From assembly GCA_022071965.1 (NCBI GenBank), contig JAJVIQ010000003.1:248001-312000 (forward strand): a stretch of 64,000 nt of DNA. Direction: 5' to 3'. A program made the translations under genes and the position numbers. Shown here one piece after another: positions 1-64,000 of this stretch. Position 1 is the first letter of the stretch; each line of letters begins with the position of its first letter. The stretch is from Gammaproteobacteria bacterium. GTDB lineage: Bacteria > Pseudomonadota > Gammaproteobacteria > JAJPIJ01. The notes beneath the pieces are model-generated. The model worked only from the letters and a program-made list of their open reading frames with translations, searched no databases and was not told the origin of the DNA.

Positions 1-111
1 GTCGCGCTTGAAGCCTGTCGTGTTGACGTTGGCCAGGTTGTGCGCGATGACCTGCATGCGCGTGTTCTGGGCATCCAGTCCGGTCTTCGCGACCCAGAGT
101 GCGGGTTCCAT
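1..111 (-). CDS. flgG: Flagellar distal rod protein FlgG, N-terminal fragment
   Basis: FlgG forms the distal rod of the flagellar basal body. Only the first 37 codons lie in the window; the rest is beyond its left edge. The fragment begins [15 protein letters not shown] and carries the conserved N-terminal rod motif [14 protein letters not shown], which mediates assembly in all axial flagellar proteins. The start is the ATG read from position 111. It follows flgF by 142 bases in the same direction, the standard flgBCDEFG order. The identification rests on the motif and gene order. Confidence 0.9.
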
Positions 112-253
112 TCTGTTTCTCCGTCGGTGCCAATGGCACCAGTCAGGGTGTGTGTCGTGAGTCGTGTTTGCCGAGTCGTGATTGGTGATTCGGCCTGGCC
201 GGGCATGGCAACGACCGGTCGCCGGTCACGCCTCACCGTATGCCAATCATTTT

Positions 254-994
254 CTATGCCATCCGCATCAGCTGCGACATGGCGGCGTCATTCTTCTCGG
301 CGGTCTGCATCGCCTTGACCTGCAGCTCGAAGTTGCGCTGATAGGTCATCATGTTGATCATCTCGGAGACCGAGTTCACATTGCTGCTCTCCAGCGCGCC
401 CTGCACCACGCGCACCGCGGCGTCGGCCTCGAGATTCGCGCGGTTTTTCTGCCGAAACAGGCCGTCCTCGCCCTTGTACAGCTCCCTGGTGTCCGGCCTG
501 ACGAGCTTCAGGCGATCGACCACCACCAGCGCTTCGGAGCCCTGGCCGACCGGGCGGATCGAGATCGTGCCGTCGGCGGCGATGACGACGGCATCCGCCG
601 GCGGAATGGCAACCGGTCCGCCGTTGCCGAGCACCGGCCGACCGATGCCGGTCTCCAGCATGCCGTTGCCATTCAGCCGCAGGTCCCCCGCGCGCGTGTA
701 GGCCTCGGTGCCGTCGGCCGCCTGCACCGCGAGGAAACCCTCGCCGTCGACCGCGACGTCGAGGTCGTTGCCGGTCGTTTCGAGCGAACCGGGCTGGAAG
801 TTCACGGCCGGCCGCTCCGCCATCGCGTAGACGCGCGAGGGCTGGCCGGGGCCGAAGACCGGCATGGCGCGAAACGCCTCGAGGTCGGCGCGGAAACCGG
901 GGCTGGCGGCATTGGCGAGGTTGTTCGACGCCGCGGCCTGCTGCATCAGCATCTGCCGCGCCCCCGTCATTGCCAGATAGACCATCCGATCCAT
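254..994 (-). CDS. flgF: Flagellar proximal rod protein FlgF
   Basis: FlgF is a 246-residue rod component located in the periplasm and exported by the flagellar type III apparatus. It starts MDRMVYLAMTGARQ. The N-terminal rod motif NNLANAASPGFRADL is at about residues 24-38. The C-terminal motif has the usual form, with NVNSVSEMINMM and YQRNFELQVKAMQTAEK near residues 210-235. Length and both end motifs fit FlgF. It lies 33 bases after flgE in a compact operon and shows no truncation. Confidence 0.94.
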   Translation of the reverse strand: MDRMVYLAMTGARQMLMQQAAASNNLANAASPGFRADLEAFRAMPVFGPGQPSRVYAMAERPAVNFQPGSLETTGNDLDVAVDGEGFLAVQAADGTEAYTRAGDLRLNGNGMLETGIGRPVLGNGGPVAIPPADAVVIAADGTISIRPVGQGSEALVVVDRLKLVRPDTRELYKGEDGLFRQKNRANLEADAAVRVVQGALESSNVNSVSEMINMMTYQRNFELQVKAMQTAEKNDAAMSQLMRMA

Positions 995-1027
995 GCGCGT
1001 TTCCCCGGGCCGTCAGCCGTTCGATGA

Positions 1028-2239
1028 TTAGCGGATGTTGATGATCGACTGCGTGACCTGGTCGGCGGTCTGGATGACCTGCGCATTCGCCTGGAAGTTG
1101 CGCTGCGCGACGATCATCTTCACCAGTTCCTCGGAGAGATCGACGTTGGACTCCTCGAGCGCCCCACCCTGGATGAGGCCAAGATTCGACGACCCCGGCG
1201 AGGAGATGAGTGGCGCTCCGGCCTCGTAGGTCTCGGCCCAGTTGGTATCGCCCACCGGCTGCAGACCCTGCTGGTTGGCGAAGTTCGCCAGCGCGATCTG
1301 CCCCAGCGTCACGGCCTGACCGTTGGAGTAACGGGCGAAGATGACGCCGGTCTTGTCGACGTCGATGCCGCTCAGGGTGCCGGTCGTGTAACCGTCCTGA
1401 ACCATGCTGTTGACCGAAAACGGACTTCCGTACTGCGTGCTCGTGCCGTAGCTGACGTCGAGCGTCATCGCGGCGCCGCCGCCGCCAGGCGTGAACGAGG
1501 CGGTGGTGAACGTGCCGCCAGCGGGTGCGGTAAGCGCGCCGCTGGTGTCGAAGGTCAGCGCCGTCGGGCCGTCCACCGCGGTTCCATCGACATACGTGTA
1601 GGTATTCCACGCATTCGCGCCCGTCTTCACGTAATACATGCTCGCGATGTGTGAGTTCCCGAGCGAGTCGTAGACCGTCGTCGAGGTGGCATTGTTATAG
1701 CTGGCGGTATCGGTCGGATCGAAGGTGCCGACCGACGGCACGCTGGCCGAGGAGTCCAGGTTCAATCCGATGGTGATCCCGGTCGTCGCCGATGGCGAAA
1801 CGTTCGAGGTGTTGATCAGCAGATCGCCGGTCGCGCCGGTGATATTGCCGGTGGCGTCCGCCTGGAAGGCCTGCAGGCGCTGATTCTGCGCGTTCACGAT
1901 GTATCCCTGCCGGTCCACTCCGAAGGCGCCGGCACGCGTGTAGAGGTTCGCACCGCCGTCGTTGACGATGAAGAAACCGTTGCCGTTGATCGCAAGATCG
2001 AGCGCGCTCTCGGTGAAGGACACGGTGCCCTGGGCGAACTGCTGCGCGACACGCGCGACATTCACACCCGATCCCGGAGTGTCGCCGGCCACCCCGACGT
2101 TGCTCGCCGCGTAGACGTCGGCGAACTCCGCGCGCGACTTCTTGAAACCGGTCGTGCTGGCATTGGCCACGTTGTTACCGATGGTGCTCAGATCGGTCAT
2201 CGATGCGCGCAGACCGCTGATTGCTGTGCGAAACGGCAT
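1028..2239 (-). CDS. flgE: Flagellar hook protein FlgE
   Basis: FlgE polymerises into the flexible hook outside the cell. The 403-residue product starts MPFRTAISGLRASM and carries NVANASTTGFKKSRAEF near residue 26. It has a Ser/Thr/Gly-rich central domain and ends with the hook/rod C-terminal motif EELVKMIVAQRNFQANAQ. The length is close to that of enteric FlgE. It lies between flgD, the hook-cap scaffold, and flgF, as expected. Confidence 0.95.
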   Translation of the reverse strand: MPFRTAISGLRASMTDLSTIGNNVANASTTGFKKSRAEFADVYAASNVGVAGDTPGSGVNVARVAQQFAQGTVSFTESALDLAINGNGFFIVNDGGANLYTRAGAFGVDRQGYIVNAQNQRLQAFQADATGNITGATGDLLINTSNVSPSATTGITIGLNLDSSASVPSVGTFDPTDTASYNNATSTTVYDSLGNSHIASMYYVKTGANAWNTYTYVDGTAVDGPTALTFDTSGALTAPAGGTFTTASFTPGGGGAAMTLDVSYGTSTQYGSPFSVNSMVQDGYTTGTLSGIDVDKTGVIFARYSNGQAVTLGQIALANFANQQGLQPVGDTNWAETYEAGAPLISSPGSSNLGLIQGGALEESNVDLSEELVKMIVAQRNFQANAQVIQTADQVTQSIINIR

Positions 2240-2288
2240 GGTCGTACTCTCCTGTCAGATCTCTTCGGAAACGAGGTTTCCCCAATCC

Positions 2289-2975
2289 CTATTTGATGGC
2301 CCTGACGCTGTCGATGCCGACCGCGCCCAGGCCCGCCAGATTCAATCGTGATGCCGCCCCGTTGGTGCCCAGCGACACGCTCTCCACGCGCGCCTCCAAC
2401 TGCGTGGCCATGGCCACGGTCTGCCCGTTGTATTCGGCCTGTGCGGTGATGCGATAGGTACCGGCCGGTGCGGCGACGCCACCACTGTCCATCCCCTCCC
2501 AGGTGAACTTCACCTCACCGGCCGGTTGTGCCCCAAGCGGAATTTCCTTGACGAGCTGCCCCGTGGAGTCGTAAACCTTGACGTTCAGCGAGCCGGTCTG
2601 CGCCGGCAGGTCGATGATGCCGGAGATCTTGTCGCCCGCGGTCTGCGTGGTCATCTTGCCCGCGTCGACCAGCACGGTGCGGCCCACCATCGTCGAGGCC
2701 TGCAGCGCCTGGTTGGACTGCAGCGTGCTCGCCAGCGTCTCGAAGGACTTCTGCAGCTGGGTCACGGCATTGAGCTGGCCGAACTGCGAAAGCTGGCTCA
2801 GAAACTGACCGCTCTCCATGGGCTTGTTCGGATCCTGGTTGTTCATCTGCGCGACCATCAGCTTCAGGAAGGTGTCCTGGCTCAGCGTCTTGCTGGCCGC
2901 CTTGGTCGACTGCTGAATCGCATACTGGTCCAGTACGCTGCTGCCGGAACCGACTGAATTCGAATTGCTGGCCAT
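2289..2975 (-). CDS. flgD: Flagellar hook assembly scaffold FlgD
   Basis: FlgD caps the growing hook and is shed when the filament starts. The 228-residue product has the FlgD N-terminal region (TFLKLMVAQMNNQDPNKPME at about residues 36-55, then a Gln-rich QFLSQLSQFGQLNAVTQL stretch). A C-terminal FlgD Ig-like/Tudor region follows, with FTWEGMDSGGVAAPAGTYRI near residue 165. Position between flgC and flgE supports the call. Confidence 0.94.
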   Translation of the reverse strand: MASNSNSVGSGSSVLDQYAIQQSTKAASKTLSQDTFLKLMVAQMNNQDPNKPMESGQFLSQLSQFGQLNAVTQLQKSFETLASTLQSNQALQASTMVGRTVLVDAGKMTTQTAGDKISGIIDLPAQTGSLNVKVYDSTGQLVKEIPLGAQPAGEVKFTWEGMDSGGVAAPAGTYRITAQAEYNGQTVAMATQLEARVESVSLGTNGAASRLNLAGLGAVGIDSVRAIK

Positions 2976-3024
2976 GTCTCCTGATCCCTAGTGCTTCTCG
3001 ACCTGGTTCATCCCGGTCCGCCTA

Positions 3025-3447
3025 TCAGACGCCCAGCTGCAGCGTGCTCAGCACGAGCTGCTTGGAGGCGTTGGCGATCTCGACGTTCATCTGGTAACTG
3101 CGCGATGCCGACATCATGTTCGCCATCTCCTCGACCATGTTGACATTCGGCATGTGGATGTAGCCGTTCTCGTCGGCCATCGGGTGCTCGGGCCGGTAGA
3201 TCGAGCGCACCGGCGCCTGGCTCTCGATCACGCCTCGCACCTGCACACCGGCGCCGGCGCTGTCGCCCTCGAAGCTCATGAGGTCATCCATCATCGTCGC
3301 GAACACCGGGTGGCGCGCTCGGTAGGTGGAGTCGATGCTGCTGGAGACGCTGTCGGCGTTGGCCATGTTGCTGGCCGTCGTGTTCAACCGCAGCGACTGC
3401 GCGCTGAGCGCACTGCCGGCGATGTCCATCACCTTGAACAGAGACAT
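3025..3447 (-). CDS. flgC: Flagellar proximal rod protein FlgC
   Basis: FlgC is a proximal rod subunit. The 140-residue product starts MSLFKVMDIAGSALSAQ and has TTASNMANADSVSSS near residue 24. The FlgC-typical HPMADENGYIHMPNVNMVEE segment is at about residues 87-106, and the SYQMNVEIANASKQL C-terminal motif follows. FlgC is normally about 134-140 residues. It starts 4 bases after the flgB stop, so the two are probably translated together. Confidence 0.95.
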   Translation of the reverse strand: MSLFKVMDIAGSALSAQSLRLNTTASNMANADSVSSSIDSTYRARHPVFATMMDDLMSFEGDSAGAGVQVRGVIESQAPVRSIYRPEHPMADENGYIHMPNVNMVEEMANMMSASRSYQMNVEIANASKQLVLSTLQLGV

Positions 3448-3451
3448 TGCG

Positions 3452-3844
3452 TTACTCTCCTCGTATCGCCGAGCGCAGCCCCTGGATGCGCTGGTTGAGA
3501 AACCGCAGGCTGGCCTGGTACTGCAAGGCGTTCTTCACGAACTCAGCCTGCTCGATCTGGGTGTCGACGGTGTTGCCGTCGAGGCTGGGCTGCTCGGGCT
3601 CCCGATACAGGACCTCGGCGCCGAACATCCGGCTGTCGCCGAGGTCGAGGTGTCGGGCGTCGGTTTTGACCAGGCCGGCGTCGGACTCGCCGAGCTGGCC
3701 GCGCATCAGCGCCGCGAAGTCCACGTCGCGCGCCTTGTAGCCCGGCGTGTCGGCGTTGGCGAGATTCGCCGCCAGAATTTCCGCGCGCCGGCTGCGCGCC
3801 ATGAGTGCCGCGCCGTGTATGCCGAAGATGGGGTCCAGTGCCAT
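3452..3844 (-). CDS. flgB: Flagellar proximal rod protein FlgB
   Basis: FlgB is the first proximal rod subunit, next to the MS-ring and FliE. I use the ATG at 3844, giving 130 residues beginning MALDPIFGIHGAAL. The open frame continues about 19 codons further upstream, but that extension would run across the predicted sigma-54 promoter and has no homology to FlgB. The rod motif LAANLANADTPGYKARD is at about residues 24-40. It is the first gene of the flgBCDEFG run, with the promoter at 3885-3900. Confidence 0.93.
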   Translation of the reverse strand: MALDPIFGIHGAALMARSRRAEILAANLANADTPGYKARDVDFAALMRGQLGESDAGLVKTDARHLDLGDSRMFGAEVLYREPEQPSLDGNTVDTQIEQAEFVKNALQYQASLRFLNQRIQGLRSAIRGE

Positions 3845-3884
3845 ACCTGTGAGTCTCTGCCGGGCTGTTTCCTGGCAGGACCAA

Positions 3885-3900
3885 AGCACCGTCTGTGCCA
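3885..3900 (-). promoter_or_regulatory. Sigma-54 (RpoN) promoter of the flgB operon
   Basis: On the minus strand the sequence reads TGGCACAGACGGTGCT. It matches the RpoN consensus TGGCACG-N4-TTGCW at all but two defined positions, with exactly 12 bases between the GG and GC elements. The predicted transcription start is near 3874, leaving a leader of about 30 bases before flgB. Sigma-54 control of hook/basal-body genes is known in Pseudomonas and Vibrio (FleQ/FlrA/FlrC hierarchy). The link to this organism is inferred. Confidence 0.85.
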
Positions 3901-3963
3901 ATTACGATTTATTATTGTTTTCAGAACGTTACGTGAAATCCGATCGGATGGAACAGGGTCGCT

Positions 3964-3979
3964 CGGCAAGCGCTTGCCG
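3964..3979. promoter_or_regulatory. 16-bp palindrome upstream of the flgB sigma-54 promoter
   Basis: CGGCAAGCGCTTGCCG is a perfect 16-bp palindrome centred about 98 bases upstream of the predicted flgB start. Sigma-54 promoters need a distal activator site, and this spacing suits one. The activator (a FleQ/FlrC-like protein) is not encoded in the window, so the role is inferred from position only. Confidence 0.45.
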
Positions 3980-4064
3980 GTCGTGGCAGGGGGAGCGGCA
4001 AGGCCGCGGGCGCACGGCTGTCGGCCAGCGTGACGTCGGCCGGCCGGGTGGCGGATGCTACGCC

Positions 4065-5993
4065 CTAGTCGGTCCCGGTGTCCAGCAGTCGATGGAATTC
4101 GCGCGTCCACTCGCCATCGCCGGGACCGACGGTGGCCTCCGGGTCGACGGCCGGAATGGCGAGCGTCACCGATCCCCCCGGGGGCAGGAGCTGTCCCGCG
4201 GGCAGCTCGCTCGCCATGACGCCAAGGTCTTTCTGGCGCGCCTCCACCCAGGCCGAGGCCAGCTTCATGAACGAGCTGCGCCTGGCGTCGATGTCCAGCA
4301 CCGGCGCGAACTGCCGGAACCGCTCGATACCGGCCGCCAGGACCGCCACCGCGTGTGCCGGCGCCAGGGGAATGATCTCCTGTATCGGCGTCAGCAGCGC
4401 GTGCAGCTCGTCGCTGCCGGGCCCCGCGCCGCCGCGGGCGGCGGCGCGGCACAGGCCATTGGCGAAGCTCGTCAGGCCGCGCAACGTCTCGGCGTGCGGC
4501 GCGTCGGGCGGCAGGATCTTCAGATCGCGATCCGCCATGCTGAAGAGGATGATCTCGGGGAACGCCCACTCCCGCGCAATCGCGTATCCGAGCTCGGTGT
4601 AGCGGACGCCCAGCACGGAGCGGGCCGCGGCGTCCTCCTCGCCGCCCTGCTCGATGAGCGCGGCGATGTCGCGGTAGTCTTCGGCGAAATAGTACATGGT
4701 GACCGTGCGGCCGAGGTCGTGCAGCATGCCGCAGATGAACGCCTCCTCGATGTCCCGGATGCCGCAGCGCGAGGCCAGGTGACGCGTCAGCAGGCCGGCG
4801 ACGAAGGATCGGATGAGCGTCTCCTTCAGATCGCGATCCTCGGTCTTGTCGGCGAAATGGCCGAAGCAGGCCAGGCCATTGCAGGCCATGCGGACCTGAT
4901 CCACGCCGAGTATGCGCACCGCGTCGGTGACGCTGCGAATGCGACCGGCGAAGTTGCCGTAGAACGCCGAGTTGGCGAGCTTCAGCAGGCGGCTGGTCAG
5001 CGAGTAATCGCGCAGGATCACGTTGGCGAGCTGATCGGCGTTGGCGCGGCATTCCTCCGCCGTCAGGCGATTGATCTCGTGCAGGGTGCGCGAGATGACC
5101 GGGAAATCGCCCCTGCGCTGGATTCGACGCAGCATGAACTCGATCGTGCCGTGCAGCGGCGGATCCTGCTCGCCGCCCATGTAGCTGATGTGGCGCGAGG
5201 CCTGCGCCAGCGCCTTGCCCATCGCGCCGGCATCGGGATGGCGCTGCGCCGGATCCTGCTTCAGCGCAAGCTCCAGCACCGCGGTGACGAGGCCGGCGGG
5301 GTCGCGCTGACGCAGCAGGTCCCAGTTGATGCGGCCGCTGCGGATCTGCTCGACCATCCGCTTCTGGTCGTTTCCCACCACCACCGACTTGCCGGTGATC
5401 AGCTCGTAGATGATGAGGCCGAGCGAGTAGACGTCGGTGCGCTTGTCCAGCTTGCGCGTGCTGGCATGCTCCGGTGATATATAGCGAAGCGTGCCGATGA
5501 GCTCGCCGCTGAACGGCGTGGAGGCGCTGCGCGAGAGGTCGAAATCCATGATCCGGGGCCGTCCCTCGCGGTCGCGCATGACGTTGGAAGGATTCAGATC
5601 CATGTGCAGGATGCCGCGCGCGTGCGCGAACGCCATGCCGTCGACGATCTGTCGGCCCACGCTCACCGCCTCGGGCAGCGGCAGCGCCCCGCGCTCGCGG
5701 ATCTCCTCGCGCAGCGTGCGGCCCTCGAGGTACTCGGTGACAAGGTAGACGCGCTCGCCGGCGATGTCCGCATCGTACAGCGCCACGATGTTGGGATGAC
5801 GAAGCTGGGCGAGGAACTTCGCCTGCGGCGAGATCACCGGACGGGGTTGTTCGGGATCGGGGTGCAGCACCTTGACCGCGACACGCCGGCGCAGATGCGG
5901 ATCCTCGGCCAGGAACACCGCGCCGTGCAGACCCTTGCCCAGTGGCTTGATCAGGACATAGCGACCAATCTTGACGTTCTGTGCGGCTTGCAT
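4065..5993 (-). CDS. Ser/Thr protein kinase-HDOD domain fusion
   Basis: The 642-residue product has an N-terminal Hanks-type kinase domain (about residues 8-270): glycine loop LGKGLHGAVFLAED, VAVKVL lysine, and RYISPEHAST with TDVYSLG. A C-terminal HDOD domain (about 290-510) has ILRDYSLTSRLLKLANS and GMLHDLGRT. The catalytic loop reads ILHMDLNPSNV instead of the usual HRDLKPxN, and the DFG motif reads DFD. The catalytic Asp and metal-binding Asn and Asp remain, so activity is possible but probably altered. I use the ATG at 5993, directly before the kinase fold. The longer upstream frame encodes low-complexity Arg/Pro sequence. HDOD proteins often link signalling to motility. It sits behind the flg promoter region on the same strand. 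Confidence 0.85.
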   Translation of the reverse strand: MQAAQNVKIGRYVLIKPLGKGLHGAVFLAEDPHLRRRVAVKVLHPDPEQPRPVISPQAKFLAQLRHPNIVALYDADIAGERVYLVTEYLEGRTLREEIRERGALPLPEAVSVGRQIVDGMAFAHARGILHMDLNPSNVMRDREGRPRIMDFDLSRSASTPFSGELIGTLRYISPEHASTRKLDKRTDVYSLGLIIYELITGKSVVVGNDQKRMVEQIRSGRINWDLLRQRDPAGLVTAVLELALKQDPAQRHPDAGAMGKALAQASRHISYMGGEQDPPLHGTIEFMLRRIQRRGDFPVISRTLHEINRLTAEECRANADQLANVILRDYSLTSRLLKLANSAFYGNFAGRIRSVTDAVRILGVDQVRMACNGLACFGHFADKTEDRDLKETLIRSFVAGLLTRHLASRCGIRDIEEAFICGMLHDLGRTVTMYYFAEDYRDIAALIEQGGEEDAAARSVLGVRYTELGYAIAREWAFPEIILFSMADRDLKILPPDAPHAETLRGLTSFANGLCRAAARGGAGPGSDELHALLTPIQEIIPLAPAHAVAVLAAGIERFRQFAPVLDIDARRSSFMKLASAWVEARQKDLGVMASELPAGQLLPPGGSVTLAIPAVDPEATVGPGDGEWTREFHRLLDTGTD

Positions 5994-6141
5994 TTCCCGT
6001 GTCAGCTGCTCGTACTCAACCGAAATCGAAACCGGCGCGGGCCTGGGGACCCCGGATCGTCGTTGCCACGCGCGCTCCCCCAATCCGATTAGCGGCCGCG
6101 GTTCGGGGAGGTTTAGCGGCAGGGCGCGGCCACGCCGGCGC

Positions 6142-6885
6142 TCATCGCCGCCCGCGGCGACGCCCGAGATCCGCGAGCGCGACGAGTGAGGTGGCGAGCA
6201 GCCAGATCGGCGGCGGCAACGGCACGGGCCGCGGCTGGAAGGTGAATTCGGTGACCAGGCCGACGGTATCGGCAGCACCCGTCGTCGCATAGGCATCGCG
6301 GGCCACGACGCGCGAGAGACCGTCGGCGCGCGTGTTCACGGCATCCATCTGCGTGGTCGCCGTCGTGCCGAAGCTGCGGATGTCGAGCAGCAGATTGCCG
6401 CGCGCGGGGTCGAACAGGAACGGATCGGTCAGCGCGAGCACGATGTCGAAGAGCCTCGCGCCACCGGTCATCGCAGTGGCGGCGCTGGACAGAGTGATCG
6501 TGCCCTCGAACACGGTGTGCCGATCGGGGCCGATGTTGTCGGTGAACTTCGCGGAGAGATCGTCGGCGCCGCGCGGCGTCGTCGAGAGATCGATGCGCAG
6601 ATCGAGCGTCGCCGCAGTGAACCCCTTGCCATAGGCGCCGTCGGCGCGAAAGGCGATCGCAGTGAGATACTGCGGGCCGGGAAGCGCGGCGAGCTCGCCG
6701 GCCTCGTAGACCTGCTGCAGCCGCATCGAACCGCCGCGGAAGAGACTCGTGTTGAAGGGGAAACCCGAATTGTAGTTGCCATCGGTCTCGGCGCCCGCGC
6801 CGGCGATCAGCACCGTGGCCGCGCGCGCGGCGGCGCCGTGGCCCAGCGCCAGGCACAGCACGATCGCAAGGGCGATCCCGTTCAT
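6142..6885 (-). CDS. Exported protein with VPLPA-type PEP-CTERM sorting signal
   Basis: The 247-residue product starts with a signal peptide (MNGIALAIVLCLALGHGA...AARA). It ends with a tripartite sorting signal: VPLPPPIWLLATSLVAL followed by a basic tail GRRRGRR. This is the PEP-CTERM/VPLPA arrangement, processed by exosortase/archaeosortase-family enzymes in exopolysaccharide-producing bacteria. The middle is a beta-rich, Asn/Asp/Thr-rich domain that I do not recognise by function. The start at 6885 has GGAG upstream, and an ATG at 6939 is an alternative. No exosortase gene is in this window. Confidence 0.75.
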   Translation of the reverse strand: MNGIALAIVLCLALGHGAAARAATVLIAGAGAETDGNYNSGFPFNTSLFRGGSMRLQQVYEAGELAALPGPQYLTAIAFRADGAYGKGFTAATLDLRIDLSTTPRGADDLSAKFTDNIGPDRHTVFEGTITLSSAATAMTGGARLFDIVLALTDPFLFDPARGNLLLDIRSFGTTATTQMDAVNTRADGLSRVVARDAYATTGAADTVGLVTEFTFQPRPVPLPPPIWLLATSLVALADLGRRRGRR

Positions 6886-7049
6886 CCCAAGGTGACTCCG
6901 CCCCGACACAGTCTCTTCCCCTTCGCGCGGCGATGCCATGGGCGTCGCCGGATGGCGGACCCAGGCCCCGATCCGTTGTCGGCCCGGGGCGGATTTTCTT
7001 GATGCGTATGGCGGGGCGGATGCGCGCCGGGCGGGCGCGCGGAGGAATG

Positions 7050-7072
7050 CCGCCGCACGGTGCGCGCGGCGG
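7050..7072 (-). terminator. GC hairpin downstream of the cyclophilin pair
   Basis: CCGCCGC and GCGGCGG form a perfect 7-bp stem around a 9-base loop, 17 bases beyond the ppiB stop. No clear T-run follows on the minus strand. It may be a Rho-assisted terminator or an mRNA 3'-end stabiliser. Confidence 0.45.
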
Positions 7073-7089
7073 TGCTGCCGGCGGAAGCG

Positions 7090-7590
7090 CTATTCTTCCT
7101 GGACGATCGTCTTGTTGATGGTCACGTCCTCCACCGGCACGTCGTCGTGCCCGCCGCGCGAGCCGGTGCGAACCTTCTTGATCTCGCTGACCACGTCCAT
7201 GCCCTCGATCACCCTGCCGAACACCGCGTAGCCCCACCCCTGTGAGGTCGGCGCCGTGTGGTCGAGGAAGGTGTTGTCCTTGACGTTGATGAAGAACTGC
7301 GCGCTCGCGGAGTGCGGGGCCATGGTACGGGCCATGGCGATGGTGCCGCTCTCGTTGCTGAGACCGTTGTTGGCCTCGTTCTGAATCGGCTCGCGCGTGG
7401 GCTTCTGCCTCAGGCCGGGATCGAAGCCGCCGCCCTGGATCATGAAACCGTCGATGACGCGATGGAAGATCGTCCCGTCGTAGTGACCGGCCCTGACGTA
7501 GCCGACGAAGTTGTCGACGGTGATGGGCGCCTTCTCGCGATCAAGCTCGAGCACGATATCGCCCTTGCTGGTCTGCAGTGTCACTCTCAT
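7090..7590 (-). CDS. ppiB: Cytoplasmic cyclophilin, peptidyl-prolyl cis-trans isomerase B
   Basis: Cyclophilins catalyse proline cis-trans isomerisation during protein folding. The 166-residue product has no signal peptide and carries the family motifs in order: [15 protein letters not shown] (active-site Arg and Phe, about residues 42-56), [13 protein letters not shown] (Gln and Phe, about 94-106) and [16 protein letters not shown]. The length equals that of bacterial PpiB. Its ATG overlaps the stop of the upstream periplasmic cyclophilin by four bases (ATGA), so translation is probably coupled. Confidence 0.95.
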
Positions 7591-8216
7591 GGCGTGCCTC
7601 CCTCCGTGGTCGCAGCGGCGGGTGCGGCCTCGGCCGCGAGCACGCGCGCGCGCTCGATGACTACCGGCGTGGTCGGCACACCCTCGAACGGGCCGCGCTG
7701 CTCGGTGGTCACCTGGCGGATCCTGTCGACCACCTCCATGCCCTCCACCACCTTGCCGAACACCGCGTACCCCCAGCCCTGCGGCGTCGGTGCGGTGTGG
7801 TTGAGGAAATCGTTGTCGGCGACGTTGATGAAGAACTGCGCCGTGGCGGAGTGCGGATCGCCGGTGCGCGCCATCGCGACGGTGCCGGCAGCGTTCTGCA
7901 GGCCGTTGGCGGCCTCGTTCTCGATCGGCTCGCGCGTCTCCTTCTGGTCGAAATCGGCGGTAAAACCGCCGCCCTGGATCATGAATCCGTCGATGACCCG
8001 GTGGAATATCGTGCCGTCGTAGAAGCCGTCGTTCACGTACTGGAGGAAGTTGGCGACCGACTTGGGCGCCTTGTCGGGATACAGCTCCAGCACGATGCTG
8101 CCCAGGCTGGTTTTCAGCTCCACGCGCGGAGACTCCGCAATGGCGGGCTGTGAGACCATGAGAACCAGCACCGCCGCCGAGAACCTGGCAAACGACAGGA
8201 ATTTCCGGGTTAGCAT
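7587..8216 (-). CDS. ppiA: Periplasmic cyclophilin, peptidyl-prolyl cis-trans isomerase A
   Basis: This 209-residue paralogue of the adjacent PpiB has a signal peptide ([16 protein letters not shown], cleavage after about residue 27), so it acts in the periplasm. It has the same active-site motifs, [15 protein letters not shown] and [13 protein letters not shown]. It carries a roughly 20-residue Ala-rich C-terminal tail. Closeness in sequence and the ATGA overlap point to a local duplication in which one copy kept or gained a signal peptide. Confidence 0.93.
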
Positions 8217-8278
8217 GACGAGCTCCAGCCCCTGTTTGGAAAGGGCGCTACTCTACCACGGTCTCGGCCCCGGCGCGG

Positions 8279-9628
8279 CTACTTCCCCAGCGCCACGGCG
8301 TCGCCCGCCGGCGCTGTGTCTTCCTGGCCGCGCACCGCGGCGCGCCCGCCTTTCAGCAGCGTCTCCCCCCATTTCGACTTCACGTACAGCAGCATCTCGC
8401 GCGCACTCTGGAAGCGGTCCGCGGGATCCTTCGCGAGCAGCCGATCCAGCAACTCCTGCATCGTGTACAGGGGAGGCGGCAGCCGCGGCGGCGGTTCGGT
8501 TGCATGCATGTGGATGATCATCATCAGCGACTTCGCGGTGAACACCCGCTTGGCGGTGAGGATCTCGTAGAAGATGGCCCCCAGGCTGTAGAGATCGCTG
8601 CGCGCATCCACCGCTCTGCCGCTGCCCTGCTCCGGGCTCATGTACAGCGGGGTGCCGACCAGCTCGCCGGATTGCGTGAACTCCGTGGCGATGGAATCCA
8701 TCTGCGAGACGCCGAAGTCCACCAGCGCCAGCGAGCGATCGGCGCGGAACATGATGTTGGGTGGCTTCAGATCGCGGTGCACGATACCGTGCTGGTGTAT
8801 CGAATCCAGGGCCATGCCCATCGCCCACAACAGAGGCAGCGCGCGGTTCGGCGCGATCGGCTGGCCGAGCTGCTGCCTGAGATCGCCGGCCGGGAAATGC
8901 TCCATGGCGATGAACACGTGCTCATCGGTGAACCCCTGGTCGAAGATCTTCACTACCCAGGAACTGTTTACCTGGGCCACGATGCGATACTCGTGCATGA
9001 AGCGCTGCAGCTGCACGGGGTCCTGCATCATCGATCCGTCCAGGATCTTGAGCACGAGCTCCTGGCCGTCCTCCTCGCGCTCGGCGATGAATACCCGCGA
9101 CATGCCGCCGTCGCCGATCTTTCTCGTCAGGCGGTAGCCGCGGATGCGGATGGGCTTGCCGTTCATGCAGAACTCGGCGGCATCGGGCGCCGGTTCGGCG
9201 TTCCCGATGAAGACCAGCCGATCGGTCACGTCCTCGCCAGGCAGTATGACAGGCGCGGTGCGCTCCGCGATGACCCGGTTCAGCGCCTCGCTCAGGGTGC
9301 TGCGTGAGAGGGACTGCGTGGACAGGTAGACACAGAGCCCTTGCTGGAGCACCGGCCGCACCATCGGTTCGTGCTCCGCCGCGCCGATGCACAAGAGCGG
9401 CCTGCCGGCGAACCGCACCACCAGATCGTTGGCGGCGGCGCGCAGAGAGGCGGCGGCATCGTCGCCGACTATGACGAAATCCGGCGGATCCGCGAGTTCG
9501 TGCGCTGCGACGGCCTCCCAGTCGGCGAGCCCGCAGTCGACCACCTGGATATCCGGCCAGAAGATGGCGAGGTACTGGCTGAGGAGCAGCCGAAAGTCCT
9601 CGGATCGATGTATGAGGAACGCCAGCAT
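8279..9628 (-). CDS. Pseudo-receiver domain fused to Ser/Thr protein kinase
   Basis: Residues 1-125 of this 449-residue protein look like a CheY-type receiver fold, but the key residues are lost. The phospho-acceptor Asp position reads Gly in DFVIVGDD, no MPxxDG follows, and the conserved Lys of YLxKP is replaced (VYLSTQSLS). Residues about 168-430 form a complete Hanks kinase: IGDGGMSRVF, LVLKIL, IVHRDLKPPNI, DFG in LVDFGVSQ, and TPLYMSPEQ with SDLYSLG. All catalytic residues are present. It is divergently oriented from pilG across 283 bases, suggesting a role in pilus or motility signalling. The target is unknown. Confidence 0.88.
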   Translation of the reverse strand: MLAFLIHRSEDFRLLLSQYLAIFWPDIQVVDCGLADWEAVAAHELADPPDFVIVGDDAAASLRAAANDLVVRFAGRPLLCIGAAEHEPMVRPVLQQGLCVYLSTQSLSRSTLSEALNRVIAERTAPVILPGEDVTDRLVFIGNAEPAPDAAEFCMNGKPIRIRGYRLTRKIGDGGMSRVFIAEREEDGQELVLKILDGSMMQDPVQLQRFMHEYRIVAQVNSSWVVKIFDQGFTDEHVFIAMEHFPAGDLRQQLGQPIAPNRALPLLWAMGMALDSIHQHGIVHRDLKPPNIMFRADRSLALVDFGVSQMDSIATEFTQSGELVGTPLYMSPEQGSGRAVDARSDLYSLGAIFYEILTAKRVFTAKSLMMIIHMHATEPPPRLPPPLYTMQELLDRLLAKDPADRFQSAREMLLYVKSKWGETLLKGGRAAVRGQEDTAPAGDAVALGK

Positions 9629-9911
9629 TTCGCTCTCGAGTGTCCTCCCCGGTAGGGCCGCCCTCGCCAGCCGTGACGGGAACGGATATCGGCCGTCGCC
9701 GGAAATTCATTAGTAGCGCGCCGCCGCTGCAGCAACCTCCAACTCACCATCTTCCGCTGCTCGCGCCGCACTAAAGCCGTGCACGATTCAGTCGCTATTC
9801 CTCTGTGCGTACACCCGGCGGGGGTCGTCGAGGGCACTGCCGCCGGCATGCAAAGCGATTCCGGGAAGTCGTTCGCCAATAACAACACGTCATGGGGGCG
9901 AGGCCATATCA

Positions 9912-10337
9912 GTGACTACGCAAGCGCAGGCAGCGGTGACGAGCGCGCCCGGCGGGCTCGCCGGGATCCGCGTAATGGTCATCGATGACAGCGCCACGAT
10001 CCGGCGCAGCGCGGAGATCGCGCTGACGCAGGCGGGCTGCCGGGTAATCCTGGCCGAGGACGGCTTCGATGCGCTGGCCAAGGTCATCGACCACCAGCCC
10101 GACGTCATTTTCATGGACATCATGATGCCGCGCCTGGACGGGTATGCCACCTGCAGCATGCTCAAGCGCAACCCGCAGTATCGCGGCACGCCGGTCATCA
10201 TGCTGTCGAGCAAGGACAGCGTCTTCGACCAGGCGCGCGGCCGTCTCGTCGGCGCCAATCAGTATCTGCTCAAGCCCTTCACGCGACAGAGCCTGCTGCA
10301 GAGCGTCGCCGCTCACGTATCCACCACCGGCAGGTAA
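9912..10337 (+). CDS. pilG: Twitching-motility response regulator PilG
   Basis: PilG is a single-domain CheY-like output regulator of the Chp pilus chemosensory system; in Pseudomonas it promotes pilus extension at the leading pole. The 141-residue product has the acidic pair D25-D26 in VMVIDDSATIRR, phospho-acceptor D69 in FMDIMMPRLDGY, then LSSKD and the conserved Lys in YLLKPF. The PilG-typical segment FDQARGRLVGANQYL is present. The start is a GTG with GAGG upstream. First gene of pilGHIJL. Confidence 0.95.
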   Translation: MTTQAQAAVTSAPGGLAGIRVMVIDDSATIRRSAEIALTQAGCRVILAEDGFDALAKVIDHQPDVIFMDIMMPRLDGYATCSMLKRNPQYRGTPVIMLSSKDSVFDQARGRLVGANQYLLKPFTRQSLLQSVAAHVSTTGR

Positions 10338-10353
10338 CCGCAAGGAGTCCAAT

Positions 10354-10716
10354 ATGCCCGTATCGAAAGTCCTGGTCGTCGACGATTCGCCCACCGAACG
10401 TCATTCCCTGACCGAGATGCTCACCGCCAGCGGCTTCCAGGTGGAGACTGCGCAGGACGGCGAGGAGGCGGTGGCGAAGACCCGGGCCGTCATGCCCGAC
10501 CTCGTGCTCATGGACGTGGTGATGCCGGGTCTGAATGGCTTCCAGGCGACCCGTTCCATCGCCAGGGATGAGGCCACCAAGCACATCCCCGTCATCATCT
10601 GCTCCACAAAGGATCAGGAGACCGACAAGGTCTGGGGCATGCGCCAGGGCGCGAAGGACTACATCGTCAAGCCGGTCGACAAGGAGGAGCTGCTTAGGAA
10701 GATCCGCGCGATCTGA
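10354..10716 (+). CDS. pilH: Twitching-motility response regulator PilH
   Basis: PilH is the second CheY-like regulator of the Chp system; in Pseudomonas it opposes PilG by draining phosphate or favouring retraction. The 120-residue product has D10-D11, phospho-acceptor D54 in LMDVVMPGLNGF, the CSTKDQETDKVWGMRQGA stretch characteristic of PilH, and Lys in YIVKPVD. The ATG at 10354 follows AAGGAG by 6 bases. It begins 16 bases after pilG. Confidence 0.95.
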   Translation: MPVSKVLVVDDSPTERHSLTEMLTASGFQVETAQDGEEAVAKTRAVMPDLVLMDVVMPGLNGFQATRSIARDEATKHIPVIICSTKDQETDKVWGMRQGAKDYIVKPVDKEELLRKIRAI

Positions 10717-10729
10717 AGGCGCCGCGCCC

Positions 10730-11245
10730 ATGGCAACCCGCACCGATCTCAGAAAGTTCCAGCAGTCGCTCATCGAACGGCTGAACGCCAGCACTGCGGC
10801 CTCGACGCTGAACGTCAGGCTCGGCTTCCAGATCGACGAGGAGGCGTGGCTGGTGGGCCTGGGCGGGTGCAGCGAGGTGCTGCCGGTGCCGGCGATGGAG
10901 CCGGTACCGCTGGCGCGCAGGTGGCTGGCCGGCGTCGCGAATGTGCGCGGCACTCTCTACACCGTGGTGGACATGTGCGGCTTCCTCGGGCATGCGCGCG
11001 CCGAGGCGACCCCGGCAAGCCGCGTGCTGCTGCTCAGCCCGCGCATCGCGCGCGGCGTGGGCCTGCAGGTCACCTCCATGTATGGCCTGCGCCACGACGG
11101 CCAGTTCACCCCCGACGATTCCTACAAGTCCGGCGAGACGCCCTGGGTCAAGGCCGGCTACCGTGACCGCAACGGCCGTTATTGGCGCGAACTGGATCCG
11201 CAACAGCTGGTGGCGTACCGCGGCTTCCTCGACGTGTCGGAATAG
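10730..11245 (+). CDS. pilI: CheW-like adaptor PilI
   Basis: PilI couples the chemoreceptor PilJ to the histidine kinase PilL/ChpA at the inner face of the membrane. The 171-residue product is a CheW domain of usual length with the conserved VANVRGTLYTVVDM core (about residues 69-82). The ATG at 10730 begins MATRTDLRKFQQSL. It sits between pilH and pilJ, the invariant order in this operon. Confidence 0.93.
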   Translation: MATRTDLRKFQQSLIERLNASTAASTLNVRLGFQIDEEAWLVGLGGCSEVLPVPAMEPVPLARRWLAGVANVRGTLYTVVDMCGFLGHARAEATPASRVLLLSPRIARGVGLQVTSMYGLRHDGQFTPDDSYKSGETPWVKAGYRDRNGRYWRELDPQQLVAYRGFLDVSE

Positions 11246-11332
11246 CGCACCGTGGAACTCGCACAGCAGGCACGACTCCTGACCGACGCACGGGATGCGT
11301 CGCATCAACACTCGCATTCACGGAGGTAACTC

Positions 11333-13492
11333 ATGATGCTCAGCACGATCGGGATACGCCTCAAGTCGCGCATGACGAAGCGGGATGTCGAGCCGCATCC
11401 GAAGGCGGCCACGCCCGATGCCAGAGCCACGCTGCTGCAGCGCCTGTTCGGCCGTATGAACCTCGCGCAGACCTTCGCGCTGGTGGGCGTGCTGTTCTCC
11501 GTCCCCCTCGTGCTGCTGCTCCTCTACCTGGTGCGCGAGCTGGCGACGTCCGTGAAATTCTCCGAGCGCGAGCGGCTGGGCGTCCCGTACATGGTGCCGC
11601 TCACCAAGGTCGCGGCCAACCTGCCCATACATCAGTTCTTCGCCGTGGAATACGCGAAGGGCTACAACATCTATGCCGCGAGGCTGCAGGAGCTCGATCA
11701 GGTCATAGACGCGCAGATGGCAGAACTCGGTGCCATCAACGCCACGCAGGGAATGGAGCTGGACGTCCACGACCAATGGCAGGTGCTGCAGGAGCAATGG
11801 GCGACGATGAAGGCCGCGGCCGCCCAGTCCACGGTCGAGAACGTGAGGAAGTCGCACCAGGAGTTCGCCGACGTGCTGCTCACCTTCCAGACCGATGTCG
11901 CCGACAACTCCAGGATGACCCTGGATCCGCAGGTCGAGACCTACTACCTCGTCTCGGTGCTCGCCGCACAGTTGACGCAGACCTCGCTGGAGGTCGGCAA
12001 GGTTGCCGCGCTCGCCGCCGCGCACGCCGGCGCGCAGCCCATGCTGTCACGGGTCCGCGCGCTGGTCGCGGAGACGTACTCGGATCGACTGATGATGGGC
12101 GTGCGCGGCAGCCTGGCGCGATCCTTCGGCGCCAACGGCGACATCGAGGACGCCCTCGGCGGCGCGCTGAAGACGGCCACCGAGAAGACCGGGAATCTGC
12201 TCACCTTGTCACGCGCCGGCCTGGAGGCCGAGACCGGTCCCGCCCAATCCCTGGACGAGATGCTGGCCGCCTACAACGAGGCGACCGCCGGACTGGTGGA
12301 GCTCGGCGTCGGCGCGAGCCGCGTGCTCGACGACCTGCTCGCCACGCGCATCGCCGCCGGGCAGAGGCGCGCGATCATCGATACCCTCATCACCGCCGCG
12401 CTGTCGCTGCTCGCCATCGGCCTTCTGACCCTGCTGGCGCGCTTCACGATCGCCACGGCGCTCGCCCGGAAGGCGCAGGCAGACAGGATCGCCGCCGACT
12501 ATCAGCGCAACCAGGAGGCGATCCTGCGACTGCTGGATGAGCTCGGCGACCTTGCCGACGGCAACCTCACCGTCAAGGCCAAGGTGACCGAGGATTTCAC
12601 CGGCGCCATTGCCGACTCCGTCAATTTCACCATCGGCGAACTGCGCAACCTGGTCGAGCGCGTCAACACCGCGACCACCGAGGTGACGAGCAAGACCGAG
12701 CAGGCCAGCTCGATCTCCGCGCGCCTGCTGAGCGCCGCCAGGGTCCAGACCCAGGAGATCCAGGACGCCGGCAAGCGGGTGGTGCAGGTGGCGAGCGGCG
12801 CCAAGAAGGTCTCCGAGACCGCGACGGAGTCCGCGAGCGTCGCGCAGCGCTCGCTGCAGGCCGCCGCCAAGGGCGCCTCGGCCGTGGAGGACTCCATCAA
12901 GGGTATGAACGACATCCGCGACCAGATCCAGGAGACGGCCAAGCGCATCAAGCGTCTCGGCGAGAGCTCGCAGGAGGTCGGCGAGATCATCGAAATGATC
13001 TCCGACATCACCGAGCAGACCAACGTGCTGGCGTTGAACGCGGCGATCCAGGCCGCGGCCGCCGGCGAGGCCGGGCGTGGATTCGCGGTGGTCGCCGAAG
13101 AGGTGCAGCGGCTCGCGGAACGCTCCGGTGACGCCACCAAGCAGATCGGTGCGCTCATCCGCACGATTCAGCGTGACACGCAGGAGGCGGTGGCGGCCAT
13201 GGAGCGCAGCACGGTCGGTGTGGTGGAAGGGGCGAAACTCTCGGACGCCGCGGGCGAGGCGCTCACCGAGATCCGCGAGGTGTCCAAGGATCTCGCCGGT
13301 CTCATCGAGCAGATCTTCGGCGTCGCGAGGGAGCAGGCGGCAGCGGCTACCGACGTGTCCAAACGGATGGAGAGCATCATGAAGATCACGTTGCAGACCA
13401 CCGAGGGCACCAAGCGCGCCACCGAATCGGTCAGGCAGCTGACGCAGGTTGCCGACGAGCTGAAGACATCGGTATCGGGATTCAAGATCTAG
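11333..13492 (+). CDS. pilJ: Type IV pilus methyl-accepting chemoreceptor PilJ
   Basis: PilJ is the transmembrane receptor of the Chp system. The 719-residue protein has a first membrane segment at about residues 41-65 (FALVGVLFSVPLVLLLLYLV), a periplasmic domain to about residue 345, a second segment at about 349-372, a HAMP-like region, and a cytoplasmic signalling domain. The receptor hairpin reads NVLALNAAIQAAAAGEAGRG and contacts the kinase and adaptor. The ATG at 11333 follows a strong GGAGG. Periplasmic length fits the PilJ-N domain, which is also found in the protein at 47820. Confidence 0.95.
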   Translation: MMLSTIGIRLKSRMTKRDVEPHPKAATPDARATLLQRLFGRMNLAQTFALVGVLFSVPLVLLLLYLVRELATSVKFSERERLGVPYMVPLTKVAANLPIHQFFAVEYAKGYNIYAARLQELDQVIDAQMAELGAINATQGMELDVHDQWQVLQEQWATMKAAAAQSTVENVRKSHQEFADVLLTFQTDVADNSRMTLDPQVETYYLVSVLAAQLTQTSLEVGKVAALAAAHAGAQPMLSRVRALVAETYSDRLMMGVRGSLARSFGANGDIEDALGGALKTATEKTGNLLTLSRAGLEAETGPAQSLDEMLAAYNEATAGLVELGVGASRVLDDLLATRIAAGQRRAIIDTLITAALSLLAIGLLTLLARFTIATALARKAQADRIAADYQRNQEAILRLLDELGDLADGNLTVKAKVTEDFTGAIADSVNFTIGELRNLVERVNTATTEVTSKTEQASSISARLLSAARVQTQEIQDAGKRVVQVASGAKKVSETATESASVAQRSLQAAAKGASAVEDSIKGMNDIRDQIQETAKRIKRLGESSQEVGEIIEMISDITEQTNVLALNAAIQAAAAGEAGRGFAVVAEEVQRLAERSGDATKQIGALIRTIQRDTQEAVAAMERSTVGVVEGAKLSDAAGEALTEIREVSKDLAGLIEQIFGVAREQAAAATDVSKRMESIMKITLQTTEGTKRATESVRQLTQVADELKTSVSGFKI

Positions 13493-13504
13493 GGACGCCG
13501 GACC

Positions 13505-16500
13505 ATGACCACTTCGACGGGTGCTCACCGCGGCCTGCTTGGCTGGGTACACGGGGAGATCGACCGAGGACTGAACGTGGTCGCCGGGCAGTTGGCGGAA
13601 TCGCCGGATCCCGCGAAGGTCGCGCCGCTCGCCGAGGAACTGCACCGCATCACCGGCGCGCTCGGCATGGCCGAGTTGCATGGCGCGGTGCGTTATTGCG
13701 AATTGCTGGAGACGCTGGCGGCGTCATTGAAGAGTGATCAGCTCGCCGCGGCGAAGAGGCAGGAGGCGGCCGACGCCCTGCGCGAGGGTATTCCCGCGCT
13801 CGGCGCGTACCTGAGGGAACTCGTTGCGGGAGGCCCGGACCGGCCCTTGCGGCTGCTGCCCGCCTACACCGCGCTGCGACGTGCGCTGGGTGAGGACAAG
13901 GACGCGGCCGCCGATCTGTTCCACCCCGACATACGCACGCCGCGGCCGGCGCACAGCCTGCCGCCGGCGCCGCACGCGCCCCTGGATCCCGCGGAGGTCA
14001 CGCGCGCGGCGCGCGGCCACTACCAGCGCGCCATGCTGCAGTGGCTGCGCGGTGATGCACGCGGCCTTCAGCAGATGAAGATCGCCATGGAATCGATGGA
14101 TCGGCTCTACGGTACGGTCACGCCGTTATTCTGGGCCGGCACGGGACTCATCGAAGGCATCGGCGACGGCGGGATCACCGCCGACGCGCAGATCCGGCGG
14201 CTGTGCGCGCGCATCGACATACAGATCTCGCGCATGGCGGAAGGGTCCACCAGCGTCGCCGAGGCGCTGCTGCGCGAGGTGCTCTATCACATCGCCTGCT
14301 GCACCAGCGAAGGCCTCACCGTCGCCGCGGTGCGCGAACACTATGCGCTGGCGAGTTATCTGCGCGAATCGCAGGCCGGCGGCGTATCCCCGCTCGCCAC
14401 GGCGATCATCGAGCAGATCAAGGCCGCCTGGGAAACCGGCGTGGCCACCGGCAGCCCGGATTGCGCGGCGATCGCCGAGCTCGTGGATCGTCTCTCCGCC
14501 GCACTGGCCGCCGGTGCCGGGCCGGCCCTGCAGGCATTGCGCGAAGTGACGACGACATTGACGGCGATGCCCTCCGCCACGCTTCCGGAAGCCGTCGGTC
14601 TCACCGTCGCCAAGCTGCTACTTATCGTCGAGGAACTCGCCGGCCCCGCCGGGGCGCAGCACGCCGGTCTCGACGCGCGCCTGCGGTGGGCGATCGCCAA
14701 CGTCAGGGCGACGCTCGCAGGCGGCGTCGCCAGCGAGTATGCGGCCCAGCCGGAGGTGCCCGACACCACACTCAGCCGCGAAACGCTGGTGCTGGTCTGC
14801 GAGGAGGTGATCGGCGGACTCAAGCGCGTAGAGCACGCGTTGACGAACTTCATCGGCCAGACCTCCCAGGTCACGGAGGCGCAATCGGCGATCGCGACAC
14901 TTGGGCAGATCTGCGGGGCCCTGCAGGTCGCGCAGCTCGAGGATGCGGCCAACGTCACTCGGCGATGCCGCGAGCTCGTCAGTGCATGGATAGAGGGCGC
15001 GGGCGAGAAGATCGGCGGTCATCTGGAGATCGTTGCCGACGCGCTGGCGGCGATGGAACTGTACATGCACGCCGTGAAGGGCCGACAATCCAGCGCGGGC
15101 GGGATCCTGGACCCCATCCTCCCGCGTCTGGGCCTCGACCGTGCGCATCCGTCGCAGGTGGAGACGCCGCTCGCTCCCGCCGCGCCGACGGTCGAAAGCG
15201 GACTTTCGCACGAGCACCGCCAGAGGCAGGACATCTGCAACGAGTGGCGCGAATTCCACGAGGGTGAGCTCGACAAGCTGCAGCGCGAGCCGCCGAGCGT
15301 GCACGAGGACGCCCGCCTGGTCTCCGATCCCCGGATCGAGCAGCACTCCGCCGCCGCGCTGGCCGTCGCCAGCAGGTCAGACGCCGAACCGATCACCGCT
15401 CCCGCGGGGACCATCATCGCCATCGGGCAGGACGGTGAACCCACGGCCGCCGACGCGATGCGGATCGACGCCGGCAACGACCCGGAGATCCTCGAGGTGT
15501 TCCTCGAGGAGGCGACCGAGGTTCTGCAGGCCATCGCCGCCACGCTGGGTGTTCTGCGCGGGAATCCGGAGGATCGCGAGGCGTTTGCCTCGGTGCGCCG
15601 CGCCTTCCACACCCTGAAGGGCAGCAGCCGCGTCGCCGGGCTGAGCCGCGTCGGTGACGTCGCCTGGAAGTTCGAAGAACTGCTGAACGGCTGGCAGGGC
15701 GAAAACCGGCCCGTCAGCGCGGCCCTGGTCGCGTTGCTCGCCGCGGGTGGTCGGCGATTCGAGGACTGGATCGACGCACTTAAGACCGCCGGCCGCGCGA
15801 CGGTGGTGGCCGAGGACCTGCTGAGCGGGGTCGAAAGGATGCGCACCGGCGAGGCCACCCCGAAATGCGGCACGGCACCGCGCGCGACGGCGCCCGTCAG
15901 CACCGCGCAGGGCGCAGACGCGACGACCCCGCCGGAGCCGCAGCCACCGGCGGCGACTCCAGATCGGCAATCGCAGCCTCGACACCAACCGGTGCGCGAG
16001 ACCGTCACGCTCGGTGACGCATTGACCGTCTCCAGGACGCTGTTCGAGATCTTCCTGCAGGAGGCCGCCGTGCATCTGCGCACCCTGCGCGAGGAGCTGG
16101 CGGAGCACGGAGCAGAGAAGGCCGTCCCACACGAACTCGTGCGCGCCGCGCACACGCTGGCGGGCACCGCCCGCACTGTCGGCGTCGGCTCGCTCGCGGA
16201 ACTCAGCCACGCACTCGAGAAGCTGCTGCAGATGCGCCACGAGTCGGCGCTGCCCATGAGCGTCCCGGAGAGGCGCCTCGCCGGGTCGACGCTGGGCAGG
16301 CTGGAGACCATGGTCGAATCAGTGCGCGGACGGCGACTCCCGGCGCCGGAGACCGAACTCATGCAACAGCTCGAGGCCGCGCGTGAGCAGCCGCCTTCGG
16401 CCGTGGATTTCCCACCGCTGCCCGACGCAGCGACCGCACCGCCATCTATCGACGAGGCAACCGCGATTCCGACTGTCGACGCCGCCGATCCGCAGCCTGA

Positions 16501-18868
16501 GGCGCCCGCGGGCACCGCGGAACAGGGCGGGGCCCCGGCTGCGCCGGAGGAACCGGCGGCACAGCCTGCCGTCGCGGGCACGACCGCGAGCGCGGGTTCG
16601 GCATCGACCGGCAGGGGCGTGATAGCGCCCGTGGACATGGCCGCCATCGACACCGATCTGCGCGGCACATTTGCCGATGAAGGACTCGAGCTCGCCACCG
16701 CCCTCGCCCGCGGCATGCAGGCCTGGCGCAACGCGCCTGAGAATGCGGCACACGCCGAGGAGATCGCGCGCCACCTGCATACGCTGAAAGGCAGCGCCCG
16801 CAGCGCCGGCGCCATGTCTATCGGCGAGATGGTGCACGGCACGGAGTCGCGTGTGCTCGACGCGATGCACGCGAAAGAGGCCTCACCCGGCCTCCTCGAC
16901 GGCCTGCAGGCCATCTTCGACCAGTGGTGCGAGGCCTTCGAGAACGCCCGCCACGTGACGCACTCGTCGCTCACCGCCGCGGTCGCCAACTCCGTGTCGA
17001 TCGCCGCGCACGCCGAGGAGCTGAAGGCCGACGTCGCGCGGTCCGGCTCCGCCGCCCAGCTGCGCGTGCAGGTCGACACGCTGGAGCGACTGCTCGACGG
17101 CTCGGCGGAGATCGCGCTCACACGGACGCGCATCAGCGCCGGACTCTCCTCGGCGCGCCGCGCGGCCGCCGACATGGAGGAGCGCGTGACGCACCTGCGT
17201 GCGCAGCTGCGCGAGATCGAGATCCAGGCCGAGAGCCAGATGCGCGCGCGCTTCGACGGCCTCGATCAGTCCGATGCCGCATTCGACCCCCTGGAGTTCG
17301 ATCGCTACACGCGCCTGCAGGAGCTCACCCGGTTCATGGCCGAGTCGCTGCACGACCTGACCACGGTGCAGTACAACCTCAGCCGCCATTTCGACGAGGC
17401 CGAGGGCGTGCTCGGTCAGCAGGCCCGCTTGCAGCGCAATCTGCACTCCGATCTGATGCGCATCCGCACCGTGCCGTTCGCAAGCGCGGCAGAGCGCCTG
17501 CAACGCATCGCACGCCAGACGGCCTCAGAACTCGGGCGCAGCGTCCGCCTGAACATGAGCGGCGGTCACGTCGAAGTCGATCGCACGGTGCTCGACCGGC
17601 TGATCCCGCCGCTCGAGCACATGGTACGCAACGCGGTCGCCCACGGTATCGAGGATGCCGCGGAGCGTCGGCGGGGCGGCAAGCCGGAAACCGGCAACAT
17701 CACGATCGCGGTGCACCAGGAGGCCAACAACGTCATGATCGTCTGCAGCGACGACGGCGCCGGCCTCGATCTGCGCCGCATTCGCGCCAAGGCCGAGGCC
17801 GGCGCCGTCATCGCCGCCGGCGAGCCGGCAAGCGACCAAACGCTGCGCCAGCTCATCTTCCGCCCGGGCTTCAGCACCTCCGAGCAACTGACCGAGGTCG
17901 CCGGCCGCGGCGTGGGCATGGACGTGGTGAAGAGCACCGTACTCGCCCTTGGCGGCGACATTCGCCTCGACTCCCAGCCCGGCATCGGCACCACCTTCAC
18001 GCTCAGCGTTCCACTGACTCTCGCGGTGGTGCAGGCAATCATGATCCGCAACGCCGACCGGCTCTACGGCATTCCTTCGAATCTCGTCGCGCAGATCCAC
18101 CGCTGCGACGCCGCCGAACTCGAGGGCATGTACGAGCACCGGCGCGCCGACTGGGGCGGCGAGCGCCACGCCTTCCGCTACATGGGCGATCTGCTGGGCA
18201 CCGCGCCGCGCGGCACCGTGCAACGGCGCAACAACATCGTGATCTTCCTGCGCGCGGCCAGCGAGCGGGTGGCCGTGCACGTCGACGACATCCTGCTGAA
18301 CCAGGAACTCGCCCTGAAGGAGATGGGTCCGCAGCTCGCCGGCGCTCTCGGCGTCTCAGGCGCATCCATCGGCGAGAACGGCCGCGCGCTGCTCATCATC
18401 AATCCGCTGCAGATTGCCATGCGGCACTCCACGACCAGCGTCAGGGCACAGATCGCCGACGGCAGGCCGGCGCGCGCGCCGCTGGTGCTGGTGGTGGACG
18501 ACTCGGTGACGGTGCGCAAGGTCACCACCCGTCTGCTCGAGCGCTCCGGCTACCGCGTGACGACCGCGAAGGATGGCGTCGAGGCGCTGGAGCGCATGAG
18601 CGAGGAGCTGCCGGCCGTGGTGCTGCTGGACATCGAGATGCCGCGCATGGACGGCTTCGAGCTGACCAGGCATTTGCGCGCCGACGGGCGGACCGAGAAG
18701 CTGCCGATCATCATGATCAGCTCGCGCACGGCGGAGAAGCACCGCATGCACGCGCGAGATCTCGGAGTGACGATGTTCCTTGGCAAGCCCTTCAACGACG
18801 CCCACCTGCTGCGCCAGATGGAACGTCTGACGCGAAACGGCCACCCGTCCGCGCGCAGCGTCGCCTAG
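13505..18868 (+). CDS. pilL: Multi-Hpt hybrid histidine kinase of the pilus chemosensory system (PilL/ChpA)
   Basis: This 1787-residue CheA-type kinase phosphorylates PilG and PilH. Seen in order: an N-terminal degenerate Hpt-like region (LHRITGALGM, H47); a long FimL-like helical region; Hpt domains with H702 in FHTLKGSSRVAGL, H883 in AHTLAGTARTVG and H1092 in LHTLKGSARSAG; Pro/Ala-rich linkers between them; then the dimerisation helix, HATPase (HMVRNAVAHGIED, DDGAGLD, GRGVGMDVV), CheW-like domain and a C-terminal receiver with D1709 in LLDIEMPRMDGF. The three canonical Hpt copies are fewer than in the longer P. aeruginosa ChpA. It follows pilJ by 12 bases. Confidence 0.95.
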   Translation: MTTSTGAHRGLLGWVHGEIDRGLNVVAGQLAESPDPAKVAPLAEELHRITGALGMAELHGAVRYCELLETLAASLKSDQLAAAKRQEAADALREGIPALGAYLRELVAGGPDRPLRLLPAYTALRRALGEDKDAAADLFHPDIRTPRPAHSLPPAPHAPLDPAEVTRAARGHYQRAMLQWLRGDARGLQQMKIAMESMDRLYGTVTPLFWAGTGLIEGIGDGGITADAQIRRLCARIDIQISRMAEGSTSVAEALLREVLYHIACCTSEGLTVAAVREHYALASYLRESQAGGVSPLATAIIEQIKAAWETGVATGSPDCAAIAELVDRLSAALAAGAGPALQALREVTTTLTAMPSATLPEAVGLTVAKLLLIVEELAGPAGAQHAGLDARLRWAIANVRATLAGGVASEYAAQPEVPDTTLSRETLVLVCEEVIGGLKRVEHALTNFIGQTSQVTEAQSAIATLGQICGALQVAQLEDAANVTRRCRELVSAWIEGAGEKIGGHLEIVADALAAMELYMHAVKGRQSSAGGILDPILPRLGLDRAHPSQVETPLAPAAPTVESGLSHEHRQRQDICNEWREFHEGELDKLQREPPSVHEDARLVSDPRIEQHSAAALAVASRSDAEPITAPAGTIIAIGQDGEPTAADAMRIDAGNDPEILEVFLEEATEVLQAIAATLGVLRGNPEDREAFASVRRAFHTLKGSSRVAGLSRVGDVAWKFEELLNGWQGENRPVSAALVALLAAGGRRFEDWIDALKTAGRATVVAEDLLSGVERMRTGEATPKCGTAPRATAPVSTAQGADATTPPEPQPPAATPDRQSQPRHQPVRETVTLGDALTVSRTLFEIFLQEAAVHLRTLREELAEHGAEKAVPHELVRAAHTLAGTARTVGVGSLAELSHALEKLLQMRHESALPMSVPERRLAGSTLGRLETMVESVRGRRLPAPETELMQQLEAAREQPPSAVDFPPLPDAATAPPSIDEATAIPTVDAADPQPEAPAGTAEQGGAPAAPEEPAAQPAVAGTTASAGSASTGRGVIAPVDMAAIDTDLRGTFADEGLELATALARGMQAWRNAPENAAHAEEIARHLHTLKGSARSAGAMSIGEMVHGTESRVLDAMHAKEASPGLLDGLQAIFDQWCEAFENARHVTHSSLTAAVANSVSIAAHAEELKADVARSGSAAQLRVQVDTLERLLDGSAEIALTRTRISAGLSSARRAAADMEERVTHLRAQLREIEIQAESQMRARFDGLDQSDAAFDPLEFDRYTRLQELTRFMAESLHDLTTVQYNLSRHFDEAEGVLGQQARLQRNLHSDLMRIRTVPFASAAERLQRIARQTASELGRSVRLNMSGGHVEVDRTVLDRLIPPLEHMVRNAVAHGIEDAAERRRGGKPETGNITIAVHQEANNVMIVCSDDGAGLDLRRIRAKAEAGAVIAAGEPASDQTLRQLIFRPGFSTSEQLTEVAGRGVGMDVVKSTVLALGGDIRLDSQPGIGTTFTLSVPLTLAVVQAIMIRNADRLYGIPSNLVAQIHRCDAAELEGMYEHRRADWGGERHAFRYMGDLLGTAPRGTVQRRNNIVIFLRAASERVAVHVDDILLNQELALKEMGPQLAGALGVSGASIGENGRALLIINPLQIAMRHSTTSVRAQIADGRPARAPLVLVVDDSVTVRKVTTRLLERSGYRVTTAKDGVEALERMSEELPAVVLLDIEMPRMDGFELTRHLRADGRTEKLPIIMISSRTAEKHRMHARDLGVTMFLGKPFNDAHLLRQMERLTRNGHPSARSVA

Positions 18869-18952
18869 ACCCCAGGCGGTAGCGATGGACCGGGAGTCCA
18901 GACGGGCACGTCGCCGGCAGGCGGTGGCGACACGGGGTGCCGGCGCGAAGCA

Positions 18953-19426
18953 TCATTGCGGATGGTCCGTGTGATCGCCCGCCGCGGCGCCACTGCCGCG
19001 CACTTCCACGTCGGTCTGCACCTTGCCCGCGACCTTGAAAGTCAGCGTCAGCGGATAACGCTCGCCGGCCGCCAGGGGATTCCTGAGATCGATCAGCATC
19101 AGGTGCATCGACCCCGGCTTGAGCACGACGGTCTCGCCCGCCGGCACCTCCAGGTTCTCGAGCTTGCGCATGCGCATCATGCCGTCATCCATCGTCATGG
19201 TGTGGGTCTCGATCGAGGCTGCAACGGGGCTTTCCATGGCGATGACGACGTCGTCGGTGCCGGTGCCGTTGCGGATCGTCATGTAACCGGCGCCCACGGA
19301 GGCGCCGGGCGGCGTCTCCGGCGACCAGGCCCCGGAGACTCCGATGCCCGAGGGGGCGGACGGACCGCCACAGCCGCCGAGCAGGACCAGTATCGCCACC
19401 GGGATCGTCTTCAACCACGTCTGCAT
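18953..19426 (-). CDS. PCu(A)C-family copper chaperone lipoprotein
   Basis: PCuAC proteins bind Cu(I) in the periplasm and help load the CuA/CuB sites of cytochrome oxidases. The 157-residue product has a lipobox ending LLGGC. It also has the family copper motif: ETHTMTMDDGMMRM (about residues 75-88), then HLM in GSMHLMLIDL, giving the H/M-x10-M-x21-H-x-M pattern. A His/Asp-rich tail follows. The ATG at 19426 has GGAGG 5 bases upstream. The SafE-like membrane protein gene follows it on the chromosome in the same strand, upstream in transcription. Confidence 0.88.
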   Translation of the reverse strand: MQTWLKTIPVAILVLLGGCGGPSAPSGIGVSGAWSPETPPGASVGAGYMTIRNGTGTDDVVIAMESPVAASIETHTMTMDDGMMRMRKLENLEVPAGETVVLKPGSMHLMLIDLRNPLAAGERYPLTLTFKVAGKVQTDVEVRGSGAAAGDHTDHPQ

Positions 19427-19583
19427 GAGGAGCCTCCGTCGAGGACGATGCCGCGTCAGCCGCGCCGTCGTGCCGGCTCGCGCGTGTGTCGCGCCGGGCG
19501 GGCCGCAGCAGTCTATCGGAAACGGGCCCGGCGCCGGGATGCGGCAGAATGCCGCACGTGCGATCCCGCACCGCCGCACCGGA

Positions 19584-20279
19584 CTAGGCGAGGCAGTACT
19601 GCACGATGACATGCTGCAGGTTTACGCCGATGCTTATCGTGCCCACGGCGACGAGCAGCAATCCCGCGCCGCGGCGCAGGACCGCCTTGCGGGTGAAGCC
19701 GCCTGCGGCGCCGACCAGCATGCCGGCCGAGGCGATCGCCGGCACCGTGCCCAACCCGAAGAGCAGCATGTAGAGCGCCCCGCGCAGCGGATCGGCACTC
19801 GCCGCCGCCCACACCAGGGTCGAGTAGACCAGCCCGCAGGGCAGCCAGCCCCATAGCGTGCCGAGCAGCAGGGCTCGCGGTGCAGACCGCACCGGCAACA
19901 GCGTGTGGGTAAATGGCTGCAGCCAGCGCCACGGGCGGGCACCCAGCGCCTCGATGCGACGCAGGCCTGGAAACCAGCCGGCAAGATGCAGACCGACCAG
20001 CACCAGGACGGCCCCCGCGACGACGGCGAGCAGTTCGTGCCCCGCCGCCGGGATGACCGCCGGCAGGGCCGAGAACACCGTCGCCGCGAGCGCTCCGGCG
20101 AGCGTGTAGCTCATGATCCGGCCGAGATTGTAGGCGAGGACGCGCGCGAGCAGCCGCGCAGGGCTGGCGCGATCGGATTCCGGCAGCCCCAAGGTCAATG
20201 CGCTGGCGATGCCGCCGCACATGCCGATGCAATGCACGGAGCTGAAGAGACCGAGGACGGCGGCTATCAGTATCGACAC
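19584..20279 (-). CDS. SafE/UreH-like multi-pass membrane protein (cytochrome oxidase biogenesis type)
   Basis: The 231-residue protein has about six membrane segments and the family motifs SSVHCIGMCGG near the N-terminus and LWGWLPCGLVYS in the middle. Proteins of this type (annotated sulfite exporter TauE/SafE or UreH-like, a DsbD-related fold) are usual neighbours of cco/cyd oxidase assembly genes and are thought to move copper or reductant. The paired Cys residues in both motifs are intact. Next to PCuAC, a copper or oxidase-assembly role is the likeliest, but the substrate is unproven. Confidence 0.8.
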   Translation of the reverse strand: MSILIAAVLGLFSSVHCIGMCGGIASALTLGLPESDRASPARLLARVLAYNLGRIMSYTLAGALAATVFSALPAVIPAAGHELLAVVAGAVLVLVGLHLAGWFPGLRRIEALGARPWRWLQPFTHTLLPVRSAPRALLLGTLWGWLPCGLVYSTLVWAAASADPLRGALYMLLFGLGTVPAIASAGMLVGAAGGFTRKAVLRRGAGLLLVAVGTISIGVNLQHVIVQYCLA

Positions 20280-20381
20280 GATTGAGCGGTGCTATCCCCG
20301 GCCATCGGGGTCGCGGCAAGACCGGTGTGCCACGCTGGTGGCGCACCCTGGCAGAAATACCGGTTGCGCGGCGCCGCCGAC

Positions 20382-20395
20382 CTGTTCCAGATCAA
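20382..20395. promoter_or_regulatory. Possible FNR/Anr-type box
   Basis: CTGTTCCAGATCAA resembles the FNR/CRP-superfamily dyad TTGAT-N4-ATCAA with one perfect half and one three-of-five half. It lies between the divergent SafE-like and cytochrome c genes, about 100 bases upstream of the former. Oxygen control would suit these genes, but the match is imperfect. Confidence 0.3.
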
Positions 20396-20576
20396 GTTTT
20401 CCGGTCACCTTTTCCTCGGATACTGTGTCTTGCCTGGCTGACCCCATGCCGGCAGCACCGCATGCGACAAGATGCCGCATCGCGTGGCCACTGCGGATCC
20501 TTTCCTATTCAGCATCCGTTAGGCCATCAGGTAGCAGCCTTTCGACTGGTCACATTACCATACGGAGAGTGCCACG

Positions 20577-20903
20577 ATGTCAATTCGACGTACTGCCATC
20601 GCGTTGATCGCCGCCCCCCTGTTCCTGACGAGCTTCGCGGCTGCCGCCGCCGACGACGGCGCGCAAATCGCTCAGGGGCTGTGCTTCGCCTGCCATCAAT
20701 CCGGCATAAACGGCGCGCCCAAGTTCGGTAACAAGGTCGCCTGGGCACCGCGAGTCGCCCAGGGCAAGGACAAGCTCTACGCGAACGCGATCAACGGACT
20801 GCGTGGCATGCCCCCGCGCGGCGGCGGCGCCAGCCTCACCGATGACCAGGTCAAGGCCGCGGTCGACTACCTGGTGAAGGGTTCGGGAGGCTATCCGCAG
20901 TAA
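20577..20903 (+). CDS. Small periplasmic class I cytochrome c (c5-like)
   Basis: The 108-residue precursor has a signal peptide (IALIAAPLFLTSFAAAAA) and one haem c motif CFACH at about residues 36-40. The probable axial Met is in GLRGMPPRGG near residue 81. The loop spacing resembles cytochrome c5, an electron carrier to terminal oxidases. The ATG at 20577 has GGAG 10 bases upstream. It lies opposite the copper/oxidase-assembly genes, consistent with a respiratory theme. Confidence 0.9.
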   Translation: MSIRRTAIALIAAPLFLTSFAAAAADDGAQIAQGLCFACHQSGINGAPKFGNKVAWAPRVAQGKDKLYANAINGLRGMPPRGGGASLTDDQVKAAVDYLVKGSGGYPQ

Positions 20904-21103
20904 GAGTCAACGGGCGTTCCACGGCTGCCTCAAGCCGACAGCGACAGGCCTCACGACCGGTGCCAGGGAAGGCGCCGGTGGAAATTCCTCCCGACACCAG
21001 TCTCCGCACGGCTTCGAGGCTGCGCGGGCCTCCACCCGCCCGCAACGATCCGCAACTCCTGTCCCCCGGCTGTCGGTCCCGCTGCATGGCGGCAGCGCCG
21101 CGA

Positions 21104-23167
21104 TCACCAGGTGAATCGCGCCTGGACGAACCCGTTGATGCCGTCGGCGGGGATGCGCTCGCCGATCGCCACGTCGCTGTTCAGAACGCGGTTGATGCCG
21201 TTCAGATGCGGGCGGTAGGTCTTGCCGAGCACGTTCTCCACGCCGGCGCTGAACGTCAGCCCCTGCTTCGGGAAGGTGTACTGGCCATAGAGATTGAGCA
21301 GCGCATAGCCGGGGCTCTCCTCCTCGCCGTTGGTGATCGAGACTTCCTCCTGCGCGGCGTAGATCACCCCCTCGACGACGGCCGACCACCGCTCGCGCCT
21401 GTAGCTCACATCCACCACGGCATTCAGTGGTGCGATGCGGAAGAGATTGTCGTCGATGTCCACGCGCTCGCCGCGCGCGTAGCTCAGGATGCCGTCGACG
21501 GCCCAGCGCTCGGTCAGGCTGACGCCAAAGGCCGCGTCGACGCCGTAGAGCCGCGCATCGACGTTGCTGAACTGCAGCGGCGTCGGGTCGCCATTGGCGG
21601 TGGCCACCACAATCACCACCGGATCGGTGGCGGGCGTGCCCTGGATGTAGTCCGTCACGTAGTGGTAGAAGGCGCGCGGTGAGAAGTAGTAGCGCGCCGT
21701 CGCCCACTCCACGCCCAGTTCGAGCTGATAGGCGACCTCGGGGTCGAGGCCCACCTCGCCGACGTAGAGATTGCCGTCCGCGAGGCCCGCGGTCGCCTCC
21801 ATCGGCGACCAGAGATAGCGCTCCTGGTAGCTCGGCGAGCGGGTCTTGCGCCCGAAGCCGACCTCCAGTGCCAGCTGCTCGGTCACGTCGTAGCCCAGCT
21901 TGGCGACGAGGTCGACGTTGTCGTCGGCCTGATCGCGGTCGGCCGCGTTGAAGCGATCGCGCAGGATCCGCAAGCCGCCGGGCGCGGCGGCCATGGAGGA
22001 GTCCACCACGCTGCTGTCCATCGCCACGCGGTTGTAGCGCGCGCCGAGCTGCGCCGACCAGCGCTGCGCGAACAGGGCGTTCCACTCGGCGAAGAATCCG
22101 TAGCGGTCGCGTTCGGCGTCGTTGAAGCCGTCCATGTAGAACATCGGCGCCAGCGGGCTGTAGACGGTCGAGGTGTTCTCCGCGAGATGACCGTCGACGC
22201 CCGCTGTCATCCTGCCCCCGAACAGCGCCGCCGCGCCGGTGAGCGCGTAGCCATAGCTCTCGGCATCCGCATCGGTGTAGCGCGAGCGGCCCGGCATCAC
22301 CTGCCGCATCTCGTAGTTGCTCATGCGGTGATCGATGCCGGTGCCGTAGAGCTTCGCCGTCCAGTCGATTCCGGCGCCACGGCCGGCGTAACCGAGGCGG
22401 CCAATGTTGGCGTCGGAGTAGATGTCGTCCATCGGCAGGGCCGGCGTGCCGGTCTTGCCGGTATCGTTGCGGCGATAGTCGGCGCTGAGCTCGTGCGCGC
22501 CGAGCTTTAGCCCGTAGCCGACCTCCGCCGCCGTGCGATTGTATTCGCTCGGGTGGATGGTGCCGTCGCCGAAGCTGCGGTCGCCGCCGCGCTCGCGGCT
22601 CGCGCCGGCGTACAGGCGATGTCGCTGGTTGGCCGCCGAGAGCAGGCCGCTCGCGGCATATCCTTCGTCCACCGACTGCCCGCCCAGGCTGATGTTTCCA
22701 TGCAGCTCCGCCTCGTCGGACTCTCCGAACGCCGGCGTGACGGTATCCGCCACGACCGTGCCGCCGATGGTCTCGATCCCGGAACTCACCGGCGCGATGC
22801 CTCGGAAGACTTCGATGTTTGCCAGCGTGGTGCGCGGCAGGTAGTGCAGCGGCGCGTCCATGTTGTTGGAGCAGGCGTTGCCGATCGCCATGCCGTCGAC
22901 CAGCACGTTCACGCGTGAGCCGAACAGACCGCGGTACTGCGCGATGCCGGCAAGGGTGCCGTTGAAGTTGACGTTGGCGCCCGGGATGCGGCGCAGGAGC
23001 GACGCGGTGTTGGTTTCGGAAAGCGGCGTCCATTCCGGCAGCAATTGAAACGGAGTGAGCGGCATGGCTGTCACCGTGATCGACGGCAGTTGCCCGGCGT
23101 TCTCCTGCGCCGAGGGTGCCGTGGCGATACAAAGGGTTGTCAGCGGCAGGACGTATCGTCTTCTCAT
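21104..23167 (-). CDS. TonB-dependent copper receptor of the OprC/NosA type
   Basis: This outer-membrane receptor has 687 residues from the ATG at 23167: a signal peptide, a plug domain (about residues 30-150) and a 22-strand barrel ending VQARFTW. The copper ligands described for P. aeruginosa OprC are visible. CxxxM is at C99 and M103 (NACSNNMD), and HxM is at H280 and M282 (DHRMSNYEM). OprC/NosA imports copper for nitrous-oxide reductase and other cuproenzymes. The neighbouring PCuAC and SafE-like genes support copper. An ATG at 23194 lacks a ribosome site. Confidence 0.87.
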   Translation of the reverse strand: MRRRYVLPLTTLCIATAPSAQENAGQLPSITVTAMPLTPFQLLPEWTPLSETNTASLLRRIPGANVNFNGTLAGIAQYRGLFGSRVNVLVDGMAIGNACSNNMDAPLHYLPRTTLANIEVFRGIAPVSSGIETIGGTVVADTVTPAFGESDEAELHGNISLGGQSVDEGYAASGLLSAANQRHRLYAGASRERGGDRSFGDGTIHPSEYNRTAAEVGYGLKLGAHELSADYRRNDTGKTGTPALPMDDIYSDANIGRLGYAGRGAGIDWTAKLYGTGIDHRMSNYEMRQVMPGRSRYTDADAESYGYALTGAAALFGGRMTAGVDGHLAENTSTVYSPLAPMFYMDGFNDAERDRYGFFAEWNALFAQRWSAQLGARYNRVAMDSSVVDSSMAAAPGGLRILRDRFNAADRDQADDNVDLVAKLGYDVTEQLALEVGFGRKTRSPSYQERYLWSPMEATAGLADGNLYVGEVGLDPEVAYQLELGVEWATARYYFSPRAFYHYVTDYIQGTPATDPVVIVVATANGDPTPLQFSNVDARLYGVDAAFGVSLTERWAVDGILSYARGERVDIDDNLFRIAPLNAVVDVSYRRERWSAVVEGVIYAAQEEVSITNGEEESPGYALLNLYGQYTFPKQGLTFSAGVENVLGKTYRPHLNGINRVLNSDVAIGERIPADGINGFVQARFTW

Positions 23168-23596
23168 GAAGCAGATGACCTCGTAAAGAAGCATTGGCGT
23201 GAAACAGAAACGTACCGCCCCGGCGGGGCGTTCCCGCGGGGCGGTTCGAATTGCAGCGGGATCATATTGGTCGAGGCTTGATCCGTGTCAGCAATCACCG
23301 CCTCGATCCGTGCGGCTATTTGTCGCAGGCGTGCGCCGTCGTTGAATGCCGATGTGCCCGAGGGCTGCGGTTGCACCGCGGCGCGTGCGGCAATCGGTCG
23401 CATTCACAGCCGCCGGACACGTGCGCTACATTTCCGCGCGGTTGCTTTCCAGAGTGACCGCACTCCTCGCCCCGAGCCGACGAGTGCGCAGCATTCGGGG
23501 CTGCGTGAACCAATTCCTCCGCAGCCCCATTCTTTCCCCTCCCGCGGCACCAACGCTTTGAGAGGCAAGCGGCGATCCTGCTAACATGCCGCCCCT
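23168..23596. other. Divergent intergenic region between copper receptor and gltX
   Basis: These 429 bases hold no convincing gene. There is a GC inverted repeat CCGCCCCG / CGGGGCGG at 23215-23244 in the receptor leader. A weak FNR-like dyad TTGATCCGTGTCAG lies at 23278-23291. I see no cobalamin-riboswitch B12 box, which argues against B12 control of the receptor. Confidence 0.4.
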
Positions 23597-24999
23597 ATGC
23601 CGGGGGAGGCGGTCAGGACTCGTTTTGCACCCAGCCCGACGGGCGCGATGCATCTCGGCAACGCGCGCACGGCGCTGTTCTCGTGGCTGTTCGCACGCCG
23701 CTGCGGCGGCACCTTCCTGCTGCGCATCGAGGATACCGATCGCGAGCGCCACCAGCACGGGGCCGAGGAGGCCTTCATCGGGGACCTGCGCTGGCTGGGG
23801 CTAAACTGGGACGAGGGCCCGGACATGGAAGGTCTCACAGGCCCGTACCGGCAGTCCGAGCGCAGTCATGTATATGTGGCGCTCTACGGCAGGCTAGCGG
23901 AGGCTGGGCTCACCTATCCATGCTTCTGCTCGGCGCAGACCCTGGCCGTGCAGCGCAAGACCCAGCTCGCCGCCGGCAAGCCGCCACGCTACGCCGGCAC
24001 CTGCGCGAGGCTGAGCAAGGCGCAGGTCAGCGAGAAGCTCACGCAGGGACTCTCCCCGACGATGCGCTTCCGCGTACCGCGAGGCGGGCAGATCCTCTTC
24101 AACGACATCGTGCACGGCCCGCAGCGCTACAGCTCCGATGACATCGGCGACTTCGTCATCCGCCGCGCCGACGGCAGCGCCTCGTTCTTCTTCTCGAACG
24201 CCGTGGACGACGCCCTCATGGCCGTGACCCACGTGATCCGCGGCGAGGATCACCTCAGCAACACTCCGAGGCAGCTGCTGCTGCTGGAGTCACTGGGATA
24301 CCGGCCGCCGGAGTATGGCCACGTGAGCCTCATCGTCGGCAGCGACGGCGCGCCGCTGTCGAAGCGCCACGGCAGTACCTCCGTGGAGGACCTGCGCGCG
24401 CGCGGGGTCCTGCCCGGCGCCGTGGTCAACATGCTCGCGCGCCTCGGCCACTACTACGAGGCCGGCCATTACATGCCGCTGGAGGCGCTGGCGCAATCCT
24501 TCGAGACCAGGCACCTCGGTACGGCCCCGGCCCGCTTCGACGAGCAACAGCTCCAGCACTGGCAGCGCGAGGCCGTGCTGAACGCCGACGAGAATCTGCT
24601 GGTGAGCTGGCTGCATAACCTGCTGCCGTCGCACCTCGACGACAGGGCGCGCCGGGAATTCGTTCGCGCTGTGCGCGGCAACGTGCTCTACCCCGCCGAT
24701 GCGGATACCTGGGCCCGGATCGTCTATACAGACGATATGCCGATCACCGAGGAGGCCCTGGCCGCGACGCGATCCGCCGACGAGGGCCTTTTTGTGGCCG
24801 CCGTCACTGCCGCCGGCGAGGCCGTGGCCGACTATGCCGCTTTTGTCACGCGCCTGAAGACGCTCACTCCGGCCAGGGGCAAGGCGCTGTTCCAGCCGCT
24901 GCGGGCGGCACTGACCGGGCGGCTGGATGGACCGGAGCTTGCTTCCCTCTTCGCGCTGCTGGGAGCAGATCGAATAAGACGCCGTCTGGAGAAACCACC

Positions 25000-25006
<7 letters not shown>
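23597..25006 (+). CDS. gltX: Glutamyl-tRNA synthetase
   Basis: GltX charges tRNA-Glu with glutamate. The 469-residue class I synthetase starts [20 protein letters not shown], with HLGN as its HIGH-type motif. It continues with RIEDTDRER and the zinc-binding-region equivalent near CFCSAQTL. The KMSKS equivalent is LSKRHG at about residue 253. The 3' end overlaps the cysS start by 7 bases in another frame, so the two genes form one transcript. Confidence 0.95.
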
Positions 25007-26397
<1,391 letters not shown>

Positions 26398-26409
26398 GCC
26401 AGGTACGCC

Positions 26410-26440
26410 GGACCGCCTCCCCGGGCGGCTTCGGTGGTCC
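26410..26440 (+). terminator. Hairpin downstream of gltX-cysS
   Basis: GGACCGCC and GGTGGTCC can pair (one G-U) around an inner CCGGGCGG element, 12 bases after the cysS stop. No T-run follows. It is a weak terminator candidate. Confidence 0.35.
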
Positions 26441-26475
26441 CTGACCCTGTCATTCCCGCCGACCCGCCGCCACCC

Positions 26476-26499
26476 GTCATGCCCGCGAAGCGGGAATCA
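26476..26499. repeat. REP-like short palindromic repeat
   Basis: GTCATGCCCGCGAAGCGGGA followed by ATC contains the stem CCCGC-GAA-GCGGG. It has the form of dispersed palindromes (GTCATTCCCGCG...CGCGGGAATC) common between genes in proteobacteria. A partial copy, GTCATTCCCGCC, starts about 30 bases upstream. Copy number cannot be judged from one window. Confidence 0.45.
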
Positions 26500-26659
26500 A
26501 TTTTCCGGGAAGGCGACCCCGCCGCGGGGTCCGGAGACCGTGGCACGAATCGGCAGAGCACCACTCTAAGTGGCTATTCCTGAAAACCAATTGACGATGT
26601 CGGGGCCGGCTGCGTATCATGCCGCCCCTCTGTGCGGTACCCCCGCTCGCTGAGCGGAC

Positions 26660-26736
<77 letters not shown>

Positions 26737-26776
26737 AATGTTATGGGTTACAGTTTCGCGGCGGCAGGAAAAAAAC

Positions 26777-26852
26777 GCGCCTGTAGCTCAGGGGATAGAG
26801 CATCGGCCTTCTAAGCCGGTGGTCGCAGGTTCGAATCCTGCCAGGCGCGCCA
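26777..26852 (+). tRNA. tRNA-Arg (anticodon UCU)
   Basis: Acceptor GCGCCTG pairs with CAGGCGC, the anticodon loop is CTTCTAA (TCT), and the T arm has GGTTCGAATCC. The discriminator is G and CCA is encoded. It reads AGA codons, which are rare in GC-rich genes. Confidence 0.96.
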
Positions 26853-26885
26853 GATTGTGCGGCAAGCGCCATTGCAAGGTTCAAT

Positions 26886-26962
26886 GGTGGGCGTAGCTCA
26901 GTTGGTAGAGCCCCGGATTGTGATTCCGGTTGTCGTGGGTTCGAGTCCCATCGTCCACCCCA
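26886..26962 (+). tRNA. tRNA-His (anticodon GUG)
   Basis: The feature includes the extra 5' G (G-1) opposite discriminator C, the identity element of tRNA-His. Acceptor GTGGGCG pairs with CGTCCAC, the anticodon loop is TTGTGAT, and CCA is encoded. Confidence 0.96.
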
Positions 26963-27003
26963 TTCGACAACATATGTAGTGTAGGCGGCAAACCCGCAGC
27001 ACC

Positions 27004-27079
27004 GGGGCGTTAGCTCAGTTGGTAGAGCAGCTGACTCTTAATCAGTAGGTCCAAGGTTCGAATCCTTGACGCCCCACCA
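27004..27079 (+). tRNA. tRNA-Lys (anticodon CUU)
   Basis: Acceptor GGGGCGT pairs with ACGCCCC, the anticodon loop is CTCTTAA (CTT), and CCA is encoded. The body strongly resembles the usual tRNA-Lys(UUU). The CUU isoacceptor reads AAG, the preferred Lys codon in GC-rich genomes. Confidence 0.95.
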
Positions 27080-27163
27080 TTTCCAACCCTCCCGGAGCAA
27101 TCGTTTGCCGATCCCCGGCCGACCAATGCATCCCGGTCGCAGCGACTACCGGCACTTCCGGTC

Positions 27164-28786
27164 CTATTCGGGGACGCCGGCCTTCTCGAGGCCGGCGAGG
27201 TAGAGCGCCAGTTGTCGTGGATCCTTCAGATAGAAGAGCTTCTGCCGCGCGAATGTACGGCTGAAATCGGGTTTCTCGGCAAGCAGCTTTCGCAGGGCGT
27301 CGCTTGCCGCCTCGGGTTCGCCGAGCAGGGCGAGCGCCACGGCCTTGTGCGCGCGCGTCCAGTACTGACAGTTCGGGATCACGCTGGCGCGATCGGCCCA
27401 TTGCACGGCGGTGGCATAGTCACCCTTGAATATCAGCGCCAGTGCACCGTAGCTCAGAAAAGCCCAGCGCTGCGGGTCATTGGGACTCAGGTCGATGGCG
27501 AGCTCGAAGTTCTCGATCGCCTCCTCGACGCGGCCCAGGTAGGCGAGCGTGTCGCCGAGACCGCAGTAGGCGGCCGCGAGCGTCGGGTTCAGTCGGATTG
27601 CCAGGGTATTTTCACTCCAGGCGTTCTCATATTCGCCGCGCGCGATCTGCACGCGTGCCTCGAGCGCGTAAAAGACCGCGTTCTGGTCGTCGATCGACAG
27701 CGCTCTGCGGGTCGCCGCGAGCGCCTCGTCGAGGAGCGCCTGCGCCGGTGTCGTGTCCCAATACACCATACCCAGCACCGTGGCATACGCCCACCAGGCA
27801 TGGGCCTCTCCGAAACCGGGGTCGAGCTCGCGGCTGCGTTGCAGCAGGCGCCGGGCCTCGGCGTTGTCCTGCGCGGTGAAGCGGAAGAAATGCCAGACCC
27901 CGCGGTGATAGCAGTCCCAGGCGTCGAGGTCACGTCGGTCCGCGTGCACGGCGCGCTGCCGCTCGGCATGACCGATCGCGGGCTCGAGCCGTGCCGTGAT
28001 CATCCGCGTGATCTCGTCCTGCACGGCGAAGACGTCCTCGAGTTCCCTGTCGTAGCGGTCGGCCCAGAGTTGGCGGCTGGTGGCGGCAGCGGCGAGTTCC
28101 GCGGTCACGCGTATTCGGCTGCCGACTCGCCGTACGCCGCCTGACACGACATAGTCGGCATCGAGAGCCTTCCCAAGCATGACGGGATCGATGTCGGTGC
28201 CCTTGTAGCCGAAGGTCGCATTGCGGGTGAACACGTCGAGCCAATGATGTTTCGACAGGCTGTCGATGATGTCCTGGGTGATCGCGTCGGAGAAATATTC
28301 CTGGTCGGCATCGCTGGAGAGATTGACGAACGGCAGCACCGCGACGCGCGGTCGCCGCAATGGGCCGGTCGGGGCGGCCGACTCGGACACGGTCGTTCGC
28401 GATGTCGCCGTGGCATCGCCGCCGCCAGGCAGCCCGAGACGGTGCGCCGTGGCCTCCCGCAATGCCGCGACGAAACGGTACCCGCGGCCGTGCACGGTGC
28501 GAATGATCTGCGGGGCGTTGGCGTCGTCGCCGAGCGCGCGTCTCGCCTTGCGGACCGCCTGGGTCAGCGAGCCATCGGTGACGATGATGCCGGGCCACAG
28601 CGCCTGCTGCAGCTCGTCCTTGCCGAGGGCGCGCTCCCGGTGGGTGACGAGATATGCGATCAGGTCGAAGACCTTGGGCTGCAGCGTCTCGCGGCGGTCG
28701 CCGCGACGCAGTTCGCGCCTGGAGAGATCGAGTTCGCAATCCAGGAATCGGTAGATCGCATCGGTCGAACCGTCTGTCTCGTCCAT
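27164..28786 (-). CDS. CadC-like winged-helix regulator with TolB-like and TPR domains
   Basis: The 540-residue product (from the ATG at 28786) has an OmpR/CadC-type winged helix at about residues 10-105 (LQPKVFDLIAYLVTHRERAL, then TVHGRGYRFVA). A TolB-like domain, also found in adenylate cyclase-associated proteins, spans about 145-265 (VAVLPFVNLSSDADQEYFSD). Tetratricopeptide repeats fill the C-terminus. I see no membrane segment, so it is a soluble variant. It is divergent from the mddA-like gene with two palindromes between them and is the likely regulator of that gene. The ligand is unknown. Confidence 0.85.
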   Translation of the reverse strand: MDETDGSTDAIYRFLDCELDLSRRELRRGDRRETLQPKVFDLIAYLVTHRERALGKDELQQALWPGIIVTDGSLTQAVRKARRALGDDANAPQIIRTVHGRGYRFVAALREATAHRLGLPGGGDATATSRTTVSESAAPTGPLRRPRVAVLPFVNLSSDADQEYFSDAITQDIIDSLSKHHWLDVFTRNATFGYKGTDIDPVMLGKALDADYVVSGGVRRVGSRIRVTAELAAAATSRQLWADRYDRELEDVFAVQDEITRMITARLEPAIGHAERQRAVHADRRDLDAWDCYHRGVWHFFRFTAQDNAEARRLLQRSRELDPGFGEAHAWWAYATVLGMVYWDTTPAQALLDEALAATRRALSIDDQNAVFYALEARVQIARGEYENAWSENTLAIRLNPTLAAAYCGLGDTLAYLGRVEEAIENFELAIDLSPNDPQRWAFLSYGALALIFKGDYATAVQWADRASVIPNCQYWTRAHKAVALALLGEPEAASDALRKLLAEKPDFSRTFARQKLFYLKDPRQLALYLAGLEKAGVPE

Positions 28787-28805
28787 CGTCCAGGGTCCGT
28801 AACTG

Positions 28806-28819
28806 CTTGTCAGGACAAG
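28806..28819. promoter_or_regulatory. 14-bp palindrome upstream of the CadC-like regulator
   Basis: CTTGTCAGGACAAG is a perfect dyad (6-2-6) 20 bases before the regulator start, in the region shared with the divergent mddA-like gene. It is a candidate autoregulatory operator. Confidence 0.45.
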
Positions 28820-28835
28820 TGTAGGTGTCGCGGAC

Positions 28836-28850
28836 GTGCGATTCACGCAC
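28836..28850. promoter_or_regulatory. Inverted repeat GTGCG-N5-CGCAC in the divergent promoter region
   Basis: GTGCGATTCACGCAC is a perfect 5-bp dyad spaced by 5 bases, lying 16 bases from the neighbouring palindrome and about 110 bases before the mddA-like ATG. Possible second operator half. Confidence 0.35.
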
Positions 28851-28959
28851 TGGTCACGAAATGATCATCGGCCGGTCAAGCATCGACGAGCACGATTTCG
28901 CACACTGCCTGCAGGCGCAGGCACCGTCGCGCGCCCCACTGAACAGATAGGATAACATC

Positions 28960-29718
28960 ATGAGAAAGACTGCACTTCTGCTTTACGGCGTGGCGAGCTA
29001 CGTGGTGTTTCTCGCCACCTTCCTGTATCTCATCGGCTTCATCGGCAACCTGTGGGTGCCGAAATCGATCGATGCCGTGCCGACGATGGGGCTGGCCCCG
29101 GCGCTGGCCATCGATCTCGCGCTGCTCGCCCTCTTTGCCGTGCAGCACAGTGTGATGGCGCGTGGCTTCTTCAAGCGCTGGTTGACGCGCCACATCCCGG
29201 AGGCCGCCGAGCGCAGCACCTATGTGCTGGCCTCGAGCCTCGTGCTGATCCTGCTCGTGGTCTTCTGGCAGCCGCTCGGCGGACTGATCTGGCATGTGTC
29301 GTCGCCGGCACTGACCGCCGCTCTCTACTCCCTGTTCGGCGTCGGGTGGCTGCTCGTACTCGTCAGCACGTCCTTGATCAGCCACTTCGATCTGTTCGGC
29401 CTGCGTCAGGTCTGGCTCGCAGTTCGTGGTCGCTCCTACACGCCGTTGGCGTTCGCGACGCCGTGGCTTTATCGCTACGTCCGCCATCCGCTTTACGCCG
29501 GCTTCCTCATCGCCATCTGGGCGACGCCGACGATGACCGTGACGCATCTGGTGTTCGCGCTCATGGCCTCGGCCTACATCGTCATCGGCACGATGCTCGA
29601 GGAGCGCGATCTGCGCGGGGTCCACACCGAGTACGAGGCCTATGCACGTGCAGTGCCGCGCTTCGTGCCGCGACTGCGTACCACGGTCCGCGCGAGTTGC
29701 ACGCACCGCGCCGCCTGA
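28960..29718 (+). CDS. mddA: Methanethiol S-methyltransferase-like integral membrane protein (MddA/NnrU family)
   Basis: MddA methylates methanethiol to dimethyl sulfide using S-adenosylmethionine. The 252-residue protein has about five to six membrane segments and the features I associate with MddA: LYGVASYVVFLATFLYLIGF at the N-terminus, FAVQHSVMARGFFKRW, SHFDLFGLRQVW and the isoprenylcysteine-methyltransferase-type YRYVRHPLYAGFL with EERDL near the end. NnrU-related proteins share the fold, so substrate is inferred from sequence pattern. It is monocistronic, divergent from the CadC-like regulator and followed by a hairpin. Confidence 0.75.
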   Translation: MRKTALLLYGVASYVVFLATFLYLIGFIGNLWVPKSIDAVPTMGLAPALAIDLALLALFAVQHSVMARGFFKRWLTRHIPEAAERSTYVLASSLVLILLVVFWQPLGGLIWHVSSPALTAALYSLFGVGWLLVLVSTSLISHFDLFGLRQVWLAVRGRSYTPLAFATPWLYRYVRHPLYAGFLIAIWATPTMTVTHLVFALMASAYIVIGTMLEERDLRGVHTEYEAYARAVPRFVPRLRTTVRASCTHRAA

Positions 29719-29729
29719 CGGGATACCGT

Positions 29730-29762
29730 GGCGGACCGTGTGGGCACGCACCCCGGTCCGCC
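29730..29762 (+). terminator. Hairpin terminator after the mddA-like gene
   Basis: GGCGGACCG and CGGTCCGCC form a perfect 9-bp stem around a 15-base loop, 11 bases after the stop. A short GGTTT follows rather than a full T-run. Confidence 0.55.
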
Positions 29763-29917
29763 GGTTTCAACGACGACCCGGACACGACGCCATGATGAAG
29801 CTTGCGAACACCGTGGCCGCTTCATCTGCTGGCTCAATGGCGAGGTGTCGCTCTACATGGGGCCAGCGGACAGTTCGGAACCCGTGTCTCCCTGTCCGCC
29901 AGACCCGGTCGGAGTGA

Positions 29918-30517
29918 TCACCAGACGCGATACGTCTGCCCCGTCTGGCGGCCTTCGACACTCTTACGGTAGGCCAGTGCCACCTTTTCGCCGGGAACGG
30001 GGTCGGTACCAGGCACGCCCGCGCCATAGGTGTCCCAGGATTCCCTGAGCACGTTGGGACTCACCGAATTGATGCGGCGACCCTGGCCCAGCTCGATGGC
30101 GGCGCCGCGAACGAAGCCGTCGATGGCCGAGTTCACGGTGGTGAAGCTCGCGCCACCTGGATAAGGATCATGACTCAGGCTGCCGCTGGTCAGGGTGATG
30201 GAGCCGCCGTCATTCAGGAAGTGCTGACCGACGAGCGTCAGGTTGACCTGCCCCATCAACTTCTCCTGCAAGCCGAGCTTGAATTGCTCGGCCGTCATTT
30301 CCGCGAGCGCCCCCCAATGGACGTTGCCGGCAACGGCAATGATGGCGTCGACCTTTCCGACCTTCTGGAACAGCCGGCGGATGCTTTCCTCGCTGACGAT
30401 GTCGATCTGAGGCTCGCCCTGATTCCTGCCGGTTCCGATGATTTCATGACGGGGCGCAAGCTCCCTGATGACGAGCCTGCCGATCGTGCCTGATGCGCCT
30501 ACGACCAGGATCTTCAT
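29918..30517 (-). CDS. Short-chain dehydrogenase-like protein lacking the usual YxxxK
   Basis: The 199-residue protein has an SDR Rossmann fold: glycine motif VGASGTIG at about residues 7-14, the NAG-equivalent AVAGNVHWGAL and TLTSGSLSH. The position of the catalytic Tyr-x3-Lys reads ASFTTVNSAIDGF, with neither Tyr nor Lys in the normal place. It may be a binding protein or use another acid. The ATG at 30517 follows GGAGG. It is divergent from a LysR regulator, the usual pairing of a regulator with its target. Confidence 0.82.
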   Translation of the reverse strand: MKILVVGASGTIGRLVIRELAPRHEIIGTGRNQGEPQIDIVSEESIRRLFQKVGKVDAIIAVAGNVHWGALAEMTAEQFKLGLQEKLMGQVNLTLVGQHFLNDGGSITLTSGSLSHDPYPGGASFTTVNSAIDGFVRGAAIELGQGRRINSVSPNVLRESWDTYGAGVPGTDPVPGEKVALAYRKSVEGRQTGQTYRVW

Positions 30518-30609
30518 GTTGCCTCCGATGTGTTGGGCTGATGGATGGAACGGAGGCCATTCTGGGCCTTTCATTACGCGCGATAAATAGCATAATATTC
30601 ACAATATCC

Positions 30610-30623
30610 TTAACCACTGTTAA
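30610..30623. promoter_or_regulatory. Dyad TTAAC-N4-GTTAA in the SDR/LysR promoter region
   Basis: TTAACCACTGTTAA is a perfect inverted repeat ending 5 bases before the LysR ATG, in a short AT-rich stretch unlike its GC-rich surroundings. LysR-type regulators usually bind a T-N11-A dyad in the shared divergent region. This element contains such a T/A frame and could be the autoregulatory site. Confidence 0.45.
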
Positions 30624-30628
30624 TAATT

Positions 30629-31513
30629 ATGGATCGCCTGCGCAGCATGGAAGTCTTCGTGGCAGCGGTGGACCTGGGCAGCTTCACCGCCGCGGCCAAC
30701 GCCTTCAGGATTACCCCGGCCATGGCCAGCAAGCACATAACAGCGCTCGAGAAACGACTCGGCTCGCCCCTGCTGACCAGAACAACCCGCCGCCAGCACC
30801 TCACGGAGATCGGAAAAAAATACTACGAGAACTGCAAACGGATCCTGGAGCAGGTTGCCTCCGCGGAAGCGGGGGCAGAAGCCATGGGCGGAGTTCCGAA
30901 GGGCTTGCTGCGGGTAAACGCATCCATCTGGTTCGGTTCACTGATCCTGGCACCCCTCATATGTGATTACCTCAAGCAGTATCCGGAAGTGAACATCCAG
31001 CTGTCGTTGGCGGACCGCCATGTGGACATCGTGGACGAAGGCGTCGACGTCGCGATAAGAATCGGCGAACTGGCAGACTCTTCCCTGATCGCGAGGAAAC
31101 TGTCGATGTTCGAAGTGGCGATCTGCGGGTCTCCGGAGTATTTGGCCAGGACCGGGCTGCCCAGGTCGCCCGATGACCTGCCGAGTCACCAGTGTCTCGG
31201 ATTCACCAACTGGCGACGCCAGAGCGGATGGAAGCTCATGCAGAGTCGTTTGGGCCGCGAGATTGGACAATCTCCACGGTTCGAGTCCGATAATGCCCAG
31301 GCACTGCTCGCAGCCGCGGTCAATGGTATCGGTATCATCATGATGCCCAGGGAATTGGTCAGGCCGGACATCGAGGCCGGCCGCTTGACCGAGTTGCTGA
31401 AGAAACACGTACCGCCCGCGCGCCCGATCCACGCTGTATACGCGCGGGCCCGGCAATCATTGCCCAAACTCACGTCTTTTGTCGATTTCCTGGCAGAACG
31501 ACTACGGACATAG
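30629..31513 (+). CDS. LysR-family transcriptional regulator
   Basis: The 294-residue protein has the LysR winged helix at residues 1-60 (MEVFVAAVDLGSFTAAANAF, then LEKRLGSPLLTRTTRRQHLT). A substrate-binding domain follows, with the DVAIRIGELADSSLIARKL motif of the DsdC/AaeR-like group. It lacks a clear Shine-Dalgarno site, since AT-rich sequence runs straight into the ATG. It is divergent from the SDR gene and probably controls it. Base composition looks lower in GC than the neighbours, which may indicate transfer of the pair. Confidence 0.9.
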   Translation: MDRLRSMEVFVAAVDLGSFTAAANAFRITPAMASKHITALEKRLGSPLLTRTTRRQHLTEIGKKYYENCKRILEQVASAEAGAEAMGGVPKGLLRVNASIWFGSLILAPLICDYLKQYPEVNIQLSLADRHVDIVDEGVDVAIRIGELADSSLIARKLSMFEVAICGSPEYLARTGLPRSPDDLPSHQCLGFTNWRRQSGWKLMQSRLGREIGQSPRFESDNAQALLAAAVNGIGIIMMPRELVRPDIEAGRLTELLKKHVPPARPIHAVYARARQSLPKLTSFVDFLAERLRT

Positions 31514-31524
31514 CCGAGGACTCC

Positions 31525-31543
31525 TGTCAGCGCAGCGCTGACA
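31525..31543 (+). terminator. Perfect hairpin after the LysR gene
   Basis: TGTCAGCG-CAG-CGCTGACA is a perfect 8-bp stem with a 3-base loop, 11 bases after the LysR stop. No T-run follows, so Rho assistance may be needed. Confidence 0.5.
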
Positions 31544-31639
31544 CCCTGCCCGGGATTTCAATCACTACGGTCAGGGCCGGCTCCCGCTCGCCTTCAAGTG
31601 CGCCAGGGCTCGCGCCTGCGACCAACAACTTCGCCTCGC

Positions 31640-32920
31640 CTACCGTCGAACGCGGTCGATGGCCGATCGGAACTCAGTCCCCCTCACACCGATCCCTCCG
31701 CGCACGACGTCGCGCAGCCGGTCGCGCGCTCGGACAAAGCTGGCGTGCGCGGAGGTGAGCGCGCGATTGAAGAGCGTTCCCGGCAGGACGACGAGGGATG
31801 CACAGTCCGTACTGTGGGTACCGAAACGTGCCTTGTAGGGGGCGTCGCCCGATCCGAAATCCAGCCAGCGTGCAGGGCGATGGCACACGAGGTCCTGCTG
31901 GATCATGAGCAGCAGCACGGTACCAGGGGAGAGATCGGCGTAGTCTTCCGCGTAGCCGGTCTCGACGTAGTGAAAAACGTCCTTGTACTGATAGCCAATC
32001 ACGAAGGCACAGGGCACCTCGCGGGCAAACAGCACGTATGACCGCAACACGCCCCGACTCGCCAAATGCGTCAGGCGCCGGGTTTCAGTCCGCGCCGTGG
32101 ATATGCGCGGGCCGAGCTCGCGGTGTTGCCATGACCGTTGCGATACCCGCGCGGCAAGCGATAGCAGCAGACTGACCTGGTGGGGCGAATCGACCCGCAT
32201 CAGCCGCGAGCCCCGGGTTGCATCCTCATCGAAGGCCGCCAGCCGCTCGCGCAGATGGCGCCTGTGCTTGCGGCCCATACGTCGCAGGCACGCATCCAGC
32301 GAAGGCGCCAGGCGAACATAGTGATGCCTGCGCACGCCGTCGAGGGGGTGAATAAGCCGGTCGCGGCCGGTATGGGCGTGCAGGGCGCGCCAGGTGAAGG
32401 AGTCCGTTGGCAGCGTCCGGAACAGCAGTCCGCCGCGGGAGTCCTCGCGCCGGCATATGGCCTCCCACAATGTCGCGTGTGCTTCATGGTCGTCGGGCAG
32501 CAGCGGTTGACTTCCAAGAATATTGGCTACCTGCAAGCCGTGGCGATGGAGAACTCTGCCACCAACCTCGAATTCGAGCGACGCGGTCTGATACCTGATC
32601 GGCACGACCCCGACGACGACCCCCGAGGCGTTTGTGAGCACCGCAACCTCGTTTCGACGATTGTCCCCCGCACTGAGCCAACTCTCGGTCCATGTCGGCG
32701 ATTGAAATAACACCGACGGATTCGCACTGTGTGACGCGAGCATGGACCAGGCGGCGCGCACTTCCTTGCGCCCCAGCGCATCACTCAGCTTGAGAAAGCA
32801 CAAGGAGTAGCCCGGCGACGACGCCATCTCCGGCGACGGAGCATGAGCGGAAGGCGCATCGTGCAGTCGGCGTGTATCTGTCTGTCTCATGTCGGCTAAT
32901 GGCATCGTCACACGCGGCAT
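31640..32920 (-). CDS. FemAB/CelD-type GNAT acyltransferase-like protein
   Basis: About 426 residues. The C-terminal half carries the GNAT-fold CelD/BcsL/FemAB pattern: MGRKHRRHLRERLAAF at about residues 215-230, CAFVIGYQYKDVFHYVETG and WLDFGSGDAPYKARFG near the end. Such proteins are found in capsule and exopolysaccharide loci and may transfer acyl or aminoacyl groups, but no substrate can be named. Several ATGs lie close together; I chose 32920, preceded by AGGGG. A distant relative lies at 40022-41239. Confidence 0.75.
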   Translation of the reverse strand: MPRVTMPLADMRQTDTRRLHDAPSAHAPSPEMASSPGYSLCFLKLSDALGRKEVRAAWSMLASHSANPSVLFQSPTWTESWLSAGDNRRNEVAVLTNASGVVVGVVPIRYQTASLEFEVGGRVLHRHGLQVANILGSQPLLPDDHEAHATLWEAICRREDSRGGLLFRTLPTDSFTWRALHAHTGRDRLIHPLDGVRRHHYVRLAPSLDACLRRMGRKHRRHLRERLAAFDEDATRGSRLMRVDSPHQVSLLLSLAARVSQRSWQHRELGPRISTARTETRRLTHLASRGVLRSYVLFAREVPCAFVIGYQYKDVFHYVETGYAEDYADLSPGTVLLLMIQQDLVCHRPARWLDFGSGDAPYKARFGTHSTDCASLVVLPGTLFNRALTSAHASFVRARDRLRDVVRGGIGVRGTEFRSAIDRVRR

Positions 32921-33327
32921 GGCCAGGCGCCCCTGCGCACCAGTCCTCTCGCGCAACGTGGCCTTGAACAGAGACAGTCATCGAAGGCCTCGGTTCCATG
33001 GACCACGGATCCCGTCCGTTGCACTGATACCCCGCAGTACGGAGGACCGCGAAAAGCAATTGCCACGGAACCTGAACGGGATTTCCGGATTCCCTGCTCC
33101 AGTGAATCCGTGCCGTGCGAGTTCCTGTTCAAAGGGTCAGCGCGGAATGATCCCGCCATTTGCACGGCGAAGATCGTGACTGGGATCTCCAAAACGAGGC
33201 CTGCCCGTCGCGGGAAGGGCTCAGGTCCGCCAAACATCCGCAAGGGGGTGCTTCCCTCGGGGAACGGAGCGAACCCGTCCCGGGGTCCACGAATCACCCC
33301 CATCCGGATCGCGCCGATCGCCGCTGT
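32921..33327. other. 407-bp gap without a recognised gene
   Basis: Short open frames occur on both strands, but none has a credible start, ribosome site or protein-like composition. I see no RNA gene or strong hairpin. Confidence 0.4.
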
Positions 33328-34065
33328 TCACGCGAGGATTTCGCGGAGGCGCGCGCACATGTGCTGCCAGTGGCTGCCCTTCCAATACACGCGACCGCAG
33401 CCTCCGCATGCGTGATACTCCTCGTGCCGGCACGCAACCGCCGGTGGCACTCTGTCGATGACCAGCTCCTCCTCGATCGGCGCCACTGCAAGATTGCAGC
33501 GCAGACACAAGGTGAACGGCCGCGCCGCCGCGCCGAGCTGAAGGCGATCGAGAACCTCCTTCGCCTGTGCCATCGGCTCCAGCGCGTGCACATAGCATCC
33601 GCGCGTCACGGCGCGTATCTTCAGCAGCTCGCGATCGCGCGTTAGGATGATGCGGGACTCGCGCTGTGCGAGGTCCACGACGTCGCGGTCGGAGCAAGCC
33701 TGGTCGTGCACGGTGTCGAATCCGAGCATCCGCAGCAGACGGGCGAGACCGCCGAGCTGTGCATCGGCAATGAAGCGGCTCAGGCGCAGCGGTTCCGGCC
33801 GCAGGCGAAGCAGTGGACCGACATCGAAGGCTTCGAACATGGGGTAGACGCTGACGCGATCTCCATCGCGCAGCCGGTATGCAAAATCCGCGGACACACC
33901 GTTGACCAGGATGAGTTCCACCTCGGTGTGGGGAACGCCGAGCGCTTCAATGGCCTGCTTGACGGTCGCCTCGCGCGCGCACCGATACTCGAACTCGCAT
34001 TTGCGACGCGGGCAATCGAGAAAATCGTTCAGTTCTTCGTAGAACCTGAACCGCGCGGTCGCCAT
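33328..34065 (-). CDS. Mut7-C RNase-domain protein with N-terminal ubiquitin-like domain
   Basis: The 245-residue product combines an N-terminal beta-grasp (ThiS/MoaD-like) domain of about 85 residues (ELILVNGVSADFAYRLRDGD). It is followed by a Mut7-C/PIN-like nuclease domain (FIADAQLGGLARLLRMLGFD, acidic residues in ACSDRDVVD and ILTRDRELL). A C-terminal zinc ribbon has CLRC and CGGC pairs. This fusion is known as Mut7-C ubiquitin/RNase. The PIN-type acidic residues are retained, so RNA cleavage is plausible. It is a single gene with no operon partner. Confidence 0.87.
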   Translation of the reverse strand: MATARFRFYEELNDFLDCPRRKCEFEYRCAREATVKQAIEALGVPHTEVELILVNGVSADFAYRLRDGDRVSVYPMFEAFDVGPLLRLRPEPLRLSRFIADAQLGGLARLLRMLGFDTVHDQACSDRDVVDLAQRESRIILTRDRELLKIRAVTRGCYVHALEPMAQAKEVLDRLQLGAAARPFTLCLRCNLAVAPIEEELVIDRVPPAVACRHEEYHACGGCGRVYWKGSHWQHMCARLREILA

Positions 34066-34242
34066 GCCCGCAGATTATGCGCCGGCCGGACTGGCGTTCA
34101 AACGGGTCGAACGCGGGATCGGAGTGAATTGCCCGGGCGCGCGCCCTGAAAATTCACCCCGACTTCCTGCCTGCCAGGAACCGCCGAACAGGGCGGGTGA
34201 CCGACCTGACCCCGCGCCGAGGCCATCCCGCCACGAGATGTA

Positions 34243-34533
34243 CTACGGCATCTTGCTGATAATCTTCTTCATCTCATCCTGGGAGAAGGCGCGCAAGGTC
34301 TGCGACCGGACGTTGCCCAGCGACCCCGCGGCCAGCAGTACGGTAGTGGCGGCCTCATCGCTGCCCTCCACCACCACGACCATGTCGTAGTGCCCGACGG
34401 TGTAATAGGTGCCCTTGATCGATACGCCCAGTTTTTCGGCCAACGCCCGAAACGCATTCAAGCGTTCCGGCGAGTCCTTGACGTTCCGGATTCCCTGGTC
34501 GGTGAAATTGATGAGACTGATGAACGTTGCCAT
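34243..34533 (-). CDS. GYD-domain small protein
   Basis: The 96-residue protein matches the GYD family: MATFISLINFTDQGIRNVKD, then GVSIKGTYYTVGHYDMVVVV, the segment after which the family is named (here GHYD). It is a dimeric alpha/beta-barrel-like fold of unproven function, often stress-related. The ATG at 34533 has AGGAG upstream. A much longer frame extends upstream but has no homology. Confidence 0.88.
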   Translation of the reverse strand: MATFISLINFTDQGIRNVKDSPERLNAFRALAEKLGVSIKGTYYTVGHYDMVVVVEGSDEAATTVLLAAGSLGNVRSQTLRAFSQDEMKKIISKMP

Positions 34534-35101
34534 GGTTTTCTCCTCTGTAAGCTCGTGTCGCGTTTCTTCCCGTCGCGTCCGCGGCACTCGCGAGTCGGAC
34601 TTGCAACCACCGGCGCGCACAACGGCCTGCAAGGCTTGATGTACGCCATCAAGTGTAGGCGGCAGGACGGCCATTCGCGAGTAACATTGACACATGGGCA
34701 CTGCGGCCTCCGCGAAGAACGAAGCGTCTGCACCGGCCCGTCTCGCGTGACCGGTGGTGGCCGCGCCGCCGGGGGGGCGCCGCGGGCTGCCACGGCACAC
34801 GACGAAGCTGATCCAAGCCATCTTCCACGACCCCATCAGTGGCAACATCCATTGGGGGAGATCGGGTCCCTGCTTGACCGCCCGGGGGCAACCATTGAGC
34901 AACCTTCCGGAGTCCGGGTACGAGTGCGGCTCAACGGCGCGGAAGGCATTCTGCACCATCCGCATCACGGCAATGTGCTGGGCCGGCAGGACATCCGGAA
35001 CTTGCGGGAGTACCCCGCCCGTGCCCGGATCACTCCCTCGACCTGCGGGGCCGACCGTCGATCAGCGGCTGTGCCGGGCCTCACAGCAGCACGGTTTCTC
35101 G
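34534..35101. other. Gap before the PEP-CTERM remnant
   Basis: No gene is supported in these 568 bases. Several frames are open but have unnatural composition. If the following remnant once had a signal peptide and N-terminal domain, this stretch may hold its eroded 5' part in more than one frame. Confidence 0.4.
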
Positions 35102-35458
35102 GGCGGCGCATTCGTTCATGGCACCGGAGTGGGGCTCGACACCACTTCCGCACGCGGCCACACGCTGCGGATACGCAACAATCAGTGGAGCCTGCTGGTG
35201 GACAGCGCGGCGACGTCTCTGGGCGGCGCCATGGTGGACTATACGCCCGCGCTGCCGGTCCTTGATCCCTGCGAGACCCCGAACTTCCTGTTCTTTGGCG
35301 ACGACACCACCTCGGCCTCTGCCGCGATCGCGCTGAAAGCGGTGACCCTTGGCCCGGTGCCGCTGCCAGCCTCCGCCTGGTTGCTGATTCTCGGACTCCC
35401 CGGTCTCCGGCAGCGCGCCCGTCGCAAACCCCTCCATCAGGGCCGCCCGATGGCGTGA
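35102..35458 (+). pseudogene. C-terminal remnant of a VPLPA-CTERM exported protein
   Basis: The frame encodes NNQWSLLVDSAAT, then TPNFLFFGDDTTSASAAIAL, the end of the choice-of-anchor beta domain seen in PEP-CTERM proteins. The sorting signal VPLPASAWLLILGLPGL and a basic tail RQRARRK follow. No signal peptide or start is in frame upstream, and the residues before about position 35110 do not look protein-like. I read this as a decayed gene whose 5' part is frameshifted or lost. A sequencing error is the alternative. Confidence 0.65.
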
Positions 35459-35537
35459 GACGCCGGCCTGACCCGAGTACACTTGGGTCGTGGCGGATCC
35501 GATCCTCGCCGCCCTCTTCAAATAGCGGGTAAACGCG

Positions 35538-36170
35538 ATGACTGGACATCTGGCCCGGCCCTTCCTCGTTTTCATGTTCTGGAGCATTGCGCTGGCAGGC
35601 GCCGCGGCTGAACCCAATGCCGGCGAGGACCCGCAGGCGCTGGTCCACGACACCATCGAGAAGCTGCGCGCGGCCGTGCTCCGCGACAAGGCGGCCATCG
35701 AGGAGGACCCCGACCGCGCCGTGGAGATCGTCGACAGGATCGTCTCGCCGCACGTCGACGCCGCGCGGTCCGGCCGGCTGATCCTCGGCAAGCACTGGCG
35801 CGCCGCCACACCAGGGCAACGCCAGGAATTCATTGATCTCTACAAACGCCTGCTGCTGCGCACGTACGCCATCCACGTGAGTGACTACACTGACGTTCAG
35901 GTCAGCTACCTGTCGACCCTGCCGCTGGGTGAGGAAGGCAGGGAGGCCGTCGTGCGCACGCGGGTGATACGGCCGGGAAAGGACCCGGCCAACGTGGACT
36001 ACCGGATGATCCGCACCGAGTCGGGCTGGAAGGTTTACGATGTCGTGGCCAACGGCGTGAGCATCGTCGTCACCTTTCGCTCCGGCGTCGATGCGGAGAT
36101 CCGGCAGTTCGGCATCGACGGCCTGATCTCCCGACTCGCCGGGAAGGTGCAGCGCCCGCTCACGAATTGA
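35538..36170 (+). CDS. MlaC/Ttg2D-family periplasmic phospholipid-binding protein
   Basis: MlaC shuttles phospholipids between the outer membrane and the inner-membrane MlaFEDB transporter. The 210-residue product has a signal peptide (FLVFMFWSIALAGAAA). The family fold shows IVSPHVDAARSGRLILGKHW, TPGQRQEFIDLYKRLLLRTY and SGWKVYDVVANGVSIVVTFR. No mlaEFD genes are adjacent, so this is a solitary copy and may be a paralogue with another partner. Confidence 0.88.
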   Translation: MTGHLARPFLVFMFWSIALAGAAAEPNAGEDPQALVHDTIEKLRAAVLRDKAAIEEDPDRAVEIVDRIVSPHVDAARSGRLILGKHWRAATPGQRQEFIDLYKRLLLRTYAIHVSDYTDVQVSYLSTLPLGEEGREAVVRTRVIRPGKDPANVDYRMIRTESGWKVYDVVANGVSIVVTFRSGVDAEIRQFGIDGLISRLAGKVQRPLTN

Positions 36171-36327
36171 AGGTGAGACCCGATTTGTACATCATGGATC
36201 GGACAGTGGCCGTAACTTGCGGCTGCCGCCACGTCGCCGGACCGGATCGCGTTGAACGCATCGCGACCGGCCAACGGCATCGGGACGGCCGCCGGGCCCG
36301 AAGGCTGTGTTCTACCGGAGACCAGGC

Positions 36328-37605
36328 ATGAAACACTCGAAGAACGAGGAACTGATGGCCCGCAAGGCCGCCGCCACGCCCCGGGGCGTCGGTGTGATGG
36401 CCAGCTTCTTCGCCGACCGCGCTGATAACGCCGAGCTGTGGGATGTCGAAGGTCGCCGCTACATCGACTTCGCCGGCGGCATCGCGGTGGTGAACACCGG
36501 TCACGGCAACCCCCGCGTGGTGGCGGCGATCGAGGCGCAGCTCAAGCGCTTCACGCACACCTGCTACCAGGTCGTGCCCTACGAGAGCTACATCGCGCTC
36601 GCCGAAAAGCTCAACGCGATGACCCCGGGCGGCCATGCCAAGAAGACCGCGCTCTTCTCCACCGGCGCGGAGGCCGTGGAGAACGCCATCAAGATCGCCC
36701 GCGCGTACACGAAGCGCTCGGGCGTGATCGCCTTCGGCGGCGCCTTCCACGGCCGCAGCCTGTTCGCCGTGTCGCTCACCGGCAAGGTGCAGCCGTACAA
36801 GGCCGGCTTCGGGCCCTTCCCCCCCGAGATCTACCACGCGCCCTTCCCCTGCCAGCGCACCAGGCTCGAGGAGGTGAAAGAGGCCGTGTCGCACATCTTC
36901 AAGGCCGACATCGAGCCGGGCCGCGTGGCCGCGATCATCTTCGAGCCGGTGCAGGGAGAAGGCGGCTTCAACGTGATCCAGGCCGAGGCGGTGACGTGGC
37001 TCAGGCAGTTGTGCGACGAGCACGGCATCGCGATGATCGTCGACGAGGTGCAGACCGGCTTCGGCCGCACCGGCAGGATGTTCGCGATGGAGCATTTCGG
37101 CGTCATCCCGGATCTCATGACCATCGCCAAGAGTCTCGCCGGCGGCGTGCCGCTGTCGGCCGTCACCGGCAAGATGGAGATCATGGACGCTCCCGCGCCC
37201 GGCGGGCTCGGCGGCACCTACGCCGGCAACCCTCTGGCGGTGGCGGCCGCACATGCCGTGATCGACCTGATGCGCGAGGAGAAGCTGCCCGAGCGCGGCC
37301 AGATGCTCGGCGACAAGCTGAAGGCCGTGCTGCAGGAGATGCGCGCGGCGGTGCCGCAGATGGCCGACATCCGTGGCCTCGGTGCGATGGTGGCGGTGGA
37401 GTTCAACCGCGCCGGCGGCGACGAGCCCGACGCCGACTTCGCGAAGAAGGTGCAGACCGAGGCGCTCCAGCGCGGCCTGATCCTGCTGACCTGCGGCGTG
37501 AACGCGAACGTCGTGCGCTTCCTCTTCCCGCTGACCATCCCGCAGCCGGTGTTCGACGAGGCATTGGAGGCGCTGCGGGGTGCGCTGAAGGCGGCCGCGG
37601 GATAG
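36328..37605 (+). CDS. gabT: 4-aminobutyrate (GABA) aminotransferase
   Basis: GabT transfers the amino group of GABA to 2-oxoglutarate, yielding succinate semialdehyde, with PLP as cofactor. The 425-residue product is the standard length. The PLP-binding Lys is K268 in TIAKSLAGG, the same number as in E. coli GabT. FEPVQGEGGF, IVDEVQTGFGRTG and FSTGAEAVENAIKIAR are conserved. I use the ATG at 36328 with GGAG upstream, rather than an in-frame GTG seven codons earlier. No gabD partner is next to it. Confidence 0.92.
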   Translation: MKHSKNEELMARKAAATPRGVGVMASFFADRADNAELWDVEGRRYIDFAGGIAVVNTGHGNPRVVAAIEAQLKRFTHTCYQVVPYESYIALAEKLNAMTPGGHAKKTALFSTGAEAVENAIKIARAYTKRSGVIAFGGAFHGRSLFAVSLTGKVQPYKAGFGPFPPEIYHAPFPCQRTRLEEVKEAVSHIFKADIEPGRVAAIIFEPVQGEGGFNVIQAEAVTWLRQLCDEHGIAMIVDEVQTGFGRTGRMFAMEHFGVIPDLMTIAKSLAGGVPLSAVTGKMEIMDAPAPGGLGGTYAGNPLAVAAAHAVIDLMREEKLPERGQMLGDKLKAVLQEMRAAVPQMADIRGLGAMVAVEFNRAGGDEPDADFAKKVQTEALQRGLILLTCGVNANVVRFLFPLTIPQPVFDEALEALRGALKAAAG

Positions 37606-37606
37606 A

Positions 37607-37626
37607 CGGCGTCCTGGCGGACGCCG
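37607..37626 (+). terminator. Hairpin after gabT
   Basis: CGGCGTCC-TGGC-GGACGCCG is a perfect 8-bp stem with a 4-base loop starting 2 bases after the gabT stop. No T-run follows. Confidence 0.5.
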
Positions 37627-37733
37627 CCTCCGCGTGGCGGTGGCATCCGAGCCGCAAGGCTTATCAATCGCCCGCGCCTACGCAGTTCAAAGACCGATCG
37701 CGAAGCAACTCGACCGAACTCCGCCGGGCGAGC

Positions 37734-38117
37734 TCAACCCAGCAGAGGGACGCAATCCGAGCCGCAGCCGCGTGCCGTGGTGACCGCCGGCTCGCCCGAC
37801 CGCTGCAGTACGCCGCGCGTCGGCGTGACGCTGATGCGCGTGTCGGCGCCACTGCCGATCACGCGCCCCTCGCCGTCGACATAGAGGCTGTAGCCGCCGG
37901 GCTCGGCCGGCGGCCACAGCAGGCTGAGCAACGGACGTGCGGCGACGTTGGCGGCGCTGCGGCTGCCGGCGCTTGCCAGGATGCGATCTCCCTGCCATTC
38001 AATCGACACGGCCACCGCATGCGGCCGGCCGTCGTTACCCTGGGTCAACAGATAGGCATTGGCGCCATAACGCGCGCTTTCCGCGCGCAGCTTGCCGGAG
38101 TCAGGCGTTGCATTCAT
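37734..38117 (-). CDS. Pyridoxamine 5'-phosphate oxidase-like FMN-binding protein
   Basis: The 127-residue protein resembles the split-barrel flavin-binding family: GANAYLLTQGNDGRPHAVAV at about residues 18-37, and the strand region DRILASAGSRSAANVAARP. It has no further domain and the catalytic role is unknown. Family members include F420/FMN oxidoreductases and haem-degrading proteins. The ATG at 38117 has CGAGG upstream; an upstream extension lacks homology. Confidence 0.7.
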   Translation of the reverse strand: MNATPDSGKLRAESARYGANAYLLTQGNDGRPHAVAVSIEWQGDRILASAGSRSAANVAARPLLSLLWPPAEPGGYSLYVDGEGRVIGSGADTRISVTPTRGVLQRSGEPAVTTARGCGSDCVPLLG

Positions 38118-38462
38118 ATCGATACCTCGAGCTTTACCGGAATGCGTGAAGGAACACGGCACTGGCGGGCGCTGCCCATCCAGGCCGGACTGGCGAGGAT
38201 TCTACGTCACGACCGGGTCGGCGTCTCGACCGCCGAGACCGTTCATGGCGCCGCTGATGCTCGCATGCGATCCATGGACAAGCCCTGCCCGGCCAGGCGC
38301 CTGGTCGCGGCCCTGTTCAACGCACGCACGCCCTGCACCGTGTGCACCGCCGGCAGGGCGTCATGCAGGAGGTCGACGGCGTGAGCACCGGGGAGCGAGC
38401 GATCCTGATAGCCACGCGGGCGCCTGCCACGCGGATTCCGCCGCTCGCGTTGCAACCCCCAT
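38118..38462. other. 345-bp gap without a recognised gene
   Basis: Short frames on both strands have no ribosome site or recognisable product. I see no RNA gene or repeat. Confidence 0.4.
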
Positions 38463-39056
38463 TCAATCGTAGACCGGTGCGCCCTCTTCCGGCTCGAGAT
38501 CCGATGGTGGCCGGTCGGGGAACCCTTCCTCGCGGGGGGTCGCCTGGCACATGCCGAGCGCGCGTGCGATGGCCGCGTTCGAGCCGTCCAGGGGATACCT
38601 TCCGAAGAAGATCTGCGTCTGCCCCGGGATGCGGAATTCGAAGCGTGCCGACCGCCCCTGCATCAGTTCCTTCAGGATGGCCGATTGCTCCTCGGGCGCG
38701 TAAAGATGGAGGGAGACCGCGTCGGAACCGTATTCGGTTGCCACCGCCATGACGAATTCGCGCGTGGGCCGATCGTCAACCGTGAGCCTCGTCGGCAGCG
38801 CGCTCACGATACCGGTGGCGCTCTGCACCACGCCGATGCTCAACATGATCGTGATGAGGAACTCCTTGCATTCGGGGTGGAAGAAGTCGACCGCCAGGAC
38901 CGACATCCCCTCCTCCCCGATGGTCGCGGCGCGAAAGGCCTTCTCCCCGCCCAGTTCCATGCGCTGCGAGAGCCAGCTTCCCGTGACCTGCTGCTCGTGG
39001 ACATTGAAATCCACCGCACCGCAGTAGCTGGCCAGAAAGGAGAGAATGGCACTCAC
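38463..39056 (-). CDS. Uncharacterised protein
   Basis: I do not recognise this about 197-residue protein. The sequence is clearly coding, with ordered hydrophobic and charged alternation (for example LAVDFFHPECKEFLITIMLS and FEFRIPGQTQIFFGRYPLDG), and ends in an acidic, Pro-rich tail. The start is uncertain: no ATG fits, so I propose GTG at 39056, with another GTG 8 codons upstream. There is no lipobox. It is followed on the same strand, upstream in transcription, by a small lipoprotein gene 266 bases away. Confidence 0.55.
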   Translation of the reverse strand: MSAILSFLASYCGAVDFNVHEQQVTGSWLSQRMELGGEKAFRAATIGEEGMSVLAVDFFHPECKEFLITIMLSIGVVQSATGIVSALPTRLTVDDRPTREFVMAVATEYGSDAVSLHLYAPEEQSAILKELMQGRSARFEFRIPGQTQIFFGRYPLDGSNAAIARALGMCQATPREEGFPDRPPSDLEPEEGAPVYD

Positions 39057-39322
39057 GCACCACCGTGTGCCCCCCACGTCTTTGCCCCTTGTACCGGAAA
39101 AAATCCAGTATACGTCCGTGCGGGACAATCGATGCGCAACCCGTTGCCATCCTGGGCGCACACGACTTGGCGAGTACGGGCCCACGTGCACACCGATATC
39201 ATGTTCGCGCAGCGCACGGATGTATCGCGCACGAGGCCTCCTTACGACGGCCTCGTGGTGCGGCCGATACCACGGCGAGACGCCGGGTCTTCTGGAACGG
39301 CTGGCGGAGAGTGAGGCCCCGG

Positions 39323-39586
39323 CTACTTGCAGGGCACCACCTTGCGATAGGTGTCGCGCGACCACAGCTTCTGGCCGTCCGGCGTCTTGCCGTCCTCGTG
39401 CCACTTCTGCGTGACCTCCATGCAGAAGGAGCCGACGTCCTCGACCTTCGATCCGGCGTCCTCGGGCTGCTCGCCACCGACCTGCACGTTGGGATCGGTG
39501 GAGCTGTAGTCCGGGGCGATGGTGTTGCCGGCACAGCCGCCCAGGGCCACCGCGGCAGCGATGATGAGCAGGGGATGGTGTCGCAC
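39323..39586 (-). CDS. Small lipoprotein of unknown function
   Basis: The 87-residue precursor starts at a GTG with a strong AGGAGG 6 bases upstream. It has a lipoprotein signal (HHPLLIIAAAVALGGCAGN, Cys at about residue 18). The mature part is acidic, with two Cys (SFCMEVTQKWHEDGK and VVPCK) that may form a disulfide. I know no function for it. Confidence 0.72.
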   Translation of the reverse strand: MRHHPLLIIAAAVALGGCAGNTIAPDYSSTDPNVQVGGEQPEDAGSKVEDVGSFCMEVTQKWHEDGKTPDGQKLWSRDTYRKVVPCK

Positions 39587-40021
39587 GTTTTCCTCCTCGC
39601 GCCGTCCGGCGCCTCGGTAATCGATGTCCGAAGTTAGCATCGGGACTGCGGCCCAAAGTGTGATCGAGGGCGCGGACACGGGCCTGGCGGAGGGCAATCC
39701 TCGCGCCCAGTCCGGCGATCGGGGCGAGCACCCGATGCATGCCCGCGCCGGTCTTCATGCGCACTCGGGACTTTCATCGTGCCGGACCCCTCCGCGGCGC
39801 GCCTGCGGCGACGCGGCGATGCCGGGGAGCGGCCGACCCGAGGGTGCCGTGAAGCAGCGGCTCGAGGTCTCCCCACGAACCGCGCGATACTGCATATACT
39901 CAGACATGAGGAATTGCCTGCTCGTCAAGCGTGGACCTGGTGCCTATGAATGCGATCGGCAAGCTTCGGATCGATGCCTCGGCCGCGATCGACACGAGCG
40001 GGTGCCGTCGATAAGACCGTC
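39587..40021. other. 435-bp gap without a recognised gene
   Basis: An open plus-strand frame covers part of it, but its composition is not protein-like and it has no ribosome site. The last 70 bases may hold the promoter of the following GNAT gene. Confidence 0.4.
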
Positions 40022-41239
40022 ATGAATCCGCCAGGGATCGACAGCCGCCACGTCAGTCCCCCCTCGGACCTGCGCGGCGCGGCTGACGCGGCGGACATCC
40101 CCATACACGCCACGCCGGTCAGCGTGGAGATACTGGAAGGACACGGCGGGAACCTGCCGGACATCGAGCACGAATGGGTCGAGTGCCTGCAGAGCGCCCC
40201 GGAACACCAGCAGCTGTTCGGATATCACTGGTACTCCGCATGGCTGCAGCACCTCGCGCGCGAAGACGAATGGACGGGCGAGATGCGCCTCCTGCTGGCG
40301 CGCGACGCCGGCAGGAGGTTGCTCGGCATCCTGCCGCTGGCAAAGCGCTGTTTCCGCGGCGTGGTGTTCTGGGGACTGGCGGGATACTACCAGCCCCACC
40401 GGGGTTACGTCTGCCTGCAGGAACAGCGGGCCGCCGTCTGTGCGGCGTTCGCGCGCGCGCTCCTGAAGATGCAGGGTCTGCGGGAGTGCCTGCGCCTGGG
40501 TCCCTACGACACCGCGTTCCCCGAGCGCCGTCTGCTCGTGGAGGAGCTCGCGCGGCGGTCGCGACGCATGTCGGTGTTCAACCTGGAGCCCACGATCGTC
40601 GCCCGAGACGTCCCACAATCGCTGGACGCCTATCATGAATTGGTGCGAAACCACTCCTCGATGCGGCGGGCGCAGTCCTACCAGCGGCGCATGGAGCGCG
40701 ACGGCGATGCGGAGATCCGGCACTATCGACGACCCCTCGGCGAGGAATTGCAGCGCATGCTCGCGGACTGCGCTGCCGTTGAAGAGAGATCCTGGCTCGC
40801 CTCCGACGCCGACGCACGACCGCGCTTCGTGTCGCCTGCCAGCCAACGCTACTGGGAGCACGTCTGCACGAAGCAGTTCGTGCCCCGCAACCAGCTCAAC
40901 GTCTGGGTGGCCTACTTCAACGGGCAGCCCGCCGCGTTTCGTTTCACCGTGACGACGGGTTCGATCCGATACGCGATCGCCAACCAGTACGATCAGCGCT
41001 TCGAGAGATATCGCCTCGGCTGGATCCTCTATCTCCACGACCTTGCGGACTGTGCCGCCGGCGGCGTGCGCAGCGTCGACATGGGCACCGGAAAGCTGAG
41101 TTACAAGGCGCACCGCGGCGGCAAGGAGGAGGCCATGAACCAGGTATTCATGATCTGGCCGCCGGGGCCCGTCGGTCGCCTCGCCACGGCCCTCGCCGCG
41201 TTCGCCCCCATCCATCGCCGGATTCGACGGCGAATCTAG
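40022..41239 (+). CDS. FemAB/CelD-type GNAT acyltransferase-like protein
   Basis: The 405-residue product resembles the one at 31640-32920 in layout. It has an N-terminal domain with HQQLFGYHWYSAWLQHL and LLGILPLAKRCFRGVVFWGL. The C-terminal GNAT fold has SMRRAQSYQRRMERDGDAEI, VWVAYFNGQPAAFRF and VDMGTGKLSYKAHRGGKEE, the CelD/BcsL-type end motif. Substrate is unknown; polysaccharide or peptide acylation is typical for the family. The ATG at 40022 lacks a clear ribosome site; one 72 bases upstream is an alternative. Confidence 0.75.
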   Translation: MNPPGIDSRHVSPPSDLRGAADAADIPIHATPVSVEILEGHGGNLPDIEHEWVECLQSAPEHQQLFGYHWYSAWLQHLAREDEWTGEMRLLLARDAGRRLLGILPLAKRCFRGVVFWGLAGYYQPHRGYVCLQEQRAAVCAAFARALLKMQGLRECLRLGPYDTAFPERRLLVEELARRSRRMSVFNLEPTIVARDVPQSLDAYHELVRNHSSMRRAQSYQRRMERDGDAEIRHYRRPLGEELQRMLADCAAVEERSWLASDADARPRFVSPASQRYWEHVCTKQFVPRNQLNVWVAYFNGQPAAFRFTVTTGSIRYAIANQYDQRFERYRLGWILYLHDLADCAAGGVRSVDMGTGKLSYKAHRGGKEEAMNQVFMIWPPGPVGRLATALAAFAPIHRRIRRRI

Positions 41240-41461
41240 CGACAACGCCGCGCGCTGCCTGCCTGTTCCGGGGACGCCTCGCGCATGACAATCTTTTACA
41301 GGCGCAGGCGGTGAACCTTTCCTTTGCACGAGCACTCCATCAATACAAACGTCTCATCTCTTTCGCGTTCGCACGATGAAGGTGGGATGCCAGGACCCGG
41401 CGGTTGAGAATGCGCCGCCGGAAATGAATCCATCAGCACCTTTGCAGGTCAGGAGGTATGT

Positions 41462-41716
41462 ATGATCAACCGGACGCTTCAAGCACCCGCAGTGATCGTC
41501 ACGATGCTGCTCGCATTGGGGAGTGCCGGCGCCGCATCAGCGGCGGGACTCTCGACGCACGACCCATATCGCGTGCCAGCCGGTGGCGTTCTGATGCTCG
41601 ACAAGGCGCCGACGCGTCAGCAGGCCATGAACATTTGCCACAATGAAGCGGCGTATAGGCATCTCGCCGGGCAGGAACGAGACACGTTCCTGCACCAATG
41701 TGAGAAGGTCGGATAA
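41462..41716 (+). CDS. Exported PsiF-repeat-like small protein
   Basis: The 84-residue product has a signal peptide (VIVTMLLALGSAGAASAA, cleavage near residue 27). A single C-terminal module, NICHNEAAYRHLAGQERDTF followed by LHQCEK, fits the PsiF pattern C-N-x-A...L-x-G-x2-R-x2-F-x3-C-x-K. PsiF proteins usually carry two copies and are induced by phosphate starvation. A strong AGGAGG precedes the ATG. No Pho box was recognised. Confidence 0.7.
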   Translation: MINRTLQAPAVIVTMLLALGSAGAASAAGLSTHDPYRVPAGGVLMLDKAPTRQQAMNICHNEAAYRHLAGQERDTFLHQCEKVG

Positions 41717-41731
41717 CACACGTCCTTATCG

Positions 41732-41758
41732 GCCACGGCGGCGGGCGGCCGCCGTGGC
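41732..41758 (+). terminator. Strong hairpin after the PsiF-like gene
   Basis: GCCACGGCGGC and GCCGCCGTGGC form a perfect 11-bp stem with a 5-base loop, 16 bases after the stop. No T-run follows. It may terminate transcription or protect the mRNA end. Confidence 0.6.
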
Positions 41759-41909
41759 ACTGGCACCTGGACACATTCCACCGTTCGCAGCCGCCACGGG
41801 CCCTCGGAGCCTGAGGCGTGAGCGGCAGGACGGATTCCAGGACGCGGTTGACGGCCCTTGGCGCGCGCACCTAACATCCCTTTCCGGCAAGTCGACCTGG
41901 GAGGGGCCG

Positions 41910-42365
41910 ATGCACATCGGGGCGATCGTCGCGAGCAAGGGCGGTTCGGTGCACACGATCGACCCGCATCGGACATTGAGCGATGCCGTCGACCGGATGC
42001 TCGCGCTGCGGGTGAGCTCGCTGCTCATACTCGACGAGAGCGGCAGGATCGCCGGCATCATCACCGAGCACGACATCATCCGCACGCTGAAGCTTCTGCC
42101 GGACGCCTGGAAGAGCACGCGCGTGGACGAGGCGATGACATGCGATCTGTTCACGGCGAATTCCGAGGATGAGCTCGGCGAGGTCATCGCCGCCATGACC
42201 GTGCGCCACATCCGGCATCTGCCGGTCGTGGACGGCGGGCGTATCGCGGGCGTGCTCTCGATCCGCGATCTGATCCGGGCGGCGATGGAGGAACTGGCCC
42301 GGCACAACGAAATGATGAGGCGCTACATCAGGGAATGGCCGGAGAGCGGCGAGACGCCGGGGTGA
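41910..42365 (+). CDS. Tandem CBS-domain protein
   Basis: The 151-residue protein is a CBS pair (Bateman module) with nothing else. The first CBS (about residues 8-62) has SSLLILDESGRIAGIITEHD; the second (about 75-130) has VRHIRHLPVVDGGRIAGVLS. Such modules sense adenine nucleotides or SAM and regulate partner proteins. Start is the ATG at 41910 with GGAGGGG upstream. An in-frame extension overlapping the PsiF-like gene is not protein-like. The regulated partner is unknown. Confidence 0.9.
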   Translation: MHIGAIVASKGGSVHTIDPHRTLSDAVDRMLALRVSSLLILDESGRIAGIITEHDIIRTLKLLPDAWKSTRVDEAMTCDLFTANSEDELGEVIAAMTVRHIRHLPVVDGGRIAGVLSIRDLIRAAMEELARHNEMMRRYIREWPESGETPG

Positions 42366-42396
42366 GGGAACGGCGCACGACGACGCGCCGGGTTCT

Positions 42397-42705
42397 CTAT
42401 GCCGCCATCCGCGCCTCGGACGCGGCGATCGGGCGATCGTCCTGGTCGAACATCTGCAACTGGTTGTCGCGCGCGAAGCCGGTGAAGAAGCTGAAGACGA
42501 TGGGGTCCTGCTCCTTCAGGCGCGTGTCGATCACGACGCAGCGGCTGTCCTCGGTCATCTTGATGGTCACGAACGGGTTGAACGTCACCTGCCCGTGCGG
42601 GCCGTAGCTGGCCACGGCGTAATAGAGCCGCTCCGTCCAGTCGCTGGGCCGGAAGGTCCTGCCATCGGCGGTCTTGCCGTGGATGACGATCGCGCGTGCG
42701 TTCAT
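42397..42705 (-). CDS. DUF3579 family protein
   Basis: The 102-residue protein resembles the DUF3579 family: GKTADGRTFRPSDWTERLYY at about residues 10-29, then CVVIDTRLKEQDPIVFSFFT and ARDNQLQMFD. Family members are small cytoplasmic proteins of unknown function found in beta- and gammaproteobacteria. The ATG at 42705 follows GGGGA. It is convergent with the CBS gene, 31 bases apart. Confidence 0.78.
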   Translation of the reverse strand: MNARAIVIHGKTADGRTFRPSDWTERLYYAVASYGPHGQVTFNPFVTIKMTEDSRCVVIDTRLKEQDPIVFSFFTGFARDNQLQMFDQDDRPIAASEARMAA

Positions 42706-42893
42706 AGGGTCCCCGTTGTTATCGGCGCGCGAAGACCAAAGTTCAGGCGGAACAGGGGGTTCTGAGAACTCGCGCACCCGCCCCGGAACCGCGGGCCGCC
42801 CACGACGGTCATCCATGTGTGGGGACCTGCGGGCGCTCTGCCGCGGCCCGCACCGAATGACTTTCCTGTCCAGGAACCGTGCAGGAGGCAGCG

Positions 42894-43937
42894 ATGCACT
42901 CGCCGAGAAGGCATCACTCGAGATCCGGGACCACACCGTTGCGGTCTCGGTTCGTGTCCCATGGGCTGACGATGGGGCTCGCGCTGGCCGCAGCTGCGCT
43001 GGCGGCGCAGGCCGGCGGATCCAACTACGGCATCAAGCCCGGCGCTCGCGACATCGCCGGCAGGATCGCCGAATGGCCGGTGCCGACGCCGCAGTTCGCG
43101 CGCGACCCTACGCCGGCCCCGGACCGCCGGATCTTCCTGGTGGCCATGGGGGGAAACAAGCTTGCGCGCTTCGACCCGGCGACGGAGAAGTTCGTGGAGT
43201 GGGAGTTGCCGGCGAACACCAATCCGCACAGCGTGCTCGTGGACAGTGACGGCGTGGCGTGGCTGACGGGCAAGGGCAACGGCACCATCGTGGAGTTTCA
43301 TCCGGACACCGGTCATACCGTGGCCCATCGCGTCCCCTCTGGCGGCGATCCCCATACCGCCGCGCTCGACGACAACGGCGCCCTATGGTTCACCGAGCAG
43401 GCCGCGAATCGCGTCGGCGCGCTGGATCGTCACAGCGGTGTCATCACCGAGTATCGGACCTCCGGCACCCCCTATGGCCTGTCCATCGACCAGGCGGGGA
43501 ATGTGTGGTTCTGCCGCATCCAGGGCGACATGCTCGGCAAGCTCGATCCGGGCACCGGCACGATCACCGACGTGCTGCTGGACAAGGGATCGGCGCCGCG
43601 CCGCATCGCCACGGCGCCCGACGGGACCTTGTGGGTGGCGCTGTGGGGCAACGGCAGGCTCGCGCACGTCGACCCGGCCACGGCCGCAGTCATCAAGGAG
43701 TACCCGCTGCCGGGCGGCAGCGACAGCGGTGCCTATGCGGTCACCGTGGACGCCAGCGGCAAGGTGTTCGTGAACGAGTTCAACACGGATGTCGTGGTGA
43801 TCCTCGACCCGCAGACGGAAGCGATGCGCCGCATCGAGGTTCCCAGGAATAGCGGCATCCGCAAGATGGTCATCGACCAGGCGGGCAGCCTCTGGTACGT
43901 GGGCAGCACCAGCGGCCGGCTGGGACGCATCGACTGA
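42894..43937 (+). CDS. Exported virginiamycin B lyase-like beta-propeller
   Basis: The 347-residue product has an Arg-rich, possibly Tat-independent, signal region (LTMGLALAAAALAAQA). It is followed by repeated propeller blades with the pattern W-F/V-T-E...N-x-I/V-G-x-L/I-D, for example GALWFTEQAANRVGALD and GTLWVALWGNGRLAHVD. These repeats define the streptogramin lyase (Vgb/NHL-like) fold. Chromosomal relatives are usually not antibiotic lyases. The catalytic role is uncertain. The ATG at 42894 has AGGAGG upstream. Confidence 0.8.
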   Translation: MHSPRRHHSRSGTTPLRSRFVSHGLTMGLALAAAALAAQAGGSNYGIKPGARDIAGRIAEWPVPTPQFARDPTPAPDRRIFLVAMGGNKLARFDPATEKFVEWELPANTNPHSVLVDSDGVAWLTGKGNGTIVEFHPDTGHTVAHRVPSGGDPHTAALDDNGALWFTEQAANRVGALDRHSGVITEYRTSGTPYGLSIDQAGNVWFCRIQGDMLGKLDPGTGTITDVLLDKGSAPRRIATAPDGTLWVALWGNGRLAHVDPATAAVIKEYPLPGGSDSGAYAVTVDASGKVFVNEFNTDVVVILDPQTEAMRRIEVPRNSGIRKMVIDQAGSLWYVGSTSGRLGRID

Positions 43938-44065
43938 GGCCGCCGGATCCGGCCGAACGCGGGGTGTCGGCGCGGCGTGGCGGCCGCGGAGTGAACTGCC
44001 GCGAATGCCGGGCGTGATGCGCCGCCGAACCTGGCCGTTCCCGGTTGCTGGATGATGATTCCCAG

Positions 44066-44093
44066 ACCCCGCCCGCGCGCGGGGTTTCTGTTT
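44066..44093 (+). terminator. Intrinsic terminator after the Vgb-like gene
   Basis: ACCCCGC-(6)-GCGGGGT is a perfect 7-bp stem followed by TTTCTGTTT, a near-ideal Rho-independent terminator, about 130 bases after the stop. Confidence 0.75.
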
Positions 44094-44599
44094 GCCGCAG
44101 GGAAGACCGCTCGACCCCCGGGTCTGTTCCGTAGCGTTTGGAGTGCCCGATGAGCAGCGGGGGCCGTGCGGTAAGAGAGTATCGGCAGCGGCACACATGG
44201 CTGAAGGCCCGGCGCACACGAGAACCTGCGAAATGCTGAACACTCAGGGCGCGCAGGTAATCGTGATATCCGGCCAGCGCCCCGGTTGCCCGGCTGCCGG
44301 CCGCGGTGCGACATGGGGGCTCGCCCGTGCAGAACGCCACCGCCGGCGGAATGCTGCAGGGCAATGTGGCCTGGAAGCGAACGACATATACGTCCGTGAT
44401 CCACGCACCGCACTGCAGCGAAGGATGCCTGCGTTCCCGCGCGAGCGCCGCGTAATGGCGAGCCATCGAAATCTATGTGCGGGGATTCACGAACCCCGGA
44501 TGTTCGACGTGCCACGCGATGCGGGGGTTCGCTACAGTGCGATCAAAACAAGACGTACCCTCAACGAGCGCAGGGAACCCGTCGTGAGAGGAGAACGTC
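44094..44599 (+). other. 506-bp leader region upstream of the CsrA-like gene
   Basis: No gene is convincing here. The frames present have unnatural composition. The region must contain the promoter of the CsrA-like gene, but I could not pick out clear -35/-10 boxes. A long untranslated leader is possible. Confidence 0.4.
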
Positions 44600-44830
44600 A
44601 TGCTATTTTTCAATCGCGGCCCGAGTCAGTCGATCTATCTCTCACTCGCTGAAGACATCGACCCCGCCACCCCGGTCGGCGACCTGTTCAAGGAAGGCCC
44701 CATCCGCGTCCGCATCATGAGCGTCAACGGCACGCAGGTTCGCATCGGTGTGCGCTCGCCGCTGCACCTGGATGTATACCGCGAAGACGGCCTGGAAAGC
44801 GTCCCGCACGCCACCGCGTCTGCCGGCTGA
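44600..44830 (+). CDS. Divergent CsrA/RsmA paralogue with an enlarged beta1-beta2 loop
   Basis: CsrA proteins are dimeric RNA-binding regulators that block or stabilise mRNAs with GGA motifs. This 76-residue protein has the CsrA core: MLFFNRGPSQSIYL aligns with MLILTRRVGETLMI (L2 and R6 kept, R7 replaced by Gly). IMSVNGTQVRIGVRSP aligns with VLGVKGNQVRIGVNAP, and VYREDG with VHREE (R44 equivalent kept). Between strands 1 and 2 it has an extra segment of about 16-18 residues (AEDIDPATPVGDLFKE). A strong AGGAG precedes the ATG. It stands alone; a canonical csrA must be elsewhere. Confidence 0.8.
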   Translation: MLFFNRGPSQSIYLSLAEDIDPATPVGDLFKEGPIRVRIMSVNGTQVRIGVRSPLHLDVYREDGLESVPHATASAG

Positions 44831-44955
44831 GGACGCGCGCGGACGGGGCTCTTCTCCTGCGGCATCGCCGGGGAGACCACGCCACGGTGACACCGCGGCC
44901 ACCGGCGGAACCTGCTCCCGGCAACGATCACGCCGCCACTCCGGGGCCGCGCCGC

Positions 44956-45426
44956 TCAGATGTGGTGGCTGAACTGGCCCCTCGGGGCGGTCTCGACGAG
45001 TCGCAGGAAGTCCGTGCCGCTGACATGCACGAGATCGGTGTGATCGCCGGCCTCGAAGTAGACATCCGTGCAATGCGTGAGGGATTCGTCCACGATCATC
45101 CGGATCCCGTAGGCCGGGCCCAGCGGCGGCACCGCGCCGAACTCGCAATCTTCGAACAGGCCTCCGACCTCCGGCTCGGTGGCCAGCCCCAGGCGCCGTT
45201 GCATCTGCCGGCTCAACACGCCGAGGTCGAGCCGGTGCGTGGCCGGGATGATCGCGAGCACATAACCGCGCTCGTCGCCCACGACGACGCTCTTGGCAAG
45301 CTGATCCCCGGGAATGTTGGCGGCGCCGGCGGAGCGCAGACTGCTGGCGGTGTGCGCGTGGGACACGACGTCGTATCTGATGCCCTGTTGATCGAGATAC
45401 TCCTTGACGGACGCGGGGATAGTCAT
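44956..45426 (-). CDS. YbaK/ProX-type aminoacyl-tRNA editing-domain protein
   Basis: Stand-alone editing domains hydrolyse mischarged tRNA (for example Cys- or Ala-tRNA-Pro). The 156-residue product has the family motifs: AHTASSLRSAGAANIPGDQL, AKSVVVGDERGYVLAIIPAT (with the conserved Lys) and FEDCEFGAVPPLGPAYGI. It is closer to the YeaK/ProX-like group by length than to YbaK, so the specific substrate is uncertain. The ATG at 45426 has AGGAGG upstream. Confidence 0.87.
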   Translation of the reverse strand: MTIPASVKEYLDQQGIRYDVVSHAHTASSLRSAGAANIPGDQLAKSVVVGDERGYVLAIIPATHRLDLGVLSRQMQRRLGLATEPEVGGLFEDCEFGAVPPLGPAYGIRMIVDESLTHCTDVYFEAGDHTDLVHVSGTDFLRLVETAPRGQFSHHI

Positions 45427-45617
45427 GGTGCACCCTCCTGACCCGGGCCGGGTCTGCCAGTTGGGGAGTCGCGTACCTCCATTAAGGATAGTCAAGAAAG
45501 GGCAAAACGACAGACGCGACCGGCCGCGCCCGTGTCGCGGGCGGGAAGACGTGCCTGCGGGAGGCGCGTTGCCGCCGCCCGCCGCCGCGCCGGTGGCCGC
45601 GTGGCTGTCTTTGCGCG

Positions 45618-46343
45618 CTAACCGTCCGCCGGGGGCTGGCTCAGGACCTTGCGGCCCGTGATCATCCCCGACACGAGGGTACCGCCCTCGCGCAACTCGG
45701 TCGCAACCACCCCGATGACATGGATCAGCGCCACGACGAGCAGCGTGTAAAAGCCATAGTAGTGAATGGTGACGAAGGGTTTCCGGAAGGCGCGCATCGC
45801 CTCGTAGGCGGCCTTCTCGTACATTTCCGGTGCGTAGGGCACCAGCGATGCCGGATCCACGCCGGGCGCCGCCACCCATCCGGCGATCCATCGACCGAAC
45901 GGCGGGTAGAAGATATCCGTGCCGGCGATCACCAGCCCGGTGACGGCCTGAACCAGCAGCAGGATCAGCAGCAGCGCCACGGCGAGACGTCCGAGCGGAT
46001 TGTGGCCGACGTACTGGCGCGGACGGCCGGCGCGAACTGCGGCGAGATACTCGCGCACCTCCGTCATGTAGCCCGGCCCGCCAGGCAGGATCGCGCGCCA
46101 CCGCGCCCGCGCCCCGCCGATGAAGGCCCAGACGAGACGCCACAGCAGGTTCAGCACGAACACGTAGCCGATCCAGACGTGCACCGTCTTCAGCAGTATC
46201 TTGCCGTCGTTGGTGACGCCGAGCGGGTCGGTGTTGAGGATGGCGACGCCGACCGCGATCAGCCCCAGCATGCAGAGCAGGTTGATCCAGTGAAACCAGC
46301 GCACGCTCACGTCCCAGGCGGGATAGGTCTTCAGTTCGGCCAT
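45618..46343 (-). CDS. Di-haem cytochrome b (b561/Ni-Fe hydrogenase b-type family)
   Basis: The 241-residue integral membrane protein has four membrane segments. Likely haem-ligand His residues are in SVRWFHWINLLCMLG (segment 1), TVHVWIGYVFVLNLLWRLVW (segment 2) and YTLLVVALIHVIGVV (segment 4). It matches the cytochrome b561/HyaC-like domain, which passes electrons between quinone and a periplasmic partner. No partner such as a hydrogenase or soluble cytochrome is adjacent, so the partner is unknown. Confidence 0.86.
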   Translation of the reverse strand: MAELKTYPAWDVSVRWFHWINLLCMLGLIAVGVAILNTDPLGVTNDGKILLKTVHVWIGYVFVLNLLWRLVWAFIGGARARWRAILPGGPGYMTEVREYLAAVRAGRPRQYVGHNPLGRLAVALLLILLLVQAVTGLVIAGTDIFYPPFGRWIAGWVAAPGVDPASLVPYAPEMYEKAAYEAMRAFRKPFVTIHYYGFYTLLVVALIHVIGVVATELREGGTLVSGMITGRKVLSQPPADG

Positions 46344-46755
46344 CGCGGGCTTTCCTCGTGGTTGTCGTTCTTGGTCAAGAATATCAATCGAAGATGAATT
46401 CAAGATAACTATCCGTGCCGGTCATGAGCAACAGGAAATCTCCCCGCCGGCGGACATGACGGTAGCGATTGAGGAGCCCGTCCTCGGACGCGGAGAACTG
46501 CCCGGCACAGGCGTGCTCGTGTGGCTTGGTGGCTGTGCCTGGCCCCATGCGCCGGATGTGGTACCGGCATCTCCCGGAAACGACCTGTCGATCTGCAGAA
46601 AACCCTGGCCGGCCAGCGGGCGCCGCTCCGACACTAAGGGCCTGAATGCCGCCCGCCGGGTGTTGGAGTACCAAGCGCGCTGCGTGGACGGCGATGCGAG
46701 GATCGCCGTCCTCCACGTGGCGTCCTTGCCGTCTCGCAGCGCGCGGCCGGAACCC
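46344..46755. other. 412-bp gap between cytochrome b and hsp20
   Basis: A minus-strand frame is open across part of it, but lacks a ribosome site and homology. It holds the cytochrome b promoter region and the 3' end of the hsp20 transcript. Confidence 0.4.
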
Positions 46756-47154
46756 CTACTGGGTCCGCACCTCGATCTTGCGCGGCTTCGCCTCCTCGCG
46801 CTTGGGTATGCGCACGCTCAGCACGCCGTCCTTGAGGTTCGCCTCGATCACCTCGGACTTCAGCTCGCTGCTGAGCGTGAAGCTCCGTCGATAGCGCGTG
46901 GAACGCACATCCGCGTACAACGCGTTCATACCCTCGGGCATCTCGATCTTCGCCTCGCCCTCGATGAGCAGCGTATCCCGGTCGACCTGCACGGTGAGCC
47001 GATCCTTCGAGACGCCCGGCATGTCTGCCTGCAGATGTATGCCCTCGGCATCCTCGTAGATATCGACCGGAGGGTACAGAACGGCCTCCGGCTGAACTTC
47101 GGGCTTCCGGACCTCACCGCCCTCGGCGGTCGTGACTTCTTGCCTTTGATTCAT
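46756..47154 (-). CDS. Small heat-shock protein, Hsp20 family
   Basis: Hsp20 proteins hold unfolding proteins in a refoldable state. The 132-residue product is an alpha-crystallin domain with PPVDIYEDAEGIHLQADMPG (about residues 28-47), the ANLKDGVLSVRIPK signature and a short C-terminal extension with KPRKIEV. It is the second gene of an hsp20 pair, 18 bases after the first, sharing the sigma-32 promoter. Confidence 0.93.
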   Translation of the reverse strand: MNQRQEVTTAEGGEVRKPEVQPEAVLYPPVDIYEDAEGIHLQADMPGVSKDRLTVQVDRDTLLIEGEAKIEMPEGMNALYADVRSTRYRRSFTLSSELKSEVIEANLKDGVLSVRIPKREEAKPRKIEVRTQ

Positions 47155-47172
47155 GACATGCCTCCTTACCGC

Positions 47173-47616
47173 TTACTTGACCTCTATACGCCGCGGTTTC
47201 GCTGCCTCGCGGCGCTTGACGGTGATCTGCAGAACGCCATTGCGGTAGCGCGCCTCGACGCGATCCGGATCCACGTCGTCCGGCAGCGTGATGACACGGC
47301 GGAATTCGCCGCTGTACCGCTCCTGGCGGTAATAATCCACGCCTTCCTTCGCGGGGAGCTGCCGCGAACCGCTCACGGTCAGCAGATTCTGCTGGACCGA
47401 GATGTCCACGGTCTTCGGTTCCAGCCCGGCCGCAAAGAGATAGATGTCCACGCCGTCTGCCGTCGCGCCGACGTTGATCGGCGGATACGCACCGCGCGCG
47501 GTGGAGCGGATCCCCGCCGGCCACGGCCAGCGACCGAACATCTCATCCATCTGTTGCTCCATGCGCCTGAGCTCGTCGAACAGGCGTCTGTCACCGCTGA
47601 ACAGGCTCTCGAACAT
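47173..47616 (-). CDS. Small heat-shock protein, Hsp20 family
   Basis: The 147-residue product has an N-terminal arm, the alpha-crystallin domain (PPINVGATADGVDIYLFAAG) and the ARYRNGVLQITVKRREAAKP signature region. The ATG at 47616 follows GGAGG; an in-frame upstream start lacks a site. Tandem class A and class B Hsp20 genes such as IbpA/IbpB cooperate, and this pair may do so too. Confidence 0.93.
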   Translation of the reverse strand: MFESLFSGDRRLFDELRRMEQQMDEMFGRWPWPAGIRSTARGAYPPINVGATADGVDIYLFAAGLEPKTVDISVQQNLLTVSGSRQLPAKEGVDYYRQERYSGEFRRVITLPDDVDPDRVEARYRNGVLQITVKRREAAKPRRIEVK

Positions 47617-47668
47617 TTCGGTACCTCCTCCGGGCAAAGCCGCCCGTATCTTGTCGGCTCAAGGGCGC

Positions 47669-47698
47669 ATATAGGGACGGCCGGGCCGGTTTCAAGGG
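47669..47698 (-). promoter_or_regulatory. Sigma-32 (RpoH) heat-shock promoter of the hsp20 pair
   Basis: On the minus strand CCCTTGAA and CCCTATAT are separated by 14 bases. They match the RpoH consensus CTTGAA-N13/15-CCCCATNT closely. The -10 ends 53 bases before the first hsp20 ATG. Confidence 0.8.
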
Positions 47699-47819
47699 GG
47701 GTGATTTGATCTCCCTCAGGAAACCGCGCGCGAGCCGGGTTAACCTGCTCGCGATCGCTTCCGTCTGGTCAATCGCCGTCACGGACTTCCCGCGCCCAGC
47801 GAACGCCATCGGTGACTGA

Positions 47820-48647
47820 ATGAAGAGACTCCTTCTGCACGCCGGACTGGCGGCCGCGCTGTCCACACCGGCAATCGTGGCACCCGCCGGGGACGCATAT
47901 GCCGCCGATCCGATGGTCGGGCTGGACAGCACCACCGCGGTGAACGTCGCCGGGCGCCAGCGCATGCTCTCGCAGCGCATGGCGAAAGCCTATCTCATGC
48001 TGGGCCAGAACATCGCGACCGGAGATGCCCGACGCATCCTGGATGAATCCATCGATCAGTTCGAATCCGGGCTCTCCGCGCTTAGTGCCTACCAGCCGAC
48101 ACCCGGCGTGAAGCAGGCCCTGGCGGCGCTGGAGACGGCGTGGTCGCAATGCAGTGCGCCGCTGGCGGCGCCGCCGAGCAAGGCCGGGGCATATGAACTC
48201 TACGAGGTGGACGAGACGCTGCAGCGGGCGGCGCACCACGCCGTCCTCGCTTACGAGCGCGTCACCGGCGCGCCGCGCGATCACCTGGTCAACCTCATCG
48301 GACGGCAGCGGATGCTGTCGCAGCGCATGGCCAAGTTCTATTTCTATCGCACCTGGGAAGTCTACGATGCGCCGGCGGACATGGAGTTGCACCTGAGCCA
48401 TGCGCACTTCACGGCCGTGCTCAACCAGATCGAGGTCTCGGCGCTCACCTCGGCGCCGGTGCGGGAACGGCTGGCTCGGCTGCGCCGCGAGTGGGAACCA
48501 TACGAGGAGCTGTTGCTCGCAAGCAAGGAACCCGCCGGGATGCGCAAGGACGCGGCGCGCGTGGCTGCGTTGAGCGAGGAGGTGCTCGCGGGCGCCGAGG
48601 AACTCGTCACACTGGTCCTGTCGGAGGCGAGCGGGAGTGCCAACTGA
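47820..48647 (+). CDS. Exported protein with two PilJ-N (type IV pilus chemoreceptor sensory) domains
   Basis: The 275-residue product has a signal peptide (LLHAGLAAALSTPAIV...) and two copies of the PilJ-N helical signature: VAGRQRMLSQRMAKAYLMLG at about residue 42 and LIGRQRMLSQRMAKFYFYRT at about 160. PilJ-N is the periplasmic ligand-binding part of pilus chemoreceptors and nitrate sensors. Here it is freed from any membrane or signalling domain, so it may be a binding protein feeding a sensor. The ribosome site is weak. Confidence 0.85.
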   Translation: MKRLLLHAGLAAALSTPAIVAPAGDAYAADPMVGLDSTTAVNVAGRQRMLSQRMAKAYLMLGQNIATGDARRILDESIDQFESGLSALSAYQPTPGVKQALAALETAWSQCSAPLAAPPSKAGAYELYEVDETLQRAAHHAVLAYERVTGAPRDHLVNLIGRQRMLSQRMAKFYFYRTWEVYDAPADMELHLSHAHFTAVLNQIEVSALTSAPVRERLARLRREWEPYEELLLASKEPAGMRKDAARVAALSEEVLAGAEELVTLVLSEASGSAN

Positions 48648-48878
48648 CCATCGCGCGTCGCGCGCCGCGGCATCCCCGGCGCGGCGTGGTTCCGCCTCGG
48701 CCCCTGCCGATCACCCCGACCGGCACGGCGGAGCACGCCGCGTCCCTGTTCGACGATTATCCTCCGCGGGATCGGGCCCCCGCGCGGCGGTCCGTTCCCG
48801 GCCCCGAATTCGAAAGCAAGCGGCGGAGTGCGTAGGCGGTTTCCGGCCGCTAGAGTGCAAGGCGCAGGCAGGGCAACC

Positions 48879-50003
48879 ATGAGATCGAACATGAAGAATT
48901 CCGCGAAGACCTCCAGGGCCGCCGGCATTGCCACCGAGCGCGATCCGCGATGGACCTCCGTCATCGCTCGCGACCCCGGGGCCGACGGCGCATTCGTCTA
49001 TTCGGTGAAGACCACCGGTGTCTATTGCCGGCCATCCTGCCCGTCGCGTCGCGCGCGGCCCGAGAACGTGCGGTTTCACGCCACTTGCGAGGATGCGGAG
49101 CACGCCGGTTTTCGCCCTTGCAGGCGCTGCAGACCCAACGAGGCATCGCTCGCCGAACGGCACGCGAGGATCGTGGCGGGGATCTGCCGCTCGATCGAAG
49201 CCGCCGAGCAGGTTCCGAGCCTCGAGGAACTCGCGGCCAGGGCGGGACTCAGTCCGTTCCATTTCCATCGCATCTTCAAGGCCATCACCGGCGTGACGCC
49301 ACGGGCGTACGCCGCCGTGCATCGCACGCGGCGCGTGACGCGCGAGCTGCGCCGCGGCCGCTCGGTGACCGAGGCGATCTTCGATGCAGGCTTCAGTTCG
49401 AGCGGGCGGTTCTACGAGAACGCGGGCCGGCTGCTGGGCATGACGCCGACGCAGTTCCGCGCCGGCGGCCGCAACGCCGAGCTCCGCTTCGCCATCCGCG
49501 AGTGCTCGCTGGGCTCGATCCTCGTCGCCAGCAGCCCGAGGGGTGTGTGCGCGATACTGCTCGGCGAGGATCCGGACTCGCTCACGCGCGAACTGCAGGA
49601 CAGGTTTCCGCTCGCGCGTCTGATTGGCGGTGATGCGGGCTTCGAGCGGCTCGTCGCCAGGGTGCTGCGCTTCGCCGAGGCCCCGGCCCTGGGCCTCGAC
49701 CTGCCGCTGGACGTGCGCGGCACGGCATTTCAGCAGCGCGTGTGGCAGGCATTGCGCGAGGTCCCGGCGGGCTCGACCATCAGCTACGGAGAGCTCGCGA
49801 AGCGAATCGGCGCGCCGCGCTCGGCGCGAGCCGTGGCGCGGGCCTGCGCCGCGAACGCGCTGGCGGTCGCCATACCCTGTCATCGCGTGGTGAGTGCCGA
49901 TGGCGGCCTCTCTGGCTATCGCTGGGGCGTGGAACGCAAGCGCGAGCTGCTCAAGCGGGAGGCCGTTGACAAACGGGCGCGACGCGTATCGGTGCGCCGA
50001 TGA
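48879..50003 (+). CDS. ada: Ada: methylphosphotriester/O6-methylguanine repair protein and regulator
   Basis: Ada removes methyl groups from DNA by transfer to its own cysteines and, when methylated on the N-terminal Cys, activates repair genes. The 374-residue product has the zinc-site Cys set C50, C54, C81 and C84 (VYCRPSCPSRRARP, RPCRRC), C50 being the acceptor. An AraC-type helix-turn-helix follows (about residues 100-190), then the methyltransferase domain with acceptor C334 in IPCHRVV. The ATG at 48879 was chosen for its CAGGG site. Its stop overlaps the next gene by 4 bases. Confidence 0.94.
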   Translation: MRSNMKNSAKTSRAAGIATERDPRWTSVIARDPGADGAFVYSVKTTGVYCRPSCPSRRARPENVRFHATCEDAEHAGFRPCRRCRPNEASLAERHARIVAGICRSIEAAEQVPSLEELAARAGLSPFHFHRIFKAITGVTPRAYAAVHRTRRVTRELRRGRSVTEAIFDAGFSSSGRFYENAGRLLGMTPTQFRAGGRNAELRFAIRECSLGSILVASSPRGVCAILLGEDPDSLTRELQDRFPLARLIGGDAGFERLVARVLRFAEAPALGLDLPLDVRGTAFQQRVWQALREVPAGSTISYGELAKRIGAPRSARAVARACAANALAVAIPCHRVVSADGGLSGYRWGVERKRELLKREAVDKRARRVSVRR

Positions 50004-50368
50004 TTGCCGAGGGCCGGCCACACCTCTCGGCCGGCATGTGGAGACGGATATGCGCGATCAGCCTGCTGGTGCTGATCACGGCGGCTTGGCTCGGCAACAC
50101 GCTGGAGGGCCGGCTCGCTAGACTGGGTCTGGTCAGCCTGGCGGCGGTGATCGACGTGGCGCTGCTCGCCTTCATCATCTCGATCCCGCCGGTCATGGTG
50201 CGCGCCCTCATCGACGTCCAGAAGCACATCGGCAACGGCGACGTGGCGGCGGTGCGGTTTCTGGAACGCAACGAACGCGGCGTGGTGCGGCTGATGTGGA
50301 TCGTCTGGATCGTGGGCGCACTGGTCGCCGCGCCGTTCGTCATCCACGACCTGGTAAGTGAACCGTGA
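50000..50368 (+). CDS. Small integral membrane protein of unknown function
   Basis: The 122-residue protein has about three membrane segments (ICAISLLVLITAAWLG, LVSLAAVIDVALLAFIISIP, RLMWIVWIVGALVAAPFVI) and no recognised domain. Its ATG overlaps the ada stop as ATGA, so it is translationally coupled to ada and probably induced by alkylation. I know no function. Confidence 0.75.
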   Translation: MIAEGRPHLSAGMWRRICAISLLVLITAAWLGNTLEGRLARLGLVSLAAVIDVALLAFIISIPPVMVRALIDVQKHIGNGDVAAVRFLERNERGVVRLMWIVWIVGALVAAPFVIHDLVSEP

Positions 50369-50472
50369 GGCCGGCGCGTTTGGGCGGCGCCCCCTGAAAG
50401 CAGATCCGCCGTGGCGCGCCCGCCGGCACCGGGCGCTCGCAAGCAAAACGGCCGGCACCCTGCTCGCCTCTG

Positions 50473-50508
50473 CCGCACGCCGCCTGCCCGCGGCGGGCGG
50501 ACGTGCGG
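50473..50508. terminator. Bidirectional hairpin between convergent genes
   Basis: CCGCACG pairs with CGTGCGG, and an inner CCGCC/GGCGG extends the stem. It lies between the ends of the ada operon and the convergent lipoprotein gene and may stop transcription from both sides. Confidence 0.55.
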
Positions 50509-50519
50509 GTCCGGATCGC

Positions 50520-51035
50520 CTACTGCGTGCCGGTCATGATGCTGATGCTCGTCCCGTCGGTCTCGCCGGCGAGCACCAGGTTCAGCACGCGGTCGGCCTT
50601 GCTGTAGCTCATCATCATCCCGGGCTGGCCGCCCGCGCCCTGCTGGTTCATGGACATCACCTCCGACCAGCCCTCGGCCGCGGCCTTCGCCTTCAGTGCC
50701 TCGCTCACCTTCGCCATCGCATCGGAGGTACGACCGTTGACGGTGTACATCTTCCCCTGCGTGCCGGAGAACTCGAGCTTCATGCCCGGGTATGTCGGCA
50801 CGTCCTCGGGGAAGCCCGATGGCAGCTCGACGCCGGCGCCGGAGGAATAGGTGGCGGTACCATCCTCGCCCTTGACCGTGATGTCGACGGTGTCGCCCTG
50901 ATCCTTGACCCGGACCTCCGCGTCGCCCTCCTTGTGGACGACCTCGCCCTCATCCTTGCCGCAACCGAAAGCGGCGATGGCCATCCCGACCACCACGCCC
51001 CGGACCCACGCCCTACGCGTCCGCTTCGATGTCAT
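50520..51035 (-). CDS. Lipoprotein of unknown function
   Basis: The 171-residue product has a lipoprotein signal (VVVGMAIAAFGC, Cys at residue 25). The mature part includes DITVKGEDGTATYSSGAGVE and GVELPSGFPEDVPTYPGMKL, then a C-terminal alpha/beta part (MAKVSEALKAKAAAEGW). It looks like a family of gammaproteobacterial lipoproteins without known role. The ATG at 51035 has AAGGGGTG upstream; a longer frame lacks homology. Confidence 0.75.
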   Translation of the reverse strand: MTSKRTRRAWVRGVVVGMAIAAFGCGKDEGEVVHKEGDAEVRVKDQGDTVDITVKGEDGTATYSSGAGVELPSGFPEDVPTYPGMKLEFSGTQGKMYTVNGRTSDAMAKVSEALKAKAAAEGWSEVMSMNQQGAGGQPGMMMSYSKADRVLNLVLAGETDGTSISIMTGTQ

Positions 51036-51397
51036 GACTTTCACCCCTTGCTGGAATTCCCCAATCCACCCCGGGTCGAGCCGGCGTCCGTGCAGAATGC
51101 GCGTGCGCGGCGCCCGGAGCGCGCCAGAAAAATGGTCGCTACGGATGAAGCATAGCAGCGCGTTTGGTTTCCACAATTGCCGCCGATCAACGCCACGACG
51201 GGCACCTCGTTGCGCCGCGGACAAAAACAGCCAGCGAATCGACGCCGACGGCAACTGCCGACGGCAGTGCCACCGCGGGGACCGCACTCCGGGGTTTAGA
51301 GTTCCTCTCGAACTGGTTAACATGGACGAAGCGCCGACGCCGCCGCGCGGCGACATCGAGGCGCGGCAAGAACCATCAAGAAAGGGGGATGCTCTCC
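51036..51397. other. 362-bp divergent intergenic region
   Basis: It lies between the divergent lipoprotein and exported Sm-like genes. No gene is supported. It is expected to carry both promoters, but I could not define boxes. Confidence 0.4.
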
Positions 51398-51688
51398 ATG
51401 AAATCGCTCGTTGCGCGCGCCTCGCCGTTTTTCCTGATCGCATTGCTCTGCGGTTCCGTCCATGCCGGCGAGCTGAACATCTCCGGGGGCGATTCCGTGG
51501 CGCGGGTACTGGCGCTGCAGAAGGGAAAGACCGTGACCGTGCAGCTCAACTCCGGGCAGGAACTCACCGGCCAGGTCAGGAACGTGACCGAGGATCTGGC
51601 GCAGCTCACGGCGCTGACCGGCAGGGAGTACTTCGATGCGGTGGTCGTCATCGACGAGGTCGCCGCCGTCATCATCCGCACCAAATAG
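51398..51688 (+). CDS. Exported small protein with Sm/SH3-like barrel pattern
   Basis: The 96-residue precursor has a clear signal peptide (SPFFLIALLCGSVHA, cleavage near residue 24). The mature part, about 70 residues, has the beta-strand pattern of a small barrel such as Sm/LSm: GKTVTVQLNSGQELTGQVRN, LAQLTALTGREYFDAVV and VIDEVAAVIIRTK. An Sm-like fold exported to the periplasm would not be expected to bind RNA. No function is known to me. The ATG at 51398 is preferred because the GGGGG at 51384-51388 is well spaced from it. Confidence 0.7.
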   Translation: MKSLVARASPFFLIALLCGSVHAGELNISGGDSVARVLALQKGKTVTVQLNSGQELTGQVRNVTEDLAQLTALTGREYFDAVVVIDEVAAVIIRTK

Positions 51689-51737
51689 GAATGCCGGCGC
51701 GGCGGGGCTCGCCGTGCTGCAACACACGGACAGCACC

Positions 51738-53099
51738 ATGACGGGCCGTCTCGGCAACCTGACGGAGCCTTTGTACCGGCACGTATGGGGCACCGCCAGC
51801 CTGGATGAACTGCCGCCATGGCGGCGGTGGTGCGTGACCTTCACGCGCTACGTGCACGTCACCCTGCGGGACCTGGGGCACGGGGAGATCTCGCATCGCG
51901 CGGCGAGTCTTTCCTACACCACCCTGTTGTCGTTCGTGCCGCTGCTGGCTGTCGGCTTCTCCGTGCTGAAAGGGCTCGGCGTGCACAACGAACTGGAGCC
52001 GGCGCTGCTGCAGATACTCGCGCCCATGGGCGCGCAGGCGACGGGCATGGCCAAGACGATCGTCGGCTTCGTGGACAACATGAAGGTCGGGGTGCTGGGC
52101 GCCGCCGGCATCGTGATGCTGCTGTACACGGTGGTCAGCACGATGAAGAAGATCGAGGGCGCCTTCAATTACAGCTGGCGCGTGAAATCCGCGCGCACCC
52201 TCACACAGGGGTTCCGCGACTATCTCATCGTGCTGATCGTGGGTCCCGTGCTCGTGTTCTCGGCCGTGGGCATCACCGGTGCCGGCGCCAGCAACAGCTT
52301 TTTGCTGTACCTCTCCTCGCTGCAGCCCTTCGGCACGCTGCTCGAGTGGCTGTCGCGGCTGGCGCCGTATCTCATGATCATCGGCACCTTCACATTCCTG
52401 TACATGTTCATGCCCAACACCCGGGTGCGGGCGACCTCCGCGGTCTTCGGCGGCGTCGTGGCGGGCATCCTCTGGCAGACCGCGGGCTGGGGATTCGCGC
52501 GCTTCGTCGCCGGCTCCACGCAGTACGCGGCCGTCTACTCGGCATTCGCAGGTCTCGTGATCTTCTTCGTCTGGATCTACCTTGCCTGGCTCATCCTGCT
52601 GATCGGCGCCAACATCGCCTTCTACCACCAGCACCCCGAGCATCTCTGCATGTACCGGCGCGAGCCGCGCCTGAGCCTGCGCGAGCGCGAGGCGCTGGCG
52701 CTCTGCGTCGTCAAGCTGCTGGCGTCGAATCACTATGCGGGCAGGCCGGCGTGGGACATCCCCGCACTCGCCAGGACGCTGATGATCCCGCAGCCATGTG
52801 TGGAGGAGGTGATGTCGGCGCTCGAGCAGGCCGGCATCGTCGCGCGCGGCGCCGGACGCCCGCACCCCTGGCTGCCGGCCAGGCCGCTGGAGACGATCTC
52901 GCTCGCGGAGGTCATGAAGGCGGTACGTAGCGCCCGGGAGGAGGGGCTGGTGACGGCCAGGCTCGCACAGCACCCCGACATCGCGACGCTGCTGCTCTCC
53001 TCGGAGGAGGCCGCCGCTGCGGTGTACGCTCCGCGCATGGTCAGGGAACTCGCGACGACGGCAGCCGCTACGCACTCCTCGGCCGGGCGCGAGTCCTGA
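51738..53099 (+). CDS. YihY/virulence factor BrkB family membrane protein
   Basis: The 453-residue protein has a six-helix membrane domain in the first 280 residues (AASLSYTTLLSFVPLLAVGF, MLLYTVVSTMKKIEGAFNYS, FMPNTRVRATSAVFGGVVAG). A winged-helix-like cytoplasmic C-terminal domain follows. YihY (UPF0761) is of unproven role; it was once called RNase BN in error. Length with the C-terminal domain is typical. It begins 49 bases after the Sm-like gene and may be in its operon. Confidence 0.9.
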   Translation: MTGRLGNLTEPLYRHVWGTASLDELPPWRRWCVTFTRYVHVTLRDLGHGEISHRAASLSYTTLLSFVPLLAVGFSVLKGLGVHNELEPALLQILAPMGAQATGMAKTIVGFVDNMKVGVLGAAGIVMLLYTVVSTMKKIEGAFNYSWRVKSARTLTQGFRDYLIVLIVGPVLVFSAVGITGAGASNSFLLYLSSLQPFGTLLEWLSRLAPYLMIIGTFTFLYMFMPNTRVRATSAVFGGVVAGILWQTAGWGFARFVAGSTQYAAVYSAFAGLVIFFVWIYLAWLILLIGANIAFYHQHPEHLCMYRREPRLSLREREALALCVVKLLASNHYAGRPAWDIPALARTLMIPQPCVEEVMSALEQAGIVARGAGRPHPWLPARPLETISLAEVMKAVRSAREEGLVTARLAQHPDIATLLLSSEEAAAAVYAPRMVRELATTAAATHSSAGRES

Positions 53100-53138
53100 G
53101 GCTTGTCTGCGGCCGCATCGCCGCCGACTTCAACGCAC

Positions 53139-54182
53139 TCAATCGCGGCCCGGGCCGGTGATCCGGTGCTCGAGGATCGCGATGCGCGTGAGGAACTCCT
53201 TGATGAGGATCTTGGAGTTCGACTCCATGTTCCTGGTGAGCAGATCCTTCAGCGCCTTCAACTCCTGCCGCATCTGATCGCCCTGAGCGACGAGCGCCAG
53301 GCGGAACTCGCGGCGCAACTGCTCGATCTCGGGTCCGGACAATGCCGCTCCCTCCGGGGGCCCGTCTCCCACGTGCGCACCGGACGTCTCGGGCTCGTCG
53401 ACCATCACCGTCCGCGCGGCGGCCGGCGCGTACTCATCCGGCAGGTCGATGACCTGTTCCTCCGCGCCGTCGGGGAGCATGACGCTGTTCTCGCCGTACT
53501 GCCGTGTCAGGCGCAGGTAGTCGGCGATGGAATTCTTCATGTAGCAGACGTCGAATCCCAGCTGGGCGACGAGAAATGCCGCGAGCGCGCTCTCCAACTC
53601 GTTGTCGCTGCAGGTGACGTAGGTCTTGTTCGGGTCGAAGTTGCGCCTGGCACGGCGCAGGAGATCCAGGGGAATGCCACGGCTGCCGCGGATGGAATAC
53701 GTCTGGTACTCGACCGACGCGCGCACGTCCACCACCACGGTCCCCGCGGCGATCATCGTCTTCGCCGTCTCCGGCTCCACGCCGTGCAGCAGCGCCGTCT
53801 GCACGTACTCGACGAAGCCATCCTTGTCGAGGCGCGCCAGCGACCCGTCGGACAGCGCCTCGATGGTCGCGTTGCGAGGCGCGTTGCGGATCAGCGCCTC
53901 CTCCCCGAAGCTGTCGCCGGGTCCGAGGCTGGCGATCTCGACCGTATCATCCTCGACCGAGCGGTAGCCGATGACCCGGAACTTGCCGGAGCGGATGATG
54001 TAGAAGCTGTCGCCAACCTCGCCCTGGCGGATGATGGTCTCGCCGGCCCGCGCCGGCAGCATCTCGATGCGCGAGACCAGCCGCTTGAGGTTCTCGCGCG
54101 GCACGCGCGCGAACGCCTTGGAGGCCAGGATCTGTTCCAGCAGACCGTCCGAGACGGCCTGCGTTGCGGTATTGCTGGACAT
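53139..54182 (-). CDS. Cyclic-nucleotide-binding and rhodanese-domain protein
   Basis: The 347-residue soluble protein has a cNMP-binding domain (about residues 15-130; GDSFYIIRSGKFRVIGYRS, FGEEALIRNAPRNATIEAL) and a rhodanese domain (about 145-225; VVVDVRASVEYQTYSIRGSR). The rhodanese Cys is in YVTCSDNELESAL. A C-terminal charged helical tail follows. It comes after hyfI, separated by 300 bases, on the same strand. It may sense redox or nucleotide state for the membrane complex, which is inference. Confidence 0.85.
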   Translation of the reverse strand: MSSNTATQAVSDGLLEQILASKAFARVPRENLKRLVSRIEMLPARAGETIIRQGEVGDSFYIIRSGKFRVIGYRSVEDDTVEIASLGPGDSFGEEALIRNAPRNATIEALSDGSLARLDKDGFVEYVQTALLHGVEPETAKTMIAAGTVVVDVRASVEYQTYSIRGSRGIPLDLLRRARRNFDPNKTYVTCSDNELESALAAFLVAQLGFDVCYMKNSIADYLRLTRQYGENSVMLPDGAEEQVIDLPDEYAPAAARTVMVDEPETSGAHVGDGPPEGAALSGPEIEQLRREFRLALVAQGDQMRQELKALKDLLTRNMESNSKILIKEFLTRIAILEHRITGPGRD

Positions 54183-54482
54183 GGCTCGGTACCTCAGTGG
54201 AAACCGTCGGCAGAGAGGCCCGCCGGCGGTGGCGGCGCCGTGGCACCTGTGCCAAGTATAGGCTTGGCGCGCGGGTGCTGCGCAACGCTCGGGGACCCGC
54301 GCGAGCGCAGCATTCTTGATGGAGTTCGAATATTGCCGCTCGTGCAGGGGTGTTTCCGGCCCTGGTCCCGCGCCCGGGACCGCAGCCGCCTCGCGGGTGT
54401 GTATGCAGCCCCTGAGCCCCTCCTCGCGGGCGCATCGCGCCGGGCGACCGGATGCGCGGCTCCGGCCCGCGATGTACGACGG
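54183..54482. other. 300-bp gap between cNMP-rhodanese gene and hyfI
   Basis: No gene is convincing. The gap is long enough to hold a separate promoter for the cNMP-rhodanese gene, so that gene may not be part of the complex operon. Confidence 0.4.
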
Positions 54483-54995
54483 CTACCTGCCGATCGCAAT
54501 GGCGGTCAGTATTCCCCGCATGATCGCCAGCGGCGACGGCGGGCAGCCGGGGACCGCCACATCGACGGGGATGACGTTGGAGACACGCCCGCAGCTGGCG
54601 TAGCTCTCGCCGAAGACACCACCGGTGCAGCCGCAGTCGCCGAGGGCCACGACGAGCTTGGGATCAGGTGTCGCTTCATAGGTTCGCCGCAGCGCCTCCT
54701 CCATGTGGCGCGAAACCGGGCCGGTGACGAGCAGCACGTCGGCATGGCGCGGACTGGCGACGAATCGTATGCCCAGTCCTTCGAGATTGTAGAACGGATT
54801 GTTGACGGCGTGGATCTCCAGTTCGCAGCCGTTGCATGAGCCCGCGTCGACGTGTCGTATGGTCAATGCGCCGTTGAAGCAACGGCGCACCTCCTCCCCG
54901 AGCCGCCGCGTGGTTGCGAGCAACGCGGGATCGGGCTCTGGGGCGGGCTCCGTTCTTAACCCCTTGGCGATGATCAGTCGCAGTATCTCCTGCAT
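54483..54995 (-). CDS. hyfI: HyfI/NuoB-like iron-sulfur small subunit of the Ehr-type complex
   Basis: The 170-residue protein is a NuoB/hydrogenase small-subunit relative that holds the [4Fe-4S] cluster next to the large subunit. Likely ligands are seen: C54 and C57 (GSCNGCELE), C121/C123 (GDCGCTGGVFG) and C151 (VPGCPPSP). It is the last gene of the hyfBCEFGI run, 12 bases after hyfG. Retention of these Cys suggests electron transfer persists although the nickel site is gone. Confidence 0.88.
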   Translation of the reverse strand: MQEILRLIIAKGLRTEPAPEPDPALLATTRRLGEEVRRCFNGALTIRHVDAGSCNGCELEIHAVNNPFYNLEGLGIRFVASPRHADVLLVTGPVSRHMEEALRRTYEATPDPKLVVALGDCGCTGGVFGESYASCGRVSNVIPVDVAVPGCPPSPLAIMRGILTAIAIGR

Positions 54996-55007
54996 CGTGC
55001 GCCCTGC

Positions 55008-56552
55008 TCAGAGATCGTGACCGCTGTAGGCCAGGTTGAAAGACTTGTTGATCAGCGGGAAGTCCGGAACGATATTGCCCATGACCGCGTGCTCCAGGAC
55101 CGGCCAGTTCTGCCACGAGGGATCGTGCGGATGCAGGCGGTGGATACGGTTCGCCGCGCCGGTATGCAGCGCGATGAAAACCGGGCCGCGCCAGCCTTCG
55201 ACCATGCCGACGCCGAAGGCACGGTCCGGCGCCTGCCCCGGCGGCGTGCAAATCGCCGTGCCCGGCAGTCCGTCCAGCAGCAGGCGCGTGATCCGCAACG
55301 ACTCGAACACCTCGTCGAAGCGGACATTGACCCGGGCCGCCACGTCACCGTTGCGGCGCACGGCCGCGCGCACGGACAGCTCGTCGTAGGGCCGGCACGG
55401 GAGATCCACGCGTGCGTCCCAGGCCATGCCGCTCGCGCGCCCGGCCAGACCCCACAGCCCGAGCGTCAGCGCCAGTCCCGGAGTGACGATCCCGGCCTTG
55501 ATGAAGCGGTCCTGCAGACCTGCGTGTTCATCGTAGATCGCGCGCAGGGCGGCAATGGCCCGCCCGAGCGTGTCCGCCTCCCGGCGCAGGCGATCGATGT
55601 CACCGGCGCGCAGATCGCCACGGACGCCACCCGGGATCACCACGTCCATCAGGTAGCGGTGCCCGAACAGCGATTCATTGACCCGCAGCATGTCCTCCTT
55701 GAGCAGCGAGAACTGCGTGAGGCCGAAGGCGAAGCCGGCGTCGTTGCCGAGCGCGCCGAGATCGCCGAGGTGGTTCGCGATCCGTTCCCGTTCGAGCAGC
55801 AGCGCCCGTAGCCAGATCGCCCGCGCGGGCGGTTCGATCCGCGAGACGCCCTCCACGGCCATCGAGTAGGCCCACGTGTACGCCACCGTGGAATCCCCGC
55901 TTATGCGCCCCGCCAGGCGGGCGCCGGAGTCCAGCGTGCATGTCTCGAGGAGCTTCTCGACCCCCTTGTGCGTATACCCCAGCCGCGCCTCCAGGCGCAG
56001 GATCCGCTCGCCGACGGCGTGAAAGCGGAAGTGCCCGGGCTCGATGGTGCCGGCATGGACCGGGCCGACCGGGATCTCGTGCACGCCGTCGCCGGAGACC
56101 GGGACGAAGGCGTAGGGTTCCGAGCGCCGCGTGCCCGCGCCGTCGATCGCGTAGTCCTTGCGCAGCGGCGCCTCGCCCGCGGCCCATGCGCCGTGCCGCA
56201 GCCAGGGCCGCGTGTCCCGGCTGCCGCTTGCCTGCAGCCCGAGCAGATCCTTCACGGCACGCTGCATGCGCACCGCCGCGGGATACACCGGGCTCAGATC
56301 GGGGTAGGTGCGATGCTGCCCGAGCGGCAGCGACAGGCAGGCCAATGCCCCGGAGGCGGCATAGGCGACGTGCATCGCGCAGCCTTGCCCGCGATCGCTG
56401 TCGTCGCTGCCCCATACGCTGACCAGGAAGCCGCCATGACCGCGCACCCGCTGCGCGGTCTGATCCCACTTCAACGCGTAGGTCTCCCCGTGCCAGGCGG
56501 GTATCGCGCCGGGCAGCGGATTCAGACCGATGGTCAGCGTCTCGGGGTTCAT
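55008..56552 (-). CDS. hyfG: HyfG/NuoCD-like large subunit lacking nickel-iron cysteines
   Basis: The 514-residue protein fuses a NuoC-like N-terminal part (about residues 1-150) with a NuoD-like domain (EIPVGPVHAGTIEPGHFRFH at about 159-178, LGYTHKGVEKLLE). In nickel-iron hydrogenases the proximal motif is RxCGxC; here it reads R216-I-S-G-D-S. The C-terminal DPCxxC is replaced by an ending in NLAYSGHDL. All four Ni-binding Cys are thus absent, so it cannot be a hydrogenase. It best fits the Ehr (energy-converting hydrogenase-related) type. Confidence 0.9.
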   Translation of the reverse strand: MNPETLTIGLNPLPGAIPAWHGETYALKWDQTAQRVRGHGGFLVSVWGSDDSDRGQGCAMHVAYAASGALACLSLPLGQHRTYPDLSPVYPAAVRMQRAVKDLLGLQASGSRDTRPWLRHGAWAAGEAPLRKDYAIDGAGTRRSEPYAFVPVSGDGVHEIPVGPVHAGTIEPGHFRFHAVGERILRLEARLGYTHKGVEKLLETCTLDSGARLAGRISGDSTVAYTWAYSMAVEGVSRIEPPARAIWLRALLLERERIANHLGDLGALGNDAGFAFGLTQFSLLKEDMLRVNESLFGHRYLMDVVIPGGVRGDLRAGDIDRLRREADTLGRAIAALRAIYDEHAGLQDRFIKAGIVTPGLALTLGLWGLAGRASGMAWDARVDLPCRPYDELSVRAAVRRNGDVAARVNVRFDEVFESLRITRLLLDGLPGTAICTPPGQAPDRAFGVGMVEGWRGPVFIALHTGAANRIHRLHPHDPSWQNWPVLEHAVMGNIVPDFPLINKSFNLAYSGHDL

Positions 56553-56559
56553 GCGCGTC

Positions 56560-58008
56560 TCAGCCGATCAGCGCCGCCGCCTGACGATACCACTCCGCGA
56601 GGTACGGCGGGATGTAGACGCCGAGCACGAGGACCAGCGCGAGGTGCACGAACACCGGTAGGATGGCCGGTGGATGGGGCAGACGTTTGCCGGTGGTCTC
56701 GCCGAACACCATGGGCTGCACCCGGCCGAAGATCGCGGCGAAGGCCACGCCCAGCGCAGTCAGCAGGAAGGGAGTGGCCCATGGGTGTTCGCGCATGGCG
56801 GTGGTGATGATCAGGAACTCGCTGGCGAACACGCCGAACGGAGGCATGCCCAGTATGGCCAGGCTGCCGAGCATCAGGCCCCAGCCTATGGTCGGGTTGG
56901 TGTCGACGAGACCGCGGATGGAGTCCATCATCTGCGTGCCGGCCTTCTGGCTGGCGTGACCGACGGCGAAGAAGATCGCCGACTTGGCCAGCGAGTGGAC
57001 CGTCATGTGCAGCAGTGCAGCGAAGGTGGCCACCGGCCCCCCCATGCCGAAGGCGAAGGTGATGAGTCCCATGTGCTCGATGGAGGAATACGCGAACAGG
57101 CGCTTGGCGTCCTGCTGTCGCGAGAGAAAGAACGCCGCGACCACCACGCTCAGCAGACCGAAGCCCATCATGAGGTGGCTGGTGAGATCGCCGCCGAGTG
57201 CGCCGTCGGCGAGCACCTTGTTGCGCACCAGCGCATACAGCGCGACGTTCAGCAGCAGCCCGGAGAGCACCGCGGAGACCGGCGTCGGTCCTTCCGCATG
57301 CGCGTCCGGCAGCCAGCTGTGCAGCGGCACGAGGCCGACCTTGGTGCCGTAGCCGACCAGCAGGAACACGAACGCCAGGGTCAGCACGCTGGGCTCGAGC
57401 TGCGACTTCACCGCGTCCAGATGCGTCCACAGCAGCGCCGTGCCGCCCGCGCCCAGCACCTGTTCCGCCGCGAAGTACATGAGCACGGTCCCGAACAGGG
57501 CCTGGGCGATGCCGACGCCGCAGAGGATGAAGTACTTCCATGCCGCCTCGAGGCTGGCCGGTGTGCGATAAAGACTCACCAGCAGCACGGTCGCGAGCGT
57601 CGCCGCCTCCATGGCCACCCACATGATGCCCAGGTTGTTGGTGAGCAGGGCCAGCAGCATCGTGAACATGAACAACTGGTAGCTGGCGTGGTAGAGGCGG
57701 AGCCTGCGGGCGTCGATGCGTCCGTGGTGCATCTCGATGAGCATGTAGGGCCGGCTGAACAGCGCGGTCGTGAAGCCGACGAAGGCGGTCAGCGCGACCA
57801 GGAACACGTTGAAGGAGTCCACGAAGAACAATTCGTCGAAGGCCAGCATCGGTCCGTACTCGATCACCTGCGCCGTCAGCAGCGTCGCGGCGATCAGGGT
57901 CAGCAGGCTCATGGCGGCATTCACCGCGCCGGCGTGCGCACGGTGCCCGCACAGCCCGAGGAGCACGGCACCGGCGATCGGAGTCAGCAGCACGGCGAGC
58001 AGGTACAT
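56560..58008 (-). CDS. hyfF: HyfF/NuoN-like antiporter-type membrane subunit
   Basis: The 482-residue protein has about 13-14 membrane helices of the Mrp/complex-I antiporter family. The conserved TKVGLVPLHSWLPDAHAEGP (about residues 225-244) contains the helix-VII Lys and the family HxWLP motif. It is probably an ion-pumping module. It starts 3 bases after hyfE and is followed by hyfG after 7 bases, so the operon is tight. Confidence 0.92.
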   Translation of the reverse strand: MYLLAVLLTPIAGAVLLGLCGHRAHAGAVNAAMSLLTLIAATLLTAQVIEYGPMLAFDELFFVDSFNVFLVALTAFVGFTTALFSRPYMLIEMHHGRIDARRLRLYHASYQLFMFTMLLALLTNNLGIMWVAMEAATLATVLLVSLYRTPASLEAAWKYFILCGVGIAQALFGTVLMYFAAEQVLGAGGTALLWTHLDAVKSQLEPSVLTLAFVFLLVGYGTKVGLVPLHSWLPDAHAEGPTPVSAVLSGLLLNVALYALVRNKVLADGALGGDLTSHLMMGFGLLSVVVAAFFLSRQQDAKRLFAYSSIEHMGLITFAFGMGGPVATFAALLHMTVHSLAKSAIFFAVGHASQKAGTQMMDSIRGLVDTNPTIGWGLMLGSLAILGMPPFGVFASEFLIITTAMREHPWATPFLLTALGVAFAAIFGRVQPMVFGETTGKRLPHPPAILPVFVHLALVLVLGVYIPPYLAEWYRQAAALIG

Positions 58009-58011
58009 GTC

Positions 58012-58674
58012 TCAGCGTTCCTTCAGCTTCTCGATGTGTTCGATGTCGAGGCTGTCGAAGGCCTCGCGCAGGTGGAAGGTGAAGATGCCGAAGATGAACG
58101 TGCCCACCAGCACGTCCAGCGCCACCCCCAGCTCCACGACCAGCGGCATGCCATAGGTGGCGCTCGTGGCCGCGAAGAACAGGCCGTTCTCCATCGCCAG
58201 GAAACCGATCACCTGCGGCACCGCCTTGCGGCGCGTGATCAGCATCATGAAGGAGAGCAGGACGCTCGCCAGCGCGATGCCCAGCGTCCCCCGGGTGACG
58301 GTCTCCGAGAGGTGCGAGATCGGCATCGCGACGTTGAAGCCGATGATGACCAGCCCCACGCCGATCAGCATGGTCGTGGGGATGTTGACCAGCGTCTCCA
58401 CGTCCCAGCGCACGTTCAGCTTGTCGATGAGGCGGTGCAGGATCCAGGGCAGGAGGATGACCTTCAGGATCAGCGTGAGCAGCGCGGAGTAGTACAGGTG
58501 ATGCTGGTGGGTCACGAAGGCGACCAGCGCGGTGTTCAGCGCCAGGACCGCGCCCTGCCATGCGAAGAGGTGGATGAGCGAGAGCACCCGCCGCTGGGCG
58601 AGCATCGCGAAGGCGATGAGCAGCAGCAGCGAGGCGAACAGGTTGACGAGCTGGGTCGCCAGGGAAGCGCTCAT
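58012..58674 (-). CDS. hyfE: HyfE-like membrane subunit
   Basis: The 220-residue protein has about six membrane segments and matches the HyfE family (NuoK-like in the C-terminal half: GIALASVLLSFMMLITRRK, FLAMENGLFFAATSA). HyfE is specific to hydrogenase-4-like and Ehr-like complexes. Its ATG overlaps the hyfC stop by 4 bases. Confidence 0.88.
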   Translation of the reverse strand: MSASLATQLVNLFASLLLLIAFAMLAQRRVLSLIHLFAWQGAVLALNTALVAFVTHQHHLYYSALLTLILKVILLPWILHRLIDKLNVRWDVETLVNIPTTMLIGVGLVIIGFNVAMPISHLSETVTRGTLGIALASVLLSFMMLITRRKAVPQVIGFLAMENGLFFAATSATYGMPLVVELGVALDVLVGTFIFGIFTFHLREAFDSLDIEHIEKLKER

Positions 58675-59621
58675 GCCGCGCCCTCCAGCAGCACGTGCGT
58701 GAGCAGGCCGAGCACGGCCAGCAGGAAGGCCATGGCGAGAAACTCCGGGGCGCGGAATATCCGCAGCTTGGCCGACAGCGTTTCGAGCAGGGCCAAAGCG
58801 GCGCCCGCGACCGCGAGCTTCACCGGCAGACAGGCGAGTGCCAGCCACAGGGAGGGACCGTCGATGGTCCTGGCGATGCCCCAGGGGGCGAACAGCGCCA
58901 GGCCCATGGTGGCGTACGCCAGCAGCTTCAGGTTCGAGGCCCAGTCCATGAGCGCGAGATGACGCGCCGAATACTCGAGCACCAGCGCCTCGTGGATCAT
59001 CGTCAGCTCCAGGTGGGTCGCGGGATTGTCGATGGGTAGCCGCGCGTTCTCCGCCAGCAGCACCATGAGAAAGGCGATCGCCGCGAAGGCGAGCCCCGGG
59101 TGGATGACGAAGGGCTGGTAGGCGAGCGTGTGCACGATGGTCGACAGCGAGGTGGACTGGCTGATGAGCGCCGGCGTGAAGAACACCATCAGCAGCGCGG
59201 GCTCGGCGAGAAAGGCCACGAGCATCTCGCGCCGCGCCCCCATGGTGCCGAACGCCGTGCCGATGTCCATGGCGGCGAGCGCCATGAAGACGCGTCCGAG
59301 GGCGAAGATGCCGACCAGCGCGATGACGTCGGCCGCCGGCGAGATTGGCAATCCGGAGGCCAGCGTCGGGATGATGTAGGCGGCCAGGACCATGCACCCG
59401 AAGCGGATGTAGGGCGTGGCGCGGAACAGGAACGAGGCCCGGTGGGCGAGGACGGCATCCTTGTGAAAGAGCTTGCGCAGCACGCGGTACGGCTGCAGCA
59501 TGCCAGGGCCGCGGCGATTCTGCAGCCACGCCCGGCACTGGTTGACCCACCCGGCGAAAAGCGGGGCCAGCAGCACCACGAGGACGGCCTGTCCGAGCTG
59601 AATTGCGATCGCCGCGTTCAC
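58671..59621 (-). CDS. hyfC: HyfC/NuoH-like membrane subunit
   Basis: The 316-residue protein has about eight membrane segments and the NuoH/HyfC motifs AWLQNRRGPGMLQPYRVLRK at residues 30-49 and AENARLPIDNPATHLELTMI, the charged loop anchoring the peripheral arm. Start is GTG at 59621, overlapping the hyfB stop as GTGA; the longer frame upstream is not NuoH-like. Confidence 0.92.
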   Translation of the reverse strand: MNAAIAIQLGQAVLVVLLAPLFAGWVNQCRAWLQNRRGPGMLQPYRVLRKLFHKDAVLAHRASFLFRATPYIRFGCMVLAAYIIPTLASGLPISPAADVIALVGIFALGRVFMALAAMDIGTAFGTMGARREMLVAFLAEPALLMVFFTPALISQSTSLSTIVHTLAYQPFVIHPGLAFAAIAFLMVLLAENARLPIDNPATHLELTMIHEALVLEYSARHLALMDWASNLKLLAYATMGLALFAPWGIARTIDGPSLWLALACLPVKLAVAGAALALLETLSAKLRIFRAPEFLAMAFLLAVLGLLTHVLLEGAA

Positions 59622-61633
59622 GACACCACCAGCAGCAACACCACCAGCGTTGCCAGGCTGTAGAGCAGGTACAGCGAGATCCGTCCGTGCTGAAGGACGC
59701 CGATCCAGCGCGAGACCCGCTCGGTCAGCCGGGCAACGGGAAGGTATGCCCAATACCAGAAATGATCATCGGCGGTCGCGCGATAGACGGGCCGCTCGTC
59801 GAACGGCGTGGGCAGCTGCCGTTCTATCCGGAACATGGGCTCGAAGATCTGCTTGATGGGCTGGCCGAAGCCCTCCGCCGTATCCTGCATGCGCGGAGTG
59901 AGGCCCGGATGGCCGCAGTCCCACGGGTCGCTGCGACGCACGCGGCCGCCGTAGCGGAAACGCACGGCGAGGAAGGTGGCCGCGACGACCGACAGCATGC
60001 CGCAAAAGACGATCAGCGGGCTGTAGCTCGCACGTTCGGGCGCAAGGACGGTGATGAACAGCCAGCCGGAGCGCCCCGCCGTTTCGCTCAGCGTCTGCGC
60101 GAGCAGCAGGCTGTTCACCGGATCGAGGATCGCCACGATTTTCAGGGGCAGCAGCCCGAGCGCCACGCAGCCCGCCACCAGCCAGGCCATGCCCAGGCGT
60201 TCCAGCCAGCCGGCGTCGTGGGCATGGGCGAGCGCCGGTTCGCGCGGCTGGCCGAGGAATATGACGCCGTAGAACTTCACCATCACGTATCCGGCGAGGC
60301 CCGCGGAAAGCGTCAGCGCGGCAGCACCCAGCGGTATGAGCATGTTCAGGTAGGAGTTCGGCAGGCTGGGCGTGGCCAGGAAGGCCTGCAGCAGCAGCCA
60401 CTCGGATACGAACCCGTTCAGCGGCGGGACGCCCGCGATCGCAAGCGCGCCGATCAACGCAAAGAAGGCCACGCTCGGCATCGAGTGCACGAGCCCGCCG
60501 AGCTTTCCGAGATTGCGCTCCTTGGTGGAATGCAGGACCGAGCCGGTCGCCAGGAACAGCAGGCTCTTGAAAAGGGCGTGATTGATGCAGTGATAGAGCG
60601 CGGCCGTGAGCGCCAGCGCCGCGAGCAGCGGCATGGAGTAGGCCCGGAAGGTGGTGGCGAGCCCGATGGCGATGAGCACCACGCCGATGTTCTCGATCGA
60701 GGAGTATGCCAGCAGCCGCTTCATGTCGGTCTGCACGGCGGCGAACATCGCGCCGAAGACCGCCGTCAGCAGGCCGAGCACCAGGATGAGCACGCCCCAC
60801 CACCACTGCGGCGCGCCCAGCAGGTCGAAGGTGACGCGCAGCAGGCCGTAGATGGCGGTCTTCAGCATGACCCCGCTCATGAGCGCGGACACCGGCGACG
60901 GCGCGGCCGGGTGCGCCTCCGGCAGCCACACGTGCAGCGGCAGCAGCCCCGCCTTGGCGCCGAATCCGAACAACGCCAGAACGAAGGCGGTCGACGCCCA
61001 CGCCCCCTGCGGCGCGTGCGCGCGCATGCTGCTGAAGACGTAGTCCCCCTGCCCGGCCTGCAGGACGCCATAGGAGAGCAGGATGGCGACCGCGCCAACG
61101 TGGGCGATGAGCAGATAGATAAAGCCGGCGCGCCGGATCTCGGGCATGCGGTGATTGCTGGTCACCAGGAAGTAGGAGGACAACGCCATCGTCTCCCATG
61201 CCACCATGAAGAGATACGCGTCGTCCGCGACCAGCACCAGCGCCATGCTGGCGAGGAAGACGTGATACTGAACGCACAATAGCCCCGGCGCGGTGCCTTG
61301 GCCGGCGCGGAAATACCCGGCGGAGAAGATCGAGACGCCGACCGCGGCGATCCCCAGCAGGACCAGGAAGAACGCCGAGAGCGCGTCGACGCGAACGTGG
61401 AACGGCAGATCAGGCAGACCCAGGGGCAGGATCGCCGCGGCCGGCTCCTGGGGGAGCGCCACGACCCCGCCTGCGGCTACCGCGAGACCGCCGAGGGCGC
61501 CGAGCGGAAACAGGATGCGCGCGATCCAGAAGAGGCTTTGAGGCACCGCAAGACCAGCCATTCCGACCGCGAACCAGTGCAGACCGCCGACGAGCACCAG
61601 CGCGATCGCGAGTTGAGAACCCTCTAGGGCCAC
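59618..61633 (-). CDS. hyfB: HyfB/NuoL-like antiporter-type membrane subunit
   Basis: The 671-residue protein has about 15-16 membrane helices and the antiporter-family core: VAWETMALSSYFLVTSNH, then FGAKAGLLPLHVWLPEAHPA at about residues 225-244 with the conserved Lys and HxWLP. Start is GTG at 61633 with GGAGG upstream. It is the first gene of the hyfBCEFGI operon and, with hyfF, gives two pumping modules. Confidence 0.92.
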   Translation of the reverse strand: MALEGSQLAIALVLVGGLHWFAVGMAGLAVPQSLFWIARILFPLGALGGLAVAAGGVVALPQEPAAAILPLGLPDLPFHVRVDALSAFFLVLLGIAAVGVSIFSAGYFRAGQGTAPGLLCVQYHVFLASMALVLVADDAYLFMVAWETMALSSYFLVTSNHRMPEIRRAGFIYLLIAHVGAVAILLSYGVLQAGQGDYVFSSMRAHAPQGAWASTAFVLALFGFGAKAGLLPLHVWLPEAHPAAPSPVSALMSGVMLKTAIYGLLRVTFDLLGAPQWWWGVLILVLGLLTAVFGAMFAAVQTDMKRLLAYSSIENIGVVLIAIGLATTFRAYSMPLLAALALTAALYHCINHALFKSLLFLATGSVLHSTKERNLGKLGGLVHSMPSVAFFALIGALAIAGVPPLNGFVSEWLLLQAFLATPSLPNSYLNMLIPLGAAALTLSAGLAGYVMVKFYGVIFLGQPREPALAHAHDAGWLERLGMAWLVAGCVALGLLPLKIVAILDPVNSLLLAQTLSETAGRSGWLFITVLAPERASYSPLIVFCGMLSVVAATFLAVRFRYGGRVRRSDPWDCGHPGLTPRMQDTAEGFGQPIKQIFEPMFRIERQLPTPFDERPVYRATADDHFWYWAYLPVARLTERVSRWIGVLQHGRISLYLLYSLATLVVLLLVVS

Positions 61634-61929
61634 CGCGCCCTCCCGGCGGATTCGGACCGGCCGCCATTGACGTCGCCGCCCGTCACGGCATCACGATCGC
61701 GTGAGCACAACCGGCCATGCGGACCAATGCCACAGACAGACCTCTTCATCTTGGTGCTCCGCGGCGCATGCTCTCCCGGGACCGGCCTTGCGGGCTTCCG
61801 ACCCACGTCCTGCCCCGCATCCCAGGACCAAGGCGTAGGAATTACATAATTACCATTGCGTGATATCTTTCTACCATAAAGTGTATGCTCGAAAAGGCAC
61901 AAATGTGAAATCCGCTGGCGGAGGCATCG
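61634..61929. other. AT-richer divergent region upstream of hyfB and the ParC-like gene
   Basis: These 296 bases contain an unusually AT-rich stretch (about 61840-61900) in a GC-rich setting, just before the ParC-like gene, and are likely to hold divergent promoters. I could not define convincing -35/-10 pairs. Confidence 0.45.
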
Positions 61930-62175
61930 ATGCTTGAGCGGGAGTTGAAGCTGCTCGTCGAGGAGGGCGCCATCAAGGACGTGGTCGTGACGCGGCGCCC
62001 TCAGGGCGGTTATCTCATACAGATCAACGGCAGAACCCTGAAGTCGGCGCGGCGCGAGGAGCGGCAATTCGCCCGCCTCGACACGGCGGCGGACCTGCTG
62101 CACCGGTTCGGCATTGGGCTTTTTACGGTCTCGACCGTAGCTCCGTCCACGGGTGCGGCACAATGGGCGGGATAG
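61930..62175 (+). CDS. Small ParC-like protein of unknown function
   Basis: The 81-residue protein starts MLERELKLLVEEGAIKDVVV and continues with a beta-rich part (GGYLIQINGRTLKSARREER) and a helical end (ARLDTAADLLHRFGIGLFTV). The layout recalls ParC-family partition-associated proteins of conjugative elements, but I see no parA/parB or other mobile genes. A GGAGG site precedes the ATG. It could be a chromosomal relict or a separate family. Confidence 0.6.
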   Translation: MLERELKLLVEEGAIKDVVVTRRPQGGYLIQINGRTLKSARREERQFARLDTAADLLHRFGIGLFTVSTVAPSTGAAQWAG

Positions 62176-62283
62176 TCCGCCGCGGTCGCCCGCCATCGGC
62201 CCGGGCTTACCCCGCGTCAAGTCAATTCCCCGGGGCCAAGCGCAGACTCGGCACCATCGATCAGTCACGCCGAGGTGATGCGG

Positions 62284-62715
62284 ATGGAGTGGAAACCGGA
62301 TTTCGAACTCGGGCTGCCGCCGATGGACGAGACTCACAGGGAGTTCGTGGGCATGCTGAACGAACTCGCTTCCTGCGCGGAGGGGGAGTTTGTCGGTCTG
62401 CTCGAGCGCCTCGTGGCCCATACCGTCACCCACTTCGAGCAGGAGGCTACCTGGATGCACGCTTGCGGCTTCCCGCCGATGCGGTGCCACGTGGGCGAAC
62501 ACGAGCGGGTGCTGAAGGTCGTCTCCGAGGTCCTCGCCAGGGTCCGTACCGGCGACCTGGAACTCGGCCGCCGGCTCATCGCGGAGCTGCCGCACTGGTT
62601 CGAGCATCACGCGGCGACCATGGACCGCGCGCTGGCCGGATACATCCGCAGCACCGGCTACCGCGCGCAGGCGGCGACCACCCCGGCGCTGCAGCCCGCG
62701 GCCGCTTCGAGCTGA
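62284..62715 (+). CDS. Bacteriohemerythrin
   Basis: This 143-residue protein is a four-helix di-iron oxygen-binding protein. The iron ligands are visible: His in DETHREF, His and Glu in HTVTHFEQEATWM, two His in HVGEHERVL and His/Asp in WFEHHAATMDRAL. I use the ATG at 62284, spaced 8 bases from GAGG; two upstream starts are also in frame. Bacteriohemerythrins carry or buffer oxygen for respiration or sensing. A C-terminal tail rich in Ala/Pro/Thr follows the fold. Confidence 0.92.
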   Translation: MEWKPDFELGLPPMDETHREFVGMLNELASCAEGEFVGLLERLVAHTVTHFEQEATWMHACGFPPMRCHVGEHERVLKVVSEVLARVRTGDLELGRRLIAELPHWFEHHAATMDRALAGYIRSTGYRAQAATTPALQPAAASS

Positions 62716-62818
62716 CGCAGTCAGCCCCCGTATCCGCGCGGGCCCTGGCCGCGGTGCCGACGCGGCGTGCAGGCGGCCGTGGTAAGCTGCCTTCCAGGGA
62801 GAAACCTTCCGCACCCGC

Positions 62819-63004
62819 ATGTCCAACGTCATTCCGTTCCGCAGGCCGAAGGCGAGCGAGAGGCATCGCGGCAAGACGCTGTGCCGCGAGGGCTTTCACA
62901 AGTGGGAGGTGAGCAAGGATCAGCAATTCGACGTCAAACGCGGGCGCCTGGTCACGCTCTACACCTGCTCGCGCTGCGGGGCGCGCAGGACCGAGGCGAC
63001 GTGA
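62819..63004 (+). CDS. Small zinc-ribbon-like protein
   Basis: The 61-residue protein starts MSNVIPFRRPKASERHRGK and has Cys in KTLCREGFHKW plus CSRC in YTCSRCGARRTEAT, a short zinc-binding pattern. Similar small proteins occur in many proteobacteria without known function. The ribosome site is poor. Confidence 0.65.
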   Translation: MSNVIPFRRPKASERHRGKTLCREGFHKWEVSKDQQFDVKRGRLVTLYTCSRCGARRTEAT

Positions 63005-63041
63005 GCGGCGCGGTGGACCGCGCGAGGGAGGAACGGCGCAA

Positions 63042-63374
63042 ATGAACGATGTGCCCGGGGCGCTGTGGATGATCATCGGTTACCTGCCCGCCATCGTCCT
63101 CTATCTCGCGGGCATCGCCATTGCCGTCTATCGCTGGCGGCTGCATCCCGAGGTCTCGGCGTTCGCGGCGATCGGCTGTGCGCTGCATCTGATCGGCACG
63201 CTGTTCTGGTCCGGGTACGCCGTTCTGCAGCGGCTCGATGCAGGCGCCGCGAATGCCATGACGGCCTCGATCGCGACCTACTCCATGGTCTCCCGACTGC
63301 TGGCGCTCGTCGGAACCGCGCTGATACTCACCGCGGTCTTCGGCTGGCGCTATCGCGTCGAGCCGGAGAAGTAG
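63042..63374 (+). CDS. Small integral membrane protein of unknown function
   Basis: The 110-residue protein has three membrane segments (IIGYLPAIVLYLAGIAIAVY, FAAIGCALHLIGTLFWSGYA, LLALVGTALILTAVFGWRYR) and no recognised domain. GGGAGG precedes the ATG. It may be co-transcribed with the small zinc-ribbon gene 37 bases upstream. Confidence 0.7.
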   Translation: MNDVPGALWMIIGYLPAIVLYLAGIAIAVYRWRLHPEVSAFAAIGCALHLIGTLFWSGYAVLQRLDAGAANAMTASIATYSMVSRLLALVGTALILTAVFGWRYRVEPEK

Positions 63375-63387
63375 CGGCTCGAGCGCA

Positions 63388-64000
63388 TCAACCCTCCTCG
63401 CAGTCCACGAGGCGCCGGAGCTGCTCGCGCTCGCCCTCCCCGGCGTGGCGTTCGAACAGCGCCTCCAGCCGCGCGAGTTTCAGCATCCGCTGAACCTTCT
63501 CGACCTGCGTCTTCAGGCGCGCCTGATCCAGCTCCGCCGCCTCGGCCGCGGGCAGTGCGCGCAACGCATCGCGCAGCCGCGCGTACTCCGGCCGCGCCGC
63601 GAGATAGGCGTGGATCTCCGTCAGGACCGGATCGCCTTCCTTCCACGTCGATTCATCCGGTGCTCGCCGCAGCTGCGGCCAGCGGCCGATGAGCTGCTCG
63701 CGCAGTCGCTTCTGCAGCCCCTCGATGTCGCCGGCGATCTGCTCCTTGCGCGATTCGAGCGCCTTCTCCTGCCGCTTGAGCTCCTCGCGTTTGGTCGCGA
63801 GCTCGCCGGTCTTCAGGCTCCAGCCGTGACGCGCGGCGACATCGGCGGCGATCCGCCAGTAGACCGACTGCGTATTGTCGGGAACCTGCGCGTCGCGCAA
63901 CGCCCGCGGCTCCCAGTCCTCGAGAAAGACCTCGCTGGTGGAACGCGAAAGGTCGTAGCTGACAGCGGTGCGCAACGTGTACCAGTGCGCCTCGCGCAGG
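63388..64000 (-). CDS. C-terminal part of an uncharacterised coiled-coil protein
   Basis: The frame is open to the right edge, so the N-terminus lies outside the window. The visible 203 or so residues contain a charged helical stretch with heptad character (ATKREELKRQEKALESRKEQ) and end RRLVDCEEG. It is convergent with the small membrane gene. I do not recognise the family. Confidence 0.6.
   Translation of the reverse strand, partial: LREAHWYTLRTAVSYDLSRSTSEVFLEDWEPRALRDAQVPDNTQSVYWRIAADVAARHGWSLKTGELATKREELKRQEKALESRKEQIAGDIEGLQKRLREQLIGRWPQLRRAPDESTWKEGDPVLTEIHAYLAARPEYARLRDALRALPAAEAAELDQARLKTQVEKVQRMLKLARLEALFERHAGEGEREQLRRLVDCEEG

Follow-up and report, generated by a model that had tools for sequence, protein, structure and literature searches.

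The four genes named in the original prediction, for an OprC-type receptor, a PCuAC chaperone, a SafE/UreH-like membrane protein and a cytochrome c, were all confirmed in place at positions 18953-23167 of the window, that is, of the whole 64,000-nucleotide stretch of gammaproteobacterial DNA that was analysed. The features of the locus are as follows.

18953..19426, minus strand: PCuAC copper chaperone, 157 aa (ATG at 19426; PF04314)
19584..20279, minus strand: DsbD_2 family membrane protein, 231 aa (GTG start; PF13386)
20577..20903, plus strand: small monohaem class I cytochrome c with the motif CFACH (PF13442)
20987..23379, no strand: 2.39-kb receptor-holding segment, with 52 bp in its place in the same-genus genome G003
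21104..23167, minus strand: TonB-dependent receptor, 687 aa (ATG at 23167; OprC-like sister family)
22322..22330, minus strand: barrel motif HxM, codons H280-R-M282 (position derived from the start at 23167 and confirmed in the sequence)
22859..22873, minus strand: plug motif CxxxM, codons C99-S-N-N-M103 (derived and confirmed in the same way)

The receptor and DsbD_2 genes are separated by the cytochrome c gene, which is read in the other direction. The four genes are therefore not one operon, and a single operon running from the receptor to PCuAC was rejected. A promoter scan gave no minus-strand site and no terminator, and the upstream inverted repeats offered nothing usable.

The window receptor is a TonB-dependent transporter. 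Its closest sequence match in the PDB is OprC (E 3.3e-27), to which it is about 23% identical, and its identity to any relative found is at most 62%. The original prediction of copper ligands in the CxxxM and HxM motifs agrees with the alignment, in which C99, M103, H280 and M282 correspond to C143, M147, H323 and M325 of Pseudomonas aeruginosa OprC (numbering from PMC8610252), and the predicted OprC type agrees with the fold. With an AlphaFold2 model of the receptor (mean pLDDT 87, pTM 0.86), the top 28 Foldseek rows were all OprC (TM 0.79-0.83 by query), and the VIA-align Z was 39.2-40.2 for OprC versus 36.0 for ZnuD, which ranked highest outside OprC; haem receptors and ZnuD were the next folds. 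Against the TonB-copper model TIGR01778 the receptor scored 176.6 bits, below the equivalog cut-off of 472.45, and it also scored 138.6 bits against haem receptor models. The 29 rows that the TIGR01778 search contributed (24 above the cut-off, 5 at 409-431 bits) made up one side of a branch with 100* support, with the window receptor outside, and in an IQ-TREE run 5 of the 29 again grouped without it. Because of its low score and this placement, the receptor is assigned on sequence to a sister clade of OprC and not to OprC proper. For the methionine track to the copper site, the comparison covered total counts: 14 Met in the window receptor, with a median of 16 among the OprC-search rows. It is likely, from sequence and fold, that this putative transporter imports copper.

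Three of the four ligands are constant among relatives. M103, H280 and M282 were unchanged in all 27 receptors of the class search, the window's own included, and M-HxM was unchanged in 125/125 non-redundant receptors from the class search, the OprC-model search and named genomes (137 rows minus 11 near-identical at >=97% and one fragment, L154); in the named-genome loci, M103 and the restriction to Gly or Cys are partly imposed, because one of the peptide patterns used to take these 80 best of >543 relatives required NxMD together with Gly or Cys as the ligand residue. The 27 class-search rows and the 29 OprC-search rows were chosen without peptide patterns, and H280 and M282 were in no pattern. 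The fourth ligand was Cys in 29/29 OprC-search rows, whereas in the sister family (n=96, partly under that pattern) it was Gly in 74 and Cys in 22; among the 27 class-search rows, position 99 was Cys in 10 and Gly in 17. About seven Cys/Gly switches were counted within the sister family. A change between the two residues is possible by a single-base codon change.

Since the C143A variant of OprC reportedly loses Cu(II) and keeps Ag(I), receptors with Gly may be naturally restricted to Cu(I). We tentatively propose, as a reading that is possible without yet being probable, that these proteins form a widespread, apparently undescribed OprC sister family with a ligand switch, in which Cys would confer uptake of both Cu(I) and Cu(II) and Gly of Cu(I) only, with several moves across lineages and with the window receptor's clade having kept or regained Cys. 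Neither GxxxM nor Cys-less OprC receptors appeared among the literature matches listed. Where the window receptor has N331, 71/74 Gly rows and 9/22 Cys rows have a His, which may be a replacement ligand in the Gly receptors. The same His is also seen in 10/29 OprC-search rows, and its contrast is not unique, because Val at 345 separates Gly from Cys rows slightly more. A His-for-Cys ligand swap as a proven event was dropped (independent-pairs test, 4 pairs on starred branches, median p 1).

The chaperone gene is what it had been predicted to be: its product scored 132.8 bits against PF04314 (cut-off 29.4) and has, counted by eye, the complete motif H-x10-M-x21-H-x-M, as defined in PMC12617631 and PMC9145763. 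It also carries, by eye, a lipobox-like LLGGC and is probably a lipoprotein. The supposed SafE/UreH-like membrane protein is there as a gene, while its family name in Pfam is DsbD_2 (PF13386, 180.5 bits, cut-off 24.9); its motifs are HCIGMC and LPCG. DsbD_2 recurs beside the receptor, being found within 2.5 kb in 6/26 genomes, own included, against 0.12-0.21 expected. Among 22 DsbD_2 proteins near receptors, again with our own, HCxxMC was present in 21 and LPCG in 18, and 13 had at least six His or Met in the last 30 residues; the window protein itself is without such a His/Met-rich end. In Methylotuvimicrobium buryatense 5G, a receptor of the Cys type (L087) likewise has DsbD_2 close by, along with a TonB system.

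PCuAC is a less regular neighbour. Counting the window's own genome, 3/26 class genomes have it no more than 5 kb from the receptor, in one case 4.1 kb away on the other strand; it was near the receptor in 0/80 loci of the best 80 of >543 relatives (flanks up to 8 kb, 39/80 with >5 kb on both sides); in 7/26 receptor-bearing genomes a PCuAC match at E 0.001 was not found. Genome G174 has receptor, DsbD_2 and PCuAC in one tight same-strand run, and in G123 PCuAC comes immediately before a receptor scoring above the OprC cut-off. A small ORF before PCuAC in G123 resembles a cluster of neighbours seen in 6/81 receptor loci and had no Pfam match; the name DUF2946 for that cluster was dropped, one member tested having had no Pfam match. 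The cytochrome c was correctly predicted for the neighbourhood, but a single-sequence model of it found a relative at none of the other 80 receptor loci (best 80 of >543). It was dropped as a functional member, though it is kept in G003, and is probably syntenic but outside the copper function.

G003 is of the same genus and keeps PCuAC, DsbD_2 and cytochrome c in the same order, plus gltX. Because it has 52 bp at the receptor's place, the receptor is a variable cassette, and because it keeps the other three genes alone, the copper neighbourhood exists without the receptor. The receptor was found in none of the three other genomes of its order that were analysed. In composition it is close to its neighbours (GC 0.672, GC3 0.891, codon correlation 0.894), so that these values do not separate gain from loss; a recent foreign origin by composition was dropped. 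The predicted copper-supply neighbourhood thus stands in part: the OprC-type receptor with its ligands, PCuAC with its complete motif, the copper enzymes of the genome and the negative searches for a B12 riboswitch and a Fur box speak for it, while the receptor-free locus of G003, the seven receptor genomes without a PCuAC match and the lack of the cytochrome c at the loci of the best relatives speak against it.

A search for copper enzymes elsewhere in the genome, proposed with the original prediction, found CtaD and CoxB, two CcoN and a TAT-type NosZ, the last scoring 970 bits (cut-off 625) on another contig, C3. The same genome also encodes three SCO1 and a second PCuAC. The aa3 oxidase, the two cbb3 oxidases and NosZ are possible users of imported copper.

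The fold and ligands of the receptor, the PCuAC motif, the gene arrangement, the presence of target enzymes and the recurrence of DsbD_2 are computed observations; as to copper transport, its direction, the partners and the target enzyme, we infer the following. The explanation that we favour, and hold to be moderately probable, is an OprC-like TonB importer beside a DsbD_2-PCuAC pair, feeding copper to respiratory enzymes. The receptor would carry ionic copper across the outer membrane by TonB-driven import, as OprC does, with the metal held between plug (C99, M103) and barrel (H280, M282). DsbD_2 and the lipoprotein PCuAC would form a periplasmic copper-handling pair, kept in the genus also without the receptor, in which PCuAC may take up imported copper and pass it on with Sco proteins encoded elsewhere to the copper centres of aa3, cbb3 or NosZ. 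DsbD_2 would most likely keep cysteines of Sco or of copper sites reduced, or might move copper itself. In favour of this explanation are the OprC match in sequence and fold, the unchanged M-HxM ligands, the recurrence of DsbD_2, the gene runs of G174 and G123, the His/Met-rich ends of many DsbD_2 proteins, the copper enzymes, SCO1 proteins and second PCuAC of the genome, and the precedents of Caulobacter TccA and Bordetella CrtA, whose copper import is linked to oxidases. Against it are the lack of the receptor in the three other genomes of its order that were analysed, the DsbD_2-PCuAC pair of G003, the 7/26 genomes without a PCuAC match, the 0/80 loci with PCuAC nearby, the score under the TIGR01778 cut-off and the window DsbD_2 without a His/Met-rich end. 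It is plausible, less firmly than copper import itself, that a single enzyme is supplied by a dedicated line.

The strongest rival, though rather unlikely, holds that the receptor imports copper but that its proximity to PCuAC is incidental. The receptor would then be a stand-alone cassette, gained or being lost downstream of the cytochrome c gene, that supplies copper to the periplasm at large, and PCuAC and DsbD_2 would use copper entering through porins. The receptor-free locus of G003, the strand arrangement in the window and the scarcity of PCuAC near receptors (3/26 class genomes, 0/80 of the best relatives' loci) are as it would have them; DsbD_2 adjacency far above chance and the place of PCuAC in tight same-strand runs of G174 and G123 argue against it. 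It is less probable still, and decidedly unlikely, that the receptor serves nitrous oxide reductase rather than the oxidases, the role suggested for NosA of Pseudomonas stutzeri. The TAT-type NosZ is encoded in the genome and NosA is an OprC orthologue, but NosZ is on contig C3, and PMC8610252, the source for the orthology, also gives normal NosZ in a nosA knockout of another strain and OprC in non-denitrifiers. Import of haem, zinc, cobalamin or a metallophore is very improbable: the haem-model score and the haem receptor and ZnuD folds favour it, but OprC is the top match in both sequence and structure, three of the four OprC ligands are invariant in the family and all four are in the window receptor. 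B12 or Fur control was dropped, since an Rfam search up to E 1 gave no match, B12 riboswitches included, and no Fur box turned up with three or fewer mismatches; this too argues against such import.

Deliberate copper import by Gram-negative bacteria is poorly known, and the choice between Cu(I) and Cu(II) is unsettled. Only the Cys ligand varies in our sample while the other three are constant, which provides matched natural pairs for the study of redox-state selection. That DsbD_2 turns up repeatedly as a partner gives a new lead on the periplasmic fate of copper, or of the thiols that receive it.

Several known systems resemble this locus. OprC/NosA (P. aeruginosa, P. stutzeri; TIGR01778) shares the fold and the plug and barrel placement of all four ligands, and differs in its low identity (~23%), in the score below the family cut-off and in the 100* support for a sister clade; OprC has the Cys ligand where the sister family mostly has Gly. 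In Bradyrhizobium japonicum, pcuABCDE likewise combines a TonB receptor, PcuB, with a PCuAC protein, PcuC, and is induced by copper starvation (as described in PMC12617631); it also encodes the YcnI-like PcuD (PMC8424229). The comparison is by description, and PMC12617631 reports no detectable phenotype for a PcuB deletion, which counts against the favoured explanation. CrtA (BfrG) of Bordetella pertussis, also a TonB receptor, brings in copper for the haem-copper oxidases. According to PMC12914433, a few operons of the CrtA family include PCuAC genes, as here, whereas most of the family's receptor genes are followed by PepSY_TM genes and the family lacks any conserved Cys or Met; in the window receptor's family, by contrast, Met, His and Met are invariant, with M103 and M282 in 125/125. 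In the TccA-PccA-Sco1 system of Caulobacter vibrioides, a TonB receptor gene lies near that of a PCuAC chaperone, as in the window, and is needed for the aa3 oxidase; TccA, compared by description, differs in its predicted His-rich site (both from PMC12617631). The window membrane protein, finally, matches the Pfam family of the DsbD_2/CcdA-type membrane proteins (PF13386). Among the literature matches listed, none dealt with DsbD_2 or SafE proteins in copper handling; what is new here is the repeated association of DsbD_2 with copper receptors.

The window lies in a host genome of 3.56 Mb (39 contigs, 98.7% complete), where a TonB-dependent receptor and its neighbours are arranged as follows:

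18953-19426, minus strand: PCuAC chaperone, start ATG at 19426
19584-20279, minus strand: DsbD_2 membrane protein
20577-20903, plus strand: small cytochrome c, between receptor and DsbD_2
21104-23167, minus strand: TonB-dependent receptor

The receptor, DsbD_2 and PCuAC genes are flanked by gltX on one side and on the other by a chemotaxis kinase gene, which we take to be ChpA-type; the 1787-aa ORF at 13505-18868 (plus strand), also present in G003, a genome of the same genus, is presumably a ChpA-type CheA-CheY hybrid kinase-like protein with several Hpt-like parts. In the PCuAC sequence, LLGGC resembles a lipobox, and H-x10-M-x21-H-x-M is present, the PCuAC copper motif as defined in excerpts of two papers (PMC12617631, PMC9145763).

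The closest relative of the receptor with a solved structure is OprC (E 3.3e-27). Against the NCBIfam TonB-copper model (TIGR01778) the receptor scored 176.6 bits, far below the cut-off of 472, and the second-best NCBIfam model was a haem receptor model (138.6 bits). When an AlphaFold2 model (mean pLDDT 87), built from 20 sequences of the window family, was searched with Foldseek, the top 28 matches were all OprC chains; VIA-align placed it on OprC with Z 39.2-40.2 and rmsd 2.2-2.4 over 600-609 residues, with ZnuD below at 36.0. The copper ligands of OprC are Cys143, Met147, His323 and Met325 (PMC8610252), and C99, M103, H280 and M282 of the window protein align with these four positions. We class the protein as a probable copper receptor, in a family that is OprC-like but sister to OprC itself.

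The first of two less expected points is a Cys/Gly switch at the ligand position equivalent to OprC Cys143. Relatives at E 1e-60 were found in 26 of 274 class genomes, own included; all 27 receptors keep the Met and HxM, with Cys in 10 and Gly in 17. Adding 80 named-genome loci (the best 80 of more than 543 relatives) and 30 loci from a TIGR01778 search gave 125 non-redundant rows. M-HxM was present in 125/125 and the ligand position held Cys (51) or Gly (74) and no other residue, a peptide-pattern scan having partly imposed M and Gly/Cys among the named-genome loci. The 29 TIGR01778-search rows kept (24 above cut-off, 5 at 409-431 bits) all have Cys, and FastTree, computed without the motif columns, split them from the other 96 with full support. 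Seven Cys/Gly changes are needed on this tree, at least five of them on starred branches, and likewise on an IQ-TREE tree of 59 rows. The window groups with three Cys loci, L010, L039 and L041 (100* in both trees), and in one case a Cys row (L071, TGC) is nested among Gly rows, with GGT and GGC codons in the three surrounding rows inspected.

Since OprC C143A is reported to lose Cu(II) and keep Ag(I), which the authors interpret as indicating Cu(I) binding (excerpt of PMC8610252), the Gly receptors may by analogy be Cu(I)-only versions. A His at receptor residue 331 (N331 in the window), a possible substitute ligand in Gly-type rows, occurs in 71/74 Gly rows versus 9/22 Cys rows. An independent-pairs test did not support this association once common ancestry was allowed for, and the Gly/Cys contrast is equally large for Val at 345. 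No earlier description of the switch was found among the matches listed in the openly licensed literature searched.

The receptor is, on comparative gene order, a cassette. No receptor was found in the three other genomes of the order (four searched, own included) at E 1e-20. G003 (95% complete) has the neighbouring genes in the order seen here with the receptor absent, 20987-23379 being replaced by 52 bp, and identities of 79% for ChpA, 85% for PCuAC, 89% for DsbD_2, 94% for cytochrome c, 90% for GltX and 95% for CysS. Because the order is kept there without the receptor, either the chaperone pair (PCuAC and DsbD_2) would predate the receptor in this genus, or G003 would have lost its receptor; base composition favours neither alternative. 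The receptor adjoins copper-handling genes that the genus retains also without it.

The original prediction had proposed looking elsewhere in the genome for cco/ctaCDE or nosZ, and CtaD with CoxB, two CcoN and a TAT-type NosZ (970 bits) are indeed encoded. Two further COX1-family genes (own-genome contigs C5:1061-8224 and C2:281158-283470) have CoxB-like neighbours under the CoxB cut-off and SCO1 genes nearby. Their scores against the aa3 model, 65 and 51 bits, are far below 671, and they possibly encode haem-copper oxidases of an alternative kind. The sixth COX1 match (C5:1061) had no NCBIfam match at 1e-10. With several candidate copper targets, this check names no single enzyme. The genome has three SCO1 proteins, and a second PCuAC, its full motif seen by eye, lies directly 3' of a SCO1 gene (C1:67132-68015; L002, L119, L168), so that the window PCuAC is not the sole copy.

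Near the relatives, ExbD-type genes lie within 5 kb of the receptor in 14/81 loci (the best 80 of more than 543 named-genome relatives, plus the window) and DUF3450 in 11/81 (one member checked). In L048, L063, L067, L072, L079, L087 and L109, genes for DUF3450, ExbB, ExbD and a TonB-like protein stand directly 3' of the receptor, as if it carried its own energising complex. A conserved protein of ~195 aa (cluster c6; e.g. L056:2422-3006), with no Pfam match in the one member tested, lies just past the receptor on the opposite strand in 12/81 loci.

The second less expected point is the DsbD_2 link. Receptor-bearing class genomes have a DsbD_2 match in 26/26 and a PCuAC match in 19/26. DsbD_2 and receptor are no more than 2.5 kb apart in 6/26 (5/25 without our own; 0.12 expected from genome sizes), and none of 200,000 random draws reached five; PCuAC lies within 5 kb in 3/26 (2/25 without our own; 0.09 expected). 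Among the 81 loci, DsbD_2 is within 5 kb in 22, on the opposite strand in 17, and these 22 are not independent because many come from related Methylophaga-type genomes. The motif HCxxMC is present in 21 of these DsbD_2 proteins and LPCG in 18, and 13 have at least six His/Met in the last 30 residues (one in the window protein). Of the 81 loci, only that of the window yielded a PCuAC; among the remaining 80, flanks longer than 5 kb in both directions were available for 39. No earlier report of the DsbD_2-receptor link was found among the matches listed in the openly licensed literature searched. In one genome (G174) receptor, DsbD_2 and PCuAC follow one another on one strand, separated by 52 and 37 bases, and in another (G123, listed with 6% contamination) PCuAC lies 18 bases ahead of a receptor scoring above the OprC cut-off. 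Such pairing of a TonB receptor with PCuAC is already known in other forms, according to excerpts of PMC12617631 and PMC12914433.
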